Shown here one piece after another: positions 1 to 64,000 of a DNA stretch of 64,000 nucleotides; the stretch's first letter is position 1; each line of letters starts with the position of its first letter. This stretch comes from Variovorax paradoxus (GTDB taxonomy: Bacteria; Pseudomonadota; Gammaproteobacteria; Burkholderiales; Burkholderiaceae_C), in contig NZ_JAUSXG010000001.1 of assembly GCF_030815855.1 (NCBI RefSeq), forward strand, positions 1,302,001 to 1,366,000, in the 5' to 3' direction. The position numbers and the translations under genes are program-made. The notes under the pieces were generated by a model, which saw nothing but the letters and a program-made list of their open reading frames with translations, was not told the origin of the DNA and ran no database searches.

Positions 1-319
1 GCGCGACCCCGACGCCATCGACCGCGCGCTGGGCGAATCGCTGACCGAGCCGAAGGCGAATGTCTGGTTCGATGAAGGCGGCGAAACGCCGGACGTGTTG
101 CACCACGTGGTGCTCGACCGCCGCACGCGCATGCTGTACGACGCGCGGCATCTCTACATCAACGGCGAGAGCTTTCGTGCCGGCGGCGCCGATGCCACGC
201 TGATGCGGCGGCTGGCCGACCAACGCGCGCTCGGGCCGCGCGAACTGGCGCGTGCGAGCGACGGCGCGCGTGCGCTGCTGGCCGAGTGGTGCGAAGCGGG
301 GTGGCTCCATGCCAAGTGA
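1..319 (+). CDS. RoxA-like ribosomal protein uL16 hydroxylase (cupin/JmjC), C-terminal part only
   Basis: The gene enters from the left edge with its reading frame open from base 2; about 105 C-terminal residues are visible and the start is outside the window. The stretch LTEPKANVWFD, then LDRRTRMLYD and INGESFRAGG, resembles the C-terminal winged-helix part of YcfD/RoxA-type 2-oxoglutarate oxygenases, which in E. coli hydroxylate an arginine of ribosomal protein uL16. The catalytic cupin domain with its iron ligands is not in the window, so the function rests on the tail alone. The stop overlaps the next gene by 11 nt, suggesting translational coupling. It could instead be another cupin protein with the same tail. 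Confidence 0.6.
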   Translation, partial: RDPDAIDRALGESLTEPKANVWFDEGGETPDVLHHVVLDRRTRMLYDARHLYINGESFRAGGADATLMRRLADQRALGPRELARASDGARALLAEWCEAGWLHAK

Positions 320-818
320 GGGTACGGCCGCCGAGCCGGCGTTGCCCGAGGGCCGGTTCGATGGCCGCGAGGCCTTCGGTGGCATCGTGCGGGCTGCACT
401 CTCGAGCGCGGCGCGGCAAGGCTGGAGAGAGCTGGTTCTGAGCGACCCTGACTTCGCCGACTGGCCCTTGGGCGAACGGGCCAGCATCGAGGCGCTTCAG
501 GCGTGGTCGGCCACCGGCCGCCGCTTCATCTTGCTGGCGCAGCGCTTCGACGTGGTCGAACGAAGCCACGCGCGCCTTGTTCCGTGGCGGCGCATGTGGG
601 ACCACATTGTTGAATGCCGCACCGTGCGCGCAGAGGCCGGCAATGGGGTGCCGAGCGCCATCTGGACGCCGGAGTGGTTCGCTCTTCGTACCGACCCCGA
701 GCGCAGCCGCGGCGTGTGCGGTGTTGACCCGCGTGCGCGGCGCGAATTGCGCGAGGCCATTGATGAGTCATGGCGGGAGGGGCGGCCTGCATTTCCGGCA
801 TCGACATTGGGCTTGTAA
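309..818 (+). CDS. conserved hypothetical protein (169 aa), coupled to the upstream cupin gene
   Basis: I chose the ATG at 309, which overlaps the end of the upstream gene; the frame is open further upstream, but that part would lie inside the neighbour. The protein is soluble, with no signal peptide or membrane segment. A central conserved-looking block runs from LVLSDPDFADWPLGE through RRFILLAQRFD to a Trp/Arg-rich stretch (VPWRRMWDHIVEC). It looks like a small uncharacterised beta-proteobacterial family that follows RoxA-like genes, perhaps one of the DUF families with a phospholipase-D-like fold, but I cannot name it firmly. No catalytic motif is evident and no function is assigned. Confidence 0.65.
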   Translation: MPSEGTAAEPALPEGRFDGREAFGGIVRAALSSAARQGWRELVLSDPDFADWPLGERASIEALQAWSATGRRFILLAQRFDVVERSHARLVPWRRMWDHIVECRTVRAEAGNGVPSAIWTPEWFALRTDPERSRGVCGVDPRARRELREAIDESWREGRPAFPASTLGL

Positions 819-910
819 GCCAATGCCGCAAATGAGGGGGCCAGACACAAACGGGCAGTGATGCGGGTCTAGAATTTTTTCGTCCAGACATCTTTGCCAA
901 AGGAGTTTCC

Positions 911-1204
911 ATGAAGAAGTCGTCATCCGTCCTGCTCGCTTCGTTGATCGCCGCTGCCGCACTCGTGGCGTGCGGAAAGAAAGAGGACGCCGCGCCGGCG
1001 GTTGTGACACCGCCGCCCGCTCCGGTGACCGAACCGGCGCCACCGCCGCCTGCGGCTGCTCCAGCACCTTCGACCACCGATCCTTCGGCCGCTACCACGC
1101 CTTCGCCAGGTGCAACGACGCCCTCGCCAGGCGCTTCCTCGGCCCTCGACGCGGCCAATGCCGCGACGGAAGAGGCTAAGAAGAATCAGGCGCCCAAGCA
1201 GTAA
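911..1204 (+). CDS. small Ala/Pro-rich lipoprotein (97 aa)
   Basis: A lipoprotein signal peptide starts MKKSSSVLL and ends in the lipobox LVAC, so the mature protein begins at Cys21 with CGKKED. The rest is low-complexity: an Ala/Pro/Val region, two TPSPGA repeats, and an Ala/Lys-rich end (EEAKKNQAPKQ). There is no folded domain I recognise; it is probably an outer-membrane or periplasmic lipoprotein of unknown role. An AAAGGAG ribosome-binding site lies 6 nt before the ATG and a strong hairpin terminator follows the stop. The mature start resembles two solute-binding lipoproteins elsewhere in the window (GlpV-like at 50596 and the binding protein at 28850). Confidence 0.75.
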   Translation: MKKSSSVLLASLIAAAALVACGKKEDAAPAVVTPPPAPVTEPAPPPPAAAPAPSTTDPSAATTPSPGATTPSPGASSALDAANAATEEAKKNQAPKQ

Positions 1205-1236
1205 CGACCGCCGACCGGGGCATCCGTTCGCCCAGC

Positions 1237-1264
1237 AAAAAGCCGCCTTGTTGGCGGCTTTTTT
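1237..1264. terminator. bidirectional intrinsic terminator
   Basis: An A-run and GCCGCC, a TTGTT loop, then GGCGGC and a run of six T form a GC stem flanked by A and T tracts. It lies between the plus-strand lipoprotein gene and the convergent minus-strand MBL hydrolase, so it can end both transcripts. Confidence 0.85.
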
Positions 1265-1303
1265 ACTTTTTCGATGGCGCCCGGAGAGGCCCGGGGCGCG
1301 CGA

Positions 1304-2080
1304 TCACACGTCGAGCCAGGGCGAGCCTTCCGACGCACTGGCCGTGAGCATCTCGGCCTCATGGCCCCCGAGGGCTTCGGCCATGAGCCGCCGCACGATG
1401 TCGGGGCGGTTGTTCTGCTCGCTCAAATGCGCCGCGACCACATGGCGCAGGCCATCGTGGCGAACCGCGCGTGCGATCTCCGCGGCCGCTTCATTCGACA
1501 GGTGGCCATGCTTGCCGCCCACGCGCAGCTTCAGGAAGGCCGGATAGGCCGAATTGGCCAGCAGCTCGCTGTCGTGATTGAACTCGAGCAGCAGCGCATG
1601 CACGCCGCGCAGGCTGGAGAGCACATGCGCCGTGGCATGGCCCAGGTCGGTGAGCACGCCCAGGGTGCGCGCGCCGTCGGAGCAGCGCAGCTGCAGCGGC
1701 TCGCGGGCGTCGTGCGGCACGGTAAAGGGCTGCACCGAGATGTCGCCGATCGCGAACTCCGCTTCGTCTCGTGCGAGGTTGAGCCGGCCTTCGAAATCGC
1801 GGCCGCCCGTGGCGAGCCAGGTGCCTTCGCTCATCCAGACGGGAATGCGGTTGCGCCGCGACAGCGAATGGGCGCAGCCGATGTGATCGCCGTGCTCGTG
1901 GGTCACGAAGATCGCGTCGATGTCGCCGGCCGCGAGCCCGGCCCTGGCAAGCCGCAGATCGAGTTGTTTGAGGCCGAAGCCGCAGTCGATCAGGAGCCGT
2001 GAGGTGCGGCCGCCACTGGTCGCCTCGACCAGCGCGGCATTGCCCGTGCTGCCGCTGCCGAGGCTTCGGAAGCGGAGCAT
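1304..2080 (-). CDS. MBL-fold metallo-hydrolase, YycJ/ExoM-like
   Basis: This 258-aa protein has the metallo-beta-lactamase signature THEHGDH (His61, His63, Asp65, His66), an N-terminal LGSGSTGN strand-loop, and a late AAHLSEQNN histidine motif. The pattern fits the YycJ/VicX branch of cytoplasmic MBL phosphodiesterases; some relatives have 5'-3' exonuclease activity, and the substrate here is unknown. It has no signal peptide. The gene begins 5 nt after the bamC stop and is surely cotranscribed with bamC, probably with dapA upstream. The dapA-bamC-MBL order is common in beta-proteobacteria. Confidence 0.85.
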   Translation of the reverse strand: MLRFRSLGSGSTGNAALVEATSGGRTSRLLIDCGFGLKQLDLRLARAGLAAGDIDAIFVTHEHGDHIGCAHSLSRRNRIPVWMSEGTWLATGGRDFEGRLNLARDEAEFAIGDISVQPFTVPHDAREPLQLRCSDGARTLGVLTDLGHATAHVLSSLRGVHALLLEFNHDSELLANSAYPAFLKLRVGGKHGHLSNEAAAEIARAVRHDGLRHVVAAHLSEQNNRPDIVRRLMAEALGGHEAEMLTASASEGSPWLDV

Positions 2081-2085
2081 GCGGG

Positions 2086-3177
2086 TTACTTCAGGTCGTC
2101 GGCAATGACCTGGACGATGCGTTGCGCATTGGCCGAGGTTTCAGGTGCGCCGGATTCGTTCAGCACCGAGACCGTGGTCGATTCGCCCTGGCCCTTCACG
2201 AGGATGCGGAACTTGATCGGCGCTTCGTTCTTGCTGGAAGAGCTGCCGAACAGCTTGCCGAAGAAGCCGGGTTCCTTCTTGTCCGCGTTGGGGGTCACGT
2301 AGCGCACGTAGTAGATGCCGGCGCTGCGGTCGCGGTCTTCCACGGTGAAGCCGGTGCGGTCGAGCGCCAGGCCCACGCGGCGCCATGCGCGGTCGAAGCC
2401 TTCATTGATCTGCACGACCGGTTGGCCGCCCGCGTTGGCAACGGTGGCGGTCTTGGTCGGCGCGGTGGTGGCGGCCAGGATCTTCGACTGTTCTTGCGAA
2501 ACGCCGAGCTTGACCATCAGGCGGCGCAGGAACTCGGTTTCGAGTTCAGGGTCGCTCGGGCGGGGCTGCCATACGGTCTGGTCTTGGCGGCTGTTGTTGT
2601 AGACCTCTTGCATGCCGCGGTGGCTGATGAAGATCTCGGTGCCGTTGGGCGTGCGCTCCAGGCGGGTGCGGAAGCGGTCGAGTTCACCGGTCGAGTAGAC
2701 CGAATCGACCAGCTTGCCCAGCGTGCCGCGGATGATGTCCTGCGGCAGCTTGGCGCGGTTCTCGGCCCAGTCGGTTTCCATGATGCCGAGGTTGCGCTGC
2801 TCGGTGGTCAGCAGAAAGCCGCTTTCCTGCCAGAAGTCTTTCACCGGATCCCAGAGCTGGTCGGGCGAGCGGTTGATGACGATCCAGCGCTGCGTGCCCG
2901 AACGCTCCATGCGGACGTCGCCGATGTTGGCCACCGCGGTGGGAATGCCCGGCGCGTTGGTGGCGCCTGCCTGGTAGGCGTTGGCCGTGACCGCGCCGCC
3001 CGGCACCGCATAGCGGTTTTCGCGCGAAAGCTGCGACAGGTCGGGCGGGACTTCGAGGGTCGGGGCTTTGCCGGCGCTCTTGTAGTCGATCTTGTCGCCC
3101 TCGAGAACGGAGCAGGCGGCGAGGCTGACAACGAGGGCCAGCAGTGCGAATCGCGAGATGTGCGAAAGGTTCTTCAA
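2086..3177 (-). CDS. bamC: outer membrane protein assembly factor BamC (NlpB-like lipoprotein)
   Basis: BamC is a lipoprotein subunit of the BAM complex that inserts beta-barrel proteins into the outer membrane. I place the start at a TTG (3177): an AAGGAAG ribosome-binding site lies 6 nt upstream, and this start gives a clean lipoprotein signal peptide (KNLSHISRF...) ending in the lipobox SLAAC. Upstream in-frame ATG codons would add 19 or fewer residues that spoil the signal. The mature N-terminus carries the unstructured YKSAGKAPTLEVPPDL segment typical of NlpB/BamC, followed by two helix-grip domains. The family is recognisable from this segment and from the position directly downstream of dapA, as in E. 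coli. Length 363 aa. Confidence 0.9.
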   Translation of the reverse strand: MKNLSHISRFALLALVVSLAACSVLEGDKIDYKSAGKAPTLEVPPDLSQLSRENRYAVPGGAVTANAYQAGATNAPGIPTAVANIGDVRMERSGTQRWIVINRSPDQLWDPVKDFWQESGFLLTTEQRNLGIMETDWAENRAKLPQDIIRGTLGKLVDSVYSTGELDRFRTRLERTPNGTEIFISHRGMQEVYNNSRQDQTVWQPRPSDPELETEFLRRLMVKLGVSQEQSKILAATTAPTKTATVANAGGQPVVQINEGFDRAWRRVGLALDRTGFTVEDRDRSAGIYYVRYVTPNADKKEPGFFGKLFGSSSSKNEAPIKFRILVKGQGESTTVSVLNESGAPETSANAQRIVQVIADDLK

Positions 3178-3322
3178 CGTCGTCTTCCTTGTTGGAATGG
3201 GTTCGATCAATCTAGGGGGCCGCATTGCCCGCACTCTCTGAGCACGGTTCAGGCAAAAGGTTGCGTAACCTCGATGCGGCGGAAAGAAAAGAGATGCGGT
3301 GTTTGGGGAGGAAGAAGCGGGC

Positions 3323-4213
3323 TCAGCCCTTGAGCAGTCCGCAGGCGCTCAGGGCAGCCTCGACCACGGGTTGGTTCGTTTCGGCCAGTTCGGTGAGCGG
3401 CAGCCTCAGGGTACCGCCGCAAAGTCCGAGCCTGGACATGGCCCACTTGAGAGGAATCGGGTTCGGTTCGACGAACAGGTTGCGGTGCAGCGGCATCAGT
3501 TCGAACTGGATCTGCATCGCCTTGCGCACGTCGCCCGCAATGGCCGCAACGCACAGCTCGTGCATCTTGCGCGGCGCGATGTTCGCCGTGACGCTGATGT
3601 TGCCCTGGCCGCCGCAGAGCATGAGGGCCACCGCGGTCGGGTCGTCGCCGGAATACACCGCAAAGTGCTTCGGCAGGTCGCGAATGAGCCACTGCGCGCG
3701 CTCGATGTTGCCGGTGGCTTCCTTGATGCCGATGATGCCCGGCACCTGGGCCAGGCGCAGCACGGTGTCGTGCGCCATATCGGCCACGGTGCGGCCGGGC
3801 ACGTTGTACAGCACGATGGGCAGGTCGCCCACGGCTTCGGCAATGGCCTTGAAGTGCTGGTACTGGCCTTCTTGCGTCGGCTTGTTGTAGTAGGGCACCA
3901 CCTGCAGCTGAGAATCGGCGCCCACGCCCTTGGCGAACTTGGCGAGCTCGATGGCTTCCTTGGTCGAATTGGCGCCGCAGCCGGCCATCACGGGCACGCG
4001 GCCCTTGGCCTGCTCGACCGACACGCGGATGATTTCGCAGTGCTCTTCCACGTCGACCGTGGGCGATTCGCCAGTGGTGCCGACCACGCCGAGGCAGTCG
4101 GTGCCTTCGTCGATATGCCAGTCGATCAGCCGGCGCAGGGCGGGATAGTCGACACTGCCGTCGTCGTGCATCGGCGTGACGAGAGCGACGATGCTGCCTG
4201 TCAGTTGCTCCAA
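3323..4213 (-). CDS. dapA: 4-hydroxy-tetrahydrodipicolinate synthase
   Basis: DapA condenses pyruvate with aspartate semialdehyde, the first committed step of lysine and meso-diaminopimelate synthesis. The 296-aa protein is full length for this TIM-barrel family. Visible residues are the substrate-loop threonines at GTTGES (46-47), Tyr136 in LYNVPGRT with Arg141 nearby, and the Schiff-base Lys164 in GIKEATG. The barrel motif [10 protein letters not shown] is intact. Synteny with bamC downstream matches enterobacteria. No special regulation is visible in the 80 nt upstream. Confidence 0.95.
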
Positions 4214-4293
4214 GGGGGAATCTCTCTGTCGGGTGGACGAAAGCGCCGATTCTACTTACTCCGGAGCTTCCGGAAACGGCCGCGCCGGCGGGG

Positions 4294-4869
4294 TCAGTTT
4301 CCCCGCAGGAGATGGCGTTCAGGTTGGCCTGATGCGGCATTGCCGGCTCGGACCGCGGCAATGCGCTGCACGAAGCGTTCAGGTTCGGCAAGAAAGCCGT
4401 TCTCGTAAGCCACCACGCGCAGCTCCCGGCATGCAGCCAGCAGTTCGCCGGGCTGCAGCAGAAAATCGGGGCGCGAGGGCTTACCCACCGTTTCGTTGCC
4501 GGCGGCAAAGGTTTCGTAGAGCAGCACGCCGCCTGGCGCAACGGCGGCCACGATGTCGGCCAGGCGCGGCCGCCAGAGGTAGTTGGTCACGACCACGGCG
4601 CCGAAGACCCGGCCTGCGAAGGGCCAGGGGCCCGATTCGATGTCGGCCGTCACGGTGCGGCCGAAGGCGCTTGCGGCTTCGGTCGCTTCGGTCGAGCGAT
4701 CGACACCCGTGACCGCGTGCCCGCGCCCCGCAAACCACTGCATGTGCCGTCCTTGCCCGTAGGCAACGTCGAGCACGGCCGCCCCGGGGGCGAGCAGGTG
4801 CGACCACCTGGCGATCCATTCCGACGCGGCCAGTCCCGCGTGCGAAGCTGCGGTGTCTTCCGTGGCCAT
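4294..4869 (-). CDS. class I SAM-dependent methyltransferase (TehB-like)
   Basis: This 191-aa Rossmann methyltransferase has motif I VLDVAYGQGRH (residues 32-42), an acidic adenosine-binding residue in TGVDRS, and motif IV VVVTNYLWRP. The closest architecture is the small TehB/tellurite-resistance-like family often annotated as class I methyltransferases; the substrate is unknown. Its ATG overlaps the stop codon of a 49-codon membrane-peptide gene in a TGATG arrangement, so the two are probably translationally coupled. No membrane segment is seen in the enzyme itself. Confidence 0.8.
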   Translation of the reverse strand: MATEDTAASHAGLAASEWIARWSHLLAPGAAVLDVAYGQGRHMQWFAGRGHAVTGVDRSTEATEAASAFGRTVTADIESGPWPFAGRVFGAVVVTNYLWRPRLADIVAAVAPGGVLLYETFAAGNETVGKPSRPDFLLQPGELLAACRELRVVAYENGFLAEPERFVQRIAAVRAGNAASGQPERHLLRGN

Positions 4870-5018
4870 CAGAAGCAGGACCAGACCTGGTCGACCAGTG
4901 TGACGAGAAAGTCCGGATGCACGTAAAGCGCGAAAACGCCGCCCAGCACTGCCAGCGCGGCGGCCAGCCAGCCGGCGTGCACGAGGCGGTGGTGCATCTG
5001 CGAAGTCATGTCGGCCAT
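4869..5018 (-). CDS. 49-residue single-span membrane protein
   Basis: This short frame starts at ATG 5018 (a second in-frame ATG lies at 5009) and ends in TGA overlapping the methyltransferase start. It encodes a peptide beginning MADMTSQMHH with one hydrophobic span, roughly residues 15-33 (AGWLAAALAVLGGVFALYV), then an acidic/aromatic tail ending VDQVWSCF. The stop-start overlap with a real gene, the clean transmembrane helix and the position directly after the MFS gene's end support it being translated. The family looks like the small uncharacterised membrane peptides common in Comamonadaceae; the function is unknown. Confidence 0.65.
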   Translation of the reverse strand: MADMTSQMHHRLVHAGWLAAALAVLGGVFALYVHPDFLVTLVDQVWSCF

Positions 5019-5034
5019 TGTCCGCCGTCAGCGG

Positions 5035-6255
5035 TCAGCCCGCTACGGCGGCCGTCCGGCCCCCGCGCGCAATGGCGCCTTCCTTGACGGGCAGGTTGAT
5101 CAGCGCCGCGAACACGCCGAGGCCGATCGCGATGTACCAGACGATGTCGTAGCTGCCCGTGGTGTCATACAGATAGCCGCCCAGCCACACGCCGATGAAC
5201 GACCCCACCTGGTGGCTCAGGAACACGAAGCCGCTGAGCATCGACAGGTGCGCCACGCCGAAGATGCCCGCGATGATCGCGTTGGTGGCGGGCACCGTCG
5301 AAAGCCAGAGAAAGCCCATGGCCGCCGAAAAGACGTACACGCTCATCGGCGAGATCGGCACCAGCAGAAACAGCAGGATCGAGACCGCCCGCGCAAAGTA
5401 GATGGCGGCCAGGATCTTGCGCTTGGCGAGCTTCTGGCCCAAGAGGCCCACGGTGTAGGTGCCGAACACGTTGAAGAGCCCGATCAGCGCCAGTGCGTAG
5501 CCCGCCACGTCCACCGGCAGCTTCTGGTCGCGCAGGTAGGTCGGCATGTGGATGCCGATGAAGGCCAGCTGGAAGCCGCAGACGAAATACCCGGCCATCA
5601 GCAAGCCGAAGCTCGGGTAACGGAAGGCTTCGCCCACCGCCTGCAGCATCGATTGCTCGCGATGCGCGGCCAAGGCCGCGCGCGGCTCGCGCAGCCCGAA
5701 GGCCAGCGGCACGATCACCAGCGCCAGCATGGCCACCACCGCCAGCGCGGTCTGCCAGCCCAGATGTCCGATCAAGCGGCCTTCGATGGGCGCCATCAGG
5801 AACTGGCCGAACGAGCCGGCCGCCGCCGCCACGCCCATGGCCCACGAGCGCCGCTCGGCCGGAATCTGACGCCCGATCACGCCGTAGACCACGGCATAGG
5901 TGGTGCCCGCCTGCGCCGCGCCGATCAGCACGCCGGCGCTCAGAGTGAACAGCAGCGGCGTCGGGGAATAGGCCATTCCCAGCAGGCCCAGCGCATAGAA
6001 GGCCGTTCCCGCGATCAGAACCCGGAAGGCCCCGAAGCGATCGGCCACCATGCCGGCGAACACGCCGAAGATGCCCCATGAAAGATTCTGGATCGCGAGC
6101 GCGAAGGAAAAGGTCTGGCGGGTCCAGTCCTGCGCCTGGGTGATCGGCTGCAGCCAGAGGCCGAAGCCATGGCGGATGCCCATCGAGAGCGTGACGATCA
6201 TGGCGCCGCAGATCAGTACCTGCTTGACCGAAAGAGTGGGGGCGGAGGCTTGCAT
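5035..6255 (-). CDS. MFS transporter, monocarboxylate/oxalate-formate-like branch
   Basis: This 406-aa polytopic protein has the usual twelve hydrophobic segments and MFS signatures, including GMVADRFGAFRVL in the loop between helices 2 and 3. The N-terminal HGFGLWLQPITQAQDW stretch is characteristic of bacterial transporters related to the oxalate:formate antiporter/monocarboxylate group. The substrate cannot be read from sequence. It sits upstream of the small membrane peptide and methyltransferase on the same strand, 16 nt from the former, and may be cotranscribed. The 180-bp divergent gap to the DUF2846-like gene presumably holds both promoters. Confidence 0.85.
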   Translation of the reverse strand: MQASAPTLSVKQVLICGAMIVTLSMGIRHGFGLWLQPITQAQDWTRQTFSFALAIQNLSWGIFGVFAGMVADRFGAFRVLIAGTAFYALGLLGMAYSPTPLLFTLSAGVLIGAAQAGTTYAVVYGVIGRQIPAERRSWAMGVAAAAGSFGQFLMAPIEGRLIGHLGWQTALAVVAMLALVIVPLAFGLREPRAALAAHREQSMLQAVGEAFRYPSFGLLMAGYFVCGFQLAFIGIHMPTYLRDQKLPVDVAGYALALIGLFNVFGTYTVGLLGQKLAKRKILAAIYFARAVSILLFLLVPISPMSVYVFSAAMGFLWLSTVPATNAIIAGIFGVAHLSMLSGFVFLSHQVGSFIGVWLGGYLYDTTGSYDIVWYIAIGLGVFAALINLPVKEGAIARGGRTAAVAG

Positions 6256-6435
6256 CCGTCGAATGTAGCGACTTGCGTGCCGTGGCAGGCGGCGTGGGGG
6301 CTGAGGCCATTGATGATTTATCGGAGCCAGTTCGATGCGCAGCGGGCATCAAAGCCGCTCGCCCGGGGTCAGCACATGCTTGTAGTTTGTTACATTTCGG
6401 GCTCCTGTCATGCCGCTCTCCAAGGACCCCGAACC

Positions 6436-6897
6436 ATGAGAAGAATTGCCCTGAAGCTCGCCGCCGCCACGATGCTGGCGATGGTCATCGCCGGCTGCGC
6501 CAGCGGTCCAACCGGCCCGAAGTTCCAGGAGATGGGCAACGTCATTCCGAAGATCAAGTCCGGCGATGGCCGCATCTATTTCTTCCGCGCCGCGGGCCCC
6601 TTCGGCGCCGCGCTGCAGCCCGGCGTGCGCATCGACAAGCTGGGTGTCGGGTCGTCGAAGCCCGGCAGCTTCTTTTTCGTCGACCGTCCCGCGGGCACCT
6701 ACCTCGCCGCCACCACCACCGACCTTCGCAAGACGCTCGCTATTCCGCTCGCCGAAGGCGAGACGAAGTACGTGCGCATGTCGCCTTCGTTCGGCTTGGC
6801 GGCCGGAAGCATCGTGCTCGATCTGGAGCCCGCCGAGAAGGCCCGGGCCGAAATGGGCTGGCTGGCTTATGCGGGCCAGGCCATCGTCAACAAGTAG
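6436..6897 (+). CDS. DUF2846-like lipoprotein
   Basis: A 153-aa lipoprotein: the signal peptide MRRIALKLAAATMLAMVIAG ends at the lipobox AGC (Cys21). The core GRIYFFRAAGPFG, followed by SFFFVDRPAGTY and EGETKYVRM, matches the pattern of DUF2846 proteins. These are small bacterial lipoproteins of unknown function that often respond to envelope or stationary-phase stress; that last point is family-level only. I prefer ATG 6436 because it gives the signal peptide, although the frame is open upstream. No operon partner: parE follows 90 nt later and looks to have its own promoter region. Confidence 0.75.
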   Translation: MRRIALKLAAATMLAMVIAGCASGPTGPKFQEMGNVIPKIKSGDGRIYFFRAAGPFGAALQPGVRIDKLGVGSSKPGSFFFVDRPAGTYLAATTTDLRKTLAIPLAEGETKYVRMSPSFGLAAGSIVLDLEPAEKARAEMGWLAYAGQAIVNK

Positions 6898-6987
6898 GCC
6901 ACCGGAGCGGACCATCGGCCGGGGGGAGGCGGTGGTTCCTGTATGGGTATCCAGTCATTTCGGATCGACTGACTACAATCCGCCCCC

Positions 6988-8985
<1,998 letters not shown>

Positions 8986-9011
8986 CCACCCTCGTGAAAA
9001 TTTCAGATTTC

Positions 9012-9929
9012 ATGCGTCCGTTGCTCCTGGCCCTGCTGCTGTGCGCGCAGCAGGGGCTTGCGCACGCCGCTGACATCTACGGCTACATCGACGGCAAGGG
9101 CGTGGCGCACTTCGCATCGGAAAAGATCGACGAGCGCTACCAGATCTTCTTTCGCGGGGGGCAGAGCTTCGACACGGCCAAGGGCCTTTCGCCGCTCGGC
9201 CGTGGCGGGCGCAGGCTCGACGGCAAGGTGCCGCCCGCGTCGCAGACATTGCTTGCGCTGTTCGAAGCATCGCCAAGCTACAAGACCGCCAAGGTGGCAC
9301 TGCGCGATGCGTCGAACAAGCACTCGATCGACTACGAGTTGCTGCAGGCGCTGATCGCCACCGAATCGGGCTTCGATGCGCAGGCCGTGTCGCCCAAGGG
9401 CGCCATGGGCCTCATGCAACTCATGCCGGCCACCGCGCAGCGCTATGGCGTCTCGGCGGACAAGCGCAGCACCATCGAGAAGAAGCTGTTCGATCCGCGC
9501 ATCAACATCGCCGCCGGCTCGCGCTACCTGCGCGACCTGATCGCGATGTTCCCGGGCCAGATCGAGCTGGCGCTTGCGGCCTATAACGCGGGCGAAGGCG
9601 CGGTGCAGCGCGCGGGCAACAAGATTCCGAACTACAAGGAAACGCAGAACTACGTGCAGACGGTGCTGCGGCTCTATGCTTACCTCAAGCCGTCGGCGGC
9701 GGTGGCAATGGACGGCGGTGGCGGTGGCGGTGGCGGTGGCGGCGGTGCGAGCGGCGCGCGTGGCGGCAAGACGCCGGGCCGCATCCGCATGGAACTGGTG
9801 GTTCCGAAGGGCGGAGCGATGGGCCGTGGCAACATGCCGTCCGATTCGCCAAGCAGCATGCCGGCCATGCCCGGGGTCTCCGAGCAGCCGGCGGTGCCGG
9901 ACGGCGCAGCGGAAGCGCCGGTGTCCTGA
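9012..9929 (+). CDS. lytic transglycosylase, SLT domain with DUF4124-like N-terminus
   Basis: A secreted peptidoglycan lytic transglycosylase. I chose ATG 9012, which gives a signal peptide MRPLLLALLL...AHAA; GTG 8994 is also in frame. After cleavage comes a short DUF4124-like segment (DIYGYIDGKGVAHF), then the SLT goose-lysozyme fold with catalytic Glu118 in ATESGFDAQ, the GAMGLMQLMPATA motif and AYNAGEGAV. The C-terminus is odd: a run of about eleven glycines (residues 235-245) encoded by GGCGGT repeats leads into a disordered Gly/Pro/Met tail. The gene follows parE closely (26 nt) and may be read through from it. Confidence 0.9.
   Translation: MRPLLLALLLCAQQGLAHAADIYGYIDGKGVAHFASEKIDERYQIFFRGGQSFDTAKGLSPLGRGGRRLDGKVPPASQTLLALFEASPSYKTAKVALRDASNKHSIDYELLQALIATESGFDAQAVSPKGAMGLMQLMPATAQRYGVSADKRSTIEKKLFDPRINIAAGSRYLRDLIAMFPGQIELALAAYNAGEGAVQRAGNKIPNYKETQNYVQTVLRLYAYLKPSAAVAMDGGGGGGGGGGGASGARGGKTPGRIRMELVVPKGGAMGRGNMPSDSPSSMPAMPGVSEQPAVPDGAAEAPVS
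9714..9746 (+). repeat. GGCGGT hexanucleotide tract coding poly-glycine
   Basis: Four perfect GGCGGT units and a degenerate end encode an uninterrupted glycine run in the lytic transglycosylase tail. Changes of one hexamer keep the frame, so length can vary without loss of the protein. Confidence 0.85.
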
Positions 9930-9969
9930 TGCCGCGCCCCGCCTTTACCCGTCAATGAAGGAGCCCTTC

Positions 9970-11091
9970 ATGCAACGCCGACGCCTTGTTCTTGCGACCG
10001 CCGCTTGCGCGGTGAGCGGCGCTGCGCGCGCGCAGCATGCGGCCACGCACGACACGTTGCCGGCGGCGCCTTCGTCGAAGGAGCCGTATGCGCGGCTGCA
10101 AGGCGGCGTGCCGCATCACATGACGCCCGAGCAGGAGGCCCAACGCGTGACGGACAGCCCCGCGCCGGCCGGGCCTGCCGGACGCTGGATGCCGCGCGCG
10201 GCCTTGCCGATTCCGCGCAGCGAGATGGCCTGGGCCACGGCGGCACAAGGCCGCATGCACGTGGTCGGCGGTTACGGCGAAGGCGCGGTGAACCGCGACT
10301 ACCACCACATCTACGACCCCGTGGCCGACCGCTGGCTCGATGGTGCGCCGCTGCCGCGCGGTGCCAATCACGTCGCGGTGGCGGCCGACGAAGGCCGCGT
10401 CTATGCACTCGGCGGCTTCGTCGAACAGAACCGCCGCTCCGACACCAACGCCTACGTCTACGAAATAGCCGCCAACCGCTGGACCGCCATCGCGCCGTTA
10501 CCTCGCCCGCGCGGTGCCGCGGCCGCCGTGATGCTCGATGGGCAGCTGCACCTGATCGGCGGCGCTTCCGAGCCCGCGGCCGAGCGTGCGAGCGTGGGCT
10601 GGCACGAGGTCTACGACCCGAAGGCCGACCGCTGGACCACGCGCAAGCCGCTGCCCGGCGCACGCGACCATGTCGGCTGCGTGGCGCACAGCGGCCAGAT
10701 CCACGTGATCGGCGGGCGCTTCAACACCTTCGAATACAACACCGACCTGCACCACGTCTACCTGCCCGCGCGCGACACATGGGAGTTGCGCTCGCCGCTG
10801 CCCACCGCGCGATCGGGCCACGGCCTCGTGGTCTATCGCGGCCGCCTTTTCGCCATGGGCGGAGAGGGCGGTTTCCTGGTGGGCGGCGTGCCGCGCCAAG
10901 CCAAGGTGTTCGGCCAGATGGAAAGCTACGACCCCGCGGCCGACGCCTGGCAACGGCATGCACCGATGACCACGCCGCGCCATGCCGTCGGTGCCGCTGT
11001 GATCGGCGATTGGATCTACGTGGCCGGCGGCGGCGCGGTGCTCGGCGGCTCCGTGCAGTCCGCGGTGCACGAGGCTTTCACATTGGGCTGA
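9970..11091 (+). CDS. secreted Kelch-repeat protein
   Basis: A 373-aa exported protein with five or six Kelch repeats forming a beta-propeller. Repeats are recognisable by [45 protein letters not shown] and YVAGGGAV, each followed by a Y-D/LP-x-W element. I chose the ATG at 9970 because AAGGAG lies 7 nt upstream; a second ATG at 9955 is in frame. The N-terminus [21 protein letters not shown] is a signal peptide with twin arginines, though the Tat consensus is weak. Ligand and role are unknown. It lies between the transglycosylase gene and parC on the same strand. Confidence 0.85.
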
Positions 11092-11137
11092 GCGCGCAGG
11101 CGCTCGGCCCCCGACTGTTTCTCTTTCTCTCTTCTCC

Positions 11138-13534
11138 ATGGACGACTCCCAACCTCCGCTCGACCTTGCAGGCCCCACCGACGGCGACACCACCCTCACG
11201 CTGGCCGACTACGCACAGACCGCCTATCTCGAATACGCGCTCAGCGTGGTCAAGGGCCGTGCACTGCCCGACGTGTCCGACGGCCAGAAGCCGGTGCAGC
11301 GGCGCATCCTCTATTCGATGTCGCGCATGGGCCTGGGCTTCGGTGGCACCAACGGCACCGTAGGCGCCAAGCCCGTTAAGAGCGCACGCGTGGTCGGCGA
11401 TGTGCTCGGCCGCTTCCATCCGCACAGCGACCAGGCCGCCTACGACGCGCTGGTGCGCATGGCGCAAGACTTTTCGCAGCGCTATCCGCTGGTCGACGGC
11501 CAGGGCAACTTCGGCAGCCGCGACGGCGACGGTGCCGCGGCCATGCGCTACACCGAGGCGCGCCTGGCCCGCATCACCAGCCTGCTGCTCGACGAGATCG
11601 ACGAAGGCACGGTCGACTTCATTCCCAACTACGACGGCAGCACCGAAGAGCCGCGCCTGCTGCCCGCTCGGCTGCCGTTCACGCTGCTCAACGGCGCAAG
11701 CGGCATCGCGGTCGGCCTCGCTACCGAGATCCCAAGCCACAACCTGCGTGAGATTGCCGATGCCTGCGTGGCGCTGATCAAGTCGAACGGCAAGCTCAGC
11801 GAAGAGGAGCTGCTGCAGATCGTGCCCGGCCCCGACTATCCGGGCGGCGCGCAGATCATCAGCGGCCCGGCCGACATTGCCGACGCCTATCGCACCGGCC
11901 GCGGCTCGCTGAAGGTGCGCGCGCGCTGGAAGATCGAAGACCTGGCGCGCGGCCAGTGGCAGCTCGTGGTCAACGAACTGCCACCCGGCGTCAGCACGCA
12001 GAAGGTGCTCGAGGAAATCGAGGAAATCACCAACCCGAAGGTCAAGGCCGGCAAGAAGGCCCTGAGCGCCGACCAGACCCAGCTGAAGGCCGCGATGCTG
12101 TCGGTGCTCGACGTGGTGCGCGACGAATCCAGCAAGGACGCCGCGGTGCGCCTGGTGTTCGAGCCCAAGACCTCGCGCATCAGCCAGGAAGAATTCATCA
12201 CCACGCTGCTTGCGCAGACCTCGCTCGAGACCTCGTCGCCGATCAACCTCACGATGGTGGGCATCGACGGCAAGCCGACGCAGAAGTCGCTGCGCCAGAT
12301 GCTCAACGAGTGGATCGCGTTCCGCGAGATCACCGTCGAGAAGCGCTCGCGGCATCGGCTCAACAAGGTGCTCGAGCGCATTCACATCCTCGAGGGCCGG
12401 CAGCTGGTGCTGCTCAACATCGACGAGGTGATTGCGATCATCCGCGCGGCGGAAGATCCGAAGGCCGCGCTCATTGCGCGCTTCAATCTCAGCGAGCGCC
12501 AGGCCGAAGACATTCTCGAAATTCGTCTGCGCCAACTCGCGCGGCTCGAGGCCATCAAGATCGAGCAGGAGCTCAAGGACCTGCGCGAAGAGCAGAAAAA
12601 GCTCGAAGACATCCTCGGCAGTCCGACCGCATTGCGCCGCCTGCTGGTGAAAGAAATAGAAGCCGACGCCAAGACCTTCGAAGACCCGCGCCGCACGCTG
12701 ATCCAGGCCGAGAAGCGCGCCGTGGCCGAAGTGAAGGTGGTCGACGAGCCCGTCACCGTCATCGTTTCGCAGAAGGGCTGGGTCCGTGCGCAGAAGGGGT
12801 GGGCCAGCGAGAAGAATGGCACCAACGGATCGGCCACGCCCGAATACAGCTTCAAGTCCGGCGACGCGCTCTACGGCGCCTTCGAGTGCCGCAGCGTCGA
12901 CACGCTGCTGGTCTTCGGCAGCGCCAAGGACAAGACTGTGCGCGTCTACACCGTGCCCGTGGCATCGTTGCCCGGCGCGCGCGGCGACGGCCAGCCCGTC
13001 ACCACGCTCATCGAACTCGATGCCGGCACGCACGTCACGCATTTCTTCGCAGGCCCCGCAGGCGCGAGCGTGCTGCTGGCCAACACCGGCGGCTACGGCT
13101 TCATTGCCACGGTCGAGAACATGATGTCGCGCCAGCGCGGCGGCAAGGCTTTCATCGACGTGGGCGAGGGCGAACAGCTCTGCCGTCCCTCGCTGGTGGG
13201 CGGTGCGAGCGGCGCCGAGCCGATGCCCGCCGCCACGCACGTGGCCTGCGCCTCCACCGGCGGCCGCATCCTGACCTTCGACATCGCTGAGCTCAAGAGC
13301 CTGCCGAAGGGTGGCCGCGGTCTCACGCTGATCGATCTCGACGCCAAGGACACGCTCGCAGGCGCCGCCGCCTACACGCGCAGCGTGAAGATCGAAGGCA
13401 TTGGCCGCGGCGGCAAGGAGCGCGACGAAACCCTGGAGATCCGCACGCTCAACAACGCGCGCGGCAGCCGTGCGCGCAAGGGCAAGGCGGCCGATCTCGG
13501 CTTCAAGCCGACGAGCATCGTGCGGGTTCTGTGA
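11138..13534 (+). CDS. parC: DNA topoisomerase IV subunit A
   Basis: ParC is the DNA-cleaving subunit partnering ParE. The 798-aa protein has the winged-helix/tower region with catalytic Tyr138 in [10 protein letters not shown] preceded by the [12 protein letters not shown] loop, coiled-coil residues (about 440-500) and a C-terminal beta-pinwheel of degenerate repeats without the GyrA box, which separates it from GyrA. In the quinolone-contact helix the sequence reads [13 protein letters not shown]: the positions corresponding to E. coli Gly78, Ser80 and Glu84 are Ser, Gln and Asp. It lies 46 nt after the Kelch gene and overlaps the next small gene by one base. Confidence 0.95.
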
Positions 13535-13722
13535 TGGGCGGCATCGACATCAGTGTCATCGGCCTCGCCATCGCGGTGGTCACGGGGATTGGCAGTTTCT
13601 GGTTCGGCCGCCGCATGCGCCTGAAGCGCGGGGCCAAGCAGCGCGAGAAGGACCGCATCGCGGCGCAAGCCAACGAAACCCGGCAGCAGCGCCGGGCTCG
13701 GGAGCGCAAGGAGCGCGGCTAA
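13534..13722 (+). CDS. 62-residue membrane-anchored basic protein
   Basis: The ATG at 13534 shares its first base with the parC stop (TGATG), so translation is probably coupled. The peptide starts [25 protein letters not shown], a single N-terminal hydrophobic helix. It then becomes strongly basic and helical (RRMRLKRGAKQREKDR, ending RARERKERG), consistent with a single-pass protein whose Arg/Lys-rich tail faces the cytoplasm. No family is recognised. The hydrophobic and charge layout and the overlap with parC argue that it is real. Confidence 0.65.
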   Translation: MGGIDISVIGLAIAVVTGIGSFWFGRRMRLKRGAKQREKDRIAAQANETRQQRRARERKERG

Positions 13723-13745
13723 GTAAGCCCTGTGGCAGACGCCGG

Positions 13746-14876
13746 CTAATGCAGGCCCTGCCACCAGCGCTCGTTGGTGCGCGCCTTTCCTATCGTCAGC
13801 ACTTCGCCGATCACCGGGGTCGCCAGCTCGATCTTCTTCGCCTGCGTCAAATCGGCGATGCGGTCCAGCGGATCGTGCCAGGTGTGGAAGGCCAGATCGA
13901 AGGTGCTGTTGTGCACCGAATAGAGCACCTTGCCGCGCAGGTCTTCGAAGGCCTGCACGCTTTGCTCGGGCGTCATGTGCACGCCGGGCCAGTAGGGGTC
14001 GTAGGCGCCGTTTTCCATCAGTGCCAGGTCGAAGCCGCCGAAGCGCTCGCCGATCTGCTTGAAGCCTGGAAAGTAGCCCGAATCCCCGCTGTAGAAAATG
14101 CGCTGGTCGCCGCTTTGCACCACCCATGAGGCCCACAGCGTGCGGTCCCGGTCGGTCAGCGTGCGGCCCGAGAAGTGCTGCGCTGGCGTGGCGGTGAGCT
14201 TCACGCCGTCGTGTTCGCCGCCTTGCCACCAGTCGAGTTCGGTCACGCGCTCGGCGGGCACGCCCATGGCGACCAGCCGCGCACGCACGCCGAGCGGCAC
14301 GAAGTAGCGCTGCACGCGCTGCGCGAGGTACTCGATGGTGGCCACGTCCAGGTGGTCGTAGTGGTCGTGCGAGAGGATCAGGCCTTCGATGGGCGGCAAC
14401 TGCTCGAGCGCGAGCGGCGGCTTGTGAAAGCGCTTGGGGCCCACCCAGGTGAACGGCGATGCGCGCTCGCTGAACACGGGATCGATGAGCCAGTATTTGC
14501 CTTGCAGCTTGAGCAGGTGCGACGAATGGCCGAGCCGCACCACGTGGTTCGCCTTGGGATCGAGCGCCTCCAGTTCGGCGGTGCTCTGCATGTGCACGGG
14601 AATCGGATCGACCGGCACGGTCTCGACCTTGCTGCCCACGATGAAGCGCGACCAGATCCGCCAAGCGCTGGCGGAAGGCAGGACTTCCGGGTTCGGCAGA
14701 TTCTGGAAGCCGCAGCCCTTGAACTGCGGCGATGCGTCGTAGCGTGCCTCGCACCCGCTGCTGCTCACGCAGCCGGCGAGCAATGCGCAGCTTGCCGCAA
14801 AGAGCGAAGTGCCATAGAGGCGAAGGCGGCTCAAGCGGTGCGTTGGAGAGAGCAGGGGGCGGGCAACGTCGTTCAT
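13746..14876 (-). CDS. MBL-fold lipoprotein, NAPE-PLD/UlaG-like hydrolase
   Basis: A 376-aa lipoprotein of the beta-lactamase-like superfamily. The start at 14876 gives MNDVARPLL... and a signal ending in the lipobox LLAGC; upstream extension would add about 70 unlikely residues. The MBL motif reads LSHDHYDHLD, with downstream FYSGDSGYFPGF and VHNSTFDLAFHTW motifs. This pattern is shared by bacterial proteins related to N-acyl-phosphatidylethanolamine phospholipase D and UlaG-type lactonases. That points to an envelope-located phosphodiesterase or lactonase; the substrate is not determinable. Transcribed divergently from the alpha/beta hydrolase gene across 199 bp with no other recognisable feature. 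Confidence 0.82.
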   Translation of the reverse strand: MNDVARPLLSPTHRLSRLRLYGTSLFAASCALLAGCVSSSGCEARYDASPQFKGCGFQNLPNPEVLPSASAWRIWSRFIVGSKVETVPVDPIPVHMQSTAELEALDPKANHVVRLGHSSHLLKLQGKYWLIDPVFSERASPFTWVGPKRFHKPPLALEQLPPIEGLILSHDHYDHLDVATIEYLAQRVQRYFVPLGVRARLVAMGVPAERVTELDWWQGGEHDGVKLTATPAQHFSGRTLTDRDRTLWASWVVQSGDQRIFYSGDSGYFPGFKQIGERFGGFDLALMENGAYDPYWPGVHMTPEQSVQAFEDLRGKVLYSVHNSTFDLAFHTWHDPLDRIADLTQAKKIELATPVIGEVLTIGKARTNERWWQGLH

Positions 14877-15075
14877 GGATGCGGATGTTCGGGGTGTTTG
14901 CGGCGCGAGCTTAGCCGCGGCTTCGTTGCCAATGGTTTCAACGGCAGAAACATTCGGCGCAAAGGGACTTTGCCGCGCCGCCCGTCGTATGCCATGCGAT
15001 CTATGGTCGGTGGCGGCGGCGCGCGGCACACTGAAAAGCGCCGGACCCGCGGCCTTAGAGAAGGCGACACCCACC

Positions 15076-16668
15076 ATGAGCAGCAACCGCTATCCCATCA
15101 TCTACGTGCGCGGCTATGCCATGACCGAAGCCGAGCGCGACGACACGGCGGCCGATCCGTTCTGCGGCTTCAATGTCGGCTCCACCGTGTACCGCGCCAC
15201 CGTCAAGAAGGAGGCGCCGGCGCAGAAGTTCGTCTTCGAATCCCCGGTGGTGCGGCTCCTGGCCGACTTCCAGTACCAGAGCGTCTACCAGAACGGCCTG
15301 GACATTCTCGACAACGACTGGAAGCCCTCGCCCGACGAAACGGGAAAAGACGTGGACGGCATTCCGGCGGCTTCCATCGTCATCTACCGCTACTACGACA
15401 GCGGCTCGGAACTGCTCGGCGACGGCAAGTCGCGCGACGTGAAGATCTACGCGCAGGGCCTCGGCAAGCTGATCCTGCGCGTGCGCGACCTGGTCGCTCT
15501 GCGCGAGGGCGCCGCGTTCTCGTCGGCGGACTTTCGCTGCTACCTGGTGGCGCATTCGATGGGTGGGCTGGTCGTGCGGGCCTTCCTGCAGAACCCCACG
15601 CTCGGCGAGGCGGCCGCGCGCGCCTGTGTCGACAAGGTGTTCACCTATGCCACACCGCACAACGGCATCGACATGGGAGGCGTCAACGTGCCGGGCTGGC
15701 TCACGGCAAACGAGATGAACACCTTCAACCGCGAAAGGATGTCGGAGTTTCTGGACACGGCACCGGTCGATGGCCGCATGGACTACCTGCCCGCGGCGGC
15801 GTTTCCGGCCGAGCGCTTCTTCTGCATGGTGGGCTCGAACCGCGGCGACTATGAGGCTGCCAAGGGCCTGTCGCGCATGTTCGCGGGCCACGGCAGCGAC
15901 GGGCTGGTGCGCATCGAGAACGCCTCGCTGTGGTCCATCGACGAGGCGAAGCGCAGCAAGCCCGTGGCCACCGCCTACGCCTTTCGGTCGCACTCGGGCT
16001 ACTTCGGAATCGTCAATTCCGAGGAGGCGTACCAGAACCTCGTGCGCTTCCTGTTCGGCGACGTGCGCGTCGATCTCTGGTTCGATGTCGACGGCGTCAC
16101 CTTGCCGCCCGACCTGCCCAAGGACGCCGATGTCGATGCGCTCTACCAGATCGAACTGCTCGCCGCGCCGCGCGGCAAGCGCTGGTACCTGAGCCGGCGC
16201 GTGGCCGAGGAAGATTCGCCGGCTTGCCGCACGCACAAGGAGCTGACCGATCCCGAAAGGCTCGAGCGCCGTTCTGTCTATCTCTCGACCGTGTTCCTTG
16301 CCAACAAGGCACGCGTGAAGCAGGACCGGCCGACGCTGGCCTACGCCATGACCTTGGGCGTGCGCGTGCCCGACTACCAGGTCAACAAGAAGTTCTGGCT
16401 CGACGGCCACTACGAGGGCAGTTCGCTGTTCCGCGACACCCTCGTCATCGAGCTTGCGCCGCCCCGGGCTGACGACCCCGCGCAGAACTGGAACGTCAAC
16501 TACGGCTGGCAGACCGACACCGCGGGCAAGGCCTCGCTGCCGATGAGTTCGACGCAACTGGCCAACGGCAAGCAGCAGTTCATCGTGCCGCTTTCGAGCC
16601 TGGGCGCGGCAGCGGCGGCACCGGGCATCAGCGGCAAGGTGCGGCTCGAGGTGAGCGCCTGGAACTGA
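15076..16668 (+). CDS. alpha/beta-hydrolase-fold lipase-like protein (530 aa)
   Basis: A cytoplasmic-looking hydrolase (no signal peptide) starting MSSNRYPIIYVRGYAM. The opening strand PIIYVRGYA and the nucleophile elbow VAHSMGG, with Ser161, mark an alpha/beta hydrolase with a lipase-type GxSxG variant. FTYATPHNGID follows, as in PGAP1/lipase-like esterases. A candidate catalytic His lies in AFRSHSGYFG near residue 300. The C-terminal ~200 residues form a beta-rich domain with no match I can name. The length exceeds typical lipases. The substrate is unknown. Confidence 0.75.
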   Translation: MSSNRYPIIYVRGYAMTEAERDDTAADPFCGFNVGSTVYRATVKKEAPAQKFVFESPVVRLLADFQYQSVYQNGLDILDNDWKPSPDETGKDVDGIPAASIVIYRYYDSGSELLGDGKSRDVKIYAQGLGKLILRVRDLVALREGAAFSSADFRCYLVAHSMGGLVVRAFLQNPTLGEAAARACVDKVFTYATPHNGIDMGGVNVPGWLTANEMNTFNRERMSEFLDTAPVDGRMDYLPAAAFPAERFFCMVGSNRGDYEAAKGLSRMFAGHGSDGLVRIENASLWSIDEAKRSKPVATAYAFRSHSGYFGIVNSEEAYQNLVRFLFGDVRVDLWFDVDGVTLPPDLPKDADVDALYQIELLAAPRGKRWYLSRRVAEEDSPACRTHKELTDPERLERRSVYLSTVFLANKARVKQDRPTLAYAMTLGVRVPDYQVNKKFWLDGHYEGSSLFRDTLVIELAPPRADDPAQNWNVNYGWQTDTAGKASLPMSSTQLANGKQQFIVPLSSLGAAAAAPGISGKVRLEVSAWN

Positions 16669-16733
16669 GGCTGAAACCAGGCGGGCTCCGGCGTCATACT
16701 CGGATGGTTCAAGGCTCTGCTTTTCCATCCATC

Positions 16734-17270
16734 ATGAAAACCGCCGTTCTCATCATCGACATGCAGCGTGGCCTCTATGACGACCCGCCGCGCCCTCACG
16801 AAGCCGCCGAGGTCGCGCAGCGGGTCAATGCCCTGACCGAGCGCGCCCGTGCCGCGGGCGTGCCGGTGGCCTTCATCCAGCACGAGAACGCCATCGACCT
16901 GGAATTCGACTCCGAACGCTGGCAACTTGCCGATGCGTTGCGCGTGGATGCGAGCGATACGAAGATCCGCAAGACCGCCTCCGACTCGTTCCTGCGCACG
17001 CCGCTCGAAGCGTGGCTGACCGGCCACGCGGTGCAGCGCGTGGTGATCTGCGGCTATTCATCGGAGTTCTGCGTGGACAGCACCGTGCGGCGTGCCGCCG
17101 CGCTGGGCTACGAGGTCGTGCTTGCGGCCGATGCGCACACTTCGCATGACAAGCCGCACGCCACCGGCGCCTTCATTCGTGCGCACCACAATGCCACGCT
17201 GTCGGACATCACGAGCTTCGATGTGCCGATCCGCGCGGTGCCCAGCGCAGAGATCGCGTTCGGCGACTGA
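16734..17270 (+). CDS. isochorismatase-family cysteine hydrolase
   Basis: A 178-aa protein with the complete cysteine-hydrolase triad of this family: Asp9 in LIIDMQRG, Lys80 in KIRKTASDSF, and the nucleophile Cys113 in SSEFCVDSTVRRA. Relatives hydrolyse amides such as nicotinamide, ureidoacrylate or N-carbamoyl compounds; the substrate cannot be assigned here. The ATG at 16734 starts directly at the first beta strand, as is usual for the family. It follows the alpha/beta hydrolase gene by 65 nt on the same strand and ends ten nt before a convergent phosphoesterase gene. Confidence 0.88.
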   Translation: MKTAVLIIDMQRGLYDDPPRPHEAAEVAQRVNALTERARAAGVPVAFIQHENAIDLEFDSERWQLADALRVDASDTKIRKTASDSFLRTPLEAWLTGHAVQRVVICGYSSEFCVDSTVRRAAALGYEVVLAADAHTSHDKPHATGAFIRAHHNATLSDITSFDVPIRAVPSAEIAFGD

Positions 17271-17280
17271 CGCCAGAACG

Positions 17281-18018
17281 CTAGGGCATGCGCCCGGTCG
17301 CCAGGGCATGAGCCCAGTCCGGCCGTCCGTTCTGAAGCGCCAGTGCCGCCATGGCCGCGTGGTCGTAGGGCACCGCAATCAGCCGGGAGGACCATCCGCT
17401 TTCGTGCCGCTCCACGATGGCATAGCGCGCGTTCGGCGAGCCGGTTTCCACGGCGTGCGGGTACGGATGAATGTCGTCGTAAGCCGGCAGGCCCACGCTG
17501 CCCGGATTGACGATCAACTGCCCGCCGGATGCATGCGCCACGCGCGGTACATGGGTGTGCCCGCAGGCGATCAGCTGCGCATCGACGTTGCCGAGGCGCG
17601 CATCGATTTCCGTCTGGGTGGCAGCGCGGAACACCGTGGGCTCCACGGTTTCCAAAAAGTATTCAAGGTCGCTCGCTGGCGTGCCATGGCAGAGCAGGAC
17701 TTCCGGACCGAAGCGCAAGCTGTGCCCGAGTGACGCCATCCACTCGAACTCCTTGGCACCGAGCCGGGCATGCGCGAACGCATCGGACGGGCCGCACTTT
17801 TCCGCAGGCGTTGTGAGCAGCTGGCGTTCATGGTTGCCCCCGAGATGAACCCAGTCCTGCGCCATCAGGAACTGCGCGGTCTCCAGCGGCATCAGCGGAC
17901 CGGAGAGGCTGTCGCCCAGGTTGACGATGACATCCGCGCCGCGGCGGGCAATGTCTTCGACCACGGCTTCGAGAGCGGGGAGGTTTCCGTGGATGTCGGA
18001 GACGAGGGCTATGCGCAT
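17281..18018 (-). CDS. calcineurin-like metallophosphoesterase (YfcE/MJ0936-like)
   Basis: A 245-aa two-metal phosphoesterase. Metal-binding motifs appear in order: SDIHGN (residues 7-12), NLGDSLSGP, GGNHE and CGHTHVPR, with a further His in LLCHGTP. It belongs to the small single-domain group of YfcE-like phosphodiesterases; the physiological substrate is unknown. No signal peptide. Its upstream region is occupied by a copy of the two-hairpin repeat element, whose nearer edge lies about 70 bp before the start codon, so the promoter must lie between them or within the element. Confidence 0.88.
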   Translation of the reverse strand: MRIALVSDIHGNLPALEAVVEDIARRGADVIVNLGDSLSGPLMPLETAQFLMAQDWVHLGGNHERQLLTTPAEKCGPSDAFAHARLGAKEFEWMASLGHSLRFGPEVLLCHGTPASDLEYFLETVEPTVFRAATQTEIDARLGNVDAQLIACGHTHVPRVAHASGGQLIVNPGSVGLPAYDDIHPYPHAVETGSPNARYAIVERHESGWSSRLIAVPYDHAAMAALALQNGRPDWAHALATGRMP

Positions 18019-18083
18019 TCGTGGTCTTTTCTGAGAGCTGACGAGCGCGCGATCTTAGTCCTGAGGGACTTCGTTCGTGAAGG

Positions 18084-18347
18084 CGTTCGGGGCGCGTGCA
18101 CAGGCCACCGGGTACTCCCCTCCGCGAATGTCCCCCGGCTTCGCCTCCTCCTTGATTTCGCTGCGGGGAGCACCCGATGCCCTGTGCACTGGGGCACGCT
18201 GCTGGTGTACGGCTGATCAACTCCCGCTCTTTGCAACGCTCCCGCTGATGGGGTGCCTTGCGCAGCGAAATCAAGGAGGAGGCCGCAGGCCGGGGGACAT
18301 TCGCGGAACAAGGTACCCCGTCGGCGGGAGCGCCGCCCCGAACAGCG
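18084..18347. repeat. two-hairpin dispersed repeat, copy A
   Basis: Fills the 342-bp gap between the phosphoesterase and CorA-like genes. Hairpin 1 spans 18096-18189 (outer arms GTGCACAGG and CCTGTGCAC) with a TTCG tip. Hairpin 2 spans 18237-18332 (outer arms CGCTCCCG and CGGGAGCG) with a GGCC-GCA-GGCC tip. They are separated by 47 nt. The same core, TCCGCGAATGTCCCCCGG and its complement, is in both arms. Near-copies exist at 43437-43690 (same orientation) and 56098-56350 (reversed). Short flanking sequences are inverted (TTCGGGGCGC at left, GCCCCGAACA at right). No gene seen inside. Confidence 0.9.
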
Positions 18348-18360
18348 CACCCACGCAAGA

Positions 18361-20082
18361 TCAATCAGCCCCAGATCGCCAGACCCGCGCCAAAGCACCG
18401 AGTTTTCCGCGAAACCCCAGCCGGTCGTTGGACAGCGCGTCGATGAAGTCGGACAGGCGTTGCGACTTCACCATCGTGTAGATCGTGAGCCAGGTCGTGA
18501 AGACGAACACCACGCCGAACCAGATCGCCTTGCGCCACAACGGCGCATCGGCCTCGGCCAGCAGGTTCATGCCCAGGAAGCCCGTCGTCACGGTGCCGAT
18601 CAGGCCGAACAGCGTGACCACCGTGAGTCGCACCACGGTGCTGGCCTGCCGGCGCAAGCTGTCGGCGTCCAGATAGGTGTTCATGTCGGCGATACGCGAC
18701 TTGACCTCGTCATAGAGCGGGTCGAGCCCGAGGTGCGTGGTGCACATGTGCGAGAGCGCGCGCACTTGCGCCTGCTCGGAAATCTCGTGGAACCAGTAGC
18801 GGTGCGTGAAGCGCAGAAAGCGCTCGAAGCTCGAGCGGATCGCGCGCTTGAACTGCTTGACGCTCGGCGTGCTGCGGATGTCGAGCCGCTTGAGCGCCTC
18901 CACCAGCTGGTCCGAGAACATCAAGAGCGATGCCTTCTGGAAATGCGCGATGAGGAACAGCAGGAAGTGCTGGTGCCGGAACTGCGCGAGCACACCGCGG
19001 TCGCGGCAGCAGAAGAATTCGGAGCGTGCATCGCCCACCACGATCAGCGCATGGCCGTTGCACAGGTAGCGCGTATTCGGCGCCGCGCCGGCGTCGACCC
19101 AGAAGCGGTCGTAGCAGTACTTGTGCTCGAAGTCCGCAAGGTGTTGCTCCGCGTAAGGCAAGTGGGCATGCCGGGCCGCGTCGGCCTCGGCGGCACCGGT
19201 GACGAGGCCGAGCCGGATGAAGTCGTTGCGCGAGAGGCGCTTCGGATCGTCGAGCGAGAGGTACGCCATCACGGGCATGCGGTAGTACTCGATCTGCCGG
19301 TAGCGCAGCACGCCGGGGTCGTCGGAATGGTCGCTCACCAACGGCTGCATCAGGTAAGCCCAGTGGGCAGAGATGCGCGGCGCGCGGTGCTGGGCCACGT
19401 GCGAAAGAAAAGCTTCGCGCTGCTGCGCATCCGATTGCGCGAGCACGCTGCCGTCGGCGGCCAGCCATTCGACGCTGGCCATGCAATGCAGCGCGCCGCC
19501 GTCGGCGTTCCAGCCAGCGGGGTAGGCGCGGCCGAAGCGGTAGAGCAGGTCTTGCGCCTGCGCAAGGCTCAGGTGGTCCGCGCCGACTTCGAGGTTGAGC
19601 AGCACCACGTCGATGTCGAAGAAGAAGTACAGGTCGCAATGCACCACGTCGAGCGTGATGGGTGCGTCGCCGGCCTGCGGCACCACGCGCACGGCGGCAA
19701 CGTCGTGGCGGCGAAAGATGCGCATCGGCGAATCGCCGTCGTTGCCGGTGCCTTCGCTGCTCTTGCCCTTGGAGCGGCCTTCGCCGTAGAGAAAGCGCTG
19801 CACATACGGCAGAAAGCTCACGAACTCGTTGTAGTGCCGTTCGTGAAAGCGGCCGCTGTCGCCGGTGTATTCGTCGATTTCCTCGCGCCACGGCGAGGCA
19901 TCGCCCATCTCGCGCAGCACGTGCCAAGGGCCGTGGTGCGCGGGCTTGGCATCAGGCGCCGGCATCAGCCGCAAGGGCCAGAGCAGGGCCTGCCTGAAGT
20001 GCTGCACGGCCGGCGCTGCAAGAACGCCGGTAGGAGATGCGCCTGCCTCTGCAGTCGTGTCGGCCGCGGGTGTATTCAGCAT
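18361..20082 (-). CDS. CorA-like divalent metal ion transporter, long form
   Basis: A 573-aa protein whose C-terminal end carries the CorA hallmark: two adjacent membrane helices (about 481-500 and 514-535), the first ending in the GMN signature within FLGMNLLAE. CorA-family channels carry Mg2+, Co2+ or Zn2+ as pentamers. The cytoplasmic N-terminal domain is about 470 residues, much longer than the usual ~240 and largely unfamiliar, including a strongly aromatic CDLYFFFDIDVVLL strand. That fits a long CorA-like subgroup found in beta-proteobacteria; selectivity is unknown. Transcribed divergently from the 2-ketogluconate-type operon. Confidence 0.78.
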   Translation of the reverse strand: MLNTPAADTTAEAGASPTGVLAAPAVQHFRQALLWPLRLMPAPDAKPAHHGPWHVLREMGDASPWREEIDEYTGDSGRFHERHYNEFVSFLPYVQRFLYGEGRSKGKSSEGTGNDGDSPMRIFRRHDVAAVRVVPQAGDAPITLDVVHCDLYFFFDIDVVLLNLEVGADHLSLAQAQDLLYRFGRAYPAGWNADGGALHCMASVEWLAADGSVLAQSDAQQREAFLSHVAQHRAPRISAHWAYLMQPLVSDHSDDPGVLRYRQIEYYRMPVMAYLSLDDPKRLSRNDFIRLGLVTGAAEADAARHAHLPYAEQHLADFEHKYCYDRFWVDAGAAPNTRYLCNGHALIVVGDARSEFFCCRDRGVLAQFRHQHFLLFLIAHFQKASLLMFSDQLVEALKRLDIRSTPSVKQFKRAIRSSFERFLRFTHRYWFHEISEQAQVRALSHMCTTHLGLDPLYDEVKSRIADMNTYLDADSLRRQASTVVRLTVVTLFGLIGTVTTGFLGMNLLAEADAPLWRKAIWFGVVFVFTTWLTIYTMVKSQRLSDFIDALSNDRLGFRGKLGALARVWRSGAD

Positions 20083-20119
20083 CGCGCCAGTGTAGGCAGA
20101 AGGTGCTTCGAAAAGCTGA

Positions 20120-20137
20120 CCTAGGGGAATCCCTAGG
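20120..20137. promoter_or_regulatory. 18-bp inverted repeat, possible operator
   Basis: CCTAGGG, GAAT, CCCTAGG: perfect 7-bp arms around four bases in the divergent region, seven bp before the PtxS-type palindrome. No T-run follows, so it is not an intrinsic terminator. It could be a second regulator site or an activator site; the protein is unknown. Confidence 0.55.
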
Positions 20138-20143
20138 GTGCTC

Positions 20144-20157
20144 TGAAACCGGTTTCA
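20144..20157. promoter_or_regulatory. PtxS-type LacI-family operator
   Basis: TGAAACCGGTTTCA is a perfect 14-bp palindrome with the central CpG expected for LacI-family repressors. It is the sequence I recall as the operator of PtxS, the 2-ketogluconate-responsive repressor of Pseudomonas. It lies 60 bp before the first ABC gene and abuts a possible -10 element (TATAAG, 20158-20163), a placement suited to repression. The likely ligand is the LacI-type protein encoded at 26032-27057. Confidence 0.75.
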
Positions 20158-20216
20158 TATAAGCTGCAAGCATTGCTTTCGAGGCCTGCGCACGGCTACG
20201 CCCGTGCTCGCCCCCC

Positions 20217-20888
20217 ATGAATTACCAGTTTCAATTCGACGCCGTGTTCGCTGCCTGGCCGCTGCTGCTCAAGGGCACCTGGATCACGATTCAGCTCTCG
20301 CTTTCCGCCACGCTGATCGGCTTGGTCGTAGCCATCTTCTGTGCCTGGGGCAAGACCTCGGGGCCGGGCTGGCTGCGCTTTGTCATCAACGCGTACATCG
20401 AGGTGATCCGCAACACGCCCTTCCTCGTGCAGCTGTTCTTTTTCTTCTTCGCGCTGCCGGCCGTCGGCCTGCGCTGGTCGCCGCAGACGGCTGCGCTCGT
20501 GGCCATGGTGGTGAACCTCGGCGCGTATGCGACCGAGATCATCCGCGCAGGCATCGAGTCGATTCCCAAGGGGCAGATCGAGGCGGGCAGGGCGCTCAAC
20601 CTCAAGCCGTGGGAAATCTTTCGCTTCGTGATCATCAAGCCGGCGCTCAAGGCCATCTACCCGGCACTCACGAGCCAGTTCATCTTGCTGATGCTGAGCT
20701 CGGCCGTGGTGTCGGTCATCTCGGCCGACGACCTGACCTCGGTGGCCGCCAACCTGCAGTCGCAAACGTTCCGCAGCTTCGAGATCTACATCGTGGTGGC
20801 TGCCATCTACCTCGCGTTGGCGCTGGCTTTCTCGGCCATGTTCAAGCTGATCTACAAGCGCACGCTCAACTATCCGGACCGCCGGTAA
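20217..20888 (+). CDS. ABC transporter permease, polar amino acid (HisM/GlnP) family, first subunit
   Basis: A 223-aa inner-membrane permease with the family's EAA-type loop (EAGRALNLKPWEIFRFVIIKPALK) and the N-terminal signature GTWITIQLSLSATLIG of His/Glu-type permeases. It has about five membrane helices. First gene of an operon that continues through a second permease, a solute-binding protein, an ATPase, three sugar-acid enzymes and a repressor. Sequence family alone suggests amino acids; the neighbours suggest that the importer takes up 2-ketogluconate or a related acid. Confidence 0.88.
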   Translation: MNYQFQFDAVFAAWPLLLKGTWITIQLSLSATLIGLVVAIFCAWGKTSGPGWLRFVINAYIEVIRNTPFLVQLFFFFFALPAVGLRWSPQTAALVAMVVNLGAYATEIIRAGIESIPKGQIEAGRALNLKPWEIFRFVIIKPALKAIYPALTSQFILLMLSSAVVSVISADDLTSVAANLQSQTFRSFEIYIVVAAIYLALALAFSAMFKLIYKRTLNYPDRR

Positions 20889-20915
20889 CAAGCCCCGGAC
20901 GGAGCAAGACTCATC

Positions 20916-21569
20916 ATGCGTACCTTCGGTTTTCCCGAATTCCTGTTCATTCTCGAAGCGGCCAAGTGGACCTTGGCGCTCTCCGCCATCGCCTTTGTCG
21001 GCGGCGCGATCCTCGGGTTGATCATCGCGCTCATGCGCACGTCCGAATCAACGTGGGCGCGCGGGGTGTCGACCACCTTCATCCAGATCTTCCAGGGCAC
21101 GCCGCTGCTGCTGCAGCTGTTCCTGGTGTTCTTCGGCGCGCCGGTGCTGGGGCTCGACATCAATCCGTGGGTGGCCGCGGGCGTGGCGCTCGTCCTCAAC
21201 AGCGCGGCCTTCCTTGGCGAGATCTGGCGCGGCTGCATCGAGGCGGTTCCACGCGGCCAGTGGGAAGCCGCCGAAGCGTTGAGCCTCAAGTACAGCGCGC
21301 GCATGCGCGACGTGGTGTTGCCGCAGGCTTTCAAGATTGCGCTGGCGCCCACAGTGGGCTACCTGGTGCAGATCATCAAGGGCACCTCGCTCGCAGCCAT
21401 CATCGGTTTCGTGGAGGTGACGCGTGCGGGGCAAATCGTCAATAACGCGACCTTCCAGCCGCTCATCGTGTTCTCGGTGGTGGCCGCCATCTACTTCGCG
21501 ATCTGCTGGCCGCTCTCGTTGCTGGCGGGCCGCATGGAACGCAAGCGTGCGCAGGCGCTCGCACGCTGA
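20916..21569 (+). CDS. ABC transporter permease, polar amino acid family, second subunit
   Basis: A 217-aa partner permease, 27 nt after the first. It carries ALSAIAFVGGAILGLIIALMR at the N-terminus and the ATPase-contact loop WEAAEALSLKYSARMRDVVLPQAFK. Two different permeases with a family-3 binding protein is the standard HisQ/HisM-like arrangement. A short basic tail (RMERKRAQALAR) ends the protein. Substrate assignment follows the operon context, as for the first subunit. Confidence 0.88.
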   Translation: MRTFGFPEFLFILEAAKWTLALSAIAFVGGAILGLIIALMRTSESTWARGVSTTFIQIFQGTPLLLQLFLVFFGAPVLGLDINPWVAAGVALVLNSAAFLGEIWRGCIEAVPRGQWEAAEALSLKYSARMRDVVLPQAFKIALAPTVGYLVQIIKGTSLAAIIGFVEVTRAGQIVNNATFQPLIVFSVVAAIYFAICWPLSLLAGRMERKRAQALAR

Positions 21570-21618
21570 TCGTTTTTCTCTTTTTTCGTCGCATTCCATT
21601 TTTCAGGAGACACATCCA

Positions 21619-22425
21619 ATGACCCGTACCACCACCCGCCGCGTTGCGCTGGCAGCCCTCGCATCCCTGGGACTGGGCGCCGCACTGACCGTGTTCGCAC
21701 CTTTCGCATCGGCCCAATCCGTGGCCGACATCAAGAAGAAGGGCGAGATCACCATCGGCATGCTGGTCGACTTTCCGCCCTACGGCACCACCAATGCGCA
21801 GAACCAGCCTGACGGCTACGACGCCGACGTGGCCAAGCTGCTGGCTAAAGAGTGGGGCGTCAAGGCCAACATCGTGCCCGTGACCGGCCCGAACCGCATT
21901 CCCTTCCTGCTGACCAACAAGGTCGACGTGCTGGTCGCCTCGCTGGCCATCACGCCCGAGCGCGCCAAGCAGGTGCAGTTCTCGCAGCCCTACGCGGCCG
22001 CCACCATCGTGCTGTACGGCGCCACCAAGACGCCCATCAAGGCCGCAGGCGACCTGAAGGGCCTGCGCGTGGGCGTGGCCCGCGCTTCGACGCAAGACGT
22101 GGCCGTGACCAAGGCCGCACCCGAGGGCACCGAGATCCGCCGTTTCGACGACGACGCCTCGGCCATGCAAGCACTGATCTCGGGCCAGGTCGATGCCATC
22201 GGCTGCTCGGTGACCGTGGCGGCGCAGATCGCCAAGCGCGTACCCGCCGGCAGCTACGAAAACAAGTTCACGCTGGTGCAGCAATCGATGGGCATCGCCA
22301 TGCGTCCGGGCCAGGACGAGCTGCACAAGGCCGTCAACGATTTCGTCGCGAAGAACACCGCCAACGGCGAGCTCAACAAGCTCTACCAGAAGTGGCTGCA
22401 GGCCGACCTGCCGAAGATGCAGTGA
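21619..22425 (+). CDS. ABC transporter periplasmic solute-binding protein (family 3)
   Basis: A 268-aa secreted binding protein; the signal peptide MTRTTTRRVALAALASLGLG ends around FASAQS, possibly Tat-like because of the early arginines. The mature part has the family-3 pattern ITIGMLVDFPPYG, GYDADVAKLLA and LTNKVDVLVASLAITPERA, normally for amino acids. Two features argue for checking the ligand: the usual acidic or aromatic amino-acid-binding signature cannot be judged by eye, and the gene lies within a sugar-acid operon. It follows the second permease by 49 nt, with an AGGAG site before the ATG. Confidence 0.88.
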   Translation: MTRTTTRRVALAALASLGLGAALTVFAPFASAQSVADIKKKGEITIGMLVDFPPYGTTNAQNQPDGYDADVAKLLAKEWGVKANIVPVTGPNRIPFLLTNKVDVLVASLAITPERAKQVQFSQPYAAATIVLYGATKTPIKAAGDLKGLRVGVARASTQDVAVTKAAPEGTEIRRFDDDASAMQALISGQVDAIGCSVTVAAQIAKRVPAGSYENKFTLVQQSMGIAMRPGQDELHKAVNDFVAKNTANGELNKLYQKWLQADLPKMQ

Positions 22426-22460
22426 ACCGCAGGGGCTGAAGAAGAAAAAGGAATCCTGGC

Positions 22461-23216
22461 ATGACGACGGAATCGATCATCCGCATGGAAGCGGTCAACA
22501 AGTGGTACGGTGAATTCCAGGTGTTGACCGGCATCGACCTGTCGGTGCGCCAGGGCGAGCGCATCGTGATCTGCGGGCCTTCGGGCTCGGGCAAGTCCAC
22601 GCTCATTCGCTGCATCAACCGGCTCGAGACGGTGCAGAAGGGCCGCATCGTGGTCGACGGCATCGATCTGACGGCCGGCGGCAAGAACGTGGATGCGGTG
22701 CGTGCCGAAGTGGGCATGGTGTTTCAGCAGTTCAACCTGTTTCCGCACCTCACCATTCTGGAAAACTGCACGCTCGCACCGATGCGCTCGCGTGGCATGA
22801 CCAAGGCGCAGGCGGAAGAGGTGGCCATGAAGTACCTCACGCGCGTGCGCATTCCGGAGCAGGCCAACAAGTATCCGAGCCAACTCTCGGGTGGCCAGCA
22901 GCAGCGCGTGGCCATTGCGCGCGCGCTGTGCATGACGCCCAAGATCATGCTGTTCGACGAGCCTACCTCGGCGCTCGATCCCGAAATGGTCAAGGAAGTG
23001 CTCGACACCATGATCGGCCTGGCCGAAGACGGCATGACCATGCTGTGCGTGACGCACGAAATGGGCTTTGCCCGCAGCGTGGCCGACCGGGTGATCTTCA
23101 TGGCCGACGGCAAGATCGTCGAGCAGGCGCCGCCTCAGGAATTCTTCAGCAATCCGCAGAACGAAAAAACGCGCCAGTTCCTCGGCCAGATCCTGAGTTC
23201 GCACCAGGCTCACTGA
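22461..23216 (+). CDS. ABC transporter ATP-binding protein, polar amino acid family
   Basis: A 251-aa ATPase with an intact Walker A (GPSGSGKST), Q-loop (MVFQQFNLFPH), signature LSGGQQQRVAIARAL, Walker B (IMLFDEPTSALDP) and H-loop (LCVTHEM). It energises the two preceding permeases. Its stop overlaps the kguE-like start codon in an ATG/TGA arrangement, binding transport and metabolism into one transcript. Confidence 0.93.
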   Translation: MTTESIIRMEAVNKWYGEFQVLTGIDLSVRQGERIVICGPSGSGKSTLIRCINRLETVQKGRIVVDGIDLTAGGKNVDAVRAEVGMVFQQFNLFPHLTILENCTLAPMRSRGMTKAQAEEVAMKYLTRVRIPEQANKYPSQLSGGQQQRVAIARALCMTPKIMLFDEPTSALDPEMVKEVLDTMIGLAEDGMTMLCVTHEMGFARSVADRVIFMADGKIVEQAPPQEFFSNPQNEKTRQFLGQILSSHQAH

Positions 23217-23959
23217 TGTCTTTCCAGGTACTGATTTCTCTGTCGTCCTTCGGTGCGGCCGAGGTGGGCCGGCATGGCCAGCTCTGGTGCTCGCAACTGG
23301 CGCTCGAGGCAGGAGCCGATTCGGTCGAGGTGCGCGGCGAGATGTTGCGCAACCCCGATGCGGAACTGCCGTCGCTGGCGGGGCTTGCCTCCGTGTATTC
23401 CAGCCCCGAAGGCCTCTGGGCCGAAGGCGGCTGGCTCGACAGCGCGGCGCTTGCGCGCGGCATTGCTGCCGCAACGAAGCTGGGCGTCAGGCGGCTCAAG
23501 ATGTCGATCGGCGACTTTCGTGCGTCGTCGCACGGATCGCTGTGGGGCCTGAAGGTGCAGCTTGCGGAAACCCGCGTCGAGCTGCTGATCGAGAACGACC
23601 AGACCGTACGCGCCGGCACGCTGCCGGCACTGCAAGCCTTCTTCGACGCGGCCGACCGCGCCGGCGTCGAGCTTGGCATGACCTTCGACATGGGCAACTG
23701 GCACTGGGTCGGCGAATGCCCGCTGCAGGCGGCCGAGGCGCTGGGCCGCCGTGTGCGCTACGTGCATTGCAAGGGCGCACAGCGCCTGCCCCACAAGTGG
23801 GTGGCGGTGCCGCTCGGCGACTCGGCTGCGCCCTGGCGCGCGGTGCTGCGCGCGCTGCCGGCAGACGTGCCGCACGCCATCGAATACCCTCTGGTAGGCG
23901 ACGACCTGCTGGCCGTCACGCGCATGCACATCGACTTCATCCGCGCCGCACGCGCGTAG
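23216..23959 (+). CDS. kguE: KguE-like sugar phosphate isomerase/epimerase
   Basis: A 247-aa TIM-barrel protein of the AP-endonuclease-2-like sugar isomerase/epimerase group. It has metal-ligand-like residues in LLIENDQTV (Glu), FDMGNWHWVG (Asp and His) and RYVHCKGA (His), and a final Glu in HAIEYPLVG. In Pseudomonas, kguE sits with kguK and kguD in the 2-ketogluconate operon and is of this family; its exact reaction is unsettled. The same trio occurs here in the same order, which is the basis of the name. The start overlaps the ATPase stop. Confidence 0.75.
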   Translation: MSFQVLISLSSFGAAEVGRHGQLWCSQLALEAGADSVEVRGEMLRNPDAELPSLAGLASVYSSPEGLWAEGGWLDSAALARGIAAATKLGVRRLKMSIGDFRASSHGSLWGLKVQLAETRVELLIENDQTVRAGTLPALQAFFDAADRAGVELGMTFDMGNWHWVGECPLQAAEALGRRVRYVHCKGAQRLPHKWVAVPLGDSAAPWRAVLRALPADVPHAIEYPLVGDDLLAVTRMHIDFIRAARA

Positions 23960-23967
23960 AACCACAC

Positions 23968-24921
23968 ATGACAGAACCCACCGCTTTCGATGTCGCCCTT
24001 TTCGGCGAGGCCATGCTGCTGCTGGTGGCCGACCGGCCCGGTCCGCTGGAAAACGCAGAGGCGTTCCACAAGCGCACCGCGGGCGCCGAGACCAACGTGG
24101 CCATCGGCCTTTCGCGCCTCGGCCTGAAGGTGGGCTGGGCCAGCCGGCTGGGCACGGACTCGATGGGGCGCTACCTGATTGCAACGATGAAAGCCGAGGG
24201 CATCGACTGCTCGCACGTGATCTGCGACCCCGCGCAGCGCACCGGCTTCCAGTTCAAGGGCCGCGTTACGGACGGCAGCGATCCGCCGGTCGAATACCAC
24301 CGCAAGGGTTCGGCCGCGAGCCAGATGGGACCGGCCGATGTCGATGAAGCCTGGCTGCGTTCGGCGCGCCACTTGCACGCCACGGGCGTGTTCCCGGCCA
24401 TTTCAGACACCAGCCTGCAGGCGGCGATCAAGACGATGGACGTGATGCGCGCGGCCGGCCGCACGATCTCGTTCGACACCAACCTGCGGCCCACACTGTG
24501 GTCTTCGGCCGAAACCATGCGCCACTGGATCAACGAGCTGGCTTCGCGCGCCGACTGGGTGCTGCCCGGCATCGAAGAAGGCCTGCTGCTCACCGGCCAC
24601 ACCCAGCCCGAGGACGTGGCGCGCTTCTACCGCGAGCGCGGTGCGAAGCTGGTGGTCGTCAAGCTCGGTGCCGAGGGTGCCTACTACGACAGCGACGTGG
24701 CCGGCACCGGCCGCATCGACGGTTTTCCGGTGAAGGAAGTCGTCGACACCGTGGGTGCGGGCGACGGCTTTGCGGCCGGCGTGGTGAGCGCATTGCTCGA
24801 AGGCAAGAGCGTGCCCGAGGCCGTGCGCCGCGGCGCCTGGATCGGCGCGCGCGCCGTGCAGGTGCTGGGCGATACCGAAGGCTTGCCGACGCGCACCGAA
24901 CTTGAAGAAGCAGGACTCTGA
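23968..24921 (+). CDS. kguK: 2-ketogluconokinase / 2-dehydro-3-deoxygluconokinase (PfkB family)
   Basis: A 317-aa ribokinase-fold sugar kinase. The N-terminal substrate region GEAMLLLVADRPG and GAETNVAIGLSRLG, and the C-terminal anion hole and base in DTVGAGDGFAAGV (Asp near residue 268), are intact. The family does not distinguish 2-keto-3-deoxygluconate from 2-ketogluconate. The neighbouring kguE-, kguD- and ptxS-like genes favour phosphorylation of 2-ketogluconate to 2-keto-6-phosphogluconate. Separated from kguE by 8 nt and from the dehydrogenase by 2 nt. Confidence 0.8.
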   Translation: MTEPTAFDVALFGEAMLLLVADRPGPLENAEAFHKRTAGAETNVAIGLSRLGLKVGWASRLGTDSMGRYLIATMKAEGIDCSHVICDPAQRTGFQFKGRVTDGSDPPVEYHRKGSAASQMGPADVDEAWLRSARHLHATGVFPAISDTSLQAAIKTMDVMRAAGRTISFDTNLRPTLWSSAETMRHWINELASRADWVLPGIEEGLLLTGHTQPEDVARFYRERGAKLVVVKLGAEGAYYDSDVAGTGRIDGFPVKEVVDTVGAGDGFAAGVVSALLEGKSVPEAVRRGAWIGARAVQVLGDTEGLPTRTELEEAGL

Positions 24922-24923
24922 CC

Positions 24924-25907
24924 ATGACCACAAAAAAGAACGTGCTTGTCTTCCGGCCCTTGCCCGAAGACCAACTGGCGCGCCTGCAGGCCGCGCACCA
25001 TGTCACCGTTGCCGACCCGCGCACCGAACCCGAGGCTTTTGCCGCGGCGCTGCGCACCGCGAACGGCCTGATCGGCGCGAGCCACACGGTCGACGCGGCG
25101 CTGCTCGACGCGGCGCCGCAGCTCCAGGTCATATCGAGCGTGTCGGTCGGCGTGGACAACTACGCGCTGGCGGAACTGCACAAGCGCGGCATCGTGCTGT
25201 GCCACACGCCCGACGTGCTCACCGAGACAGTGGCCGACACGGTGTTCGCGATCCTGATGGCCACGCAGCGGCGCGTGGTCGAGCTCTCGAGCCTGGTGCG
25301 CGAAGGCCGCTGGACGAAGAATATCGGCGATGAACTTTTCGGCACCGATGTGCACGGCAAGACGCTGGGCATTCTCGGTTTCGGCCGCATCGGCCAAGCC
25401 GTGGCGCGGCGCGCTGCGCTGGGCTTCGGCATGCCGGTGCTCTACCACTCGCGCCGCCCGGTCGACCTGGCGGCGCAGGCGCCCGAACTGCAGGGCCGCG
25501 TCACGCACACCCCGCTCGACGAACTGCTCGCGCGTTCGGACATCGTCCTTGCGATGCTGCCGCTCACCGATGCGACGCGCGGCATGATCGATGCTGACTT
25601 TTTCGCGCGCATGAAGCCGCAAGCGTCCTTCATCAATGGCGGCCGTGGCGCCACCGTGAACGAAGCTGCCTTGCTCCACGCGCTCGACCACGGCACATTG
25701 CGCGCCGCCGGCCTCGACGTGTTCGCGAAAGAGCCGCTGCCCGCCGATTCGCCGCTGCGCACGCATCCGCGCGTGACGCCGCTGCCGCACATCGGCTCGG
25801 CCACGCATGAAACGCGGCATGCGATGGCGGAACTGGCGACGACCAATCTGCTGCAGGTGCTGGCGGGCGAGAAACCGACGGCGCCGTACGACACGGCGGC
25901 TGCATGA
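24924..25907 (+). CDS. kguD: D-2-hydroxyacid dehydrogenase, KguD-like 2-keto-6-phosphogluconate reductase
   Basis: A 327-aa NAD(P)-dependent dehydrogenase with the nucleotide motif GFGRIG (152-157) and the catalytic set Arg241 (NGGRGATVNE), Glu270 (DVFAKEPLP) and His289 (PHIGSATHE). This is the GhrB/glyoxylate reductase/2-ketogluconate reductase branch. In the kgu pathway KguD reduces 2-keto-6-phosphogluconate to 6-phosphogluconate, feeding the Entner-Doudoroff pathway. Dinucleotide-fold residues after the GxGxxG (YHSRRPVDL) include arginines, consistent with NADPH use; that is inference. Confidence 0.8.
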   Translation: MTTKKNVLVFRPLPEDQLARLQAAHHVTVADPRTEPEAFAAALRTANGLIGASHTVDAALLDAAPQLQVISSVSVGVDNYALAELHKRGIVLCHTPDVLTETVADTVFAILMATQRRVVELSSLVREGRWTKNIGDELFGTDVHGKTLGILGFGRIGQAVARRAALGFGMPVLYHSRRPVDLAAQAPELQGRVTHTPLDELLARSDIVLAMLPLTDATRGMIDADFFARMKPQASFINGGRGATVNEAALLHALDHGTLRAAGLDVFAKEPLPADSPLRTHPRVTPLPHIGSATHETRHAMAELATTNLLQVLAGEKPTAPYDTAAA

Positions 25908-25923
25908 ATCCCCCGAGGATTTT

Positions 25924-26024
25924 CTCCCTCCCCTTCCGGGGGAGGGCTGGGTTGGGGGCAAGCGGCGCATCCATCGAGCGCTCTGCCTGCCCCCATCCCA
26001 ACCTTCCCCCAGCGGGGGAAGGAG
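25924..26024. repeat. inverted repeat of C-rich/G-rich arms between kguD and ptxS
   Basis: The left arm 25924-25962 (CTCCCTCCCCTTCCGGGGGA...TTGGGGG) pairs with the right arm 25987-26024 (CTGCCCCCATCCCAACC...GGGGGAAGGAG). Each arm also folds on itself (CCCC-TTCC-GGGG, CCCCC-AGC-GGGGG). This looks like a REP/BIME-style intergenic element. Its last bases GAAGGAG (26018-26024) form the ribosome-binding site of the repressor gene, 7 nt before the GTG. Confidence 0.8.
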
Positions 26025-26031
26025 CAAATCC

Positions 26032-27057
26032 GTGAACCCCAGCGGCCGCGCCACCATCGCCGACGTGGCCGAAGCCGCAGGCGTCTCCAAGGCCACCGTC
26101 TCGCGCTTTCTCAACCACCGCGAGCGCCTCTTGAGCCGCGACATCGCCACGCGCGTGGAAGCGGCCATCGCCAAGCTGGCCTACACCCCGAGCCCGATGG
26201 CGCAAGCGCTGAGCCACGGGCGCTCGCGGCTCATCGGCCTGATCGTGGCCGATATCACCAACCCGTATTCAGTGGCCGTGTTGCGCGGTGCCGAGAAGGC
26301 CTGCCAGGATGCGGGCTACCTGGTGATGCTGTTCAACCTCGGCAACGAGAGCGAACGCGAGCGCGAGGCCATCGATGCGCTTGCGGGCTACCAGGTCGAC
26401 GGCTTCATTCTCAACACGCTGGGGCGCGGCAGCAACGTGGTCGATGCGGTCACGCTGCACGGCAAGCCCGCGGTGCTGGTCGACCGCCGGCACGCCGGCA
26501 TGCACACCGATTTCGTCTCGCTCGACAACCATTCGGCGATGCGGGACACCTGCGGCCACCTGGTCGAAGGCGGCTATCGCGAGTTGCTCTACCTGACCGA
26601 GCCGCAAAAAGGCGTGAGCTCGCGGCGCGAACGTGCCGCCGCTTTCGGTGCCTGCGTTGCGGCGCATGAGCCGCGCGTGGCGGGCGAGGTGTTCGAAAGC
26701 GTCGAGGGAGAAAGCGATGCGCTCGACGAAGCCCTGCGCGCCTTGCGTCGACGTGCAAAGCGCGGGCGCCGTGCCGCGGTGGTCGCGGGCAACGCCGTGG
26801 TCACACTGCGCGTGGCGCAGGCCATGGCGCGGCTCGGCTGGCACTTCGGGCAGGAGCTGGGCTTCGTCGGCTTCGACGATCCTGAATGGGCTTCGCTGAT
26901 CGGCCCCGGCCTGAGCACCGTGGCGCAGCCGACCGACGCCATCGGACGGTCGGCCGCTACGTGCCTGATCGAACGGCTGCAGGGACTGGATGCCCCGCCG
27001 CGCCAGTTGCTGCTTCCGGGCCAGCTGGTGGTGCGGGGCTCGTCGCAGCCGGCATAG
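26032..27057 (+). CDS. ptxS: LacI-family transcriptional repressor, PtxS-like
   Basis: A 341-aa LacI/GalR regulator. The N-terminal helix-turn-helix TIADVAEAAGVSKATVSRFL (residues 8-27) is followed by a hinge helix (SPMAQALSHGRSRLIG) and a periplasmic-binding-protein-like effector domain starting LIVADITNPYS. I start it at GTG 26032, preceded by GAAGGAG. Last gene of the kgu-type operon, like ptxS beside kgu in Pseudomonas, and a matching palindrome lies in front of the operon. The expected effector is 2-ketogluconate (inference). Its 3' end overlaps the convergent HNH gene by about 100 bp. Confidence 0.8.
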   Translation: MNPSGRATIADVAEAAGVSKATVSRFLNHRERLLSRDIATRVEAAIAKLAYTPSPMAQALSHGRSRLIGLIVADITNPYSVAVLRGAEKACQDAGYLVMLFNLGNESEREREAIDALAGYQVDGFILNTLGRGSNVVDAVTLHGKPAVLVDRRHAGMHTDFVSLDNHSAMRDTCGHLVEGGYRELLYLTEPQKGVSSRRERAAAFGACVAAHEPRVAGEVFESVEGESDALDEALRALRRRAKRGRRAAVVAGNAVVTLRVAQAMARLGWHFGQELGFVGFDDPEWASLIGPGLSTVAQPTDAIGRSAATCLIERLQGLDAPPRQLLLPGQLVVRGSSQPA

Positions 27058-27340
27058 AAGGCTGATCCGCAGCGCCAACGAGGCGGACGAGTTCGACGCG
27101 CTCGGCAATCCAGCGCTGGAAATTCCGCTCGGCCTGCAGCTTGAACTCGTTGCGCGTGTGGTTGCAAATGGCATGGGCGAGCCGCCGGTGCTTCTGCTTG
27201 CGGACGCCGCCCAGCGTCGAGTCGTTCAAGTGCTCGATGGTGGCCGAGTCAGGGGCACTGCGAGGCTCCGAAAAATCCATGGGCAGGCCGCACCAGTGGC
27301 AGTTGTTGCCGAAGGACGAGCGCAGGGCCTGCACGCTCAT
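26957..27340 (-). CDS. HNH-type endonuclease-like small protein
   Basis: A 127-aa protein beginning MSVQALRSSFGNNCHWCGLPM. The CxxC knuckle (NCHWCG), ATIEHLNDSTLGG and HAICNHTRNE segments follow the HNH nuclease layout of metal-binding Cys, general-base His and a later Asn/His pair. These small solitary HNH proteins are frequent in proteobacteria and their targets are unknown. The last ~35 residues are Ala/Pro-rich and encoded opposite the end of the ptxS-like gene; either both frames are real or this tail is dispensable. Confidence 0.65.
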   Translation of the reverse strand: MSVQALRSSFGNNCHWCGLPMDFSEPRSAPDSATIEHLNDSTLGGVRKQKHRRLAHAICNHTRNEFKLQAERNFQRWIAERVELVRLVGAADQPSMPAATSPAPPAGPEAATGAAGHPVPAAVRSGT

Positions 27341-27370
27341 GGCTGTTGCTGCCCGCGCGGGAGCTGGTGG

Positions 27371-27829
27371 TCAGCCGACTTCGGCAACCAGGTCGATCTC
27401 GACGCAGGCGCCCATCGGCACCTGTGCCACGCCGAACGCGCTGCGCGCATGCGAGCCCTTCTCGGCGCCGAACACTTCGGCAAACAGTTCGCTGGCGCCG
27501 TTGGTCACCAGGTGCTGCTCCGTGAAGGTGCCCACGGAGTTGACCAGGCTCATGACCTTGACGATGCGCGTGATCTTGTTCAGGTCGCCCACGGCCGCGT
27601 GGAGCGTGCCCAGCAGATCGATGGCGATGGCGCGCGCGGCCTGCTTGCCTTCTTCGGTGCTGATGTTCGCGCCGAGCTGGCCGGTCCAGACCTTGCCGTC
27701 CTTCTTGGCGATATGGCCCGAGAGAAAAACCAGGTTGCCGGTGCGCACGAAAGGCACATAGGCCGCGGCAGGGGCGGCGACCGGGGGCAGGGTGATGCCG
27801 AGGCTGGAAAGCTTGTCGTAAACGCTCAT
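27371..27829 (-). CDS. RidA/YjgF-family protein
   Basis: A 152-aa protein of the RidA superfamily, trimeric enzymes that hydrolyse reactive enamines and imines. It matches the longer subgroup starting MSVYDKLSSLGITLPP, with FLSGHIAKKDGKVWTGQLG, the DLLGTLHAAVGDLNKITRIVK block and the C-terminal MGACVEIDLVAEV. The Arg of classical RidA, which binds the substrate carboxylate, lies in this C-terminal region; here the segment reads QVPMGACVEID, so activity is not certain. Its ATG overlaps the stop of the transglutaminase gene (ATGA). Confidence 0.85.
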   Translation of the reverse strand: MSVYDKLSSLGITLPPVAAPAAAYVPFVRTGNLVFLSGHIAKKDGKVWTGQLGANISTEEGKQAARAIAIDLLGTLHAAVGDLNKITRIVKVMSLVNSVGTFTEQHLVTNGASELFAEVFGAEKGSHARSAFGVAQVPMGACVEIDLVAEVG

Positions 27830-28830
27830 TGGAGATCCTTGTCCGAGGGTTGCGATTGAATCTGCGATTGTGTCTGTGATTGTGACTGCGCCGCGTGCGC
27901 AGCCTGCGTGCGCAGCTCTTCGATGGGCTGCACCGTCACCCCCACCTTGAGTGTGTGGCGCGCGCCGCCGTGCAGCACGCCGCGCATGGGCGACACGTCG
28001 GAATAGTCGCGGCCGATGGCGAGTGCGACGTAGTCTTCGCCCGGCTGGCGCCCGTTGGTGGGGTCGAACTCGGCCCAGCCGCCGGCGCTCTCGGGGCCGT
28101 CGCCATTCCCATCGCTTTCACCGGGCAGGTACACCGACACCCAGGCATGCGAGGCGTCGGCGCCCACCAGCCGCGGCTGGCCCGGCGGCGGCTGCGTGAG
28201 CAGATAGCCGCTCACGTAGCGCGCGGGCAGGCCCATCATGCGAAAGCAGGCAATCATGATGTGGGCGAAGTCCTGGCACACGCCCTTGCGCTGCGCGAGC
28301 GCTTCGACGGCGGGCGTGCTGATCTCGGTGCTGTCGGCTTCGTAGGCAAAGTCGCGGTACATGCGCTCGGTGAGGTCCATCGCCACGTCGAAGGTCGGCC
28401 GTTCGGGCGCGAAGCTTGCGCGCGCATAGGCCGCGAAGTCGTCGTGGCGGGGCACGTAGGGCGAGGGAAACACAAACTCGGAAGCCGGATCGAAGGTGGC
28501 GTCCTTGCGGTAGCGGAAACGCTCGCGAACGGCCTCCCAGGGCAGGTCACGTGCCACGGCTGAAGAAAGCACAGGCGCCGAGGTCTCGACCACGCTCTCG
28601 GCGGTGACCACGAGGCTGTCGTGCGTGGCCTCGAGCGCAAAAAAGGCGCGGGTGTTGCCGTACACATCGGGCAGTTCGTTGCGCTGTGCGGGCTGCGGCT
28701 CGATGACGAGCTTGTGGCTTACGAGCCGCTGCGAGGCGGTGGCCAGCGGCTTCAAGTGGGCAAGGTGCTGCGCCGTTTCGACCGGGGGCGAATACTCGTA
28801 GCGGGTTTCGTGCGTGACGTGAAGAAGCAT
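27826..28830 (-). CDS. transglutaminase-like protein (bacterial N-terminal domain family)
   Basis: A 334-aa cytoplasmic transglutaminase-like protein. The beta-sandwich N-terminal domain begins MLLHVTHETRYEYSPPV. The papain-like core has Cys185 (KGVCQDFAH), His228 (ASHAWVSVY) and Asp256 (WAEFDPTNG). Such proteins are coded beside circularly permuted ATP-grasp and alpha-E proteins, and are thought to act as peptidases or amide-transfer enzymes in that predicted amidoligase system; no substrate is known. The C-terminus ends in a Gln/Ser/Thr-only run (residues 318-327) also found in two module partners. Translationally coupled to the RidA gene. Confidence 0.87.
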   Translation of the reverse strand: MLLHVTHETRYEYSPPVETAQHLAHLKPLATASQRLVSHKLVIEPQPAQRNELPDVYGNTRAFFALEATHDSLVVTAESVVETSAPVLSSAVARDLPWEAVRERFRYRKDATFDPASEFVFPSPYVPRHDDFAAYARASFAPERPTFDVAMDLTERMYRDFAYEADSTEISTPAVEALAQRKGVCQDFAHIMIACFRMMGLPARYVSGYLLTQPPPGQPRLVGADASHAWVSVYLPGESDGNGDGPESAGGWAEFDPTNGRQPGEDYVALAIGRDYSDVSPMRGVLHGGARHTLKVGVTVQPIEELRTQAAHAAQSQSQTQSQIQSQPSDKDLQ

Positions 28831-28849
28831 GGGGTTCCTGCTGGGGCTG

Positions 28850-29665
28850 CTACTTCGGCGTGCTGCCGAAATGCGCCGCGTAGATCTTGTCGTAGCTGCC
28901 GTCGGCCTTGATGCCGTCCAGGCCCTTGTCGATCCTGGCCAGGAGCTCCGCATTGCCTTTCTTGACCGCAATGCCGTATTGCTCGACCGGGAAGGCCGCA
29001 TCGCTCACCGTCCTGAAGCCGCCGCCGGGGTTGTTGGCAAGGTAGTGCTCCACCACGCCGTTGTCGGCCACCACGGCTTCGACGCCGCCGGCTTCGAGTT
29101 CCTTGAGCGCGAGCGGCGTGGACTCGAAACGTTTGATGTTGCCGCTCGATTTGCCCTGCAGCTTGCCCACCACCTCGTCGCCCGTGGTGCCGTTCTGCAC
29201 GCCCACCTTCATGGCCTTGATGTCTTCGAACCTGGCCACCTGTGCGTCGCGCTTGACTGCGATGAGTTGCCTGGCTTCGAAGTAGGGCTTCGAAAAGTCC
29301 ATGGTCTGGCGGCGCTCGCCGGTGATGGTGATGGCCGACACCAGCAGGTCGCGGTCGCCCTGGTCGAGCGCGTTGAAGATGCCTTCCCATGGCGTGTCGA
29401 CGAACTTCACCTCGAAGCCGGCCTTGCCCGCGATCGCCTTGACCACGTCGATGTCGAAACCCGCGATCTCGCCCTTTTCGTTCTGCGACTCGAACGGTGT
29501 GTAGGCGGCATCGGTGCCGACCACCAGCACCCGGGCCGCCGCCGGCGGAGGCGGGGCCGTACCAGCGGGAGTGGGCTCCTGCTTGCCGCAGCCGGCCAGT
29601 GCAAGAGCAGCAACTCCGGCGAGAAGGCCGGCGGCAATCCACGGGATGCAGCGGTTGGCAAACAT
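28850..29665 (-). CDS. solute-binding lipoprotein, family 3 (amino acid type)
   Basis: A 271-aa binding protein with a lipoprotein signal ending ALAGC, so it is membrane-anchored and begins CGKQEPTPAG followed by a Pro/Ala linker. The fold motifs VGTDAAYTPFESQ, IAGFDIDVVKAIAG and DRDLLVSAITITGERR are classic for basic or polar amino acid binding. No permease or ATPase is adjacent; it lies between a transglutaminase and an ATP-grasp gene, so it either serves a distant transporter or has a role in this module. Sequence family is sure, ligand unknown. Confidence 0.87.
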   Translation of the reverse strand: MFANRCIPWIAAGLLAGVAALALAGCGKQEPTPAGTAPPPPAAARVLVVGTDAAYTPFESQNEKGEIAGFDIDVVKAIAGKAGFEVKFVDTPWEGIFNALDQGDRDLLVSAITITGERRQTMDFSKPYFEARQLIAVKRDAQVARFEDIKAMKVGVQNGTTGDEVVGKLQGKSSGNIKRFESTPLALKELEAGGVEAVVADNGVVEHYLANNPGGGFRTVSDAAFPVEQYGIAVKKGNAELLARIDKGLDGIKADGSYDKIYAAHFGSTPK

Positions 29666-29693
29666 GTGGCGGCCTCCTGGAGAAAGGGCGTGT

Positions 29694-32447
29694 TCAGGCG
29701 CCGACCGAACGCAGCGATTCCGACGTGAGCGTGAAATAGCGCGTGCCGATGGCGTCGGACACATGGTAGGCCGCCGTCTCGCAGTTGGCGAGAAGCTGAA
29801 CCAGCGCGGGATAGTCGGCATCGGCTCCGGCCGCGCAAAGATGCTCGAGCGTCCAGGCCGCGGGATCGGGCAGTTCGTAAGACAGCGCCGTGAGCTTGCC
29901 GGGCGCGCTGCCCGCAAGGCGCGCAATGCGCCCGCGCAGCGTTTGCGTGACCCAGGCCAGCGAACGCGGGTTCTCGGCATCGAGCACCAGCAAGTCGACC
30001 AGCGTGGCCACGTCGCGCCGCTGCTGGTAGCGGGCGTGGAAAGTGATGGTGCTGTCGAACAGCGCCACCATGGCCTCGAAGCCGCTCACCTCGTGCACCG
30101 CACCGTTCTCGAAGCCGGCCTCCAGCGCGTCCGACAGAAAACCCAGGCGTTCGATGTGGCGGCCGATCGAGAGCAGGCGCCAGGCATCGTCGCGCGTCAT
30201 GCGGTCGGTCTGCGCGCCGGTCATGGCGGCCAGTGCGGTGCTGGCGGATTCGAGCGCGCGCAGCGCCGCGCCGGTGGCAAAGCTGCCTTCGCCGGCCTGC
30301 TCGGCCGCGCGCCGCAGAAACTCGGCTTCGGCGCGCACGATCTGATTCCAGTTGTCCTGCGAGAGCCGTTCGCGCACGGCGGCGGCAGCCTGCCGGATGC
30401 AGCGCAAACTGAAGCCCACGCTGCCGCCGCGCTCCACATCGCCGAGCTCGGCAATCAGCGCGCGCTCGAACACGCGTCGCGATTGCGGCGCGCTGGGCAC
30501 GCCCGCCGGCACCAGCGCATTGCGCAAGGCCATGCGGTGCAGCCAGTCGAGCAGCGGGCGCGAAGACTGGTCTTCGCTGCCCAGCAGGTTGAGCGTGAGG
30601 CGCGCGAGCCGTACCGCGTTTTCGGCGCGCTCGGTGTAGCGGCCGAGCCAGAACATGTTCTCGGCCGCACGGCTGGTAACCGGCGCACGGTGCCGCGCGA
30701 GCGAAGCCGGCGTGGCATGCGGCTGCAGCAGCGTGGTGCGGTCGACTTCGCCGTGCGTTTGCACCCACACGTCGGCGCTGCTGCCGCCGCGCTGCATGGA
30801 GGCGATTTGCGCATCGCGGCCTGCGAGCCGTGCCAGCCCGCCGGGCAGCACGCGCCACGACTGCGCGCCGTCGCTCACCGCGAAGACGCGCAGCAGCACC
30901 GCACGCGGCGCGATGTGGCCGGGGCCCATGTCATTGGCCCAGGTGGGCATCTGCGACAGCGGCAGATAGCTCTGCACGGTGTGGGCTTCGCCCTCGCGCA
31001 CGATGCGGCCGGCCCATTCGTCGAGCTGGCGCCGGCTCAGCTCGCTGCCGAGCACCGCGTCGAAGCTGGTCTGCCCGTCGGAGCCTGGGTAGGTGGGCTT
31101 GATGGCAGAGGCGCCGAGCTGCGGCAGCACCGCCTCGAGCGCGGCGCGTTCGCCGCACCACCAGGTCGGCAGCGCCGGCAGCTTGAGCTTTTCGCCGATG
31201 AGGCGGCGCGCCAACCCGGGCAGGAAACCCAGCAGCGCAGGCGATTCGAGAAACGCCGACCCCGGCATGTTGGCCACCAGCACGTTGCCGGCGCGAATGG
31301 CCTGCAGCAGGCCGGGCACGCCCAGCGTGGAATCGGGGCGCAGCTCGAGGGGGTCGAGGAACTGGTCGTCCAGCCTCTTGATGAGCCCGTGCACCGGCCG
31401 CAGGCCCTGCAATGTCTTGAGGTAGAGCCGCTGGTCGCGAACCGTGAGGTCGCTGCCCTCGACCAGCGTCACGCCGAGATAGCGCGCAAGGTACGCATGC
31501 TCGAAGTAGGTCTCGTTGTACGGGCCGGGCGTGAGCAGCGCGATGTGCGGCGGCACGCCGGCCGGGCACATGCGCTGCAGGCCGTCCATCATGGCGCTGT
31601 AGGTGGCGGCCAGGCGCTGCACGTGCAGCGCCTCGAAAGCCTGAGGGAACTGGCGTGTGACGGCGAGCCGGTTTTCGAGCAGGTAGCCGAGGCCCGAGGG
31701 CGCCTGCGTGCGCTGCGACACCACCCACCAGTTGCCGTCGGGCCCGCGCGCGAGGTCGAAGGCCGCAATATGCAGCCAGGTGTCGCCAGGCGGCTTCACG
31801 CCATGAAGGGCGCGCAGGTAGCCCGGATGGCCGCGCACCAGTGCCGGTGGCAACAGGCCCTCGGCCAGCAGTTGCTGCGGGCCGTAGACATCGGCCATCA
31901 CGCGGTCGAGCACGCGCATGCGCTGCAGCACGCCGGTTTCGATCTGGCTCCAGCTCTCGGGCGAGACGATCAGCGGGAACAGGTCGAGCGACCAGGGGCG
32001 CTGCGGCCCATTGGCGTCGGCGTAGACGTTGTAGGTGACGCCGTTGTCCCGGATCTGCCGTTCCAGGCTGACCGCGCGCCTTGGCAGGTCGCCGAACCCA
32101 CCCGGGCCGAGTTGTTCGAAGAAAGCGTTCCAGGCGGTCGTGAGGGGCGGCTTCTCGTTGGAGGGCTGCGGTGGCTGAAGGACCTGGGTCTGTGTCTGCG
32201 TCTGGGATTGCGATTGAGCCTGCGACGGACTCGGCGCCGGCGCAGGGCGCTCGGCGGCCGTGTCGTAGAGCATGGGCGGCATGGCCGCTGCGGGCGGCGC
32301 TGCCGCGGCAGCCTGACGCGCCGGCGTGGCTTGCCCGCGCAGCTCGTCGAAGTGGCCGGGCAGGGCGGCCGGGGCGAGCGCCGACGCCAGGGCGGCTGGA
32401 AATTCCAGTGCCTGGGCGTCGAACAGGGATTCGTTCAAAGGTTCCAC
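29694..32447 (-). CDS. circularly permuted ATP-grasp protein fused to an alpha-E domain
   Basis: A 917-aa fusion. After a low-complexity N-terminal ~100 residues (Ala-rich, then a Gln/Ser/Thr run at about 75-88), residues ~110-590 form the circularly permuted ATP-grasp domain: RVLDRVMADVYG, HIAAFDLARGPDG, LLTPGPYNETYFEHAYLAR. From ~598 comes the alpha-E domain, opening ENMFWLGRYTERAENAVR. Elsewhere, and in this window at 38779 and 40323, the two are separate genes. The family is predicted to be a peptide- or amide-forming ligase; its product is undefined. Cotranscribed with the large transglutaminase upstream and, on spacing, the binding protein downstream. Confidence 0.87.
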   Translation of the reverse strand: MEPLNESLFDAQALEFPAALASALAPAALPGHFDELRGQATPARQAAAAAPPAAAMPPMLYDTAAERPAPAPSPSQAQSQSQTQTQTQVLQPPQPSNEKPPLTTAWNAFFEQLGPGGFGDLPRRAVSLERQIRDNGVTYNVYADANGPQRPWSLDLFPLIVSPESWSQIETGVLQRMRVLDRVMADVYGPQQLLAEGLLPPALVRGHPGYLRALHGVKPPGDTWLHIAAFDLARGPDGNWWVVSQRTQAPSGLGYLLENRLAVTRQFPQAFEALHVQRLAATYSAMMDGLQRMCPAGVPPHIALLTPGPYNETYFEHAYLARYLGVTLVEGSDLTVRDQRLYLKTLQGLRPVHGLIKRLDDQFLDPLELRPDSTLGVPGLLQAIRAGNVLVANMPGSAFLESPALLGFLPGLARRLIGEKLKLPALPTWWCGERAALEAVLPQLGASAIKPTYPGSDGQTSFDAVLGSELSRRQLDEWAGRIVREGEAHTVQSYLPLSQMPTWANDMGPGHIAPRAVLLRVFAVSDGAQSWRVLPGGLARLAGRDAQIASMQRGGSSADVWVQTHGEVDRTTLLQPHATPASLARHRAPVTSRAAENMFWLGRYTERAENAVRLARLTLNLLGSEDQSSRPLLDWLHRMALRNALVPAGVPSAPQSRRVFERALIAELGDVERGGSVGFSLRCIRQAAAAVRERLSQDNWNQIVRAEAEFLRRAAEQAGEGSFATGAALRALESASTALAAMTGAQTDRMTRDDAWRLLSIGRHIERLGFLSDALEAGFENGAVHEVSGFEAMVALFDSTITFHARYQQRRDVATLVDLLVLDAENPRSLAWVTQTLRGRIARLAGSAPGKLTALSYELPDPAAWTLEHLCAAGADADYPALVQLLANCETAAYHVSDAIGTRYFTLTSESLRSVGA

Positions 32448-32530
32448 AGGGGATGGATTGTCACATTGCCGTCACCGTGCCAGGTGGCGGGCGATGTGCT
32501 AAATGTCGCCCTGTGTCCCTTTAACTCTTT

Positions 32531-35500
32531 TCACCGCCGCAAATCGAGCGTGAACGGGAATTCGCGGCTGCCCGCGAGTTCGATGGTCGCCGGGGGCGTG
32601 CGCATCAGGCCCGGCGTGTGGCCCATGCGCGTGAAGCGCGACATGCGCCGGCTTTCCGCCTCGTAGGCATTGACGGGGAAGGTGTCGTAGTTGAGTCCGC
32701 CGGGGTGGGCGACGAAATACTGGCAGCCACCGAGCGAGCGCTTCATCCAGGTGTCGACGATGTCGAAGGTCAGCGGCGCATGGGCGTCGATGCTCGGATG
32801 CAGCGCCGAAGGCGGATTCCAGGCCTTGTAGCGCACGCCTGCGACGAATTCGCCGACGGTGCCGGTGGGTTGCAGTGGCAGCACCTTGCCGTTGACCGTG
32901 ATCACGTGGCGGCTTTCGTTCAGGCCGGTCACGCGCACCTCGATGCGTTCGAGCGACGAATCGACGTACCGCACCGTGCCGCCGGCCGAGCCTTCCTCGC
33001 CCATCACATGCCAGGGCTCGAGCGCATTGCGCAGCGAAAGCTCCACGCCCATGGCCTGCACCTGGCCGACCAGCGGGAAGCGGAACTCCAGGTGTGGCGC
33101 GAACCAGTCGGAATCGAAGGCGAAACCGGCCTGGCGCATCTCGCTGATCACGTCGTCGAAGTCCATCTTGACGAAGGTCGGCAGCACGAAGCGGTCGTGC
33201 AGCTCGGTGCCCCAGCGGGTGACAGGCGCCTTGTAGGGTTCGTCCCAGAAGCGCGCCACCAGGGCGCGAATCAGCAACTGCTGCGCGATGCTCATGCGCG
33301 CGTGCGGCGGCATTTCGAACGCGCGCAATTCGAGCAGGCCGAGGCGGCCGGTGCTCGAGTCGGGCGAGTAGAGCTTGTCGATGCAGAACTCGCTCCTGTG
33401 CGTGTTGCCCGACACGTCGATCAAGATGTTGCGCAGGGTGCGGTCGACCAGCCACGCCGGCATGTTGGCGCCGTGGATCTCGCGGCTCTTCGCGATTTCT
33501 TTCAGCGCAATTTCGAGCTCGTAGACCTGGTCGTTGCGCGCTTCGTCGACGCGCGGCGCCTGGCTCGTCGGGCCGATGAACATGCCCGAGAACAGGTAGC
33601 TCAGCGAAGGGTGGTTGTGCCAATAGAGCAGCAGGCTCGCCAGCAGCTCGGGCCGGCGCAGGAACGGGCTGTCGGCCGGCGTGGCGCCGCCCATCACGAA
33701 GTGGTTGCCACCGCCGGTGCCGGTGTGGCGGCCGTCGGTCATGAACTTCTCGGCTGACAGGCGGGTTTCGAATGCGGCGTTGTAGAGAAACTCGGTGTGG
33801 TCGACCAGTTCCTTCCAGTTGTGCGCCGGATGGATGTTGACTTCGATCACGCCCGGGTCGGGCGTGACGGCCAGCATCTTCAGGCGCGGGTCGCGCGGCG
33901 GCGGATAGCCTTCCATCACGATCCGCATGCCGAGCTGCCGGGCCGTGGCTTCGACGGCCGCGACCAGGTCGAGATAGTCTTCCAGGCGCGCAAGCGGCGG
34001 CATGAAGACGTAGAGCACGCCCGAGGCGCTGCCCTTTTTCTCGGCGGCCGGGCCGTTCGCGCGGCGCGGGTCGCGCACCTCGACGCACAGCGCGGTGCGC
34101 GTGACCCAGTGGGCCGATTCGCCGCGCACGGGCTGGCGGGTGGCCGGTGCCGCGGAACTGCTGGCAGCCTCGGCCGATGCCGTGGCGAGGGCCGCGGCCG
34201 CATCGCCGCTCGCGGCTGCGCCCGGCGACTGCATGCGCAAGCTGGCGGGCACCAGGGGAGGCGCAGCGAAGTCATAGGGCACGGTGCCCAGGTCGGCGCC
34301 CGGTGCGCCGCTGGCCGGCACGGCGTAGCGCGCGCGGTAGTCGGCCGAACTCGGCAGCGCGGTGCGCGGCGCGGTCGGGTCGCGCTCGACCAGATAGGGG
34401 TAGTCGCCCTTGCTGGCCCAAGGCTGCGAGTCGAGCGGCAGGCGGTAGCCCATCGGTGAATCGCCCGGGATCAGATAGAGCCGATCGTCGCGCAGGAACC
34501 AGGGGCCGGTTTTCCAGCCCGGGCCTTCGAGCGCCGGTGCATCGGCATCGGCGTTGCCCGGTTCGAGCGGCAGCATGTAGCCGATGACCGCATCGAGCTT
34601 CTGCGTGAACACGCGGCGCAGGCGAATGCGTTCGAGTTCGTCGTCGAGCTTCGACTCGAACGGGTCGACGTTGACCGGCAGGCGGCGTTCGCGCCAGAGG
34701 TAGTAATAAACGTCTTCGTAGCCGGGCTGGACGTAGCGCTCGGTGATGCCGAGCTTGTGCGCCAGCACGGTGGTGAAGCGGCGTGCGTCTTCGCTTGTGT
34801 AGTGCGTGGGCACGCGCTCGTCGGCAAAGAGCTCGGGGTCGTGCCAGAGCGTCTGGCCGTCGGCGCGCCAGAAGATCGACAGTGCCCAGCGCGGCAGCTG
34901 CTCGCCCGGATACCACTTGCCCTGGCCGAAGTGCAGGAAGCCGCCTTGGCCGTATTCCGCGCGCAGCTTGTGGACGAGTTCGGTGGCGTAGCCGCGTTTG
35001 GTGGGGCCGAGCGCGTCGGTGTTCCACTCGGGCGCATCGCGGTCGCTGGTGGCCACGTAGGTCGGCTCGCCGCCCATCGTGAGCCGCACGTCGCCGGCCG
35101 TGAGGCGCGCATCGACCGCGTCGCCGAGCGCGAGCACCTCGGCCCATTGTTCTTCGGTGTAGGGCTTGGTCACGCGCGGCGATTCGTAGATGCGCGAGAC
35201 CTTCATCTCATGGCCGAAATCGACCTCGGCCTCATCCACGCCGCCTTCGATGGGCGCGGCGCTCGAAGGCGTGGGCGTGCAGGCGAGCGGGATGTGGCCT
35301 TCGCCCGCCATCAGGCCCGAGGTGGCGTCCAGGCCGACCCAGCCCGCGCCCGGCAGGAACACTTCGCACCAGGCGTGCAGGTCGGTGAAGTCGACCGTGG
35401 TGCCACTCGGGCCGTCGAGCGACTTCACGTCGGGCGTGAGCTGGATCAGGTAGCCCGAAACGAAACGCGCCGCCAGGCCGCAGTGGCGCAGCAGCTGCAC

Positions 35501-36061
35501 CAGCAGCCAGCCCGAGTCTCGGCAGGAGCCGCTGCCGCTGGTGAGCGTTTCTTCCGGCGTCTGCACGCCAGGCTCCATGCGGATCAGGTAATTGACGTCT
35601 TTCTGGACCTGCTGGTTGAGGCCGACCAGGAAGTCGATGGTGCGCTGCTCCTTGCGCTCGATCTTGTCGAGGTAGGCCGAAAGCAGCGGCGTGGGTTCTT
35701 CGGTGACGAGGTAGGGGGCAAGCTCTTCGGCCTGCGAGGCGGTGTACTTGAAAGGGAAGTTCTCGGCCTGCGGCTCGAGAAAAAAGTCGAACGGGTTGTA
35801 GACCGCCATTTCGACCACGAGGTCGACCGTGACCTTGAACTCGCGCGTCTTTTCGGGAAACACGAGCCGCGCCTGGTAGTTGGCGAACGGGTCCTGCATC
35901 CAGTTGACGAAATGCCCGGCCGGCTCGACCTGCAGCGAATACGAGATGACGTTGCTGCGGCAATGCGGCGCGGGACGCAAGCGCACGACCTGCGGGCCCA
36001 ACTGCACCAGGCGGTCGTATTTGTAATGGGTGACGTGGTGGAGTGCGGCGTGAATGGACAT
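32531..36061 (-). CDS. giant transglutaminase-like protein with DUF2126 domain (1176 aa)
   Basis: I chose the ATG at 36061 (MSIHAALHHVTHYKYDRLV); the frame is open 25 codons further but the family begins here. The N-terminal ~300 residues form a transglutaminase-like domain with Cys180 (GSGSCRDSGW), His229 (DLHAWCEVF) and Asp245 (GLDATSGL). The remaining ~850 residues are the DUF2126 part, with GGEPTYV, VIEVNIHPAHNW, HTGTGGGNHFVMGG and RFPLVGQVQAMG, resembling a GCS2/ATP-grasp-type amidoligase fold. This type is the partner of the ATP-grasp/alpha-E proteins. No signal peptide. First gene of the minus-strand module. Confidence 0.88.
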   Translation of the reverse strand: MSIHAALHHVTHYKYDRLVQLGPQVVRLRPAPHCRSNVISYSLQVEPAGHFVNWMQDPFANYQARLVFPEKTREFKVTVDLVVEMAVYNPFDFFLEPQAENFPFKYTASQAEELAPYLVTEEPTPLLSAYLDKIERKEQRTIDFLVGLNQQVQKDVNYLIRMEPGVQTPEETLTSGSGSCRDSGWLLVQLLRHCGLAARFVSGYLIQLTPDVKSLDGPSGTTVDFTDLHAWCEVFLPGAGWVGLDATSGLMAGEGHIPLACTPTPSSAAPIEGGVDEAEVDFGHEMKVSRIYESPRVTKPYTEEQWAEVLALGDAVDARLTAGDVRLTMGGEPTYVATSDRDAPEWNTDALGPTKRGYATELVHKLRAEYGQGGFLHFGQGKWYPGEQLPRWALSIFWRADGQTLWHDPELFADERVPTHYTSEDARRFTTVLAHKLGITERYVQPGYEDVYYYLWRERRLPVNVDPFESKLDDELERIRLRRVFTQKLDAVIGYMLPLEPGNADADAPALEGPGWKTGPWFLRDDRLYLIPGDSPMGYRLPLDSQPWASKGDYPYLVERDPTAPRTALPSSADYRARYAVPASGAPGADLGTVPYDFAAPPLVPASLRMQSPGAAASGDAAAALATASAEAASSSAAPATRQPVRGESAHWVTRTALCVEVRDPRRANGPAAEKKGSASGVLYVFMPPLARLEDYLDLVAAVEATARQLGMRIVMEGYPPPRDPRLKMLAVTPDPGVIEVNIHPAHNWKELVDHTEFLYNAAFETRLSAEKFMTDGRHTGTGGGNHFVMGGATPADSPFLRRPELLASLLLYWHNHPSLSYLFSGMFIGPTSQAPRVDEARNDQVYELEIALKEIAKSREIHGANMPAWLVDRTLRNILIDVSGNTHRSEFCIDKLYSPDSSTGRLGLLELRAFEMPPHARMSIAQQLLIRALVARFWDEPYKAPVTRWGTELHDRFVLPTFVKMDFDDVISEMRQAGFAFDSDWFAPHLEFRFPLVGQVQAMGVELSLRNALEPWHVMGEEGSAGGTVRYVDSSLERIEVRVTGLNESRHVITVNGKVLPLQPTGTVGEFVAGVRYKAWNPPSALHPSIDAHAPLTFDIVDTWMKRSLGGCQYFVAHPGGLNYDTFPVNAYEAESRRMSRFTRMGHTPGLMRTPPATIELAGSREFPFTLDLRR

Positions 36062-36174
36062 GCGTTTTGTGTGCAGTACTGCGAGATTGCATCGAAAAGA
36101 TGTCTCTTGTGAGACGCATACTAGCCCAGATGACAAGCAATTAACGCGCCATTGAGCGTGAGCCCAGGGAGGGT

Positions 36175-38688
36175 TTGCATCATGTCTTCTGGAGTTCGTT
36201 GTTGACGCCCGCGCGTGAGTCCGTCAGCGTCACGGCTGGATCGTGGGCCTTTGCCGCGCTGGGCGGAACGCTGTTCGGTGCGGCATTGCAGTTGCATCAG
36301 GCGCGGCTGTGGAGCGCGGGTGTCTACGCGGTCTTGTTCTTCGTGGGGCTTGCGGGACTGGCCGTGCTCTCCCGGCGGTGGCGGCCGCCGGCTTTCCTGT
36401 CTCGTCGGGCTTACGCATGGCCGATGCTGGCAGGGCTGCCCATGATCGTTGCCCTGGCTTGCGGATCCTTCGCCGGCGCCGGCCTCGCTGGCTGGCGGGC
36501 GGCCGCCTATTCGAACGGCGCACTCGACCCGGCCCTCGAGGGCCAAGACCTGCAGGTGGTCGGCGTGATCGCGCAAATGCCTCAGCGCAGCGAGGGCGGC
36601 ACGCGTTTTCGGCTGGATGTCGAATCCGCTCGCTGGGCCGACGGGCGCCTTGCATCTCCCGTTCGTGTTCCGCAGCGCATTGCGCTCGGCTGGTACCGCG
36701 ACGACACCAGTCTCTGGGGCCGCGCCTCCGAAGGGCATGCCATGGCCGGCAAAGACACAGGCCCGCTGCATGCGGGCGAACGCTGGCGCCTCACGGTCCG
36801 GCTCAAGGCGCCGCACGGCAATCTCAATCCGCATGGCTTCGACAACGAGCTGTGGCTGTGGGAGCAGGGCGTGCGTGCCAGCGGCTATGTGCGAACCGGG
36901 TCTCGCGATGCGGCGCCGGTACGCCTGCAGTCCACTTGGCTGCATCCGCTCGAGCGGGCACGTGAAGCGGTGCGTGACGCGGTGTTCGAGCGCGTGGCCG
37001 ACGCCCGGCAGGCCGGCGTGATCGCGGCCCTGGTCACCGGCGACCAGGGCGCCATCGAGCGCAGCGACTGGGATATTTTTCGCGCCACCGGCGTGGCGCA
37101 CCTGATGTCGATCTCGGGGCTCCACATCACCATGTTCGCCTGGCTCGCCGCACACGCTGTCGGCGCACTGTGGCGCCGCAGCGCCTGGCTGATGCTGCGC
37201 TTTCCCGCGCCGCAGGCCGCGCTTGTCGGCGGCGTGCTGCTGGCCGGGCTCTATGCGCTTTTCAGCGGATGGGGCGTGCCGTCGCAGCGCACGGTCTGGA
37301 TGCTGGCGACCGCGGCGTTGCTGCGGCTCACCGGGCGGCGCTGGCCATGGCCGCATGTCTGGCTGCTGATCGCGGCGGTGGTGGTGGCGATCGACCCTTG
37401 GGCGTTGATGCAGGCGGGTTTCTGGCTCAGCTTCGTCGCGGTCGGCGTCCTGTTCACGACCGGCTTCATGCGGCCCGCCGACGAGAAGACGGGCGCATCG
37501 GTCCGGCTGCTGGCGTTTTTTCGCGAGCAATGGGTGATCACGCTGGCGCTCACCCCGCTGAGCCTGCTGCTCTTCCAGCAGGTGTCCGTGGTGGGCCTGC
37601 TGGCCAATGCGATCGCCATCCCATGGGTCACGCTGGTGATCACTCCGCTGGCGATGTTGGGTACCGCGGTGGCGCCGCTTTGGAATCTTGCCGGCTGGGC
37701 GGTGCAGGCGCTCGCCGTGCTGCTGCAGTGGCTGGCCGCGTTGCCCTACGCCACGGTCTCGATGGCTGCCCCGCCGATGTGGATGGCCGCGTGCGGCGTG
37801 GCGGGCGGCGTTTTGCTGGCGATGCGCCTGCCGTGGTCGCTTCGCGCGCTGGGCCTGCCGCTGCTGCTGCCGGTGCTGCTCTGGCAGGCGCCCCGGCCGG
37901 CCGCCGGACAGTTCGAACTGCTGGCCGCCGACATCGGGCAAGGCAATGCGGTCCTGGTTCGCACCGCAACGCATAGCCTGCTGTACGACGCGGGTCCGCG
38001 CTACAGCCTCGAAAGCGACGCCGGCCACCGCGTGCTCGTGCCCTTGCTGCGCGCCTTCGACGAGCGGCTGGACATGCTGCTGCTGAGCCACCGCGACAGC
38101 GACCACACCGGCGGCGCGGCCGCGGTGCTCGCGATGCAGCCGCAGGCCGCACTCGTGAGCTCGATCGAAGCGACGCATCCGCTGCAGGCGGTGCGGCCGG
38201 CGACGCGTTGCGAGGCCGGCCAGCGCTGGACCTGGGACGGCGTGGATTTCGAAATTCTCCATCCCGTGCCGGCGGACTATCTTTCCTTCACCAAACCCAA
38301 CGCGATTTCCTGCGTGCTGCGCATCGGCAACGGCCGCGCCACCGTGCTGCTGGCCGGCGACATCGAGCGCCTGCAGGAAACGGCGCTGGTGTCGCGGACT
38401 CCGGAGCTTCGCGCCGATGTGCTGCTGGCACCGCACCATGGCAGCAAGACCTCGTCGAGCGAGGCGCTGCTCGACGCGGTGCGCCCGCGCATTGCGCTGG
38501 TTCAGGCGGGCTATCGCAACCGGTTCGGCCATCCGGCCCGGGAGGTGGTCGACCGCTACGCCGCGCACGGCGTCAGGCTGGTGGAGAACGTGCCCTGCGG
38601 CGCCGCGCTGTGGCGTAGCGCGGCGCCTGCGGAGGTCGGCTGCGAGCGGGAGCTCAATGCCCGTTATTGGCACCACCGGCTGCCCTGA
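36175..38688 (+). CDS. comEC: ComEC/Rec2 DNA-uptake channel protein
   Basis: ComEC conducts single-stranded DNA across the inner membrane during transformation. The protein has a DUF4131-like N-terminal region with membrane helices, the central competence domain (MSISGLHITMFAWLAA, FSGWGVPSQRTVWM), and a C-terminal metallo-beta-lactamase domain starting ELLAADIGQGNAV with the metal motif SHRDSDHTGG and LAPHHGSKTSS. The start is uncertain: TTG 36175 gives 837 aa, but no ribosome-binding site is well spaced; TTG 36202 has GGAG 7 nt upstream. Sits between the two ATP-grasp modules; I saw no other competence gene in the window. Confidence 0.9.
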   Translation: MHHVFWSSLLTPARESVSVTAGSWAFAALGGTLFGAALQLHQARLWSAGVYAVLFFVGLAGLAVLSRRWRPPAFLSRRAYAWPMLAGLPMIVALACGSFAGAGLAGWRAAAYSNGALDPALEGQDLQVVGVIAQMPQRSEGGTRFRLDVESARWADGRLASPVRVPQRIALGWYRDDTSLWGRASEGHAMAGKDTGPLHAGERWRLTVRLKAPHGNLNPHGFDNELWLWEQGVRASGYVRTGSRDAAPVRLQSTWLHPLERAREAVRDAVFERVADARQAGVIAALVTGDQGAIERSDWDIFRATGVAHLMSISGLHITMFAWLAAHAVGALWRRSAWLMLRFPAPQAALVGGVLLAGLYALFSGWGVPSQRTVWMLATAALLRLTGRRWPWPHVWLLIAAVVVAIDPWALMQAGFWLSFVAVGVLFTTGFMRPADEKTGASVRLLAFFREQWVITLALTPLSLLLFQQVSVVGLLANAIAIPWVTLVITPLAMLGTAVAPLWNLAGWAVQALAVLLQWLAALPYATVSMAAPPMWMAACGVAGGVLLAMRLPWSLRALGLPLLLPVLLWQAPRPAAGQFELLAADIGQGNAVLVRTATHSLLYDAGPRYSLESDAGHRVLVPLLRAFDERLDMLLLSHRDSDHTGGAAAVLAMQPQAALVSSIEATHPLQAVRPATRCEAGQRWTWDGVDFEILHPVPADYLSFTKPNAISCVLRIGNGRATVLLAGDIERLQETALVSRTPELRADVLLAPHHGSKTSSSEALLDAVRPRIALVQAGYRNRFGHPAREVVDRYAAHGVRLVENVPCGAALWRSAAPAEVGCERELNARYWHHRLP

Positions 38689-38778
38689 AAGCGGCCGCGG
38701 GGCCGGGTTCCGCGCCAACATAGGGCTTTCACTGGCCTCGAACTTGCTAAGCTATGGCTCAAGGAGATTGGTCGTTCC

Positions 38779-40278
38779 ATGCACAAATTCGATGAGATGT
38801 ATGAGCAGTTGCCCTATGCGGGGGCTGCGATCAGGCAACACTACAAGCGCTACGACCAATGGCTTGCGAAGCAGCCCGGCGAGGTGATGAGGGCGCGGCG
38901 CGAAGAGGCGGAAATGATCTTTCGCCGGGTCGGGATCACCTTTGCGGTGTACGGCGCCAAGGACGAGGACGGCTCCGGTACCGAGCGGCTCATTCCGTTC
39001 GACCTGTTGCCGCGCATCATTCCCGCCCACGAGTGGGAGAGCATGGAAAAAGGGCTGGTGCAGCGCGTGACGGCGCTCAACCGCTTTCTGCATGACGTCT
39101 ACCACGACCAGGAAATCATCAAGGCCGGCATCATTCCGGCCGAGCAGATCCTGAACAACGCGCAGTTCCGCCCCGAGATGATGGGCGTCACGGTGCCGCA
39201 CAACGTCTACTCGAACATCTCGGGCATCGACATCGTCCGCGCCCCCGATGCCCAGGGCAACGGCGAGTACTACGTGCTCGAAGACAACCTGCGCGTGCCC
39301 AGCGGCGTGAGCTACATGCTCGAGAACCGCAAGATGATGATGCGGCTCTTCCCCGAGCTGTTCAACCAGAACCGCATCGCCCCCGTGGCGCACTACCCCG
39401 ACCTGCTGCTCGAAACGCTGCGTGCGAGCGCACCGCCCGCCACGGCCGAGCCCACCGTGGTGGTGCTGACCCCCGGCATGTACAACAGCGCCTACTTCGA
39501 GCATGCCTTCCTCGCGCAGCAGATGGGCGTCGAGCTGGTCGAAGGGCAGGACCTGTTCGTCAAGGACGACTTCGTCTACATGCGCACCACGCGCGGGCCG
39601 AAGCGCGTCGACGTGATCTACCGCCGCGTCGACGACGACTTCCTCGACCCCGACGTGTTCCGCTCGACCTCCACGCTCGGCACGGCCGGCCTGATGCGCG
39701 CCTACCGCGCAGGCAACGTCGTGATCTGCAATGCGGTGGGTACCGGCGTGGCCGACGACAAGTCGATTTACCCCTACGTGCCCAAGATGATCGAGTTCTA
39801 CCTCGGCGAAAAGCCGATCCTGAAGAACGTGCCGACCTACATGTGCCGCAACAAGGACGAGCTGCAGTACACGCTCGACAACATGAAGGACCTGGTCGTC
39901 AAGGAGGTGCACGGCGCCGGCGGCTACGGCATGTTGATCGGTCCGGCCGCCACGCAGGCCGAGATCGAAGACTTCAAGAAGGCCGTGATCGCCAAGCCCG
40001 ACGGCTACATCGCCCAGCCCACGCTGAGCCTGTCGACCTCGCCGACTTTTGTCGATGCCGGCATTGCGCCGCGCCACATCGACCTGCGCCCGTTCGTGCT
40101 GTCGGGCAAGGAAGTGCAGATGGTGCCCGGCGGCCTCACGCGCGTGGCGCTCAAGGAAGGCTCGCTGGTGGTCAACTCGTCGCAGGGCGGCGGCACCAAG
40201 GACACCTGGATCCTCGAAGCGGACCGCGGCGCCAAGCCCAAGGCGACGCAATCGCAAAGTCAATCGCAGTCGGCCTGA
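38779..40278 (+). CDS. circularly permuted ATP-grasp protein (stand-alone)
   Basis: A 499-aa protein of the same family as the N-terminal part of the 29694-32447 product. Shared landmarks are LNRFLHDVYHDQ, IVRAPDAQGNGEYYVLEDNLR, VVLTPGMYNSAYFEHAFLA, YRRVDDDFLDPD and PTLSLSTSPTF. It starts MHKFDEMYEQLPYAGAAIRQHY, typical for these stand-alone forms. The C-terminus ends in a Gln/Ser run (ATQSQSQSQSA). Predicted to activate a carboxylate with ATP to make an amide or peptide bond, working with the alpha-E protein 44 nt downstream. Confidence 0.88.
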   Translation: MHKFDEMYEQLPYAGAAIRQHYKRYDQWLAKQPGEVMRARREEAEMIFRRVGITFAVYGAKDEDGSGTERLIPFDLLPRIIPAHEWESMEKGLVQRVTALNRFLHDVYHDQEIIKAGIIPAEQILNNAQFRPEMMGVTVPHNVYSNISGIDIVRAPDAQGNGEYYVLEDNLRVPSGVSYMLENRKMMMRLFPELFNQNRIAPVAHYPDLLLETLRASAPPATAEPTVVVLTPGMYNSAYFEHAFLAQQMGVELVEGQDLFVKDDFVYMRTTRGPKRVDVIYRRVDDDFLDPDVFRSTSTLGTAGLMRAYRAGNVVICNAVGTGVADDKSIYPYVPKMIEFYLGEKPILKNVPTYMCRNKDELQYTLDNMKDLVVKEVHGAGGYGMLIGPAATQAEIEDFKKAVIAKPDGYIAQPTLSLSTSPTFVDAGIAPRHIDLRPFVLSGKEVQMVPGGLTRVALKEGSLVVNSSQGGGTKDTWILEADRGAKPKATQSQSQSQSA

Positions 40279-40322
40279 CGCAGCAGACAAGCAAGCAAAG
40301 CAAGGAATCAGGAGAACAAACG

Positions 40323-41279
40323 ATGCTGTCACGCACTGCCGATCACCTCTACTGGATGTCGCGCTATACCGAGCGCGCGGAAAACACCGCGCGCATGCTC
40401 GACGTCAACTACCAGACCTCGCTCCTGCCCCAATCGGCCGAAGTGGCCAAGTACGGCTGGCAGGGCGTGCTGTCCATCAGCGAGCTGCTGCCTTCGTACA
40501 ACAAGAAGTACGAGCAGATCGCGCCCAACGAGGTGATGGAATTCATGGTCAAGGACGAGAGCAATCCGTCTTCGATCGTCTCCTGCCTCAAGGCGGCACG
40601 CGAAAACGCGCGCGCGGTTCGCGGCGCACTGACCACCGAAGCCTGGGAAACCCAGAACACCACCTGGCTCGAAGTCAACCGCATGCTGCGCGCCGGCGAT
40701 TTCGAGCGCGACCCGGCGCAGTTCTTCGAATGGGTCAAGTTCCGCTCGCACCTGTCGCGCGGCGTGACGCTCGGCACCATGCTGCAGGACGAGGCCTTTT
40801 ACTTCTCGCGCCTGGGCACCTTTCTGGAGCGCGCCGACAACACGGCGCGGTTGGTGGACGTGAAGTTTCACGCCCTCAACAGCGAATTCTTCGGCACTGC
40901 CACCGAGGAAGACCAGGAGTACGATTTCTATCACTGGAGCGCCATCCTGCGCAGCGTCTCGGCCTTCGAGGTGTACCGCAAGGTGTACCGCGACGTGATC
41001 AAGCCCGAGCGCGTGGCCGAGCTGCTCATTCTTCGCGCCGACATGCCGCGTTCGCTGCATGCGAGCCTCGTCGAAGTGGTGAACAACCTCGCCAAGGTGC
41101 AGAACGAGCAGAGCGCCGAAACCCAGCGCCGCGCCGGCAAGCTGCTGGCCGACCTGCAGTACGCGCGCGTCGACGAAATTCTGGCGACCGGACTGCATGC
41201 CTACCTCACGCAGTTCCTCGACCGGGTGAACGAGTTGGGCGGGCGGATCAGCCAGGACTTTTTGGTGCCGGCGCACTGA
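40323..41279 (+). CDS. alpha-E domain protein
   Basis: A 318-aa all-helical protein whose first residues MLSRTADHLYWMSRYTERAENTAR carry the conserved alpha-E motif. A second related motif occurs at FYFSRLGTFLERADNTARLVD. It is always coded with circularly permuted ATP-grasp ligases and is presumed to be their accessory or scaffolding subunit; no catalytic residue is known. An AGGAG site precedes the ATG. The same pair appears fused in the minus-strand module. Confidence 0.88.
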   Translation: MLSRTADHLYWMSRYTERAENTARMLDVNYQTSLLPQSAEVAKYGWQGVLSISELLPSYNKKYEQIAPNEVMEFMVKDESNPSSIVSCLKAARENARAVRGALTTEAWETQNTTWLEVNRMLRAGDFERDPAQFFEWVKFRSHLSRGVTLGTMLQDEAFYFSRLGTFLERADNTARLVDVKFHALNSEFFGTATEEDQEYDFYHWSAILRSVSAFEVYRKVYRDVIKPERVAELLILRADMPRSLHASLVEVVNNLAKVQNEQSAETQRRAGKLLADLQYARVDEILATGLHAYLTQFLDRVNELGGRISQDFLVPAH

Positions 41280-41292
41280 GCATGGCGAACGC

Positions 41293-41838
41293 GTGCGGCT
41301 GATCGCCCATTCGCCGCGTACCTTCTCGATCGAAGGCTTTCTCGAATCGGAGGAGTGCGGAGAGCTGATCGCGCTTGCCGAGCGCGAAGACTTCGCGTCG
41401 GCAGGCGTGCGCACCGCGGATGGGCCGAAGGCCATGCCGGCCATACGCAATAACGAGCGCGCGATGCTGCCTTCACCGCACTGGGTTGCGCTGCTATGGG
41501 CGCGGCTCGGGCAAGTCGCGCTGCCTGAGATCGCCGGGCATGCAGCTCGGGGGCTGCCGAGAGACCTTCGCTTCTACAAGTACTCGCCCGGCCAGCGCTT
41601 CAAGATGCACAAGGACGGGCCGTGGCATGAAGACGGGCTCACGAGCCAGCTCACGCTGCTGGTCTACCTGAACGACGGCTTCACCGGCGGCGACACCGAC
41701 TTCCGCGAGTTCCGTGTGAAGCCCGAAGCCGGCGCGGCGCTGCTTTTCATCCACGACACCTGGCATGAAGGTGCGGCGATCGAAGAGGGCACGAAGTACG
41801 TGCTGCGCTCCGACGTGATGTACGGCCCCGTCGCCTGA
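41293..41838 (+). CDS. 2-oxoglutarate/Fe(II)-dependent oxygenase, prolyl 4-hydroxylase-like
   Basis: A 181-aa dioxygenase. Iron ligands His106 and Asp108 (FKMHKDGPW) and His158 (HDTWHEGAAI), with Lys168 as a likely 2-oxoglutarate contact, form the HxD...H...K pattern of the P4Hc family. The GTG at 41293 is the best in-frame start but has no clear ribosome-binding site; it lies 14 nt after the alpha-E gene stop. The substrate is unknown; the adjacency to the ATP-grasp pair raises the possibility of modifying that system's product. Confidence 0.8.
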   Translation: MRLIAHSPRTFSIEGFLESEECGELIALAEREDFASAGVRTADGPKAMPAIRNNERAMLPSPHWVALLWARLGQVALPEIAGHAARGLPRDLRFYKYSPGQRFKMHKDGPWHEDGLTSQLTLLVYLNDGFTGGDTDFREFRVKPEAGAALLFIHDTWHEGAAIEEGTKYVLRSDVMYGPVA

Positions 41839-41856
41839 GTACGGGCGAGGCGGCGC

Positions 41857-43350
41857 TCAGCTCGCCGTTGCCTGCCGCACCGCGCGTTCCCAGCGCGCCA
41901 TCGATTCCTCGGCTTGCGCACGGCCCATGGTCGGCATGAAGCGGCGCTCGACCTTCCACAGTTTCGAGAGCTGCCGCGCATCGCTGTAGACGCCGGTCGA
42001 CAGGCCCGCGAGGTAGGCGGCGCCGAGCGCGGTGGTCTCGATCACTTCGGGCCGCACCACGGGAATGCCCAGCAGATCGGCCTGGAACTGCATCAGCAGG
42101 TCGTTCACGCTGGCACCGCCGTCGACGCGCAGCTCGGCGACAGGCGTGCCGCCGGCGGCGACCGCATCGCGGCTCATGGCCTGCAGCAGTGCGGCACTTT
42201 GGTAGGCGATGCTTTCGAGCGCGGCGCGCGCGATGTGCGCCACGGTGGTTCCGCGCGTGAGGCCGGTGATGGTGCCGCGCGCATCCGCATGCCAGTAGGG
42301 CGCGCCGAGGCCGGTGAAGGCCGGCACCATCATCACGCCGCCCGCGTCGGGTACGCTCTCGGCGAGCGACTGCACTTCGGCGCTGCCCTTGATGGCCTTG
42401 AGTCCGTCGCGCAGCCACTGCACCACGGCACCGCCGACGAAGACGCTGCCCTCCATCGCGTACTGCGGCGTGGCGTCGGTCTGCGCGGCGCTGGTGACGA
42501 GCAGGCCGTTGTGCGAAGGCTGGAACGCCGCGCCCGTGTGCATGAGCAGGAAGCAGCCGGTGCCGTAGGTGTTCTTGGCCATGCCGGCCGTAAAGCAGGC
42601 CTGGCCGAAGAGGGCGCTCTGCTGGTCGCCAGCCACGCCGCCGATGGGCAGCGCACGGCCGAGCAGGGCCGCATCGGTGTCGGCAAAGTGCGAGCTCGAC
42701 GGCTGCACCTTGGGCATGAGCGCGGCGGGAATGTCGAGCGCCTTGAGCAGGTCCACATCCCATTCGTTGCGGTGCACGTTGAAGAGCATCGTGCGCGAGG
42801 CGTTGCTCACGTCGGTCACGTGCACCTTGCCGCCGGTAAGTTGCCACATGAGCCAGCTGTCGACGGTGCCGAAGGCGAGCTCGCCGCGCTCGGCCTGCGC
42901 GCGTGCGCCGGGCACGTTGTCGAGCAGCCAGCGCAGCTTGGTGCCGGAGAAATAGGCGTCGATCACCAGGCCGGTTTTCTCCTGGATGGTGCCGGTCATG
43001 CCTTCGTCGCGCAGCTTTGCGCACAGCGGCTCGGCGCGGCGGTCTTGCCACACGATGGCGTGGTGCACCGGCTGGCCGGTCTTGCGGTTCCACAGCACGG
43101 TGGTTTCGCGCTGGTTGGTAATGCCGATGGCGTGGATGTCCGCGGGCTGGAGCTTGGCCTTGACGAGCACTTCGCGCGCGGTGGCAAGCTGGCTGTGCCA
43201 GATTTCCATCGGGTCATGCTCGACCCAGCCAGGCTGGGGATAGATCTGAGTGAGTTCCTTCTGCGCGATGGCGACGATGCGGCCCTCGCGGTCGAACACG
43301 ATGCTGCGGGAGCTGGAGGTGCCCTGGTCGAGTGCTAGCAAGTAGGTCAT
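41857..43350 (-). CDS. glpK: glycerol kinase
   Basis: GlpK phosphorylates glycerol to sn-glycerol 3-phosphate. The 497-aa FGGY-family protein is full length: [13 protein letters not shown] at the N-terminus, [14 protein letters not shown], the GITNQRET substrate loop, [14 protein letters not shown], and [15 protein letters not shown] near the active site. It sits downstream of glpR on the same strand, with copy B of the two-hairpin repeat filling the interval. GlpD, coded in the divergent operon, uses its product. Confidence 0.96.
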
Positions 43351-43436
43351 GGCTTGGGTGTTCCTTGGAGTCTGATCATGCGGGCTGCCTTGCGTTCTTG
43401 GCGCTGTTGTCCGTAGCGCTGTTGCTCAGGGCGCTG

Positions 43437-43690
43437 TTGTTCAGGGCGCGTGCACAGGCCACCGGGTACTCCCCTCCGCGAATGTCCCCCGGCCTGCGGC
43501 CTCCTCCTTGATTTCGCTGCGGGGAGCACCCGATGCCCTGTGCACACTGGGCGCTGCACTTGTTCCGCGCGATCAACGACCGCTCTGAACAACGCTCCCG
43601 TCGATGGGGTGCCTTGCGCAGCGAAATCAAGGGGGAGGCCGCAGGCCGGAGGACATTCGCGGAGCAAGGTACCCCGTCGGCGGGAGTGCC
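43437..43690. repeat. two-hairpin dispersed repeat, copy B
   Basis: Occupies most of the 386-bp gap between glpR and glpK. Hairpin 1 is 43450-43545, hairpin 2 is 43592-43689, and the spacer between them is about 47 nt. Both tips read GGCC-TGC/GCA-GGCC. Same orientation as copy A. The left end is TTGTTCAGGGCGC (43437-43449), whose complement ends copy C. The left flank (43391-43436) additionally carries short tandem GCGCTGTTG-like units. No gene is recognisable here. Confidence 0.9.
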
Positions 43691-43736
43691 CCCCGAATGC
43701 CTTCTAGCACGGCAAACAAAATGACAAGCCCTCATC

Positions 43737-44504
43737 TCAATCGCGCGCAATTTCAAGCCGGACCTGCGCCGCATGCAGCAGGTCGGCGAACGGCGGTGGC
43801 GGCTCCGCGTCGGTAAAGAAACGGTCGATCTGCGAGAGCGTGCCCAGCTGAATCATCGCGGGCCGGTTGAACTTGCTTGCGTCCGCCGCGAGCCACACCT
43901 CGCGTCCCTGGGCGATGATGGTTTGCGCCACCTTCACTTCGCGCAAGTCGAAGTCGCGCAGCGATCCGTCGGCCTCGATGCTCGACACGCCGATCAGCGC
44001 GATGTCCACCTTGAACTGGCGGATGAAATCGATGGTGGCCTCGCCCACGATGGCGCGGTCGCGCGGGCGCACCGAACCGCCCGCCACGATCACCTCGCAA
44101 GAGGTGTTGCCGCTCAGGATGGTGGCCACGTTCAGGTTGTTGGTGATCACGCGCAGGCCCGTGTGGCGCATCAGCGCCTTGGCGATGGCCTCGGTGGTGG
44201 TGCCGATGTTGAGGATCAGCGAGCAGTCGTTGGGCACCAGCTCGGCCACGCGCCGTGCGATGCGCGCCTTGCCTTCGGCATGCAGCGTTTCGCGCTGCTG
44301 GTAGCCGATGTTCTCGGTGGTGGAGCTCGGCACGCGCACGCCGCCGTGAAAACGCGTGAGCAGCCCCTGGTCCGCCAGCCGCTGTACATCGCGCCGCACG
44401 GTCTGCAGCGTGACGCCGAGCATGTCGGCCAGCTGTTCGACGGTGACGGAGCCGCGCGTGCGCACGGTATCGAGAAGATTGATCTGGCGCGGATTGGAAT
44501 TCAC
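43737..44504 (-). CDS. glpR: DeoR-family glycerol 3-phosphate regulon repressor
   Basis: A DeoR-type repressor with N-terminal helix-turn-helix (GSVTVEQLADMLGVTLQTVRR) and the C-terminal sugar-phosphate domain. LILNIGTTTEAIAKAL, TNNLNVATIL and GEATIDFIRQF are close to E. coli GlpR. I chose GTG 44504 because it aligns with the E. coli start (255 versus 252 aa); TTG 44546 would add 14 residues, and neither has a good ribosome-binding site. The expected inducer is glycerol 3-phosphate. It lies between glpK and the glpD operon, whose shared upstream region holds likely GlpR boxes. Confidence 0.9.
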   Translation of the reverse strand: MNSNPRQINLLDTVRTRGSVTVEQLADMLGVTLQTVRRDVQRLADQGLLTRFHGGVRVPSSTTENIGYQQRETLHAEGKARIARRVAELVPNDCSLILNIGTTTEAIAKALMRHTGLRVITNNLNVATILSGNTSCEVIVAGGSVRPRDRAIVGEATIDFIRQFKVDIALIGVSSIEADGSLRDFDLREVKVAQTIIAQGREVWLAADASKFNRPAMIQLGTLSQIDRFFTDAEPPPPFADLLHAAQVRLEIARD

Positions 44505-44559
44505 AAAAGCGTCGTGGAGAACGGGAAAACTCTCAGGAGAGTACAAGCCGTGCCACTTT

Positions 44560-44577
44560 AAAACGAAAGAAAACGAA
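44560..44577. promoter_or_regulatory. candidate GlpR operator, twin AAACGAA boxes
   Basis: AAACGAA occurs at 44561-44567 and 44571-44577, ten bp or one helical turn apart, in the region between divergent glpR and glpD. DeoR-family GlpR proteins bind repeats of the TTTCG/CGAAA type, so these are good operator candidates for autoregulation and glpD control. Confidence 0.65.
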
Positions 44578-44625
44578 CCCGACTAAGGGAAAACTCGGAG
44601 GAAAATCGCGTCAAAAGGAATCCAA

Positions 44626-46299
44626 ATGAAAAGACGCGAAAATACAATGGCGCCCTCCCGTGACCGAAGTCACGAACTTACGGGCCCATCTTCTGTGAGC
44701 GATTTCTCCTCCAATTCGCCTCTGCCGGCAACCGATTGCGATGTGCTGATCGTCGGCGGCGGCATCAACGGCTGCGGCATTGCGCGCGACCTGGCGGGCC
44801 GGGGCTGGCGCGTGGTGCTGTGCGAAAAGGACGATCTCGCCTCGCACACGTCTTCGTCGTCGACCAAGCTCATTCACGGCGGGCTGCGCTACCTGGAGTA
44901 TTACGAGTTCTCGCTGGTTCGCAAGGCGTTGCAGGAGCGCGAGGTGCTGCTCAAGAGCGCTCCGCACATCATGTGGCCGCTGCGCTTCGTGATGCCGCAC
45001 GACCCGTCGATGCGGCCGGCCTGGATGATCCGCATCGGCCTCTTCATGTACGACCACCTCGCCAAGCGCGAAGTGCTGCCGGGCTCGCGCAGCATCGACC
45101 TGCGCAGCCACGCGGCCGGTGCGCCGCTCAAGCCGCAGTTCAAGCGGGGCTTCGTTTATTCCGACGGCTGGGTCGACGATGCCCGGCTGGTGGTGCTCAA
45201 TGCGCTGGATGCCAGGGCACGCGGCGCCGAGGTGCTCACGCGCACCCGCTGCGTTCATGCGCAGCGCGACGCCGACGGCTGGACGGCCACGCTCGAGGCC
45301 GCGGACGGCGGCATTCGCGTGGTGCGCGCCCGCGCCGTGGTCAATGCCGCGGGGCCGTGGGCCGAATCGTTCCTGCGCGGCGTGGCGCAATCGGCCAAGG
45401 GCGAGCCGCTGGCCACGCGGCATCTGCGGCTGGTCAAGGGCAGCCACATCGTGGTGCCGCGCCTGTTCGAGCACGACCATGCCTACATCTTCCAGAACCC
45501 CGACAAACGGATCATCTTCGCGATTCCTTATCAGGACGAGTTCACGCTGATCGGCACCACCGACATCGAGCTGAACGGCGACGACCCCGGCGCGGCGCGC
45601 ATTGCCGACGAAGAAATCGCCTATCTCTGCACGCAGGCGAGCCGCTACTTCGAGAAGGCCATCGTGCCGGCCGACGTGGTGTGGACCTACTCGGGCGTGC
45701 GCCCGCTGCTCGACGACGCGTCGGGCGACCCGTCCGCCGTCACGCGCGACTACATGCTCGAGTCGAACACCACGGCGGCGCCGCTGCTGTCGGTATGGGG
45801 CGGCAAGATCACGACCTTCCGCAAGCTGGCCGAGGACGCGGCCGACGAGGTCGGCAAGATGCTCGGCCAGTCGACCGCGCAGCGTCCGCCATGGACCGAT
45901 GGCGCCTTTTTGGCGGGCGGCGATCTCTCCGCATGGATCGGTGCCGCCACGCGGCCCGACGACGATTTCGAGCGCTTCGTGGCCGCGGTGCAGGCCCGCT
46001 ACGCATGGCTCGATGCCAGGCTCGCGCGGCGGCTGGCGCGTGCCTATGGCGCGCGCGTGGCCGAGCTGCTTGGCGATGCGGAGTCCATGGCCGACATGGG
46101 CGAAGCCGTCGCGCCGGGGCTTCACGCGCGCGAACTGCAGTTTCTGCAGGAGAGCGAATGGGCCATGAGCGCCGACGACGTGCTCTGGCGCAGGTCGAAG
46201 CTCGGGTTGCGCTATACGGCCGAAGAGCGCGCGCAGGTGGCCGCCTGGCTGCAGGCGCACGTAAAGAACAACCTCTACATGATCAACGGGAAGCGCTGA
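44626..46299 (+). CDS. glpD: aerobic glycerol-3-phosphate dehydrogenase
   Basis: GlpD oxidises sn-glycerol 3-phosphate to dihydroxyacetone phosphate at the inner membrane, passing electrons to quinone. The 557-aa protein has the FAD-binding fold CDVLIVGGGINGCGIARDL (about 38-57), SSSSTKLIHGGLRYLEYYEF, FAIPYQDEFTLIGTTD and VWTYSGVRPL. The N-terminal ~37 Ser/Pro-rich residues have no E. coli counterpart; an AAAGGAA site precedes ATG 44626, and ATG 44647 is the alternative. Its stop overlaps the glpS-like start, linking it to the transporter operon. Confidence 0.95.
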   Translation: MKRRENTMAPSRDRSHELTGPSSVSDFSSNSPLPATDCDVLIVGGGINGCGIARDLAGRGWRVVLCEKDDLASHTSSSSTKLIHGGLRYLEYYEFSLVRKALQEREVLLKSAPHIMWPLRFVMPHDPSMRPAWMIRIGLFMYDHLAKREVLPGSRSIDLRSHAAGAPLKPQFKRGFVYSDGWVDDARLVVLNALDARARGAEVLTRTRCVHAQRDADGWTATLEAADGGIRVVRARAVVNAAGPWAESFLRGVAQSAKGEPLATRHLRLVKGSHIVVPRLFEHDHAYIFQNPDKRIIFAIPYQDEFTLIGTTDIELNGDDPGAARIADEEIAYLCTQASRYFEKAIVPADVVWTYSGVRPLLDDASGDPSAVTRDYMLESNTTAAPLLSVWGGKITTFRKLAEDAADEVGKMLGQSTAQRPPWTDGAFLAGGDLSAWIGAATRPDDDFERFVAAVQARYAWLDARLARRLARAYGARVAELLGDAESMADMGEAVAPGLHARELQFLQESEWAMSADDVLWRRSKLGLRYTAEERAQVAAWLQAHVKNNLYMINGKR

Positions 46300-47372
46300 T
46301 GCAATTGACTCTGGAGCGCGTCACCAAGAAGGTCGGCGCGCAGACATGGCTCTACGAGCAGAGCATCGCGCCGAGAAGCGGCGCGGTCACCGTGCTGCTG
46401 GGCGCCACGCAGGCCGGCAAGACCAGCCTGATGCGCCTCATGGCGGGACTGGACACGCCCAGCACGGGCAAGGTGCTGGTCAACGACAAGGACGTCACCG
46501 GCATGCCGGTGCGCGAGCGCAACGTGGCCATGGTGTATCAGCAGTTCATCAACTATCCGTCGCTGAAGGTGGCCGACAACATCGCTTCGCCGCTCAAGCT
46601 GCGCGGCGAGAAGAACATCGATGCGAGAGTGCGCGAACTTGCCGACAAGCTGCACATCGGCATGTTTCTCGACCGCTATCCGGCCGAGCTTTCGGGCGGC
46701 CAGCAGCAGCGCGTGGCGCTGGCGCGCGCGCTCGCCAAGAATGCGCCGCTGATGCTGCTCGACGAACCGCTGGTCAACCTCGACTACAAGCTGCGCGAAG
46801 GCTTGCGCGAGGAACTGACGCAACTGTTCGCGAGCGGCGATTCCACCGTGATCTACGCGACCACCGAACCCGGCGAGGCGCTGCTGCTCGGCGGCTACAC
46901 GGCCGTGATGGACGCCGGCGAGCTGCTGCAGTACGGCCCGACGGCCGAGGTGTTCCACGCGCCGCAGTCGTTGCGCGTGGCGCGCGCCTTCAGCGATCCG
47001 CCGATGAACCTGCTGCCCGGCACTGCGTCCGCAGGCCGCGTGCAGCTCGCGGGTGGCCCGGCGCTGGCGCTGGCCGTGCCTGAAAACGTGTCGGGCGCGG
47101 TCACCGTCGGGCTGCGCGCGAGCGCGCTCAATGTCGGCGCGGGGGAGGGCGACATCGGCCTGCCCGGCAAGGTGGAACTGGCCGAAATTTCCGGTTCAGA
47201 CACCTTCGTTCACGTCGATACGGCGGTCGGCGAACTGGTGGCGCAGCTCACCGGCGTGCACCGCTTCGAATTGGGCGCATCGATCACGCTGTACTTCCGC
47301 CCGTCGCAAGCCTATGTGTTCGATGCCGGCGAAAAGCTGGCGCTCGCGCCGGCCTGGCGCAAAGGAAACTGA
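46299..47372 (+). CDS. glpS: glycerol ABC transporter ATPase, GlpS-type
   Basis: A 357-aa MalK-like ATPase of the glycerol importer described in rhizobia as GlpSTPQV. Walker A is GATQAGKT (35-42), Q-loop MVYQQF, signature LSGGQQQR (131-138) and Walker B LMLLDEP (Glu156). At the H-loop it reads IYATTEPGEA: the histidine after YxT is Thr189. A C-terminal TOBE-like beta domain follows. The paired ATPase has the reverse defect, suggesting an asymmetric heterodimer. Starts on the last base of the glpD stop. Confidence 0.88.
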   Translation: MQLTLERVTKKVGAQTWLYEQSIAPRSGAVTVLLGATQAGKTSLMRLMAGLDTPSTGKVLVNDKDVTGMPVRERNVAMVYQQFINYPSLKVADNIASPLKLRGEKNIDARVRELADKLHIGMFLDRYPAELSGGQQQRVALARALAKNAPLMLLDEPLVNLDYKLREGLREELTQLFASGDSTVIYATTEPGEALLLGGYTAVMDAGELLQYGPTAEVFHAPQSLRVARAFSDPPMNLLPGTASAGRVQLAGGPALALAVPENVSGAVTVGLRASALNVGAGEGDIGLPGKVELAEISGSDTFVHVDTAVGELVAQLTGVHRFELGASITLYFRPSQAYVFDAGEKLALAPAWRKGN

Positions 47373-47373
47373 C

Positions 47374-48444
47374 ATGGCCCGCATCGATCTCGACCTGGCA
47401 CACGCCTATCGGCCCAATCCCACGCAGGACAGCGACTATGCGCTGCTGCCGCTGAAGATGAGTTTCCGCGACGGCGGCGCGTACGCCTTGCTCGGCCCCT
47501 CGGGCTGCGGCAAGACCACCATGCTGAACGTCATCTCGGGCCTCCTGGTGCCTTCGCAGGGCACGGTGACGTTCGACGGCCGCGACATGACGCGCGCCAC
47601 GCCGCAGGAGCGCAACATCGCTCAGGTGTTCCAGTTTCCGGTCATCTACGACACCATGACGGTGGCCGAGAACCTCGCGTTCCCGCTGCGCAACCGCAAG
47701 GTGCCGGAAGACCAGATCAAGAAGCGCGTGGGCGAAATTGCCGAGATGCTCGACATGAGCGGGCAGCTGAACCAGCGCGCCGCCGGCCTCGCGGCCGATG
47801 CCAAGCAGAAGATCTCGCTCGGGCGCGGGCTGGTGCGCAGCGACGTGTCGGCCGTGCTGTTCGACGAACCCCTGACGGTGATCGACCCGCACCTGAAATG
47901 GCAGCTGCGCCGCAAGCTCAAGCAGATTCACCGCGAGCTCAAGCTCACGCTGATCTACGTGACGCACGACCAGGTCGAGGCGCTCACCTTTGCCGAAGAG
48001 GTGGTGGTCATGACCCGCGGCAAGGCCGTGCAGGTGGGCAGCGCCGAGGCGCTGTTCGAGCGGCCGGCCCACACTTTCGTCGGCCATTTCATCGGCTCGC
48101 CCGGCATGAATTTCCTGTCCGCAAAAAATACCAACGGCGCACTCGAAGTGGCGGGTACGCCGCTCGTACCGACGCGCGAACTGCCCGAAGGCGCGCTCAA
48201 GCTCGGCATCCGGCCCGAATACCTGCGGCTGGTCGAAGCGCGGGCGCAGGGCGCCGTGCCGGCCACCGTCACGCAGGTGCAAGACGTGGGCACCCACGCC
48301 ATGCTGAGCGCCGACGCTGGCGGCAGCGCGCTCAAGGCGCGCCTGCATTCCGACGCGCCGTTGCCGGCCGTGGGAGAGACCGTCTGGCTGCGCGTGCTCG
48401 ACGCCCACACCTGCTATTACCGCGACGAGGAGCTGGTGGCATGA
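47374..48444 (+). CDS. glpT: glycerol ABC transporter ATPase, GlpT-type
   Basis: A 356-aa MalK-like partner of GlpS (not the E. coli G3P antiporter of the same name). Walker A is GPSGCGKTT (41-49), Q-loop QVFQFPV, Walker B VLFDEPL (Glu165) and H-loop YVTHDQVEA (His198). The signature region reads GLAADAKQKISLGRGL (138-153) in place of LSGGQ, so this half should not complete an ATP site well. It begins 1 nt after the glpS stop. The C-terminal domain is of the TOBE type, as in sugar importers. Confidence 0.88.
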   Translation: MARIDLDLAHAYRPNPTQDSDYALLPLKMSFRDGGAYALLGPSGCGKTTMLNVISGLLVPSQGTVTFDGRDMTRATPQERNIAQVFQFPVIYDTMTVAENLAFPLRNRKVPEDQIKKRVGEIAEMLDMSGQLNQRAAGLAADAKQKISLGRGLVRSDVSAVLFDEPLTVIDPHLKWQLRRKLKQIHRELKLTLIYVTHDQVEALTFAEEVVVMTRGKAVQVGSAEALFERPAHTFVGHFIGSPGMNFLSAKNTNGALEVAGTPLVPTRELPEGALKLGIRPEYLRLVEARAQGAVPATVTQVQDVGTHAMLSADAGGSALKARLHSDAPLPAVGETVWLRVLDAHTCYYRDEELVA

Positions 48445-48490
48445 ACGCATCGCAGAACCGCGCCAAACCCCTATCGAAGGTGCAAGCCCC

Positions 48491-49377
<887 letters not shown>

Positions 49378-49381
<4 letters not shown>

Positions 49382-50190
49382 ACGAGCGCAGGTTCCGCAA
49401 GCGCAGCATCTTCCTGCTGCTCTATATTCTTTTCGCGCTGTTGCCCATCTACTGGATGGTCAACATGAGCTTCAAGACGAACGCCGAGATTCTTTCGAGC
49501 TTCTCGTTCTTTCCGCAGCAGTTCACCTGGGCCAACTACACGCGCATCTTCACCGACGCCTCGTGGTACTCGGGCTACATCAACAGCCTGATCTACGTGG
49601 GCATCAACACGGTCATTTCGCTGACCGTGGCGCTGCCGGCGGCCTATGCGTTCTCGCGCTATTCGTTCCTGGGCGACAAACACGTGTTCTTCTGGCTCCT
49701 GACCAACCGCATGACGCCGCCCGCGGTGTTCTTGCTGCCGTTCTTCCAGCTCTACAGCACCGTGGGGCTGATGGACACGCACCTGGGCGTGGCGCTCGCG
49801 CACCTGCTGTTCAACGTGCCGCTCGCGGTGTGGATCCTCGAAGGCTTCATGAGCGGGATTCCGCGCGAGATCGACGAAACCGCCTACATCGACGGCTACA
49901 GCTTTCCGAGGTTCTTCGTGCGGATCTTCCTGCCGCTGATCAAGGCCGGCGTGGGCGTGGCAGCCTTCTTCTGCTTCATGTTCAGCTGGGTCGAGCTGCT
50001 GCTGGCGCGCACGCTGACCAGCGTCAATGCCAAGCCGATTGTCGCTACCATGACGCGCACCGTGAGCGCCTCGGGCATGGACTGGGCCACGCTCGCCGCG
50101 GCCGGCGTGCTGACCATCGTGCCGGGCGCGATCGTGATCTGGTTCGTGCGGCACTACATCGCCAAGGGTTTCGCGATGGGGAGAGTCTGA
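49378..50190 (+). CDS. glpQ: glycerol ABC transporter permease, GlpQ-type
   Basis: A 270-aa MalG/UgpE-type permease, the second half of the channel. It begins MNERRFRKRSIFLLLYILFALLP and has the EAA loop EIDETAYIDGYSFPRFFVRIFLPLIK. The name follows the transporter operon nomenclature, not the glycerophosphodiesterase GlpQ of E. coli. It overlaps its upstream neighbour by 4 nt and is followed after 1 nt by the DUF2160 gene. Confidence 0.88.
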
Positions 50191-50191
50191 A

Positions 50192-50500
50192 ATGTTTGCC
50201 TGGATGTCCTGGACCACTCCGGTGGCCGTGTTCTTCGTCTGCATTGCGCTGATGCTGGTCGGCATGACGGTGTGGGAGCTCAAGTCGCCCACCACGCTGC
50301 GGCGCGGCTGGCTGCCGATCGAGACCACGCGCGGCGACCGGCTGTTCATCGGGCTGCTCTCGGCGGCCTACATCAACCTGATCTACATCGGCCTCGCGGA
50401 ATGGGCAAAGACCGCGATGACCCTGCAAGCCGAGCCTTCGATCTGGATCGGCTTTGTGTTTTCGATGCTGGTGCTCGCGCTCATCATGCGCAAGGGCTAG
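50192..50500 (+). CDS. glpU: DUF2160 small membrane protein, GlpU-like
   Basis: A 102-aa membrane protein with three hydrophobic segments (near residues 9-28, 52-70 and 83-99) and an amphipathic loop KSPTTLRRGWLPIETTRGDR. DUF2160 proteins sit between the permeases and the binding protein of glycerol ABC operons, and the rhizobial gene has been called glpU; its role is unknown. Just 1 nt after the glpQ-type stop. Probably an accessory subunit of the importer. Confidence 0.82.
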   Translation: MFAWMSWTTPVAVFFVCIALMLVGMTVWELKSPTTLRRGWLPIETTRGDRLFIGLLSAAYINLIYIGLAEWAKTAMTLQAEPSIWIGFVFSMLVLALIMRKG

Positions 50501-50595
50501 CTGCGTACCGTACTCCGGCAATTCGGCCCGGTGCTTCCCCGGGGCCGAGGTGATACAGCCGCACACGGGGAAGCGAAGGAACGAGGAGATAAACC

Positions 50596-52410
<1,815 letters not shown>

Positions 52411-52442
52411 CCGCCTGCGTTTCGCAGAGCAGTGTTCCCTCG

Positions 52443-52472
52443 AAAGCCGCGCCCCAGGGCGCGGCTTTTTTT
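52443..52472 (+). terminator. intrinsic terminator of the glp operon
   Basis: AAAGCCGCGCCC, a two-base gap and GGGCGCGGC followed by eight T: a long GC stem with A and T flanks, 32 nt after the glpV stop. It separates the glycerol operon from the lipid cluster. Confidence 0.9.
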
Positions 52473-52569
52473 CGTCCATCCGTGGGATCGGCGCGACGGC
52501 ATGACCAATGGCAGATGCGCCGCTCGTACGCTTGGCTTACATTCGACGGCCCTCGTTTCGCCCCAGCAA

Positions 52570-53550
52570 GTGACCTCAAGCCTTCCCAGCCCCGCCGCGC
52601 GCATCAAACGTGTCCTGGTGATTCACTATTCCCAGACCGGCCAGCTCGGCAGCGTCGCCGAGCAGATCGTTGCGCCGCTCAAGGCCGATCCGGGAATTTC
52701 CGTGCACGTCGAAACGCTGCGTCCGCAGGCGGATTTTCCGTTTCCCTGGCCGTTCCTGACCTTCTTCGACGCCTTCCCCGAGTCGGCGCACATGAAGCCG
52801 CCGCCGCTCGCAGCGCTCTCGCTCACGGGCGACGAGCACTTCGACCTCGTCATCCTGCCGTACCAGGTGTGGTTCCTGGCGCCGTCGCAGCCGATCGTCG
52901 CCTTCCTGAAGCATCCGCTGGCGAGCCATCTGCTCCGGGGCAAGCCGGTGGTGACCGTGATCGCCTGCCGCAACATGTGGCTGCTGGCGCACGAAAAGCT
53001 CAAGGGCCTGCTCGACGCGGTGGGCGCGCGCCTGATCGACAACGTGGTGCTGACCGACCCGGGGCCGACACTGGCCACCTTCTTCACTACGCCGGCCTGG
53101 CTGATCTGGGGCCGCAAGCGCGGTTTCTGGGGCATGCCCGACGCCGGCCTCAGCGCCGGTCAGATTCGGGGTGCCGGCCGCTTCGGCCATGCATTGCGCG
53201 ACGCGCTCCACAACGACCTCGAGCGCGGCTCAGAGCCGCTGCTCGCGGGGCTAGGTGCCGTTCAGGCCGACGCAAAGCTCCTGATCAGCGAAAAGGCCGG
53301 CACCCGCAGCTTCTATCTCTGGGGCAATTTGATCATGGCGGCGGGCCGGCCGGGCGCCTGGCCGCGCAAGCCACTGCTGCTGCTTTATGTGGTCTTCCTC
53401 CTCGTGCTCATTGTCACGGTCGTGCCCGTGAGCTTGACTCTCCAGGCGCTGCTGCGACCGTTATTCAAGGGGTGGCTGACTAAAATGACAGCTCATTTCG
53501 AGCGCCCGTCGGGCTCGGCCACGGACCGCTCCCCCCTCTATGACGACTGA
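52570..53550 (+). CDS. flavodoxin-fold protein related to dialkylresorcinol-condensing enzyme DarA
   Basis: A 326-aa protein; I place the start at GTG 52570 because the earlier sequence overlaps the glp terminator region and is not protein-like. It opens RVLVIHYSQTGQLGSVAEQI, a flavodoxin-like phosphate loop, then DLVILPYQVWFLAPSQP and GKPVVTVIACRNMWLLAHE. One membrane helix lies near the C-terminus (LLLLYVVFLLVLIVTVVPV), so it is membrane-anchored. Proteins like this are annotated as the DarA-type cyclase/condensing enzyme beside DarB in resorcinol clusters. Its end overlaps the next synthase gene by 11 nt. Confidence 0.68.
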   Translation: MTSSLPSPAARIKRVLVIHYSQTGQLGSVAEQIVAPLKADPGISVHVETLRPQADFPFPWPFLTFFDAFPESAHMKPPPLAALSLTGDEHFDLVILPYQVWFLAPSQPIVAFLKHPLASHLLRGKPVVTVIACRNMWLLAHEKLKGLLDAVGARLIDNVVLTDPGPTLATFFTTPAWLIWGRKRGFWGMPDAGLSAGQIRGAGRFGHALRDALHNDLERGSEPLLAGLGAVQADAKLLISEKAGTRSFYLWGNLIMAAGRPGAWPRKPLLLLYVVFLLVLIVTVVPVSLTLQALLRPLFKGWLTKMTAHFERPSGSATDRSPLYDD

Positions 53551-54676
53551 TGTCTTCCTGACCCGCACTGCCGCCTTTCTGCCCTTTTCCCCGGTCAGCA
53601 ATGAAGACATCGAAGACGTTCTCGGCCGCATCGGCGGCAAGGCGTCGCGCGCGCGGCGGCTGATTCTTCGCAGCAACGGCATCCAGTCACGCCACTACGC
53701 CATCGACCGGGCCACCGGCCAGCTCGCCATGAGCAATGCGCAGCTCACCGCCTCGGCCATCCGGGCGCTGGGCGACGACATCGGTCCGGTGGATTGCCTT
53801 GTCACCGGCACGTCGCTGCCCGACCAGCTGATGCCCAACCACGCGGTGATGGTGCACGGCGAGCTCGGCTGGCCCCGGCTCGAGGTGGTGGCTTGCGCGG
53901 GCATCTGCCTGGCGGGCACCACGGCGCTCAAGCACGCCTGGCTCTCCGTGCGCGCGGGCGACGCGCGCCGCGCGGTGGCCACCGGCTCCGAGCTGGCCTC
54001 GGCCGTGATGCGCGGCTCCCGCTTCGAGGCCGAACTCGAGCACAAGCTAAAGGCGCTCGAGGAGCGGCCCGAAATCGCTTTCGAAAAAGACTTTCTGCGC
54101 TGGATGCTCTCCGACGGCGCCGGCGCCGTGCTGCTCGAGCGCGAACCGCGCGGCCCGCTGTCGCTGCGCGTGGAATGGATCGACCTGTCTTCCGCCGCCC
54201 ACGAGCTGCCGGTGTGCATGTATGCGGGCGCCGACAAGAACGCCGAAGGCGGGCTGGATGGCTGGGCACGCACCGCACCCGAAGACTGGCAGCGCGACTC
54301 GACCTTCGCCGTCAAGCAGGACGTGCGCCTGCTCAACGAGAACATCGTTCGCGCCACGCTGGGCGAGCCGCTCGCGGCCATTGTCGAGAAGCGGGCCCTG
54401 AAGGCGGCCGATGTCGACTGGTTCCTGCCGCACCTCTCGTCCAGCTATTTCATTGAACCCGTGAGCCAGTGCCTCGAAGCCATGGGTTTTGCAATTCCGC
54501 GCGAGCGCTGGTTCAGCAATCTGGCGACCAAGGGCAACACCGGCTCGGCATCGCCCTACATCATGCTCGACGAACTGTTCCGTTCGGGCCGCATCAAGCC
54601 CGGCCAGAAGCTGCTGATGTTCGTGCCCGAAAGCGGCCGCTTCTCCAGCGGCTTCATTTACATGGAGGCCGTATAG
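53540..54676 (+). CDS. KAS III-type beta-ketoacyl synthase, DarB-like
   Basis: A 378-aa thiolase-fold synthase with the KAS III triad: Cys123 (ICLAGTTAL), His298 (WFLPHLSSSYF) and Asn333 (KGNTGSASP). It is longer than FabH and resembles DarB-type ketosynthases that join two acyl/ketoacyl chains, the step before resorcinol ring closure. The overlapping DarA-like gene upstream supports that reading, but no product can be deduced. Directly followed (2 nt) by the small conserved gene. Confidence 0.8.
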   Translation: MTTDVFLTRTAAFLPFSPVSNEDIEDVLGRIGGKASRARRLILRSNGIQSRHYAIDRATGQLAMSNAQLTASAIRALGDDIGPVDCLVTGTSLPDQLMPNHAVMVHGELGWPRLEVVACAGICLAGTTALKHAWLSVRAGDARRAVATGSELASAVMRGSRFEAELEHKLKALEERPEIAFEKDFLRWMLSDGAGAVLLEREPRGPLSLRVEWIDLSSAAHELPVCMYAGADKNAEGGLDGWARTAPEDWQRDSTFAVKQDVRLLNENIVRATLGEPLAAIVEKRALKAADVDWFLPHLSSSYFIEPVSQCLEAMGFAIPRERWFSNLATKGNTGSASPYIMLDELFRSGRIKPGQKLLMFVPESGRFSSGFIYMEAV

Positions 54677-54678
54677 CC

Positions 54679-55074
54679 ATGGATCTCGACGCCGTTCCGC
54701 AAGAAGGCAATGCCACCCTCGATGGCCATGCCAAGCTCATGTACGCGCGCGATGCGCAGGGCCGCGTCGTCACTACCCGGTCGCGCGGCTGGGAGGCGGA
54801 AGAAATCGTCACCAGCCATGCGGTCGATGTGCTCGTCGAGCAGGCAAAAGCCGCCCGGGAGCGCGTGGCCCGGGGGCTGGCGTCGCCGCTCGAATACTGG
54901 ATGTACGAGCGCCGTATGGACGTGGCGCTGCTCTCCCAGACCAGCGGTTTCTGGCAGTGGCGCGTGCGGCGTCATCTGCAGCCGAAGCACTTCGCGGCGC
55001 TGCCCGAGAAGCACCTGGCGCGCTATTCGGAGGCGCTGGGCCTGCCCGTTTCCACCTTGCAAGGCCTGCCGTGA
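54679..55074 (+). CDS. small conserved protein of the lipid cluster (131 aa)
   Basis: A soluble protein starting MDLDAVPQEGNATLDGHAKLMYARD. It has an acidic N-terminus, a helical middle (VDVLVEQAKAARERVARGLAS) and the aromatic stretch FWQWRVRRHLQPKHF. No family or active site is recognised. It lies 2 nt after the DarB-like gene and its stop overlaps the BtrH-like start (GTGA), so it belongs to the same transcript; a role as a small partner of the ketosynthase or acyltransferase is only a guess. Confidence 0.7.
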   Translation: MDLDAVPQEGNATLDGHAKLMYARDAQGRVVTTRSRGWEAEEIVTSHAVDVLVEQAKAARERVARGLASPLEYWMYERRMDVALLSQTSGFWQWRVRRHLQPKHFAALPEKHLARYSEALGLPVSTLQGLP

Positions 55075-56051
55075 AATTCGAACACCAACAAGCGGCGCAC
55101 TGCGAAAGCGGCGTCATCTCGAACCTGATGCGCCACCACGGCGTGCCGATGACCGAGAGCATGGCGCTCGGCCTGTCGTCGGCGCTGTCGTTCGCCTACC
55201 TGCCGTTCATCAAGCTTTCCGGCCTGCCGCTCATCTCGTACCGCATGCCGCCCAAGGCCATCATCAAGGGCCTGTTGGCACCGATGGCCGCACGTTTCCG
55301 CTTCGAGACCTTTCGCAGCCCCGAGGCCGGCGCACAGCGCCTGGATGCGTTGCTGGCCGACGGACAGCTCGTGGGGTTGCAGACCTCGGTCTATTGGCTG
55401 CCGTACTTTCCGCCCAACATGCGCTTTCACTTCAACGCGCACAACCTCCTGGTCTACGGCAAGGACGGCGACGACTACCTGATCAGCGACCCGGTGTTCG
55501 AAGAGCCGGTGCGCTGCGCCAGCGCCGACCTCTCACGCGCACGTTTCGCCAAGGGCGTGCTCGCGCCCAAAGGTCTCATGTACTACCCGCAGGCCATCGA
55601 GCGCAAGACGGTCGACGCGGCGTCGGTGACGAAGGCCATCCGCAAGACGGTGCGCAACATGCTCGCGCCCGTTCCCATCGTCGGCGTGCGCGGCATGCGC
55701 ATGCTGGCCAATCGCATGCAAAAGCTCTCGCCGAGCGATCCGCGCAGCGTCGACTTCATTGGCCATGTGGTGCGCATGCAGGAAGAAATCGGTACCGGCG
55801 GGGCGGGGTTCCGTTTCATCTATGCCGGCTTTCTGCAGGAGGCGGCACAGTTGCTCGACAAACCGCAGCTGCAGCAGATGTCCGAACGGCTCATCGTCAT
55901 CGGCGACGGCTGGCGCGCTTTCGCACTCAAGGCAGCGCGCATGGTGAAGGGGCGCGAGCCGGTCGACCCGGCCGCTCTGGCCGATCGTCTACGTGAACAG
56001 GCGCAACAGGAAGAGGCCTTCTTTCGCGACCTGAAGGCTGCTGTTGCCTGA
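55071..56051 (+). CDS. BtrH-like cysteine acyltransferase/peptidase (BtrH N-terminal + DUF4872 type)
   Basis: A 326-aa protein starting at GTG 55071, overlapping the upstream stop. The opening KFEHQQAAHCESGVISNLM has a Cys (residue 11) at the place of the catalytic Cys in BtrH. BtrH transfers an acyl-aminoacyl group from an acyl carrier protein to an aminoglycoside in butirosin synthesis. Later motifs FHFNAHNLLVYGKDGDDYLISDP give the expected His and Asp, and a DUF4872-like C-terminal half follows. With an ACP in the same cluster, an acyl-ACP-dependent transfer is plausible. The acceptor is unknown. Confidence 0.75.
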   Translation: MKFEHQQAAHCESGVISNLMRHHGVPMTESMALGLSSALSFAYLPFIKLSGLPLISYRMPPKAIIKGLLAPMAARFRFETFRSPEAGAQRLDALLADGQLVGLQTSVYWLPYFPPNMRFHFNAHNLLVYGKDGDDYLISDPVFEEPVRCASADLSRARFAKGVLAPKGLMYYPQAIERKTVDAASVTKAIRKTVRNMLAPVPIVGVRGMRMLANRMQKLSPSDPRSVDFIGHVVRMQEEIGTGGAGFRFIYAGFLQEAAQLLDKPQLQQMSERLIVIGDGWRAFALKAARMVKGREPVDPAALADRLREQAQQEEAFFRDLKAAVA

Positions 56052-56097
56052 GATGGACCCTCGCTTTTCTGTTCGTAGCGGCGTGCTTGAAGTGCGT

Positions 56098-56350
56098 TGT
56101 TCAGGGCGCACTCCCGCCGACGGGGTACCTTGCTCCGCGAATGTCCCCCGGCCTGCGGCCTCCTCCTTGATTTCGCTGCGCAAGGCACCCCGCCAGCGCG
56201 AGCGTTGCAAAGAGCAGTCGTTGATCAGCGGTGCACCCAGAGCGTGCCCTGGTGCACAGGGCATCGGGTGCTCCCCGCAGCGAAATAAAGGAGGAGGGCG
56301 AAGCCCGGGGGACATTCGCGGAGGGGAGTACCCGGTGGCCTTTGCACAAG
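56098..56350. repeat. two-hairpin dispersed repeat, copy C (reverse orientation)
   Basis: Fills most of the 351-bp gap inside the lipid-cluster operon. Read from the complementary strand it matches copies A and B: hairpin 1 spans 56252-56347 with a GGGC-TTCG-CCC tip, hairpin 2 spans 56109-56204 with a GGCC-TGC-GGCC tip, and the spacer is 47 nt. The left end is TTGTTCAGGGCGC (56098-56110), the same 13-mer that borders copy B at its opposite end. Not coding; adjacent operon genes are otherwise overlapping or a few nt apart. Confidence 0.9.
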
Positions 56351-56402
56351 CCCTGGAACGGCAGCGCCCCAAACAACAGCGCCCTCAACGAGCAACAGCC
56401 AC

Positions 56403-57311
56403 ATGCTCGAACTGAAGAACCTCAGCTACCGCTACCCGCATGCAGGCGCACCCGCGTTGGCCGAAGTCTCGCTCGCGGTCCCCAGGGGTTCGGTGATGGG
56501 CTTGCTCGGCCCCAACGGCGCAGGCAAGACCACGCTGATCTCGCACTTGTCGGGTGCGCTGGCAGTGCAGTCGGGCGAGATCCACGTTGACGGCCAGCCG
56601 CTGCAGCAGGTCCGTGCAAAAACGCCAACCCGCATCGCCGTCGCCCCGCAGGACCAGGCCTTCTACCCCATGCTCACGGTGGCCGAGAACCTCGCGTGCT
56701 TTGCAGCGGCCGGGGGGCTTTCTGGCGCACGCAAGAAGGTGCGCATCGAAGCCTGCACCCGCTTTTCGCAGCTTGAACAGTTCGCGGGCGTGCGCGCCGA
56801 GCGGCTTTCGGGTGGCCTGAAACGCCGATTGAACCTCGCGATTGCGCTGTTGCCCGAACCCGAGCTGATGCTGTTCGACGAGCCCACGGTTGGCGTCGAT
56901 CCGCAATCGCGCGCCTTCATTCTCGACGCCATCAAGAGCCTGGCAGAGCAGGGGGCAGCCGTGATCTATGCCTCGCACTACATGGAAGAGATCGAGGCCA
57001 TCGCCGACCGGGTTGCCATTCTCGACCATGGCCGCGTATTGCGCGAAGGCTCGCTCGAAGAGTTGCTGTCGAAGAGCGCGATGCTGTTGACGTTGGCGGC
57101 CGATGGGCTCGATGAGGCGATGCTCTCGCGCTTCGGCACGGTGGAGCCGGGCGGCGTGCATTGGCGCGTTCACTTGCGCGAAGGCACCGGCCCCGGTCCG
57201 GCGCTGGCAACGCTCGAGGCCGAAGGCATCGACGTGCGCCACGCGGAGTTCGGCCGCCACGACCTGGAGCAGCTCTTCATGGCGCTCACCCACCGCTCCT
57301 TGCGCGACTGA
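56403..57311 (+). CDS. ABC-2 type exporter ATPase
   Basis: A 302-aa ATPase of the exporter (drug/polysaccharide) class: Walker A GPNGAGKTT, a late Q-loop, signature LSGGLKRRLNLAIALL, Walker B LMLFDEPTVGVDP and H-loop YASHYMEEIEAIADRV. A C-terminal extension of ~75 residues (REGSLEELLSKSAML...) is typical of the family. It starts directly after repeat copy C and is 7 nt from its permease gene. Presumably exports or flips the lipid or polyketide product. Confidence 0.92.
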   Translation: MLELKNLSYRYPHAGAPALAEVSLAVPRGSVMGLLGPNGAGKTTLISHLSGALAVQSGEIHVDGQPLQQVRAKTPTRIAVAPQDQAFYPMLTVAENLACFAAAGGLSGARKKVRIEACTRFSQLEQFAGVRAERLSGGLKRRLNLAIALLPEPELMLFDEPTVGVDPQSRAFILDAIKSLAEQGAAVIYASHYMEEIEAIADRVAILDHGRVLREGSLEELLSKSAMLLTLAADGLDEAMLSRFGTVEPGGVHWRVHLREGTGPGPALATLEAEGIDVRHAEFGRHDLEQLFMALTHRSLRD

Positions 57312-57318
57312 ACACCAC

Positions 57319-58476
57319 ATGCTCTTTGCGCTCATCAAAAAGGAACTGCTGGCACTCGTGCGCGACATGCACGGGCTGGCCGCGCTGTTCCTGATGCCGA
57401 TGGTCTTCATCGTGCTGATGTCGCTCACGCTCAAGGACATCTACCGCCCGCCGTTGGCCGAACTGAGCTATGCCGTCGACATGCGCGATACCGAGACGCC
57501 GGCGCAATGGTTGCAGCAGATCTGGCAACGCAGCCACGGGGCGCCCAAGACGCTCGATGCCGATTGGCAGGCCCAGTTGCGCAGCGGCGCGCTCAAGTAC
57601 GTCATCGTGCTGGAGCCGGGCCTCTCGGCGGAACTCGAATCGGCCGCGCTCTCGACCCAGGCGCACATTCGGCTGCTGACCGAGCCGGGCATCGACGCCA
57701 ACCTGTTCAACGCCCTGCGTGCCGAACTCGTCGGTGCCTCCGGCGAGCTGAAGGCCCGGCTGGCGCTGGCGGTGCCCGGCACGTCCGGTCCGCCGCCGGG
57801 CGCATCGATCCAGGCGCTGGTGAATGCCGAGCGCTATTCCACCGCGGGGCCGCGGCCCACTTCGGTGCAGCAGAACGTGCCGGCATGGCTGGTGTTCGGC
57901 ATGTTCTTCGTGGTTGCGTCGCTCTCGAGCCTGTTCGTGCAGGAGCGCAGCTCGGGCGCGCTGGGCCGGCTGCGCAGCCTGGGGGTGTCGCGCTTCATGC
58001 TGCTGATGTCCAAGGCCTTGCCTTACCTCGGTGTCAACGCGCTGCAGGCCGTTCTGATGCTCGCTGCCGGCATCTGGCTGATGCCCCTGATCGGCGGCGA
58101 TGCGCTCTCGCTTGCCGGCATTCATTGGGGTGCGCTGGTCCTCGCGCTCGCGGCCGTGAGCCTGGCCGCGGTGAGCTTGTCGCTCGCGCTGGCCTGCGCC
58201 GTGCGCAGCCATGCGCAGGCCGCGACCATCGGGCCGATGGTCAACGTGCTCATGGCGGCGGCGGGCGGCATCATGGTGCCGAAGTTCGTCATGCCGGGCT
58301 TCATGCAGCGGCTGGTCGAAATATCGCCGATGAACTGGGGGCTGGAGGCGCTGCTGACTGTGCTGCTGCGCGGCGGCGGCGTGGCCGACACCTTGCCGCA
58401 GGTCGGCCGCCTCGTGGTGTTTGCGGCCGCCATGTTTCTGCTCGCCGTCTTCTTGTTTCGCAGGCCCGCACCGTGA
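57319..58476 (+). CDS. ABC-2 type exporter permease
   Basis: A 385-aa membrane protein with an N-terminal helix (ALFLMPMVFIVLMSLTL), a ~150-residue extracytoplasmic loop and five C-terminal helices, including FGMFFVVASLSSLFVQERSSGALGRLRSLGVSRF and the NVLMAAAGGIMVPKFVMP signature of ABC-2 permeases. Pairs with the preceding ATPase. Its stop overlaps the ACP start codon (GTGA), indicating coupled synthesis of transporter and carrier protein. Confidence 0.9.
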   Translation: MLFALIKKELLALVRDMHGLAALFLMPMVFIVLMSLTLKDIYRPPLAELSYAVDMRDTETPAQWLQQIWQRSHGAPKTLDADWQAQLRSGALKYVIVLEPGLSAELESAALSTQAHIRLLTEPGIDANLFNALRAELVGASGELKARLALAVPGTSGPPPGASIQALVNAERYSTAGPRPTSVQQNVPAWLVFGMFFVVASLSSLFVQERSSGALGRLRSLGVSRFMLLMSKALPYLGVNALQAVLMLAAGIWLMPLIGGDALSLAGIHWGALVLALAAVSLAAVSLSLALACAVRSHAQAATIGPMVNVLMAAAGGIMVPKFVMPGFMQRLVEISPMNWGLEALLTVLLRGGGVADTLPQVGRLVVFAAAMFLLAVFLFRRPAP

Positions 58477-58757
58477 CCGATCATTCCGTTTCCGCCGAAT
58501 TCATCGCCAGCCTGAAGGCCATGGTGCTCGAGGCCGTTGAAAAAGAGGCGCCTCCGGGCGGCCTCGGCGACGACGAGCCGCTGTTCGGCCCGGAAGCCCG
58601 GCTCGACCTCGACTCGCTCGACGCGCTGCAGGTATCGATGACGATCCAGCAGCGCTTCGGCGTGCGCATGCCCGACAGCAAGGAAACGCGCCGCGCGCTC
58701 ACTTCGGTCGCCCACCTGGCGAACCACCTTGTGCAGGCGGGCAAGGCGAGTCAATGA
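58473..58757 (+). CDS. acyl carrier protein
   Basis: A 94-aa carrier protein starting at GTG 58473. The phosphopantetheine site is LDLDSLDALQ, with Ser48, in the usual position after an acidic loop (DDEPLFGPEARL); helices II-III (VSMTIQQRFGVRMPD, RRALTSVAHLANHL) follow. Overlaps the permease upstream and the ketosynthase downstream by 4 nt each, so it serves this cluster rather than housekeeping fatty acid synthesis. Confidence 0.9.
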   Translation: MTDHSVSAEFIASLKAMVLEAVEKEAPPGGLGDDEPLFGPEARLDLDSLDALQVSMTIQQRFGVRMPDSKETRRALTSVAHLANHLVQAGKASQ

Positions 58758-59830
58758 TGGGTGAGGGCGAGTATCTTGCCGGCATGGGCCTGGCCTGCGC
58801 GCTCGGCAACGATCTTTCATCTTCCGTGGCCGCACTTGCGCGCGGCGGTGTACGGCCCACGACGGTGGCGGTCTCGGAAAGCGTGCAGTGGCCCGTCTAC
58901 ACGCTGCCGCCGCAGGAGGGCAGCTGGACCGAGCGCCTGGAGCGCACCGTACGGAGCGTGGCAGCGCAGGCGGGTGAGGGAGCGGGGCGTTCATGCCCGC
59001 TGTTCGTTGCATCGTCTTCGCTGGACATCGGCCACATGGAGCACGAGGTGCAGGACCTGCGCCTGGGCGGCGATCTTCAGGACTTTGCAGGTCATGTGGC
59101 CGCCGCCCTCGACTGGCAGGGGCCGGTCTTCACCATCTCGACGGCCTGTACCTCGGCGCTCAACGCCGTGCTCGCGGGCTGCGATCTCATTCGAAGCGGG
59201 GAAGCCGACGAGGTCCTGGTGATCGGCGCCGAACTGGGCAACCGCTTCACGGTGGCCGGCTTCGGCGCCATGCAATTGCTGTCGCCTGACGGTGCGCAGC
59301 CTTTCGGCGCCGGGCGCAACGGGCTGGTGCTCGGGGAGGCGGTGGCCGCATTGCGCCTCAGCTCGCGCCCTGGGCGCTGGCGCATCGCGGGCGGTTCCAA
59401 TGTGGTCGACGGGCGCAATCCATCGGGCACCGAAGCCAGCGCAGTGGTTGCCATGTGCCATGAAGCATTGGCGCAGAGCGGCCTGGGCGCGCAGGACATC
59501 GACCTGATCAAGGTGCAGGCCGCGGGCAGTCCGGTCAACGATGCGATAGAGGCAAAGGCGCTGAAGCAGGTCTTCGACGCGCCGCCGCCGCTGGTGTCGC
59601 TCAAGTCGCTGATCGGGCACACGCTGGGAGCGTCGGGGGCTGCCGAGCTGGCTTTGCTGGTCGCCTGCATCGAAGCCGGGGCATGGCCTTCGGCCGGCTA
59701 TGCCATCGACGATGAGCTCGGCATTGCATTGAGCACGCAGGCACCCGCGAGGCTTCGCAACGTGCTGCTCAACGTGGTGGGGTTCGGCGGCGGGCACACG
59801 TCGCTGGTGCTGCAGGATTGCGGTGCATGA
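58754..59830 (+). CDS. beta-ketoacyl synthase-like protein lacking the first catalytic His
   Basis: A 358-aa thiolase-fold protein with the nucleophile Cys132 (STACTSALNAV) and the Lys/His motif SLKSLIGHTLGASGAAEL (Lys284, His289). The first His motif, HGTGTxxND in FabF-type enzymes, is replaced by QAAGSPVND (about 255-263): the His is Ala257 and two residues are missing. It may therefore not decarboxylate malonyl-ACP, or may act as a transfer or chain-length partner. It is shorter than FabF (~410 aa) at the N-terminus. Its start overlaps the ACP gene. Confidence 0.8.
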   Translation: MMGEGEYLAGMGLACALGNDLSSSVAALARGGVRPTTVAVSESVQWPVYTLPPQEGSWTERLERTVRSVAAQAGEGAGRSCPLFVASSSLDIGHMEHEVQDLRLGGDLQDFAGHVAAALDWQGPVFTISTACTSALNAVLAGCDLIRSGEADEVLVIGAELGNRFTVAGFGAMQLLSPDGAQPFGAGRNGLVLGEAVAALRLSSRPGRWRIAGGSNVVDGRNPSGTEASAVVAMCHEALAQSGLGAQDIDLIKVQAAGSPVNDAIEAKALKQVFDAPPPLVSLKSLIGHTLGASGAAELALLVACIEAGAWPSAGYAIDDELGIALSTQAPARLRNVLLNVVGFGGGHTSLVLQDCGA

Positions 59831-59852
59831 GCGCCGCGGCAAGGAGTAGCCA

Positions 59853-60356
59853 TTGAATACCGGGGCCGCCGAGGCATGGCGCACCGTCGCCCACTTCACG
59901 GCCGATCCGCTGCCCGCGGATTGGCGCGATCAGCTGGCGCACCGGCTCGGCCGCCGGCCGCGACGTGTGGGCCTGTGGACCGAGCTTGCCATGTACGGGG
60001 CACGCCGCTGTCTCGACGAGGCGGGCGAGGCGGCTTTGCCGGCTGGCGCCCGGCTGCGCGTGTCGAGCATGCGGGGCGCCTGGGGCGCGACGCATGCGGG
60101 CCTGGCACAGCTCGATGCGGGCGCGTTGATGCCGTTCACCTTCATGCAGAGCCAGCCCGCGCTGATGCTGGCGGAGGTCGGCCGTTGCCTTGAATGGCAA
60201 GGCGACGCGAGCTTTGCGCTCTCGCGCGATCCGCAGCAGCTGCTGCGGCTTTCACGAGCCGGCGCTGGAAGTGCCGGCTTGCTGGTAGGCGTGGTGGAAG
60301 AAGAGCGCAACGGCGAGAGGCCGCGCTCCGAATGGTGGCGGCTGGTGCCGGCCTAA
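59853..60356 (+). CDS. half-size ketosynthase-like protein (167 aa)
   Basis: Starts at TTG 59853 with AAGGAG 6 nt upstream. It resembles the N-terminal portion of a thiolase-fold ketosynthase: LRVSSMRGAWGATHAGLAQL looks like the strand and helix before the active-site Cys, and LMPFTFMQSQPALMLAEVGRCLEWQGDAS like the dimer-interface region. No nucleophile Cys or His motif is present and the second half is missing. This fits short chain-length-factor-like or Ketoacyl-synt_2-type proteins of aryl-polyene-like clusters; the resemblance is by eye only. Last gene of the cluster; its stop overlaps the convergent gene by 4 nt. Confidence 0.6.
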   Translation: MNTGAAEAWRTVAHFTADPLPADWRDQLAHRLGRRPRRVGLWTELAMYGARRCLDEAGEAALPAGARLRVSSMRGAWGATHAGLAQLDAGALMPFTFMQSQPALMLAEVGRCLEWQGDASFALSRDPQQLLRLSRAGAGSAGLLVGVVEEERNGERPRSEWWRLVPA

Positions 60357-61015
60357 GCAGCGCAGTCTCGTGCGCGGGGCGGCTGGATCAAGTTCGTTGC
60401 CGCGATCGATCGAACCAGGTTGGCGCGAGCTTGTGCCTCGAGCAGCGCATGCATTCGCGGCGTGGTGTAGATCGCCTCTCGCGACAGGAAGCGCTGCAGG
60501 ATCACGCGGCGGCGCGGCAAGCGGATTTCGTCGGGCACGAAGGCGTACTCGGCGTGCACCTGCCGCTCATACTCATCGAAGCGCGCGCGGTCTGCCCCGA
60601 GGATCGACAGGTCGATGTCAATCAGCAGTTCGGCGTCGCGGCCCTCGGGGACGGCATCGTGCCGCGTGGCCATGACCAGCGCATGCACGCGCTCGGCCGC
60701 TTCTGCCTGTGCGCCACGCTCAAGCATCGCGCTGCGCGCCCAATCGGCACTGCGGGCCTCGTTGTCGTGCGCATGCACGTCGTAGATGGCGTCGTGAAAC
60801 CACAGCGCAAGCGCCACCTCGCCGGGGCGCTCGGCGAGTGATTTTTCGCGCTCGAACCATGAGAGGCATTCGCCCAGGTGCTGCAGGGTGTGATAGTGGC
60901 GCTGCGGCTCGCAGTAGCGGTGCTGCAGTTCAATGCACAGCGCTTCGTCTGCGCCGGCCACACCCACCGCACGCCAGGCGGCGTTCCAGTTGGCCAGCAG
61001 CGCCTCGGGTGTCAC
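60353..61015 (-). CDS. predicted HD-superfamily metal-dependent phosphohydrolase
   Basis: A 220-aa protein; GTG 61015 lies 4 nt after the stop of the upstream lytic transglycosylase gene, so I prefer it to the frame's earlier codons, which would overlap that gene. The pattern RHYHTLQHLGECL (His40, His42, His46) and LWFHDAIYDV (His-Asp at 74-75), with a later acidic DIDLSILG, matches the small HD-type family (COG4339-like, often mis-labelled as an NMDA receptor subunit). The substrate is unknown. Confidence 0.78.
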   Translation of the reverse strand: MTPEALLANWNAAWRAVGVAGADEALCIELQHRYCEPQRHYHTLQHLGECLSWFEREKSLAERPGEVALALWFHDAIYDVHAHDNEARSADWARSAMLERGAQAEAAERVHALVMATRHDAVPEGRDAELLIDIDLSILGADRARFDEYERQVHAEYAFVPDEIRLPRRRVILQRFLSREAIYTTPRMHALLEAQARANLVRSIAATNLIQPPRARDCAA

Positions 61016-61019
61016 GAGG

Positions 61020-62111
61020 CTATTGCTCCATGGCAGCCTTGACCTCCTGGCCAAGGTCGAGCACCGACATCGCGTAATAGCTGCTCCAGTTGTAGCGCGT
61101 GATCACGTAGAAGTTGCGCGTGCCGGCCACATAGGTCGGCGGTGCGTCGGCGCCGTTTTGCAGTTCGACCAGCGCGAGCAGGCCCTTGTGACGCAGGCCA
61201 TCGCCCTCGGGTACCGCGCCGGCCGCCACGAAGCTGTCGGTGCTGAAGGTCGGGAGGATGTCGGGTGCGAGAAGCAGCGGCTTCTTGAGACGTTCCTCTT
61301 CGAAATGCACCGGGTAGATGGCCGGCATGCCGGGCGTCCATCCGAAGGCCTTGAAGTAGCTGGCCACAGAGCCGATCACGTCGGCGGTGTTGTCGACCAG
61401 GTCGATGCGGTTGTCGCCGTCGAAGTCGACTGCGTACTTGGCAATGCTGCTCGGCATGAACTGCGGCATGCCCATGGCGCCCGCGTAGCTGCCTACGGGC
61501 ACCAGCGGATTCTCTGAGGTGCGGCTCTCGGTGCTCAGGAAGCTCTCGAGCTCGCCGCGGAAGAAGGCTTCGCGCTCGGCCGCGCGCGGGTGGCCCTGCG
61601 GGAAGTCGAACGCCAGCGTGGCCAACGCGTCGATCACGCGGAAGTTGCCCATGTTGCGGCCGTAGATGGTCTCCACGCCCACGATGCCCACGATGATTTC
61701 CGGCGGCACGCCGTACACCTCTTCAGCCCGTGCGAGCGTCTCGGCGTTGTTGCGCCAGAAGCGCACCCCCGCGGCAATGCGTGTCGCATCGATGAAGCGG
61801 CTGCGATAGGCCTGCCAGTTTTTGACCGAGCCCACGGGGCCCGGCAGCATCAGGCGCGGCACGTTCGGCAGGAAGCGGGCGCTGCCGATGGTGGCGCGCA
61901 CCCAGGCGCGGTCGAGGCCGCGGCGCTCGGCCACCTCGTCGGCAAAGCGCATGGCATCGTCGCGCGTGGCGTAGGGTGTGCTGCCTGCCACGGTCTTAAC
62001 GCTGCGGGCGCCAGACGCTTTCTGGGCTTGCGCCCCTGTGGACCAAACGCAGCAGGCGGCCAGCAGGGCAAGGGAGGCGGCGCGGAAGGGCGCAGGAAAA
62101 AAAGATCGCAT
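61020..62111 (-). CDS. mltB: lytic murein transglycosylase B (MltB family)
   Basis: A 363-aa peptidoglycan lytic transglycosylase with an N-terminal signal peptide (SLALLAACCVWSTGAQAQ; the Cys pair is not followed by a good lipobox). It has catalytic Glu147 in GVETIYGRNMG, SYAGAMGMPQFMPSS and DFDGDNRIDL, all family signatures. Cleaves glycan strands with 1,6-anhydro products in the periplasm. Its stop leads by 4 nt into the HD gene. Confidence 0.9.
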   Translation of the reverse strand: MRSFFPAPFRAASLALLAACCVWSTGAQAQKASGARSVKTVAGSTPYATRDDAMRFADEVAERRGLDRAWVRATIGSARFLPNVPRLMLPGPVGSVKNWQAYRSRFIDATRIAAGVRFWRNNAETLARAEEVYGVPPEIIVGIVGVETIYGRNMGNFRVIDALATLAFDFPQGHPRAAEREAFFRGELESFLSTESRTSENPLVPVGSYAGAMGMPQFMPSSIAKYAVDFDGDNRIDLVDNTADVIGSVASYFKAFGWTPGMPAIYPVHFEEERLKKPLLLAPDILPTFSTDSFVAAGAVPEGDGLRHKGLLALVELQNGADAPPTYVAGTRNFYVITRYNWSSYYAMSVLDLGQEVKAAMEQ

Positions 62112-62163
62112 GGGGGCGATTGTGCCGCCCGCCGCGAGCCCGCCTGCGCGGACACATGCGGTT

Positions 62164-64000
62164 TCAGCGCCTGGGATTCGGTGCGGGCCAGTTCAAGCGG
62201 CGGAACTCGCTGCGCAGAGCGGCCAACGAAGCCGGGAAGGTCTTGGCATAGCGCTGGGCTTCCAGCTTCAGAAGCCAGTCGCGCACGGCTTCTGCCGCGA
62301 GGCCGAAGCGCGCTTCGGCCTGCGCGGCCATCTGGCGCGGCGGCGCTGTGTCCGGCACCTCCAGTCCGGCTTTCACCAAGCGCGTGCGCGCTTGGCCCAG
62401 CAGGCGCAGCCACGGGTCGTGCTGGCTGCGTTCCCACAGGGTCCACGCCGCGCCGGCCAGGCTTGCACCCACCAGCAGGTAGAGCAGTACGTACGCCAGG
62501 TCTTCGAGGCTGGGCGCTTCGAAGCCGAGGCTCTTCAGCAGGTTGAGCTGCCGACTCTGGGTGTAGTTGAGCACCCACTGGTTCCAGCTGTTGTTCACGG
62601 CCTCCCACGCGGCGCGCACGTTCTGCGCAAGGGTCGGGCTCATTGCGCCGATGGCGCCGGCGAACAGGCCCGGCTGCGGCGCAAGCCGCTGGAACTGGCC
62701 GACCCGGCCCGGCGATACGGCCGCGGTCGGGTCGACCCGCACCCAGCCCATGCCTTCCTGCCAGACCTCGCTCCACGCGTGCGCGTCGCTCTGGCGCACC
62801 ACCCAGTAGTTGTCGACGCTGTTGAGTTCTCCGCCCTGGTAGCCGGTCACGATGCGCGCCGGAATGCCCAGGCCGCGCATCAGCACCACGAAGGCCGAGG
62901 CGATGTGCTCGCAGAAGCCCTCCTTGCGATCGAACCAGAACTCGTCGGCGGTGTTGGCACCATACACGCCGGGTTCCAGTGTGTAGGTGTAGCCGCCGGT
63001 ACGCAGCCGTTGCATCGCGGCGCGTACGAAAGCGGCCGTATCGGCATTGGCAAGCTCGGGCTGAGCGCGCATTTCCGCTGCGAGCGCCGCGGTGCGCGGG
63101 TTCAGGCCCGGCGGCAACGCAAGGTAAGGCCGCAGCGCGCCGGTCTGCCGAGTCGGGCCGCTCAGGAATCGGGTGTAGCTTTCGGCGCGGTAGCGCACAA
63201 GGTCGGAAACCGGCCGGTTGGCGATCCATTGCAGGTCGGGCGTTCCCGTCACTTCGAAGCCGGGTGCCTCGGGTGCGCTTTGCGCGGCATCGAGCGTGAG
63301 CAGCCAGGGCCGATGGTTCGGCTCGAGCGTGATCTCGTAGCGCACCGGCGCGCCGCTGGTGCGCAGGTTGGCCGACGATTGCGCGCCGCGCGCCCAGGGC
63401 GGCAGCGCCGTCCATTCGCGCCCGTCGAACTGCGTCAGCACCGGGCCGCGGAAGTACAGCTGGCTTTGCGGCGGCGCGCGGTCGTTGTCGAACTTGATGC
63501 GCGCCGCAACGCTGTCGTCGAGCGCCAGCTCGGCAATGGTGCCCACGCGCATGGTGTTCGACAGCCCCGTGCGGCCCACCATGGCGTCGCTGGGTGTGCC
63601 CCACAGCGGCGCGAAGCGCGGGAACAGCAGGAACAGCGCAAGCATGATCGGTGCGCCCAGCAGGGCCATCCAGCTGGCGGTGCGGGCAGCCTGCATGAGC
63701 GGCGGCTTGCCCACCGGCATGTGCGCATTGACCAGCGCCGTGAGCAGGCCCAGCAGGGCGAGCAGCATGGTGACCGCGGTCATCAGCGACTGCGAGTAGA
63801 AGAAGTTCGTCAGCATCGCGAAGAAGCCGAGGAAGAACAGCACGAAGGCGTCTCTTCGCGCGCGCAGCTCCAGCGTCTTGAGCGCCAGCAGAATCACGAC
63901 CAGCGTGACTCCCGGGTCGCGGCCGAGCAGCGTGCGGTGGGTGGCGAAGGTGGCGGCCAGCGTCAGCGCCAGCAGGCCGGCGCGCCACCACTTGCTCGGA
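62164..64000 (-). CDS. TgpA-like transglutaminase membrane protein, N-terminus cut by window edge
   Basis: The frame is open to the right edge (the edge residues read KWWRAGLLALTLAATFATH), so at least 611 residues are seen and the start is outside. The order is N-terminal membrane helices (DUF3488 type), a periplasmic transglutaminase core with Cys (EGFCEHIAS), His (DAHAWSEVW) and Asp (VRVDPTAAV), another membrane helix and a short C-terminal domain with a coiled region. TgpA of Pseudomonas is an essential protein of this architecture with periplasmic transglutaminase activity; the function here is inferred from it. Confidence 0.85.
   Translation of the reverse strand, partial: PSKWWRAGLLALTLAATFATHRTLLGRDPGVTLVVILLALKTLELRARRDAFVLFFLGFFAMLTNFFYSQSLMTAVTMLLALLGLLTALVNAHMPVGKPPLMQAARTASWMALLGAPIMLALFLLFPRFAPLWGTPSDAMVGRTGLSNTMRVGTIAELALDDSVAARIKFDNDRAPPQSQLYFRGPVLTQFDGREWTALPPWARGAQSSANLRTSGAPVRYEITLEPNHRPWLLTLDAAQSAPEAPGFEVTGTPDLQWIANRPVSDLVRYRAESYTRFLSGPTRQTGALRPYLALPPGLNPRTAALAAEMRAQPELANADTAAFVRAAMQRLRTGGYTYTLEPGVYGANTADEFWFDRKEGFCEHIASAFVVLMRGLGIPARIVTGYQGGELNSVDNYWVVRQSDAHAWSEVWQEGMGWVRVDPTAAVSPGRVGQFQRLAPQPGLFAGAIGAMSPTLAQNVRAAWEAVNNSWNQWVLNYTQSRQLNLLKSLGFEAPSLEDLAYVLLYLLVGASLAGAAWTLWERSQHDPWLRLLGQARTRLVKAGLEVPDTAPPRQMAAQAEARFGLAAEAVRDWLLKLEAQRYAKTFPASLAALRSEFRRLNWPAPNPRR

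Follow-up and report, generated by a model that had tools for sequence, protein, structure and literature searches.

The dialkylresorcinol gene cluster of a Variovorax paradoxus genome and its BtrH-like protein, a candidate for the ester-forming step of a probable arcuflavin-like pigment

The window is a 64,000-nucleotide stretch of a contig of the soil bacterium Variovorax paradoxus. The ORF list gives nine reading frames on the + strand between positions 52570 and 60356 (Table 1). The sequence-only reading of this region had correctly placed the genes on a single strand, but counted eight of them. Four of the eight junctions are overlaps, three are gaps of 2, 7, and 22 nt, and the darE-darF junction measures 351 nt. 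The order darA-B-D-E-F-I-C-J-K on one strand is that of the arcuflavin-type dar cluster (Table 1 of PMC3949708), with darA and darK matched by position. The nine genes are almost certainly the dialkylresorcinol (DAR) cluster of Variovorax.

Table 1. Genes and repeat element of the dar cluster in the window.
Feature	Coordinates	Strand	Assignment and basis
darA	52570..53550	+	DAR aromatase; named from position and conservation
darB	53540..54676	+	StlD/DarB-family KAS III-like ketosynthase (DAR cyclase); NF005293
darD (NCBIfam: DarG)	54679..55074	+	DAR accessory protein, 131 aa; NF053536
darE (NCBIfam: DarH)	55071..56051	+	BtrH-like acyltransferase, proposed ester synthase; NF053550, PF14399, PF16169
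dispersed inverted-repeat element	56052..56402	none	fills the darE-darF gap
darF	56403..57311	+	ABC transporter ATPase; PF00005, 108.7 bits
darI	57319..58476	+	ABC-2 permease; PF12698, 97.9 bits
darC	58473..58757	+	acyl carrier protein; PF00550, 26.0 bits (cut-off 20.8)
darJ	58754..59830	+	ketosynthase, Cys-Gln-His replacing Cys-His-His; PF00109 and PF02801
darK	59853..60356	+	half ketosynthase, 167 aa, chain-length-factor-like; probable DarJ partner

The cluster is a known, published gene set and is ordinary for the genus. In Azoarcus sp. BH72, the dar cluster of the arcuflavin pathway (azo0283-azo0293) contains these nine genes, arranged as in the window, as judged by the annotation in Table 1 of PMC3949708 and not by sequence. 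Its arc polyene loci are likewise elsewhere in the genome. A prevent-host-death/PilT pair (the Azoarcus darG and darH) stands between darF and darI there, whereas these genes are 7 nt apart in the window; conversely, the dispersed repeat between darE and darF sets the window apart from Azoarcus. DAR and polyene clusters were also reported for three V. paradoxus strains, S110 among them; these share the genus and, according to the running text and the legend of Figure 2, the pair of pathways (PMC3949708). The flexirubin systems of Chitinophaga pinensis and Flavobacterium johnsoniae have darA, darB, and polyene machinery in common with this pathway, and their product is a polyene-DAR ester like the one proposed here. 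However, their ring is derived from tyrosine rather than from chorismate via 3-hydroxybenzoate (3-HBA), and a ligase-like enzyme, FlxW, has been guessed to perform the coupling (PMC3992019). Aryl polyenes rank with the most widely distributed secondary metabolites of Gram-negative bacteria (PMC8358021), and their resorcinol esters were long taken as a Bacteroidetes marker (PMC3949708, PMC3992019). The sequence-only reading had regarded the gene set as unusual. A new kind of cluster was rejected by the gene-for-gene match to this characterised pathway, less the toxin-antitoxin pair, an outcome that the sequence-only reading had itself named as refuting. NCBIfam models had also been named already for the 131-aa and the BtrH-like proteins.

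DarA had no match in the Pfam search and no significant NCBIfam family (flavodoxin at E 0.13, not significant), and its identity rests on position and conservation beside darB. DarB scored 591.6 bits against NF005293, over the cut-off of 450. Its score against NF053539 (resorcinol_DarB, an exception-level model) was 465.4 bits, under the cut-off of 550, so DarB was filed as a StlD/DarB family member only. Its C123, H298, and N333, described earlier as intact, are indeed invariant across 80 aligned rows (72 distinct sequences). The row totals given for residue conservation count the gene of the window itself and a number of duplicate fetches; distinct sequences were tallied separately. DarD scored 165.5 bits against NF053536 (the DarG family, cut-off 70) and 121.1 bits against the flexirubin DarG model NF053545, under its cut-off of 170. 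The C-terminal half of DarD is weakly helix-turn-helix-like and might be a Cro/C1-type HTH candidate; a profile search against PDB sequences found nothing (best E 0.34).

Neighborhood analysis of 55 fetched DarE loci placed both DarB and DarD on the same strand as DarE and no more than 3 kb upstream of it in all 55 of them. The gene order is thus conserved far beyond chance. DarA is present beside darB in 51 of these loci, and darI, darC, and darJ are also on the same strand in 46. A darF match was found in 54 loci, or 52 once those of L016 and L063, which lie outside the cluster and have 29-32% identity, were excluded as non-members.

The genome also carries the partner arc genes, at two further loci that are unlinked to the dar locus. 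The first (L068, C1:2722001-2740000) contains a chorismatase, two acyltransferase-type genes, a glycosyltransferase, a ketoreductase-type SDR, a methyltransferase, a deacetylase, a LolA-like protein, an AMP-ligase with a FabA domain, and an ACP. A hotdog dehydratase (L068:8749-9216) was identified by eye, and had no Pfam or NCBIfam match. The second, at C1:5.075 Mb, contains an arcK-type ketosynthase (KS; 511 bits), a chain-length-factor (CLF)-like gene, a halogenase-like gene, and two-component genes. Together they provide an XanB2-type chorismatase, AMP-ligase, KS, CLF, KR, DH, and ACP. Because the genome carries these partner genes, an arcuflavin-like polyene-DAR ester is the likely product, in which the resorcinol would be joined to a yellow polyene pigment.

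A single sample of 274 genomes from the class was used to count co-occurrence, with only scores over the family cut-offs considered. DarB was found in 16 genomes and the polyene KS in 62. All 16 DarB genomes have the KS (Fisher p 8.9e-12). DarE was found in 13 genomes, each of which has the polyene KS as well as DarB no more than 2 kb away (p 1.4e-9); these p-values ignore shared descent. Matches below the cut-offs were left out, including DarE-like ones of 126 bits (G138), 103 bits (G013), and 23 bits (G101), and all such DarB and KS matches, among them a DarB of 413 bits (G077). The pattern is not specific to DarE, since any dar operon member, such as DarD, would give the same. In the three class genomes where DarB is unaccompanied by DarE, darA and darB are present and the other seven dar genes are absent from the surrounding 17.7-20 kb. 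Among 14 control genomes, DarB was over the cut-off in one, with no DarE match and no KS over the cut-off in any. A genome can therefore have DarB while lacking both DarE and a hit over the cut-off of that KS model. Should this control genome produce a DAR ester, DarE would not be a general ester enzyme.

These counts bear on whether the pathway might yield free dialkylresorcinols, made and exported as signals or antimicrobials and unrelated to the polyene genes. The darA and darB genes of C. pinensis suffice for DAR formation in a heterologous host (PMC3992019), and the three genomes with darA and darB alone, the control genome, and the unlinked dar and arc loci are all in keeping with such a product. 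On the other hand, every DarB genome of the class draw carries the polyene KS, and at least three arc-type genes lie within 10 kb of darE in 3 of the 55 loci (L051, L062, L067). Furthermore, DAR was reported as undetectable in Azoarcus extracts, in which a DAR-polyene pigment was found instead (PMC3949708). A separate free-resorcinol pathway was rejected as the main reading on the 16/16 count, the one control genome being contrary, and is considered very unlikely. As a whole, the dar cluster is very probably part of an arcuflavin/flexirubin-like pigment pathway.

In this pigment pathway, DarB would join two fatty-acid-type intermediates and DarA would aromatise the product to a 2,5-dialkylresorcinol, as published for relatives. 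The arc genes would build an aryl polyene on an ACP from 3-HBA; the activities of ArcB and ArcT were demonstrated for Azoarcus (PMC3949708). DarE, a BtrH-like enzyme of the papain/C39 kind, may take the ACP-bound polyene onto Cys11 and then pass it to a phenolic OH group on the resorcinol, forming the ester. DarF-DarI would move the pigment towards the envelope. The earlier model of a resorcinol-type chain, BtrH-like transfer, and export holds up or stays plausible in its parts, and its unspecified acceptor becomes a concrete proposal once the two arc loci are taken into account: the polyene as acyl group and the resorcinol as acceptor.

Several features of DarE are consistent with an acyltransferase. 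DarE scored 491.7 bits against NF053550 (cut-off 300) and carries the Pfam domains BtrH_N (PF14399) and DUF4872 (PF16169). Residues C11, H124, and D140 are invariant in 75 rows (67 distinct) and might form a catalytic triad, judging from the C39-like family; H120 is likewise invariant. A sequence search of the PDB gave no meaningful match (best E 0.33). DarE shares BtrH_N with BtrH of the butirosin pathway, contains DUF4872 too, and is likewise clustered with an ACP gene. The acceptor of BtrH is an aminoglycoside amine, whereas DarE would use a phenol hydroxyl to give an ester, with an aryl polyene as the proposed acyl group. BtrH_N is part of the ACP:aminoglycoside acyltransferase (PMC10318531). 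DAR formation from darA and darB alone indicates that the ring can form without DarE. No assignment of DarE as the ester enzyme was found among the search results of an open-access library or in the excerpts of PMC3949708 and PMC3992019. The role of ester synthase has about an even chance of being correct. The cluster itself is known, so this result has limited value: the candidate it offers for the ester-forming step is a DAR-linked, ACP-type cysteine transferase. The NCBIfam family name for DarE homologues already includes the word acyltransferase. A protein search with DarE gave 7962 matches among 8000 scored candidates, and a plasmid search gave 57 records, all with less than 60% identity.

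Two other enzyme types could make the ester. It might be formed by a ligase-like enzyme, as proposed for FlxW in flexirubin biosynthesis (PMC3992019), with DarE acting elsewhere, for example by releasing a stalled chain from DarC. The close relationship of BtrH_N to the C39 and C70 peptidase families (PMC10318531) fits such a releasing role. However, the only AMP-ligase in Table 1 of PMC3949708 is ArcT, active on 3-HBA, which leaves no spare ligase for the ester; the scanned arc-locus ORFs of the present genome likewise include one AMP-ligase. DarE was over the cut-off in none of the 46 genomes with the polyene KS but no DarB, where a polyene-only enzyme would be expected. This reading is rather improbable. 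The two acyltransferase-type genes of the arc locus could also be alternative ester makers, one a PF01553 gene (L068:6251-7258) and the other with weak matches under their cut-offs (L068:13846-14847); a phospholipid-type acyltransferase would then make the DAR ester, and DarE would use another acceptor. Yet phospholipid/glycerol acyltransferases are described as conserved in polyene clusters, and the xanthomonadin cluster has an acyltransferase although xanthomonadins are described without a DAR part (PMC3949708). Such genes, being present where no DAR is made, do not track the resorcinol, while DarE does. This explanation is unlikely.

The last three genes may supply a carrier-bound chain. 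In DarC, D47 and S48 are invariant and L49 is nearly invariant (51 rows). DarJ retains Cys132 and His289, but Gln replaces the first His (QAAGSP, compared with HGTAS in ArcK), which agrees with the earlier remark that a KS lacks one His; it thus fails the Cys-His-His pattern of elongating ketosynthases. Gln is found at this position in 43 of 51 related loci. DarJ-DarK, with the ACP DarC, might build a DarC-bound chain, or might move an acyl chain without elongation, as suggested by the loss of the first catalytic His here and in most related loci; both roles are proposed with low confidence. A non-elongating DarJ cannot be general, since the His is kept in 8 of the 51, including one Variovorax locus (L041). 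The combined scheme, in which DarE joins the ACP-bound aryl polyene to the phenol and DarJ-DarK is a non-elongating shuttle loading the polyene onto DarC, is tentative and somewhat doubtful.

DarK had no significant Pfam or NCBIfam family. Its predicted structure is a confident fold with ApeC as the nearest, and a tblastn match, weak in some cases, was found in 39 of the 55 loci; a broken gene was rejected on both grounds. Among the 16 loci without a match, four (L016, L028, L045, L063) stop short of the darK position; for the remaining loci, possible reasons are absence of the gene, its being cut off, or divergence beyond the reach of tblastn. The nearest solved chain to DarJ is 6qsp_A (E 1.3e-31), so that DarJ is nearest to ApeO and the DarK model to ApeC of the ApeO-ApeC KS-CLF (6qsp, 7f28; PMC8358021). 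The model of DarK has an N-terminal ketosynthase fold, and its gene adjoins a KS gene, as for an ApeC-like chain-length factor. ApeO-ApeC and AmcF-AmcG of cispentacin (PMC10698177) show the same side-by-side arrangement of a KS gene and a KS-like one, whereas DarJ differs by the Gln and DarK by being a 167-aa half. Because DarK is predicted to fold like ApeC, DarJ and DarK, the odd ketosynthases of the cluster, probably form a single KS-CLF pair, which is the second point of interest in this locus.

In 29 of the 46 relatives measured, darE and darF lie -1 to 23 nt apart. Here they are separated by a dispersed repeat. Its two 71-nt arms (56120-56190 and 56266-56336) are 82% complementary. At least 250 bases of the element recur at 84-100% identity in 35 places of the same genome, this one included.

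All nine open reading frames of the dialkylresorcinol (DAR) set lie on the plus strand, and most follow one another closely. Four of the eight junctions overlap, and three have gaps of 2, 7, and 22 nt. This confirms the cluster described in the sequence-only reading, although that reading counted eight genes. DarB belongs to the StlD/DarB family (591.6 bits; cut-off 450), the DarD protein to NF053536 (165.5 bits; cut-off 70), and DarE to the NF053550 "BtrH-related acyltransferase" family (491.7 bits; cut-off 300), all in NCBIfam. No significant match was found for DarA or DarK in the Pfam and NCBIfam searches. The gene letters follow PMC3949708 (2014); NCBIfam DarG and DarH are darD and darE of that paper, respectively.

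The set had also been taken as unusual, a view contradicted by print. Table 1 of PMC3949708 lists the Azoarcus sp. BH72 cluster, azo0293 to azo0283, as darA, darB, darD (conserved hypothetical), darE (BtrH-like peptidase), darF (ABC ATPase), darG (prevent-host-death), darH (PilT), darI (permease), darC (ACP), darJ (ketosynthase), and darK (hypothetical). The two sets are the same, except for the Azoarcus toxin-antitoxin pair darG/darH. There the reported product is arcuflavin, in which a polyene is linked to a DAR by a predicted ester bond. The paper also reports xanthomonadin-like and DAR clusters combined in three V. paradoxus strains. The interest left in the cluster is the coupling step.

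Features of the V. paradoxus genome (G000; one contig, C1, 5,951,079 bases)
Feature	Position	Strand	Content
Window	C1:1302001-1366000		
dar genes	window 52570-60356	+	darA, darB, darD (131 aa), darE (BtrH-like), darF (ABC ATPase), darI (ABC-2 permease), darC (ACP), darJ (ketosynthase), darK (half ketosynthase)
darE-darF spacer	window 56052-56402		351 nt; inverted-repeat element
Further repeat copies	window 18090-18350; 43416-43697		
Gene convergent with darK	window 60353-61054	-	233 aa; HD-domain-like by eye
arc locus L068	C1:2722001-2740000 (arc-type genes within its 5.2-17.5 kb)		FkbO/Hyg5-type chorismatase; acyltransferase; family 2 glycosyltransferase; ketoreductase-type short-chain dehydrogenase; probable hotdog dehydratase (by eye only); methyltransferase; polysaccharide deacetylase; 800-aa protein (weak RND-transporter matches); LolA-like protein; second protein with weak acyltransferase matches; AMP-ligase with FabA domain; 214-aa protein without family; ACP (NF006617, 127 bits)
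arc locus L009/L010			ketosynthase (511 bits); chain-length-factor-like protein; halogenase-like flavoprotein; two-component pair
Second StlD/DarB-like ketosynthase	C1:2127211-2129154 (L112:7211-9154)		313.5 bits (under the cut-off); lies within a 647-aa protein

The closest DarE relatives among named genomes (97%) are in Variovorax sp. OV700 and V. paradoxus ISL-81. Each of 55 DarE loci from named genomes has DarB and DarD upstream of DarE, on its strand and no more than 3 kb away, and darI, darC, and darJ share the strand of darE in 47, 46, and 46 of them. DarA is present in 51; three of the other loci (L038, L046, L060) start at a contig end with darB, and L067 has no match. In five loci (L051, L060, L062, L065, L066), all titled Gammaproteobacteria or members thereof, darF-I-C-J is opposite in strand to darA-B-D-E; thus the cluster behaves as two modules, darABDE and darFICJ. 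The first catalytic His of DarJ is Gln in 43 of 51 loci. It is retained in L041, L044, L046, L060, L062, L065, L066, and L067, as HAAGS in three, HGT in four, and HGVG in one.

The inverted-repeat element between darE and darF is about 285 bp long and dispersed, found in at least 35 places of at least 250 bases (84-100% identity) in this genome, with 40 of 68 candidates scored. Of 46 loci measured in relatives, 29 have a darE-darF spacer of -1 to 23 nt, 6 have one of 76-93 nt, and 11, all Variovorax, have one of 310-362 nt. These lengths suggest that the element likely inserted later into a tight operon.

Searching the genome with the polyene ketosynthase (KS) and ACP families identified two aryl-polyene (arc) loci, whose gene kinds correspond to the Azoarcus arc list in PMC3949708. 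They are unlinked to the dar genes in this genome; nine arc queries placed at least three arc-type genes within 10 kb in L051, L062, and L067 of the 55 loci. Presence over the family cut-off was scored in a single draw of 274 class genomes: 62 carry the polyene KS, 16 carry DarB, and 13 carry DarE. Each of the 13 with DarE also has the KS and has DarB no more than 2 kb away, and each of the 16 with DarB has the KS; DarE occurred in 0 of 46 genomes having the KS without DarB (Fisher p, shared descent ignored: 1.4e-9 for DarE with KS, 8.9e-12 for DarB with KS). DarB without DarE was found in G221, G198, and G104 (82, 96, and 85% complete), which carry darA and darB and none of the other seven dar genes in 17.7-20 kb. 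Among 14 control genomes, DarB passed its cut-off in one, the KS passed its own in none, and DarE had no match, which speaks against a strict DarB-DarE-KS rule.

When expressed in a heterologous host, DarB and DarA of C. pinensis are enough to yield DAR (PMC3992019), so the ring does not require DarE. The BtrH_N domain belongs to an aminoglycoside acyltransferase that depends on an ACP (PMC10318531), and all 75 aligned rows of DarE (67 distinct sequences) keep Cys11, His124, and Asp140. A ligase, FlxW, was proposed for the join in PMC3992019. However, these loci hold no evident candidate: one AMP-ligase was found among the arc-locus frames scanned, and the single one in the Azoarcus table serves the starter (PMC3949708). 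DarE is thus proposed as a candidate ester synthase, which would join the polyene and the DAR. The control genome with DarB and without DarE brought this from slightly better than even to about an even chance. Its main rivals are the two acyltransferase-type genes in arc locus L068, which might form the ester instead.

The gene convergent with darK had no match in the Pfam or NCBIfam searches. Near the second StlD/DarB-like ketosynthase, a phospholipase D/cardiolipin-synthase-like gene lies a few genes away, and similar open frames of 635 and 645 aa occur in two searched genomes (G019 and G224).
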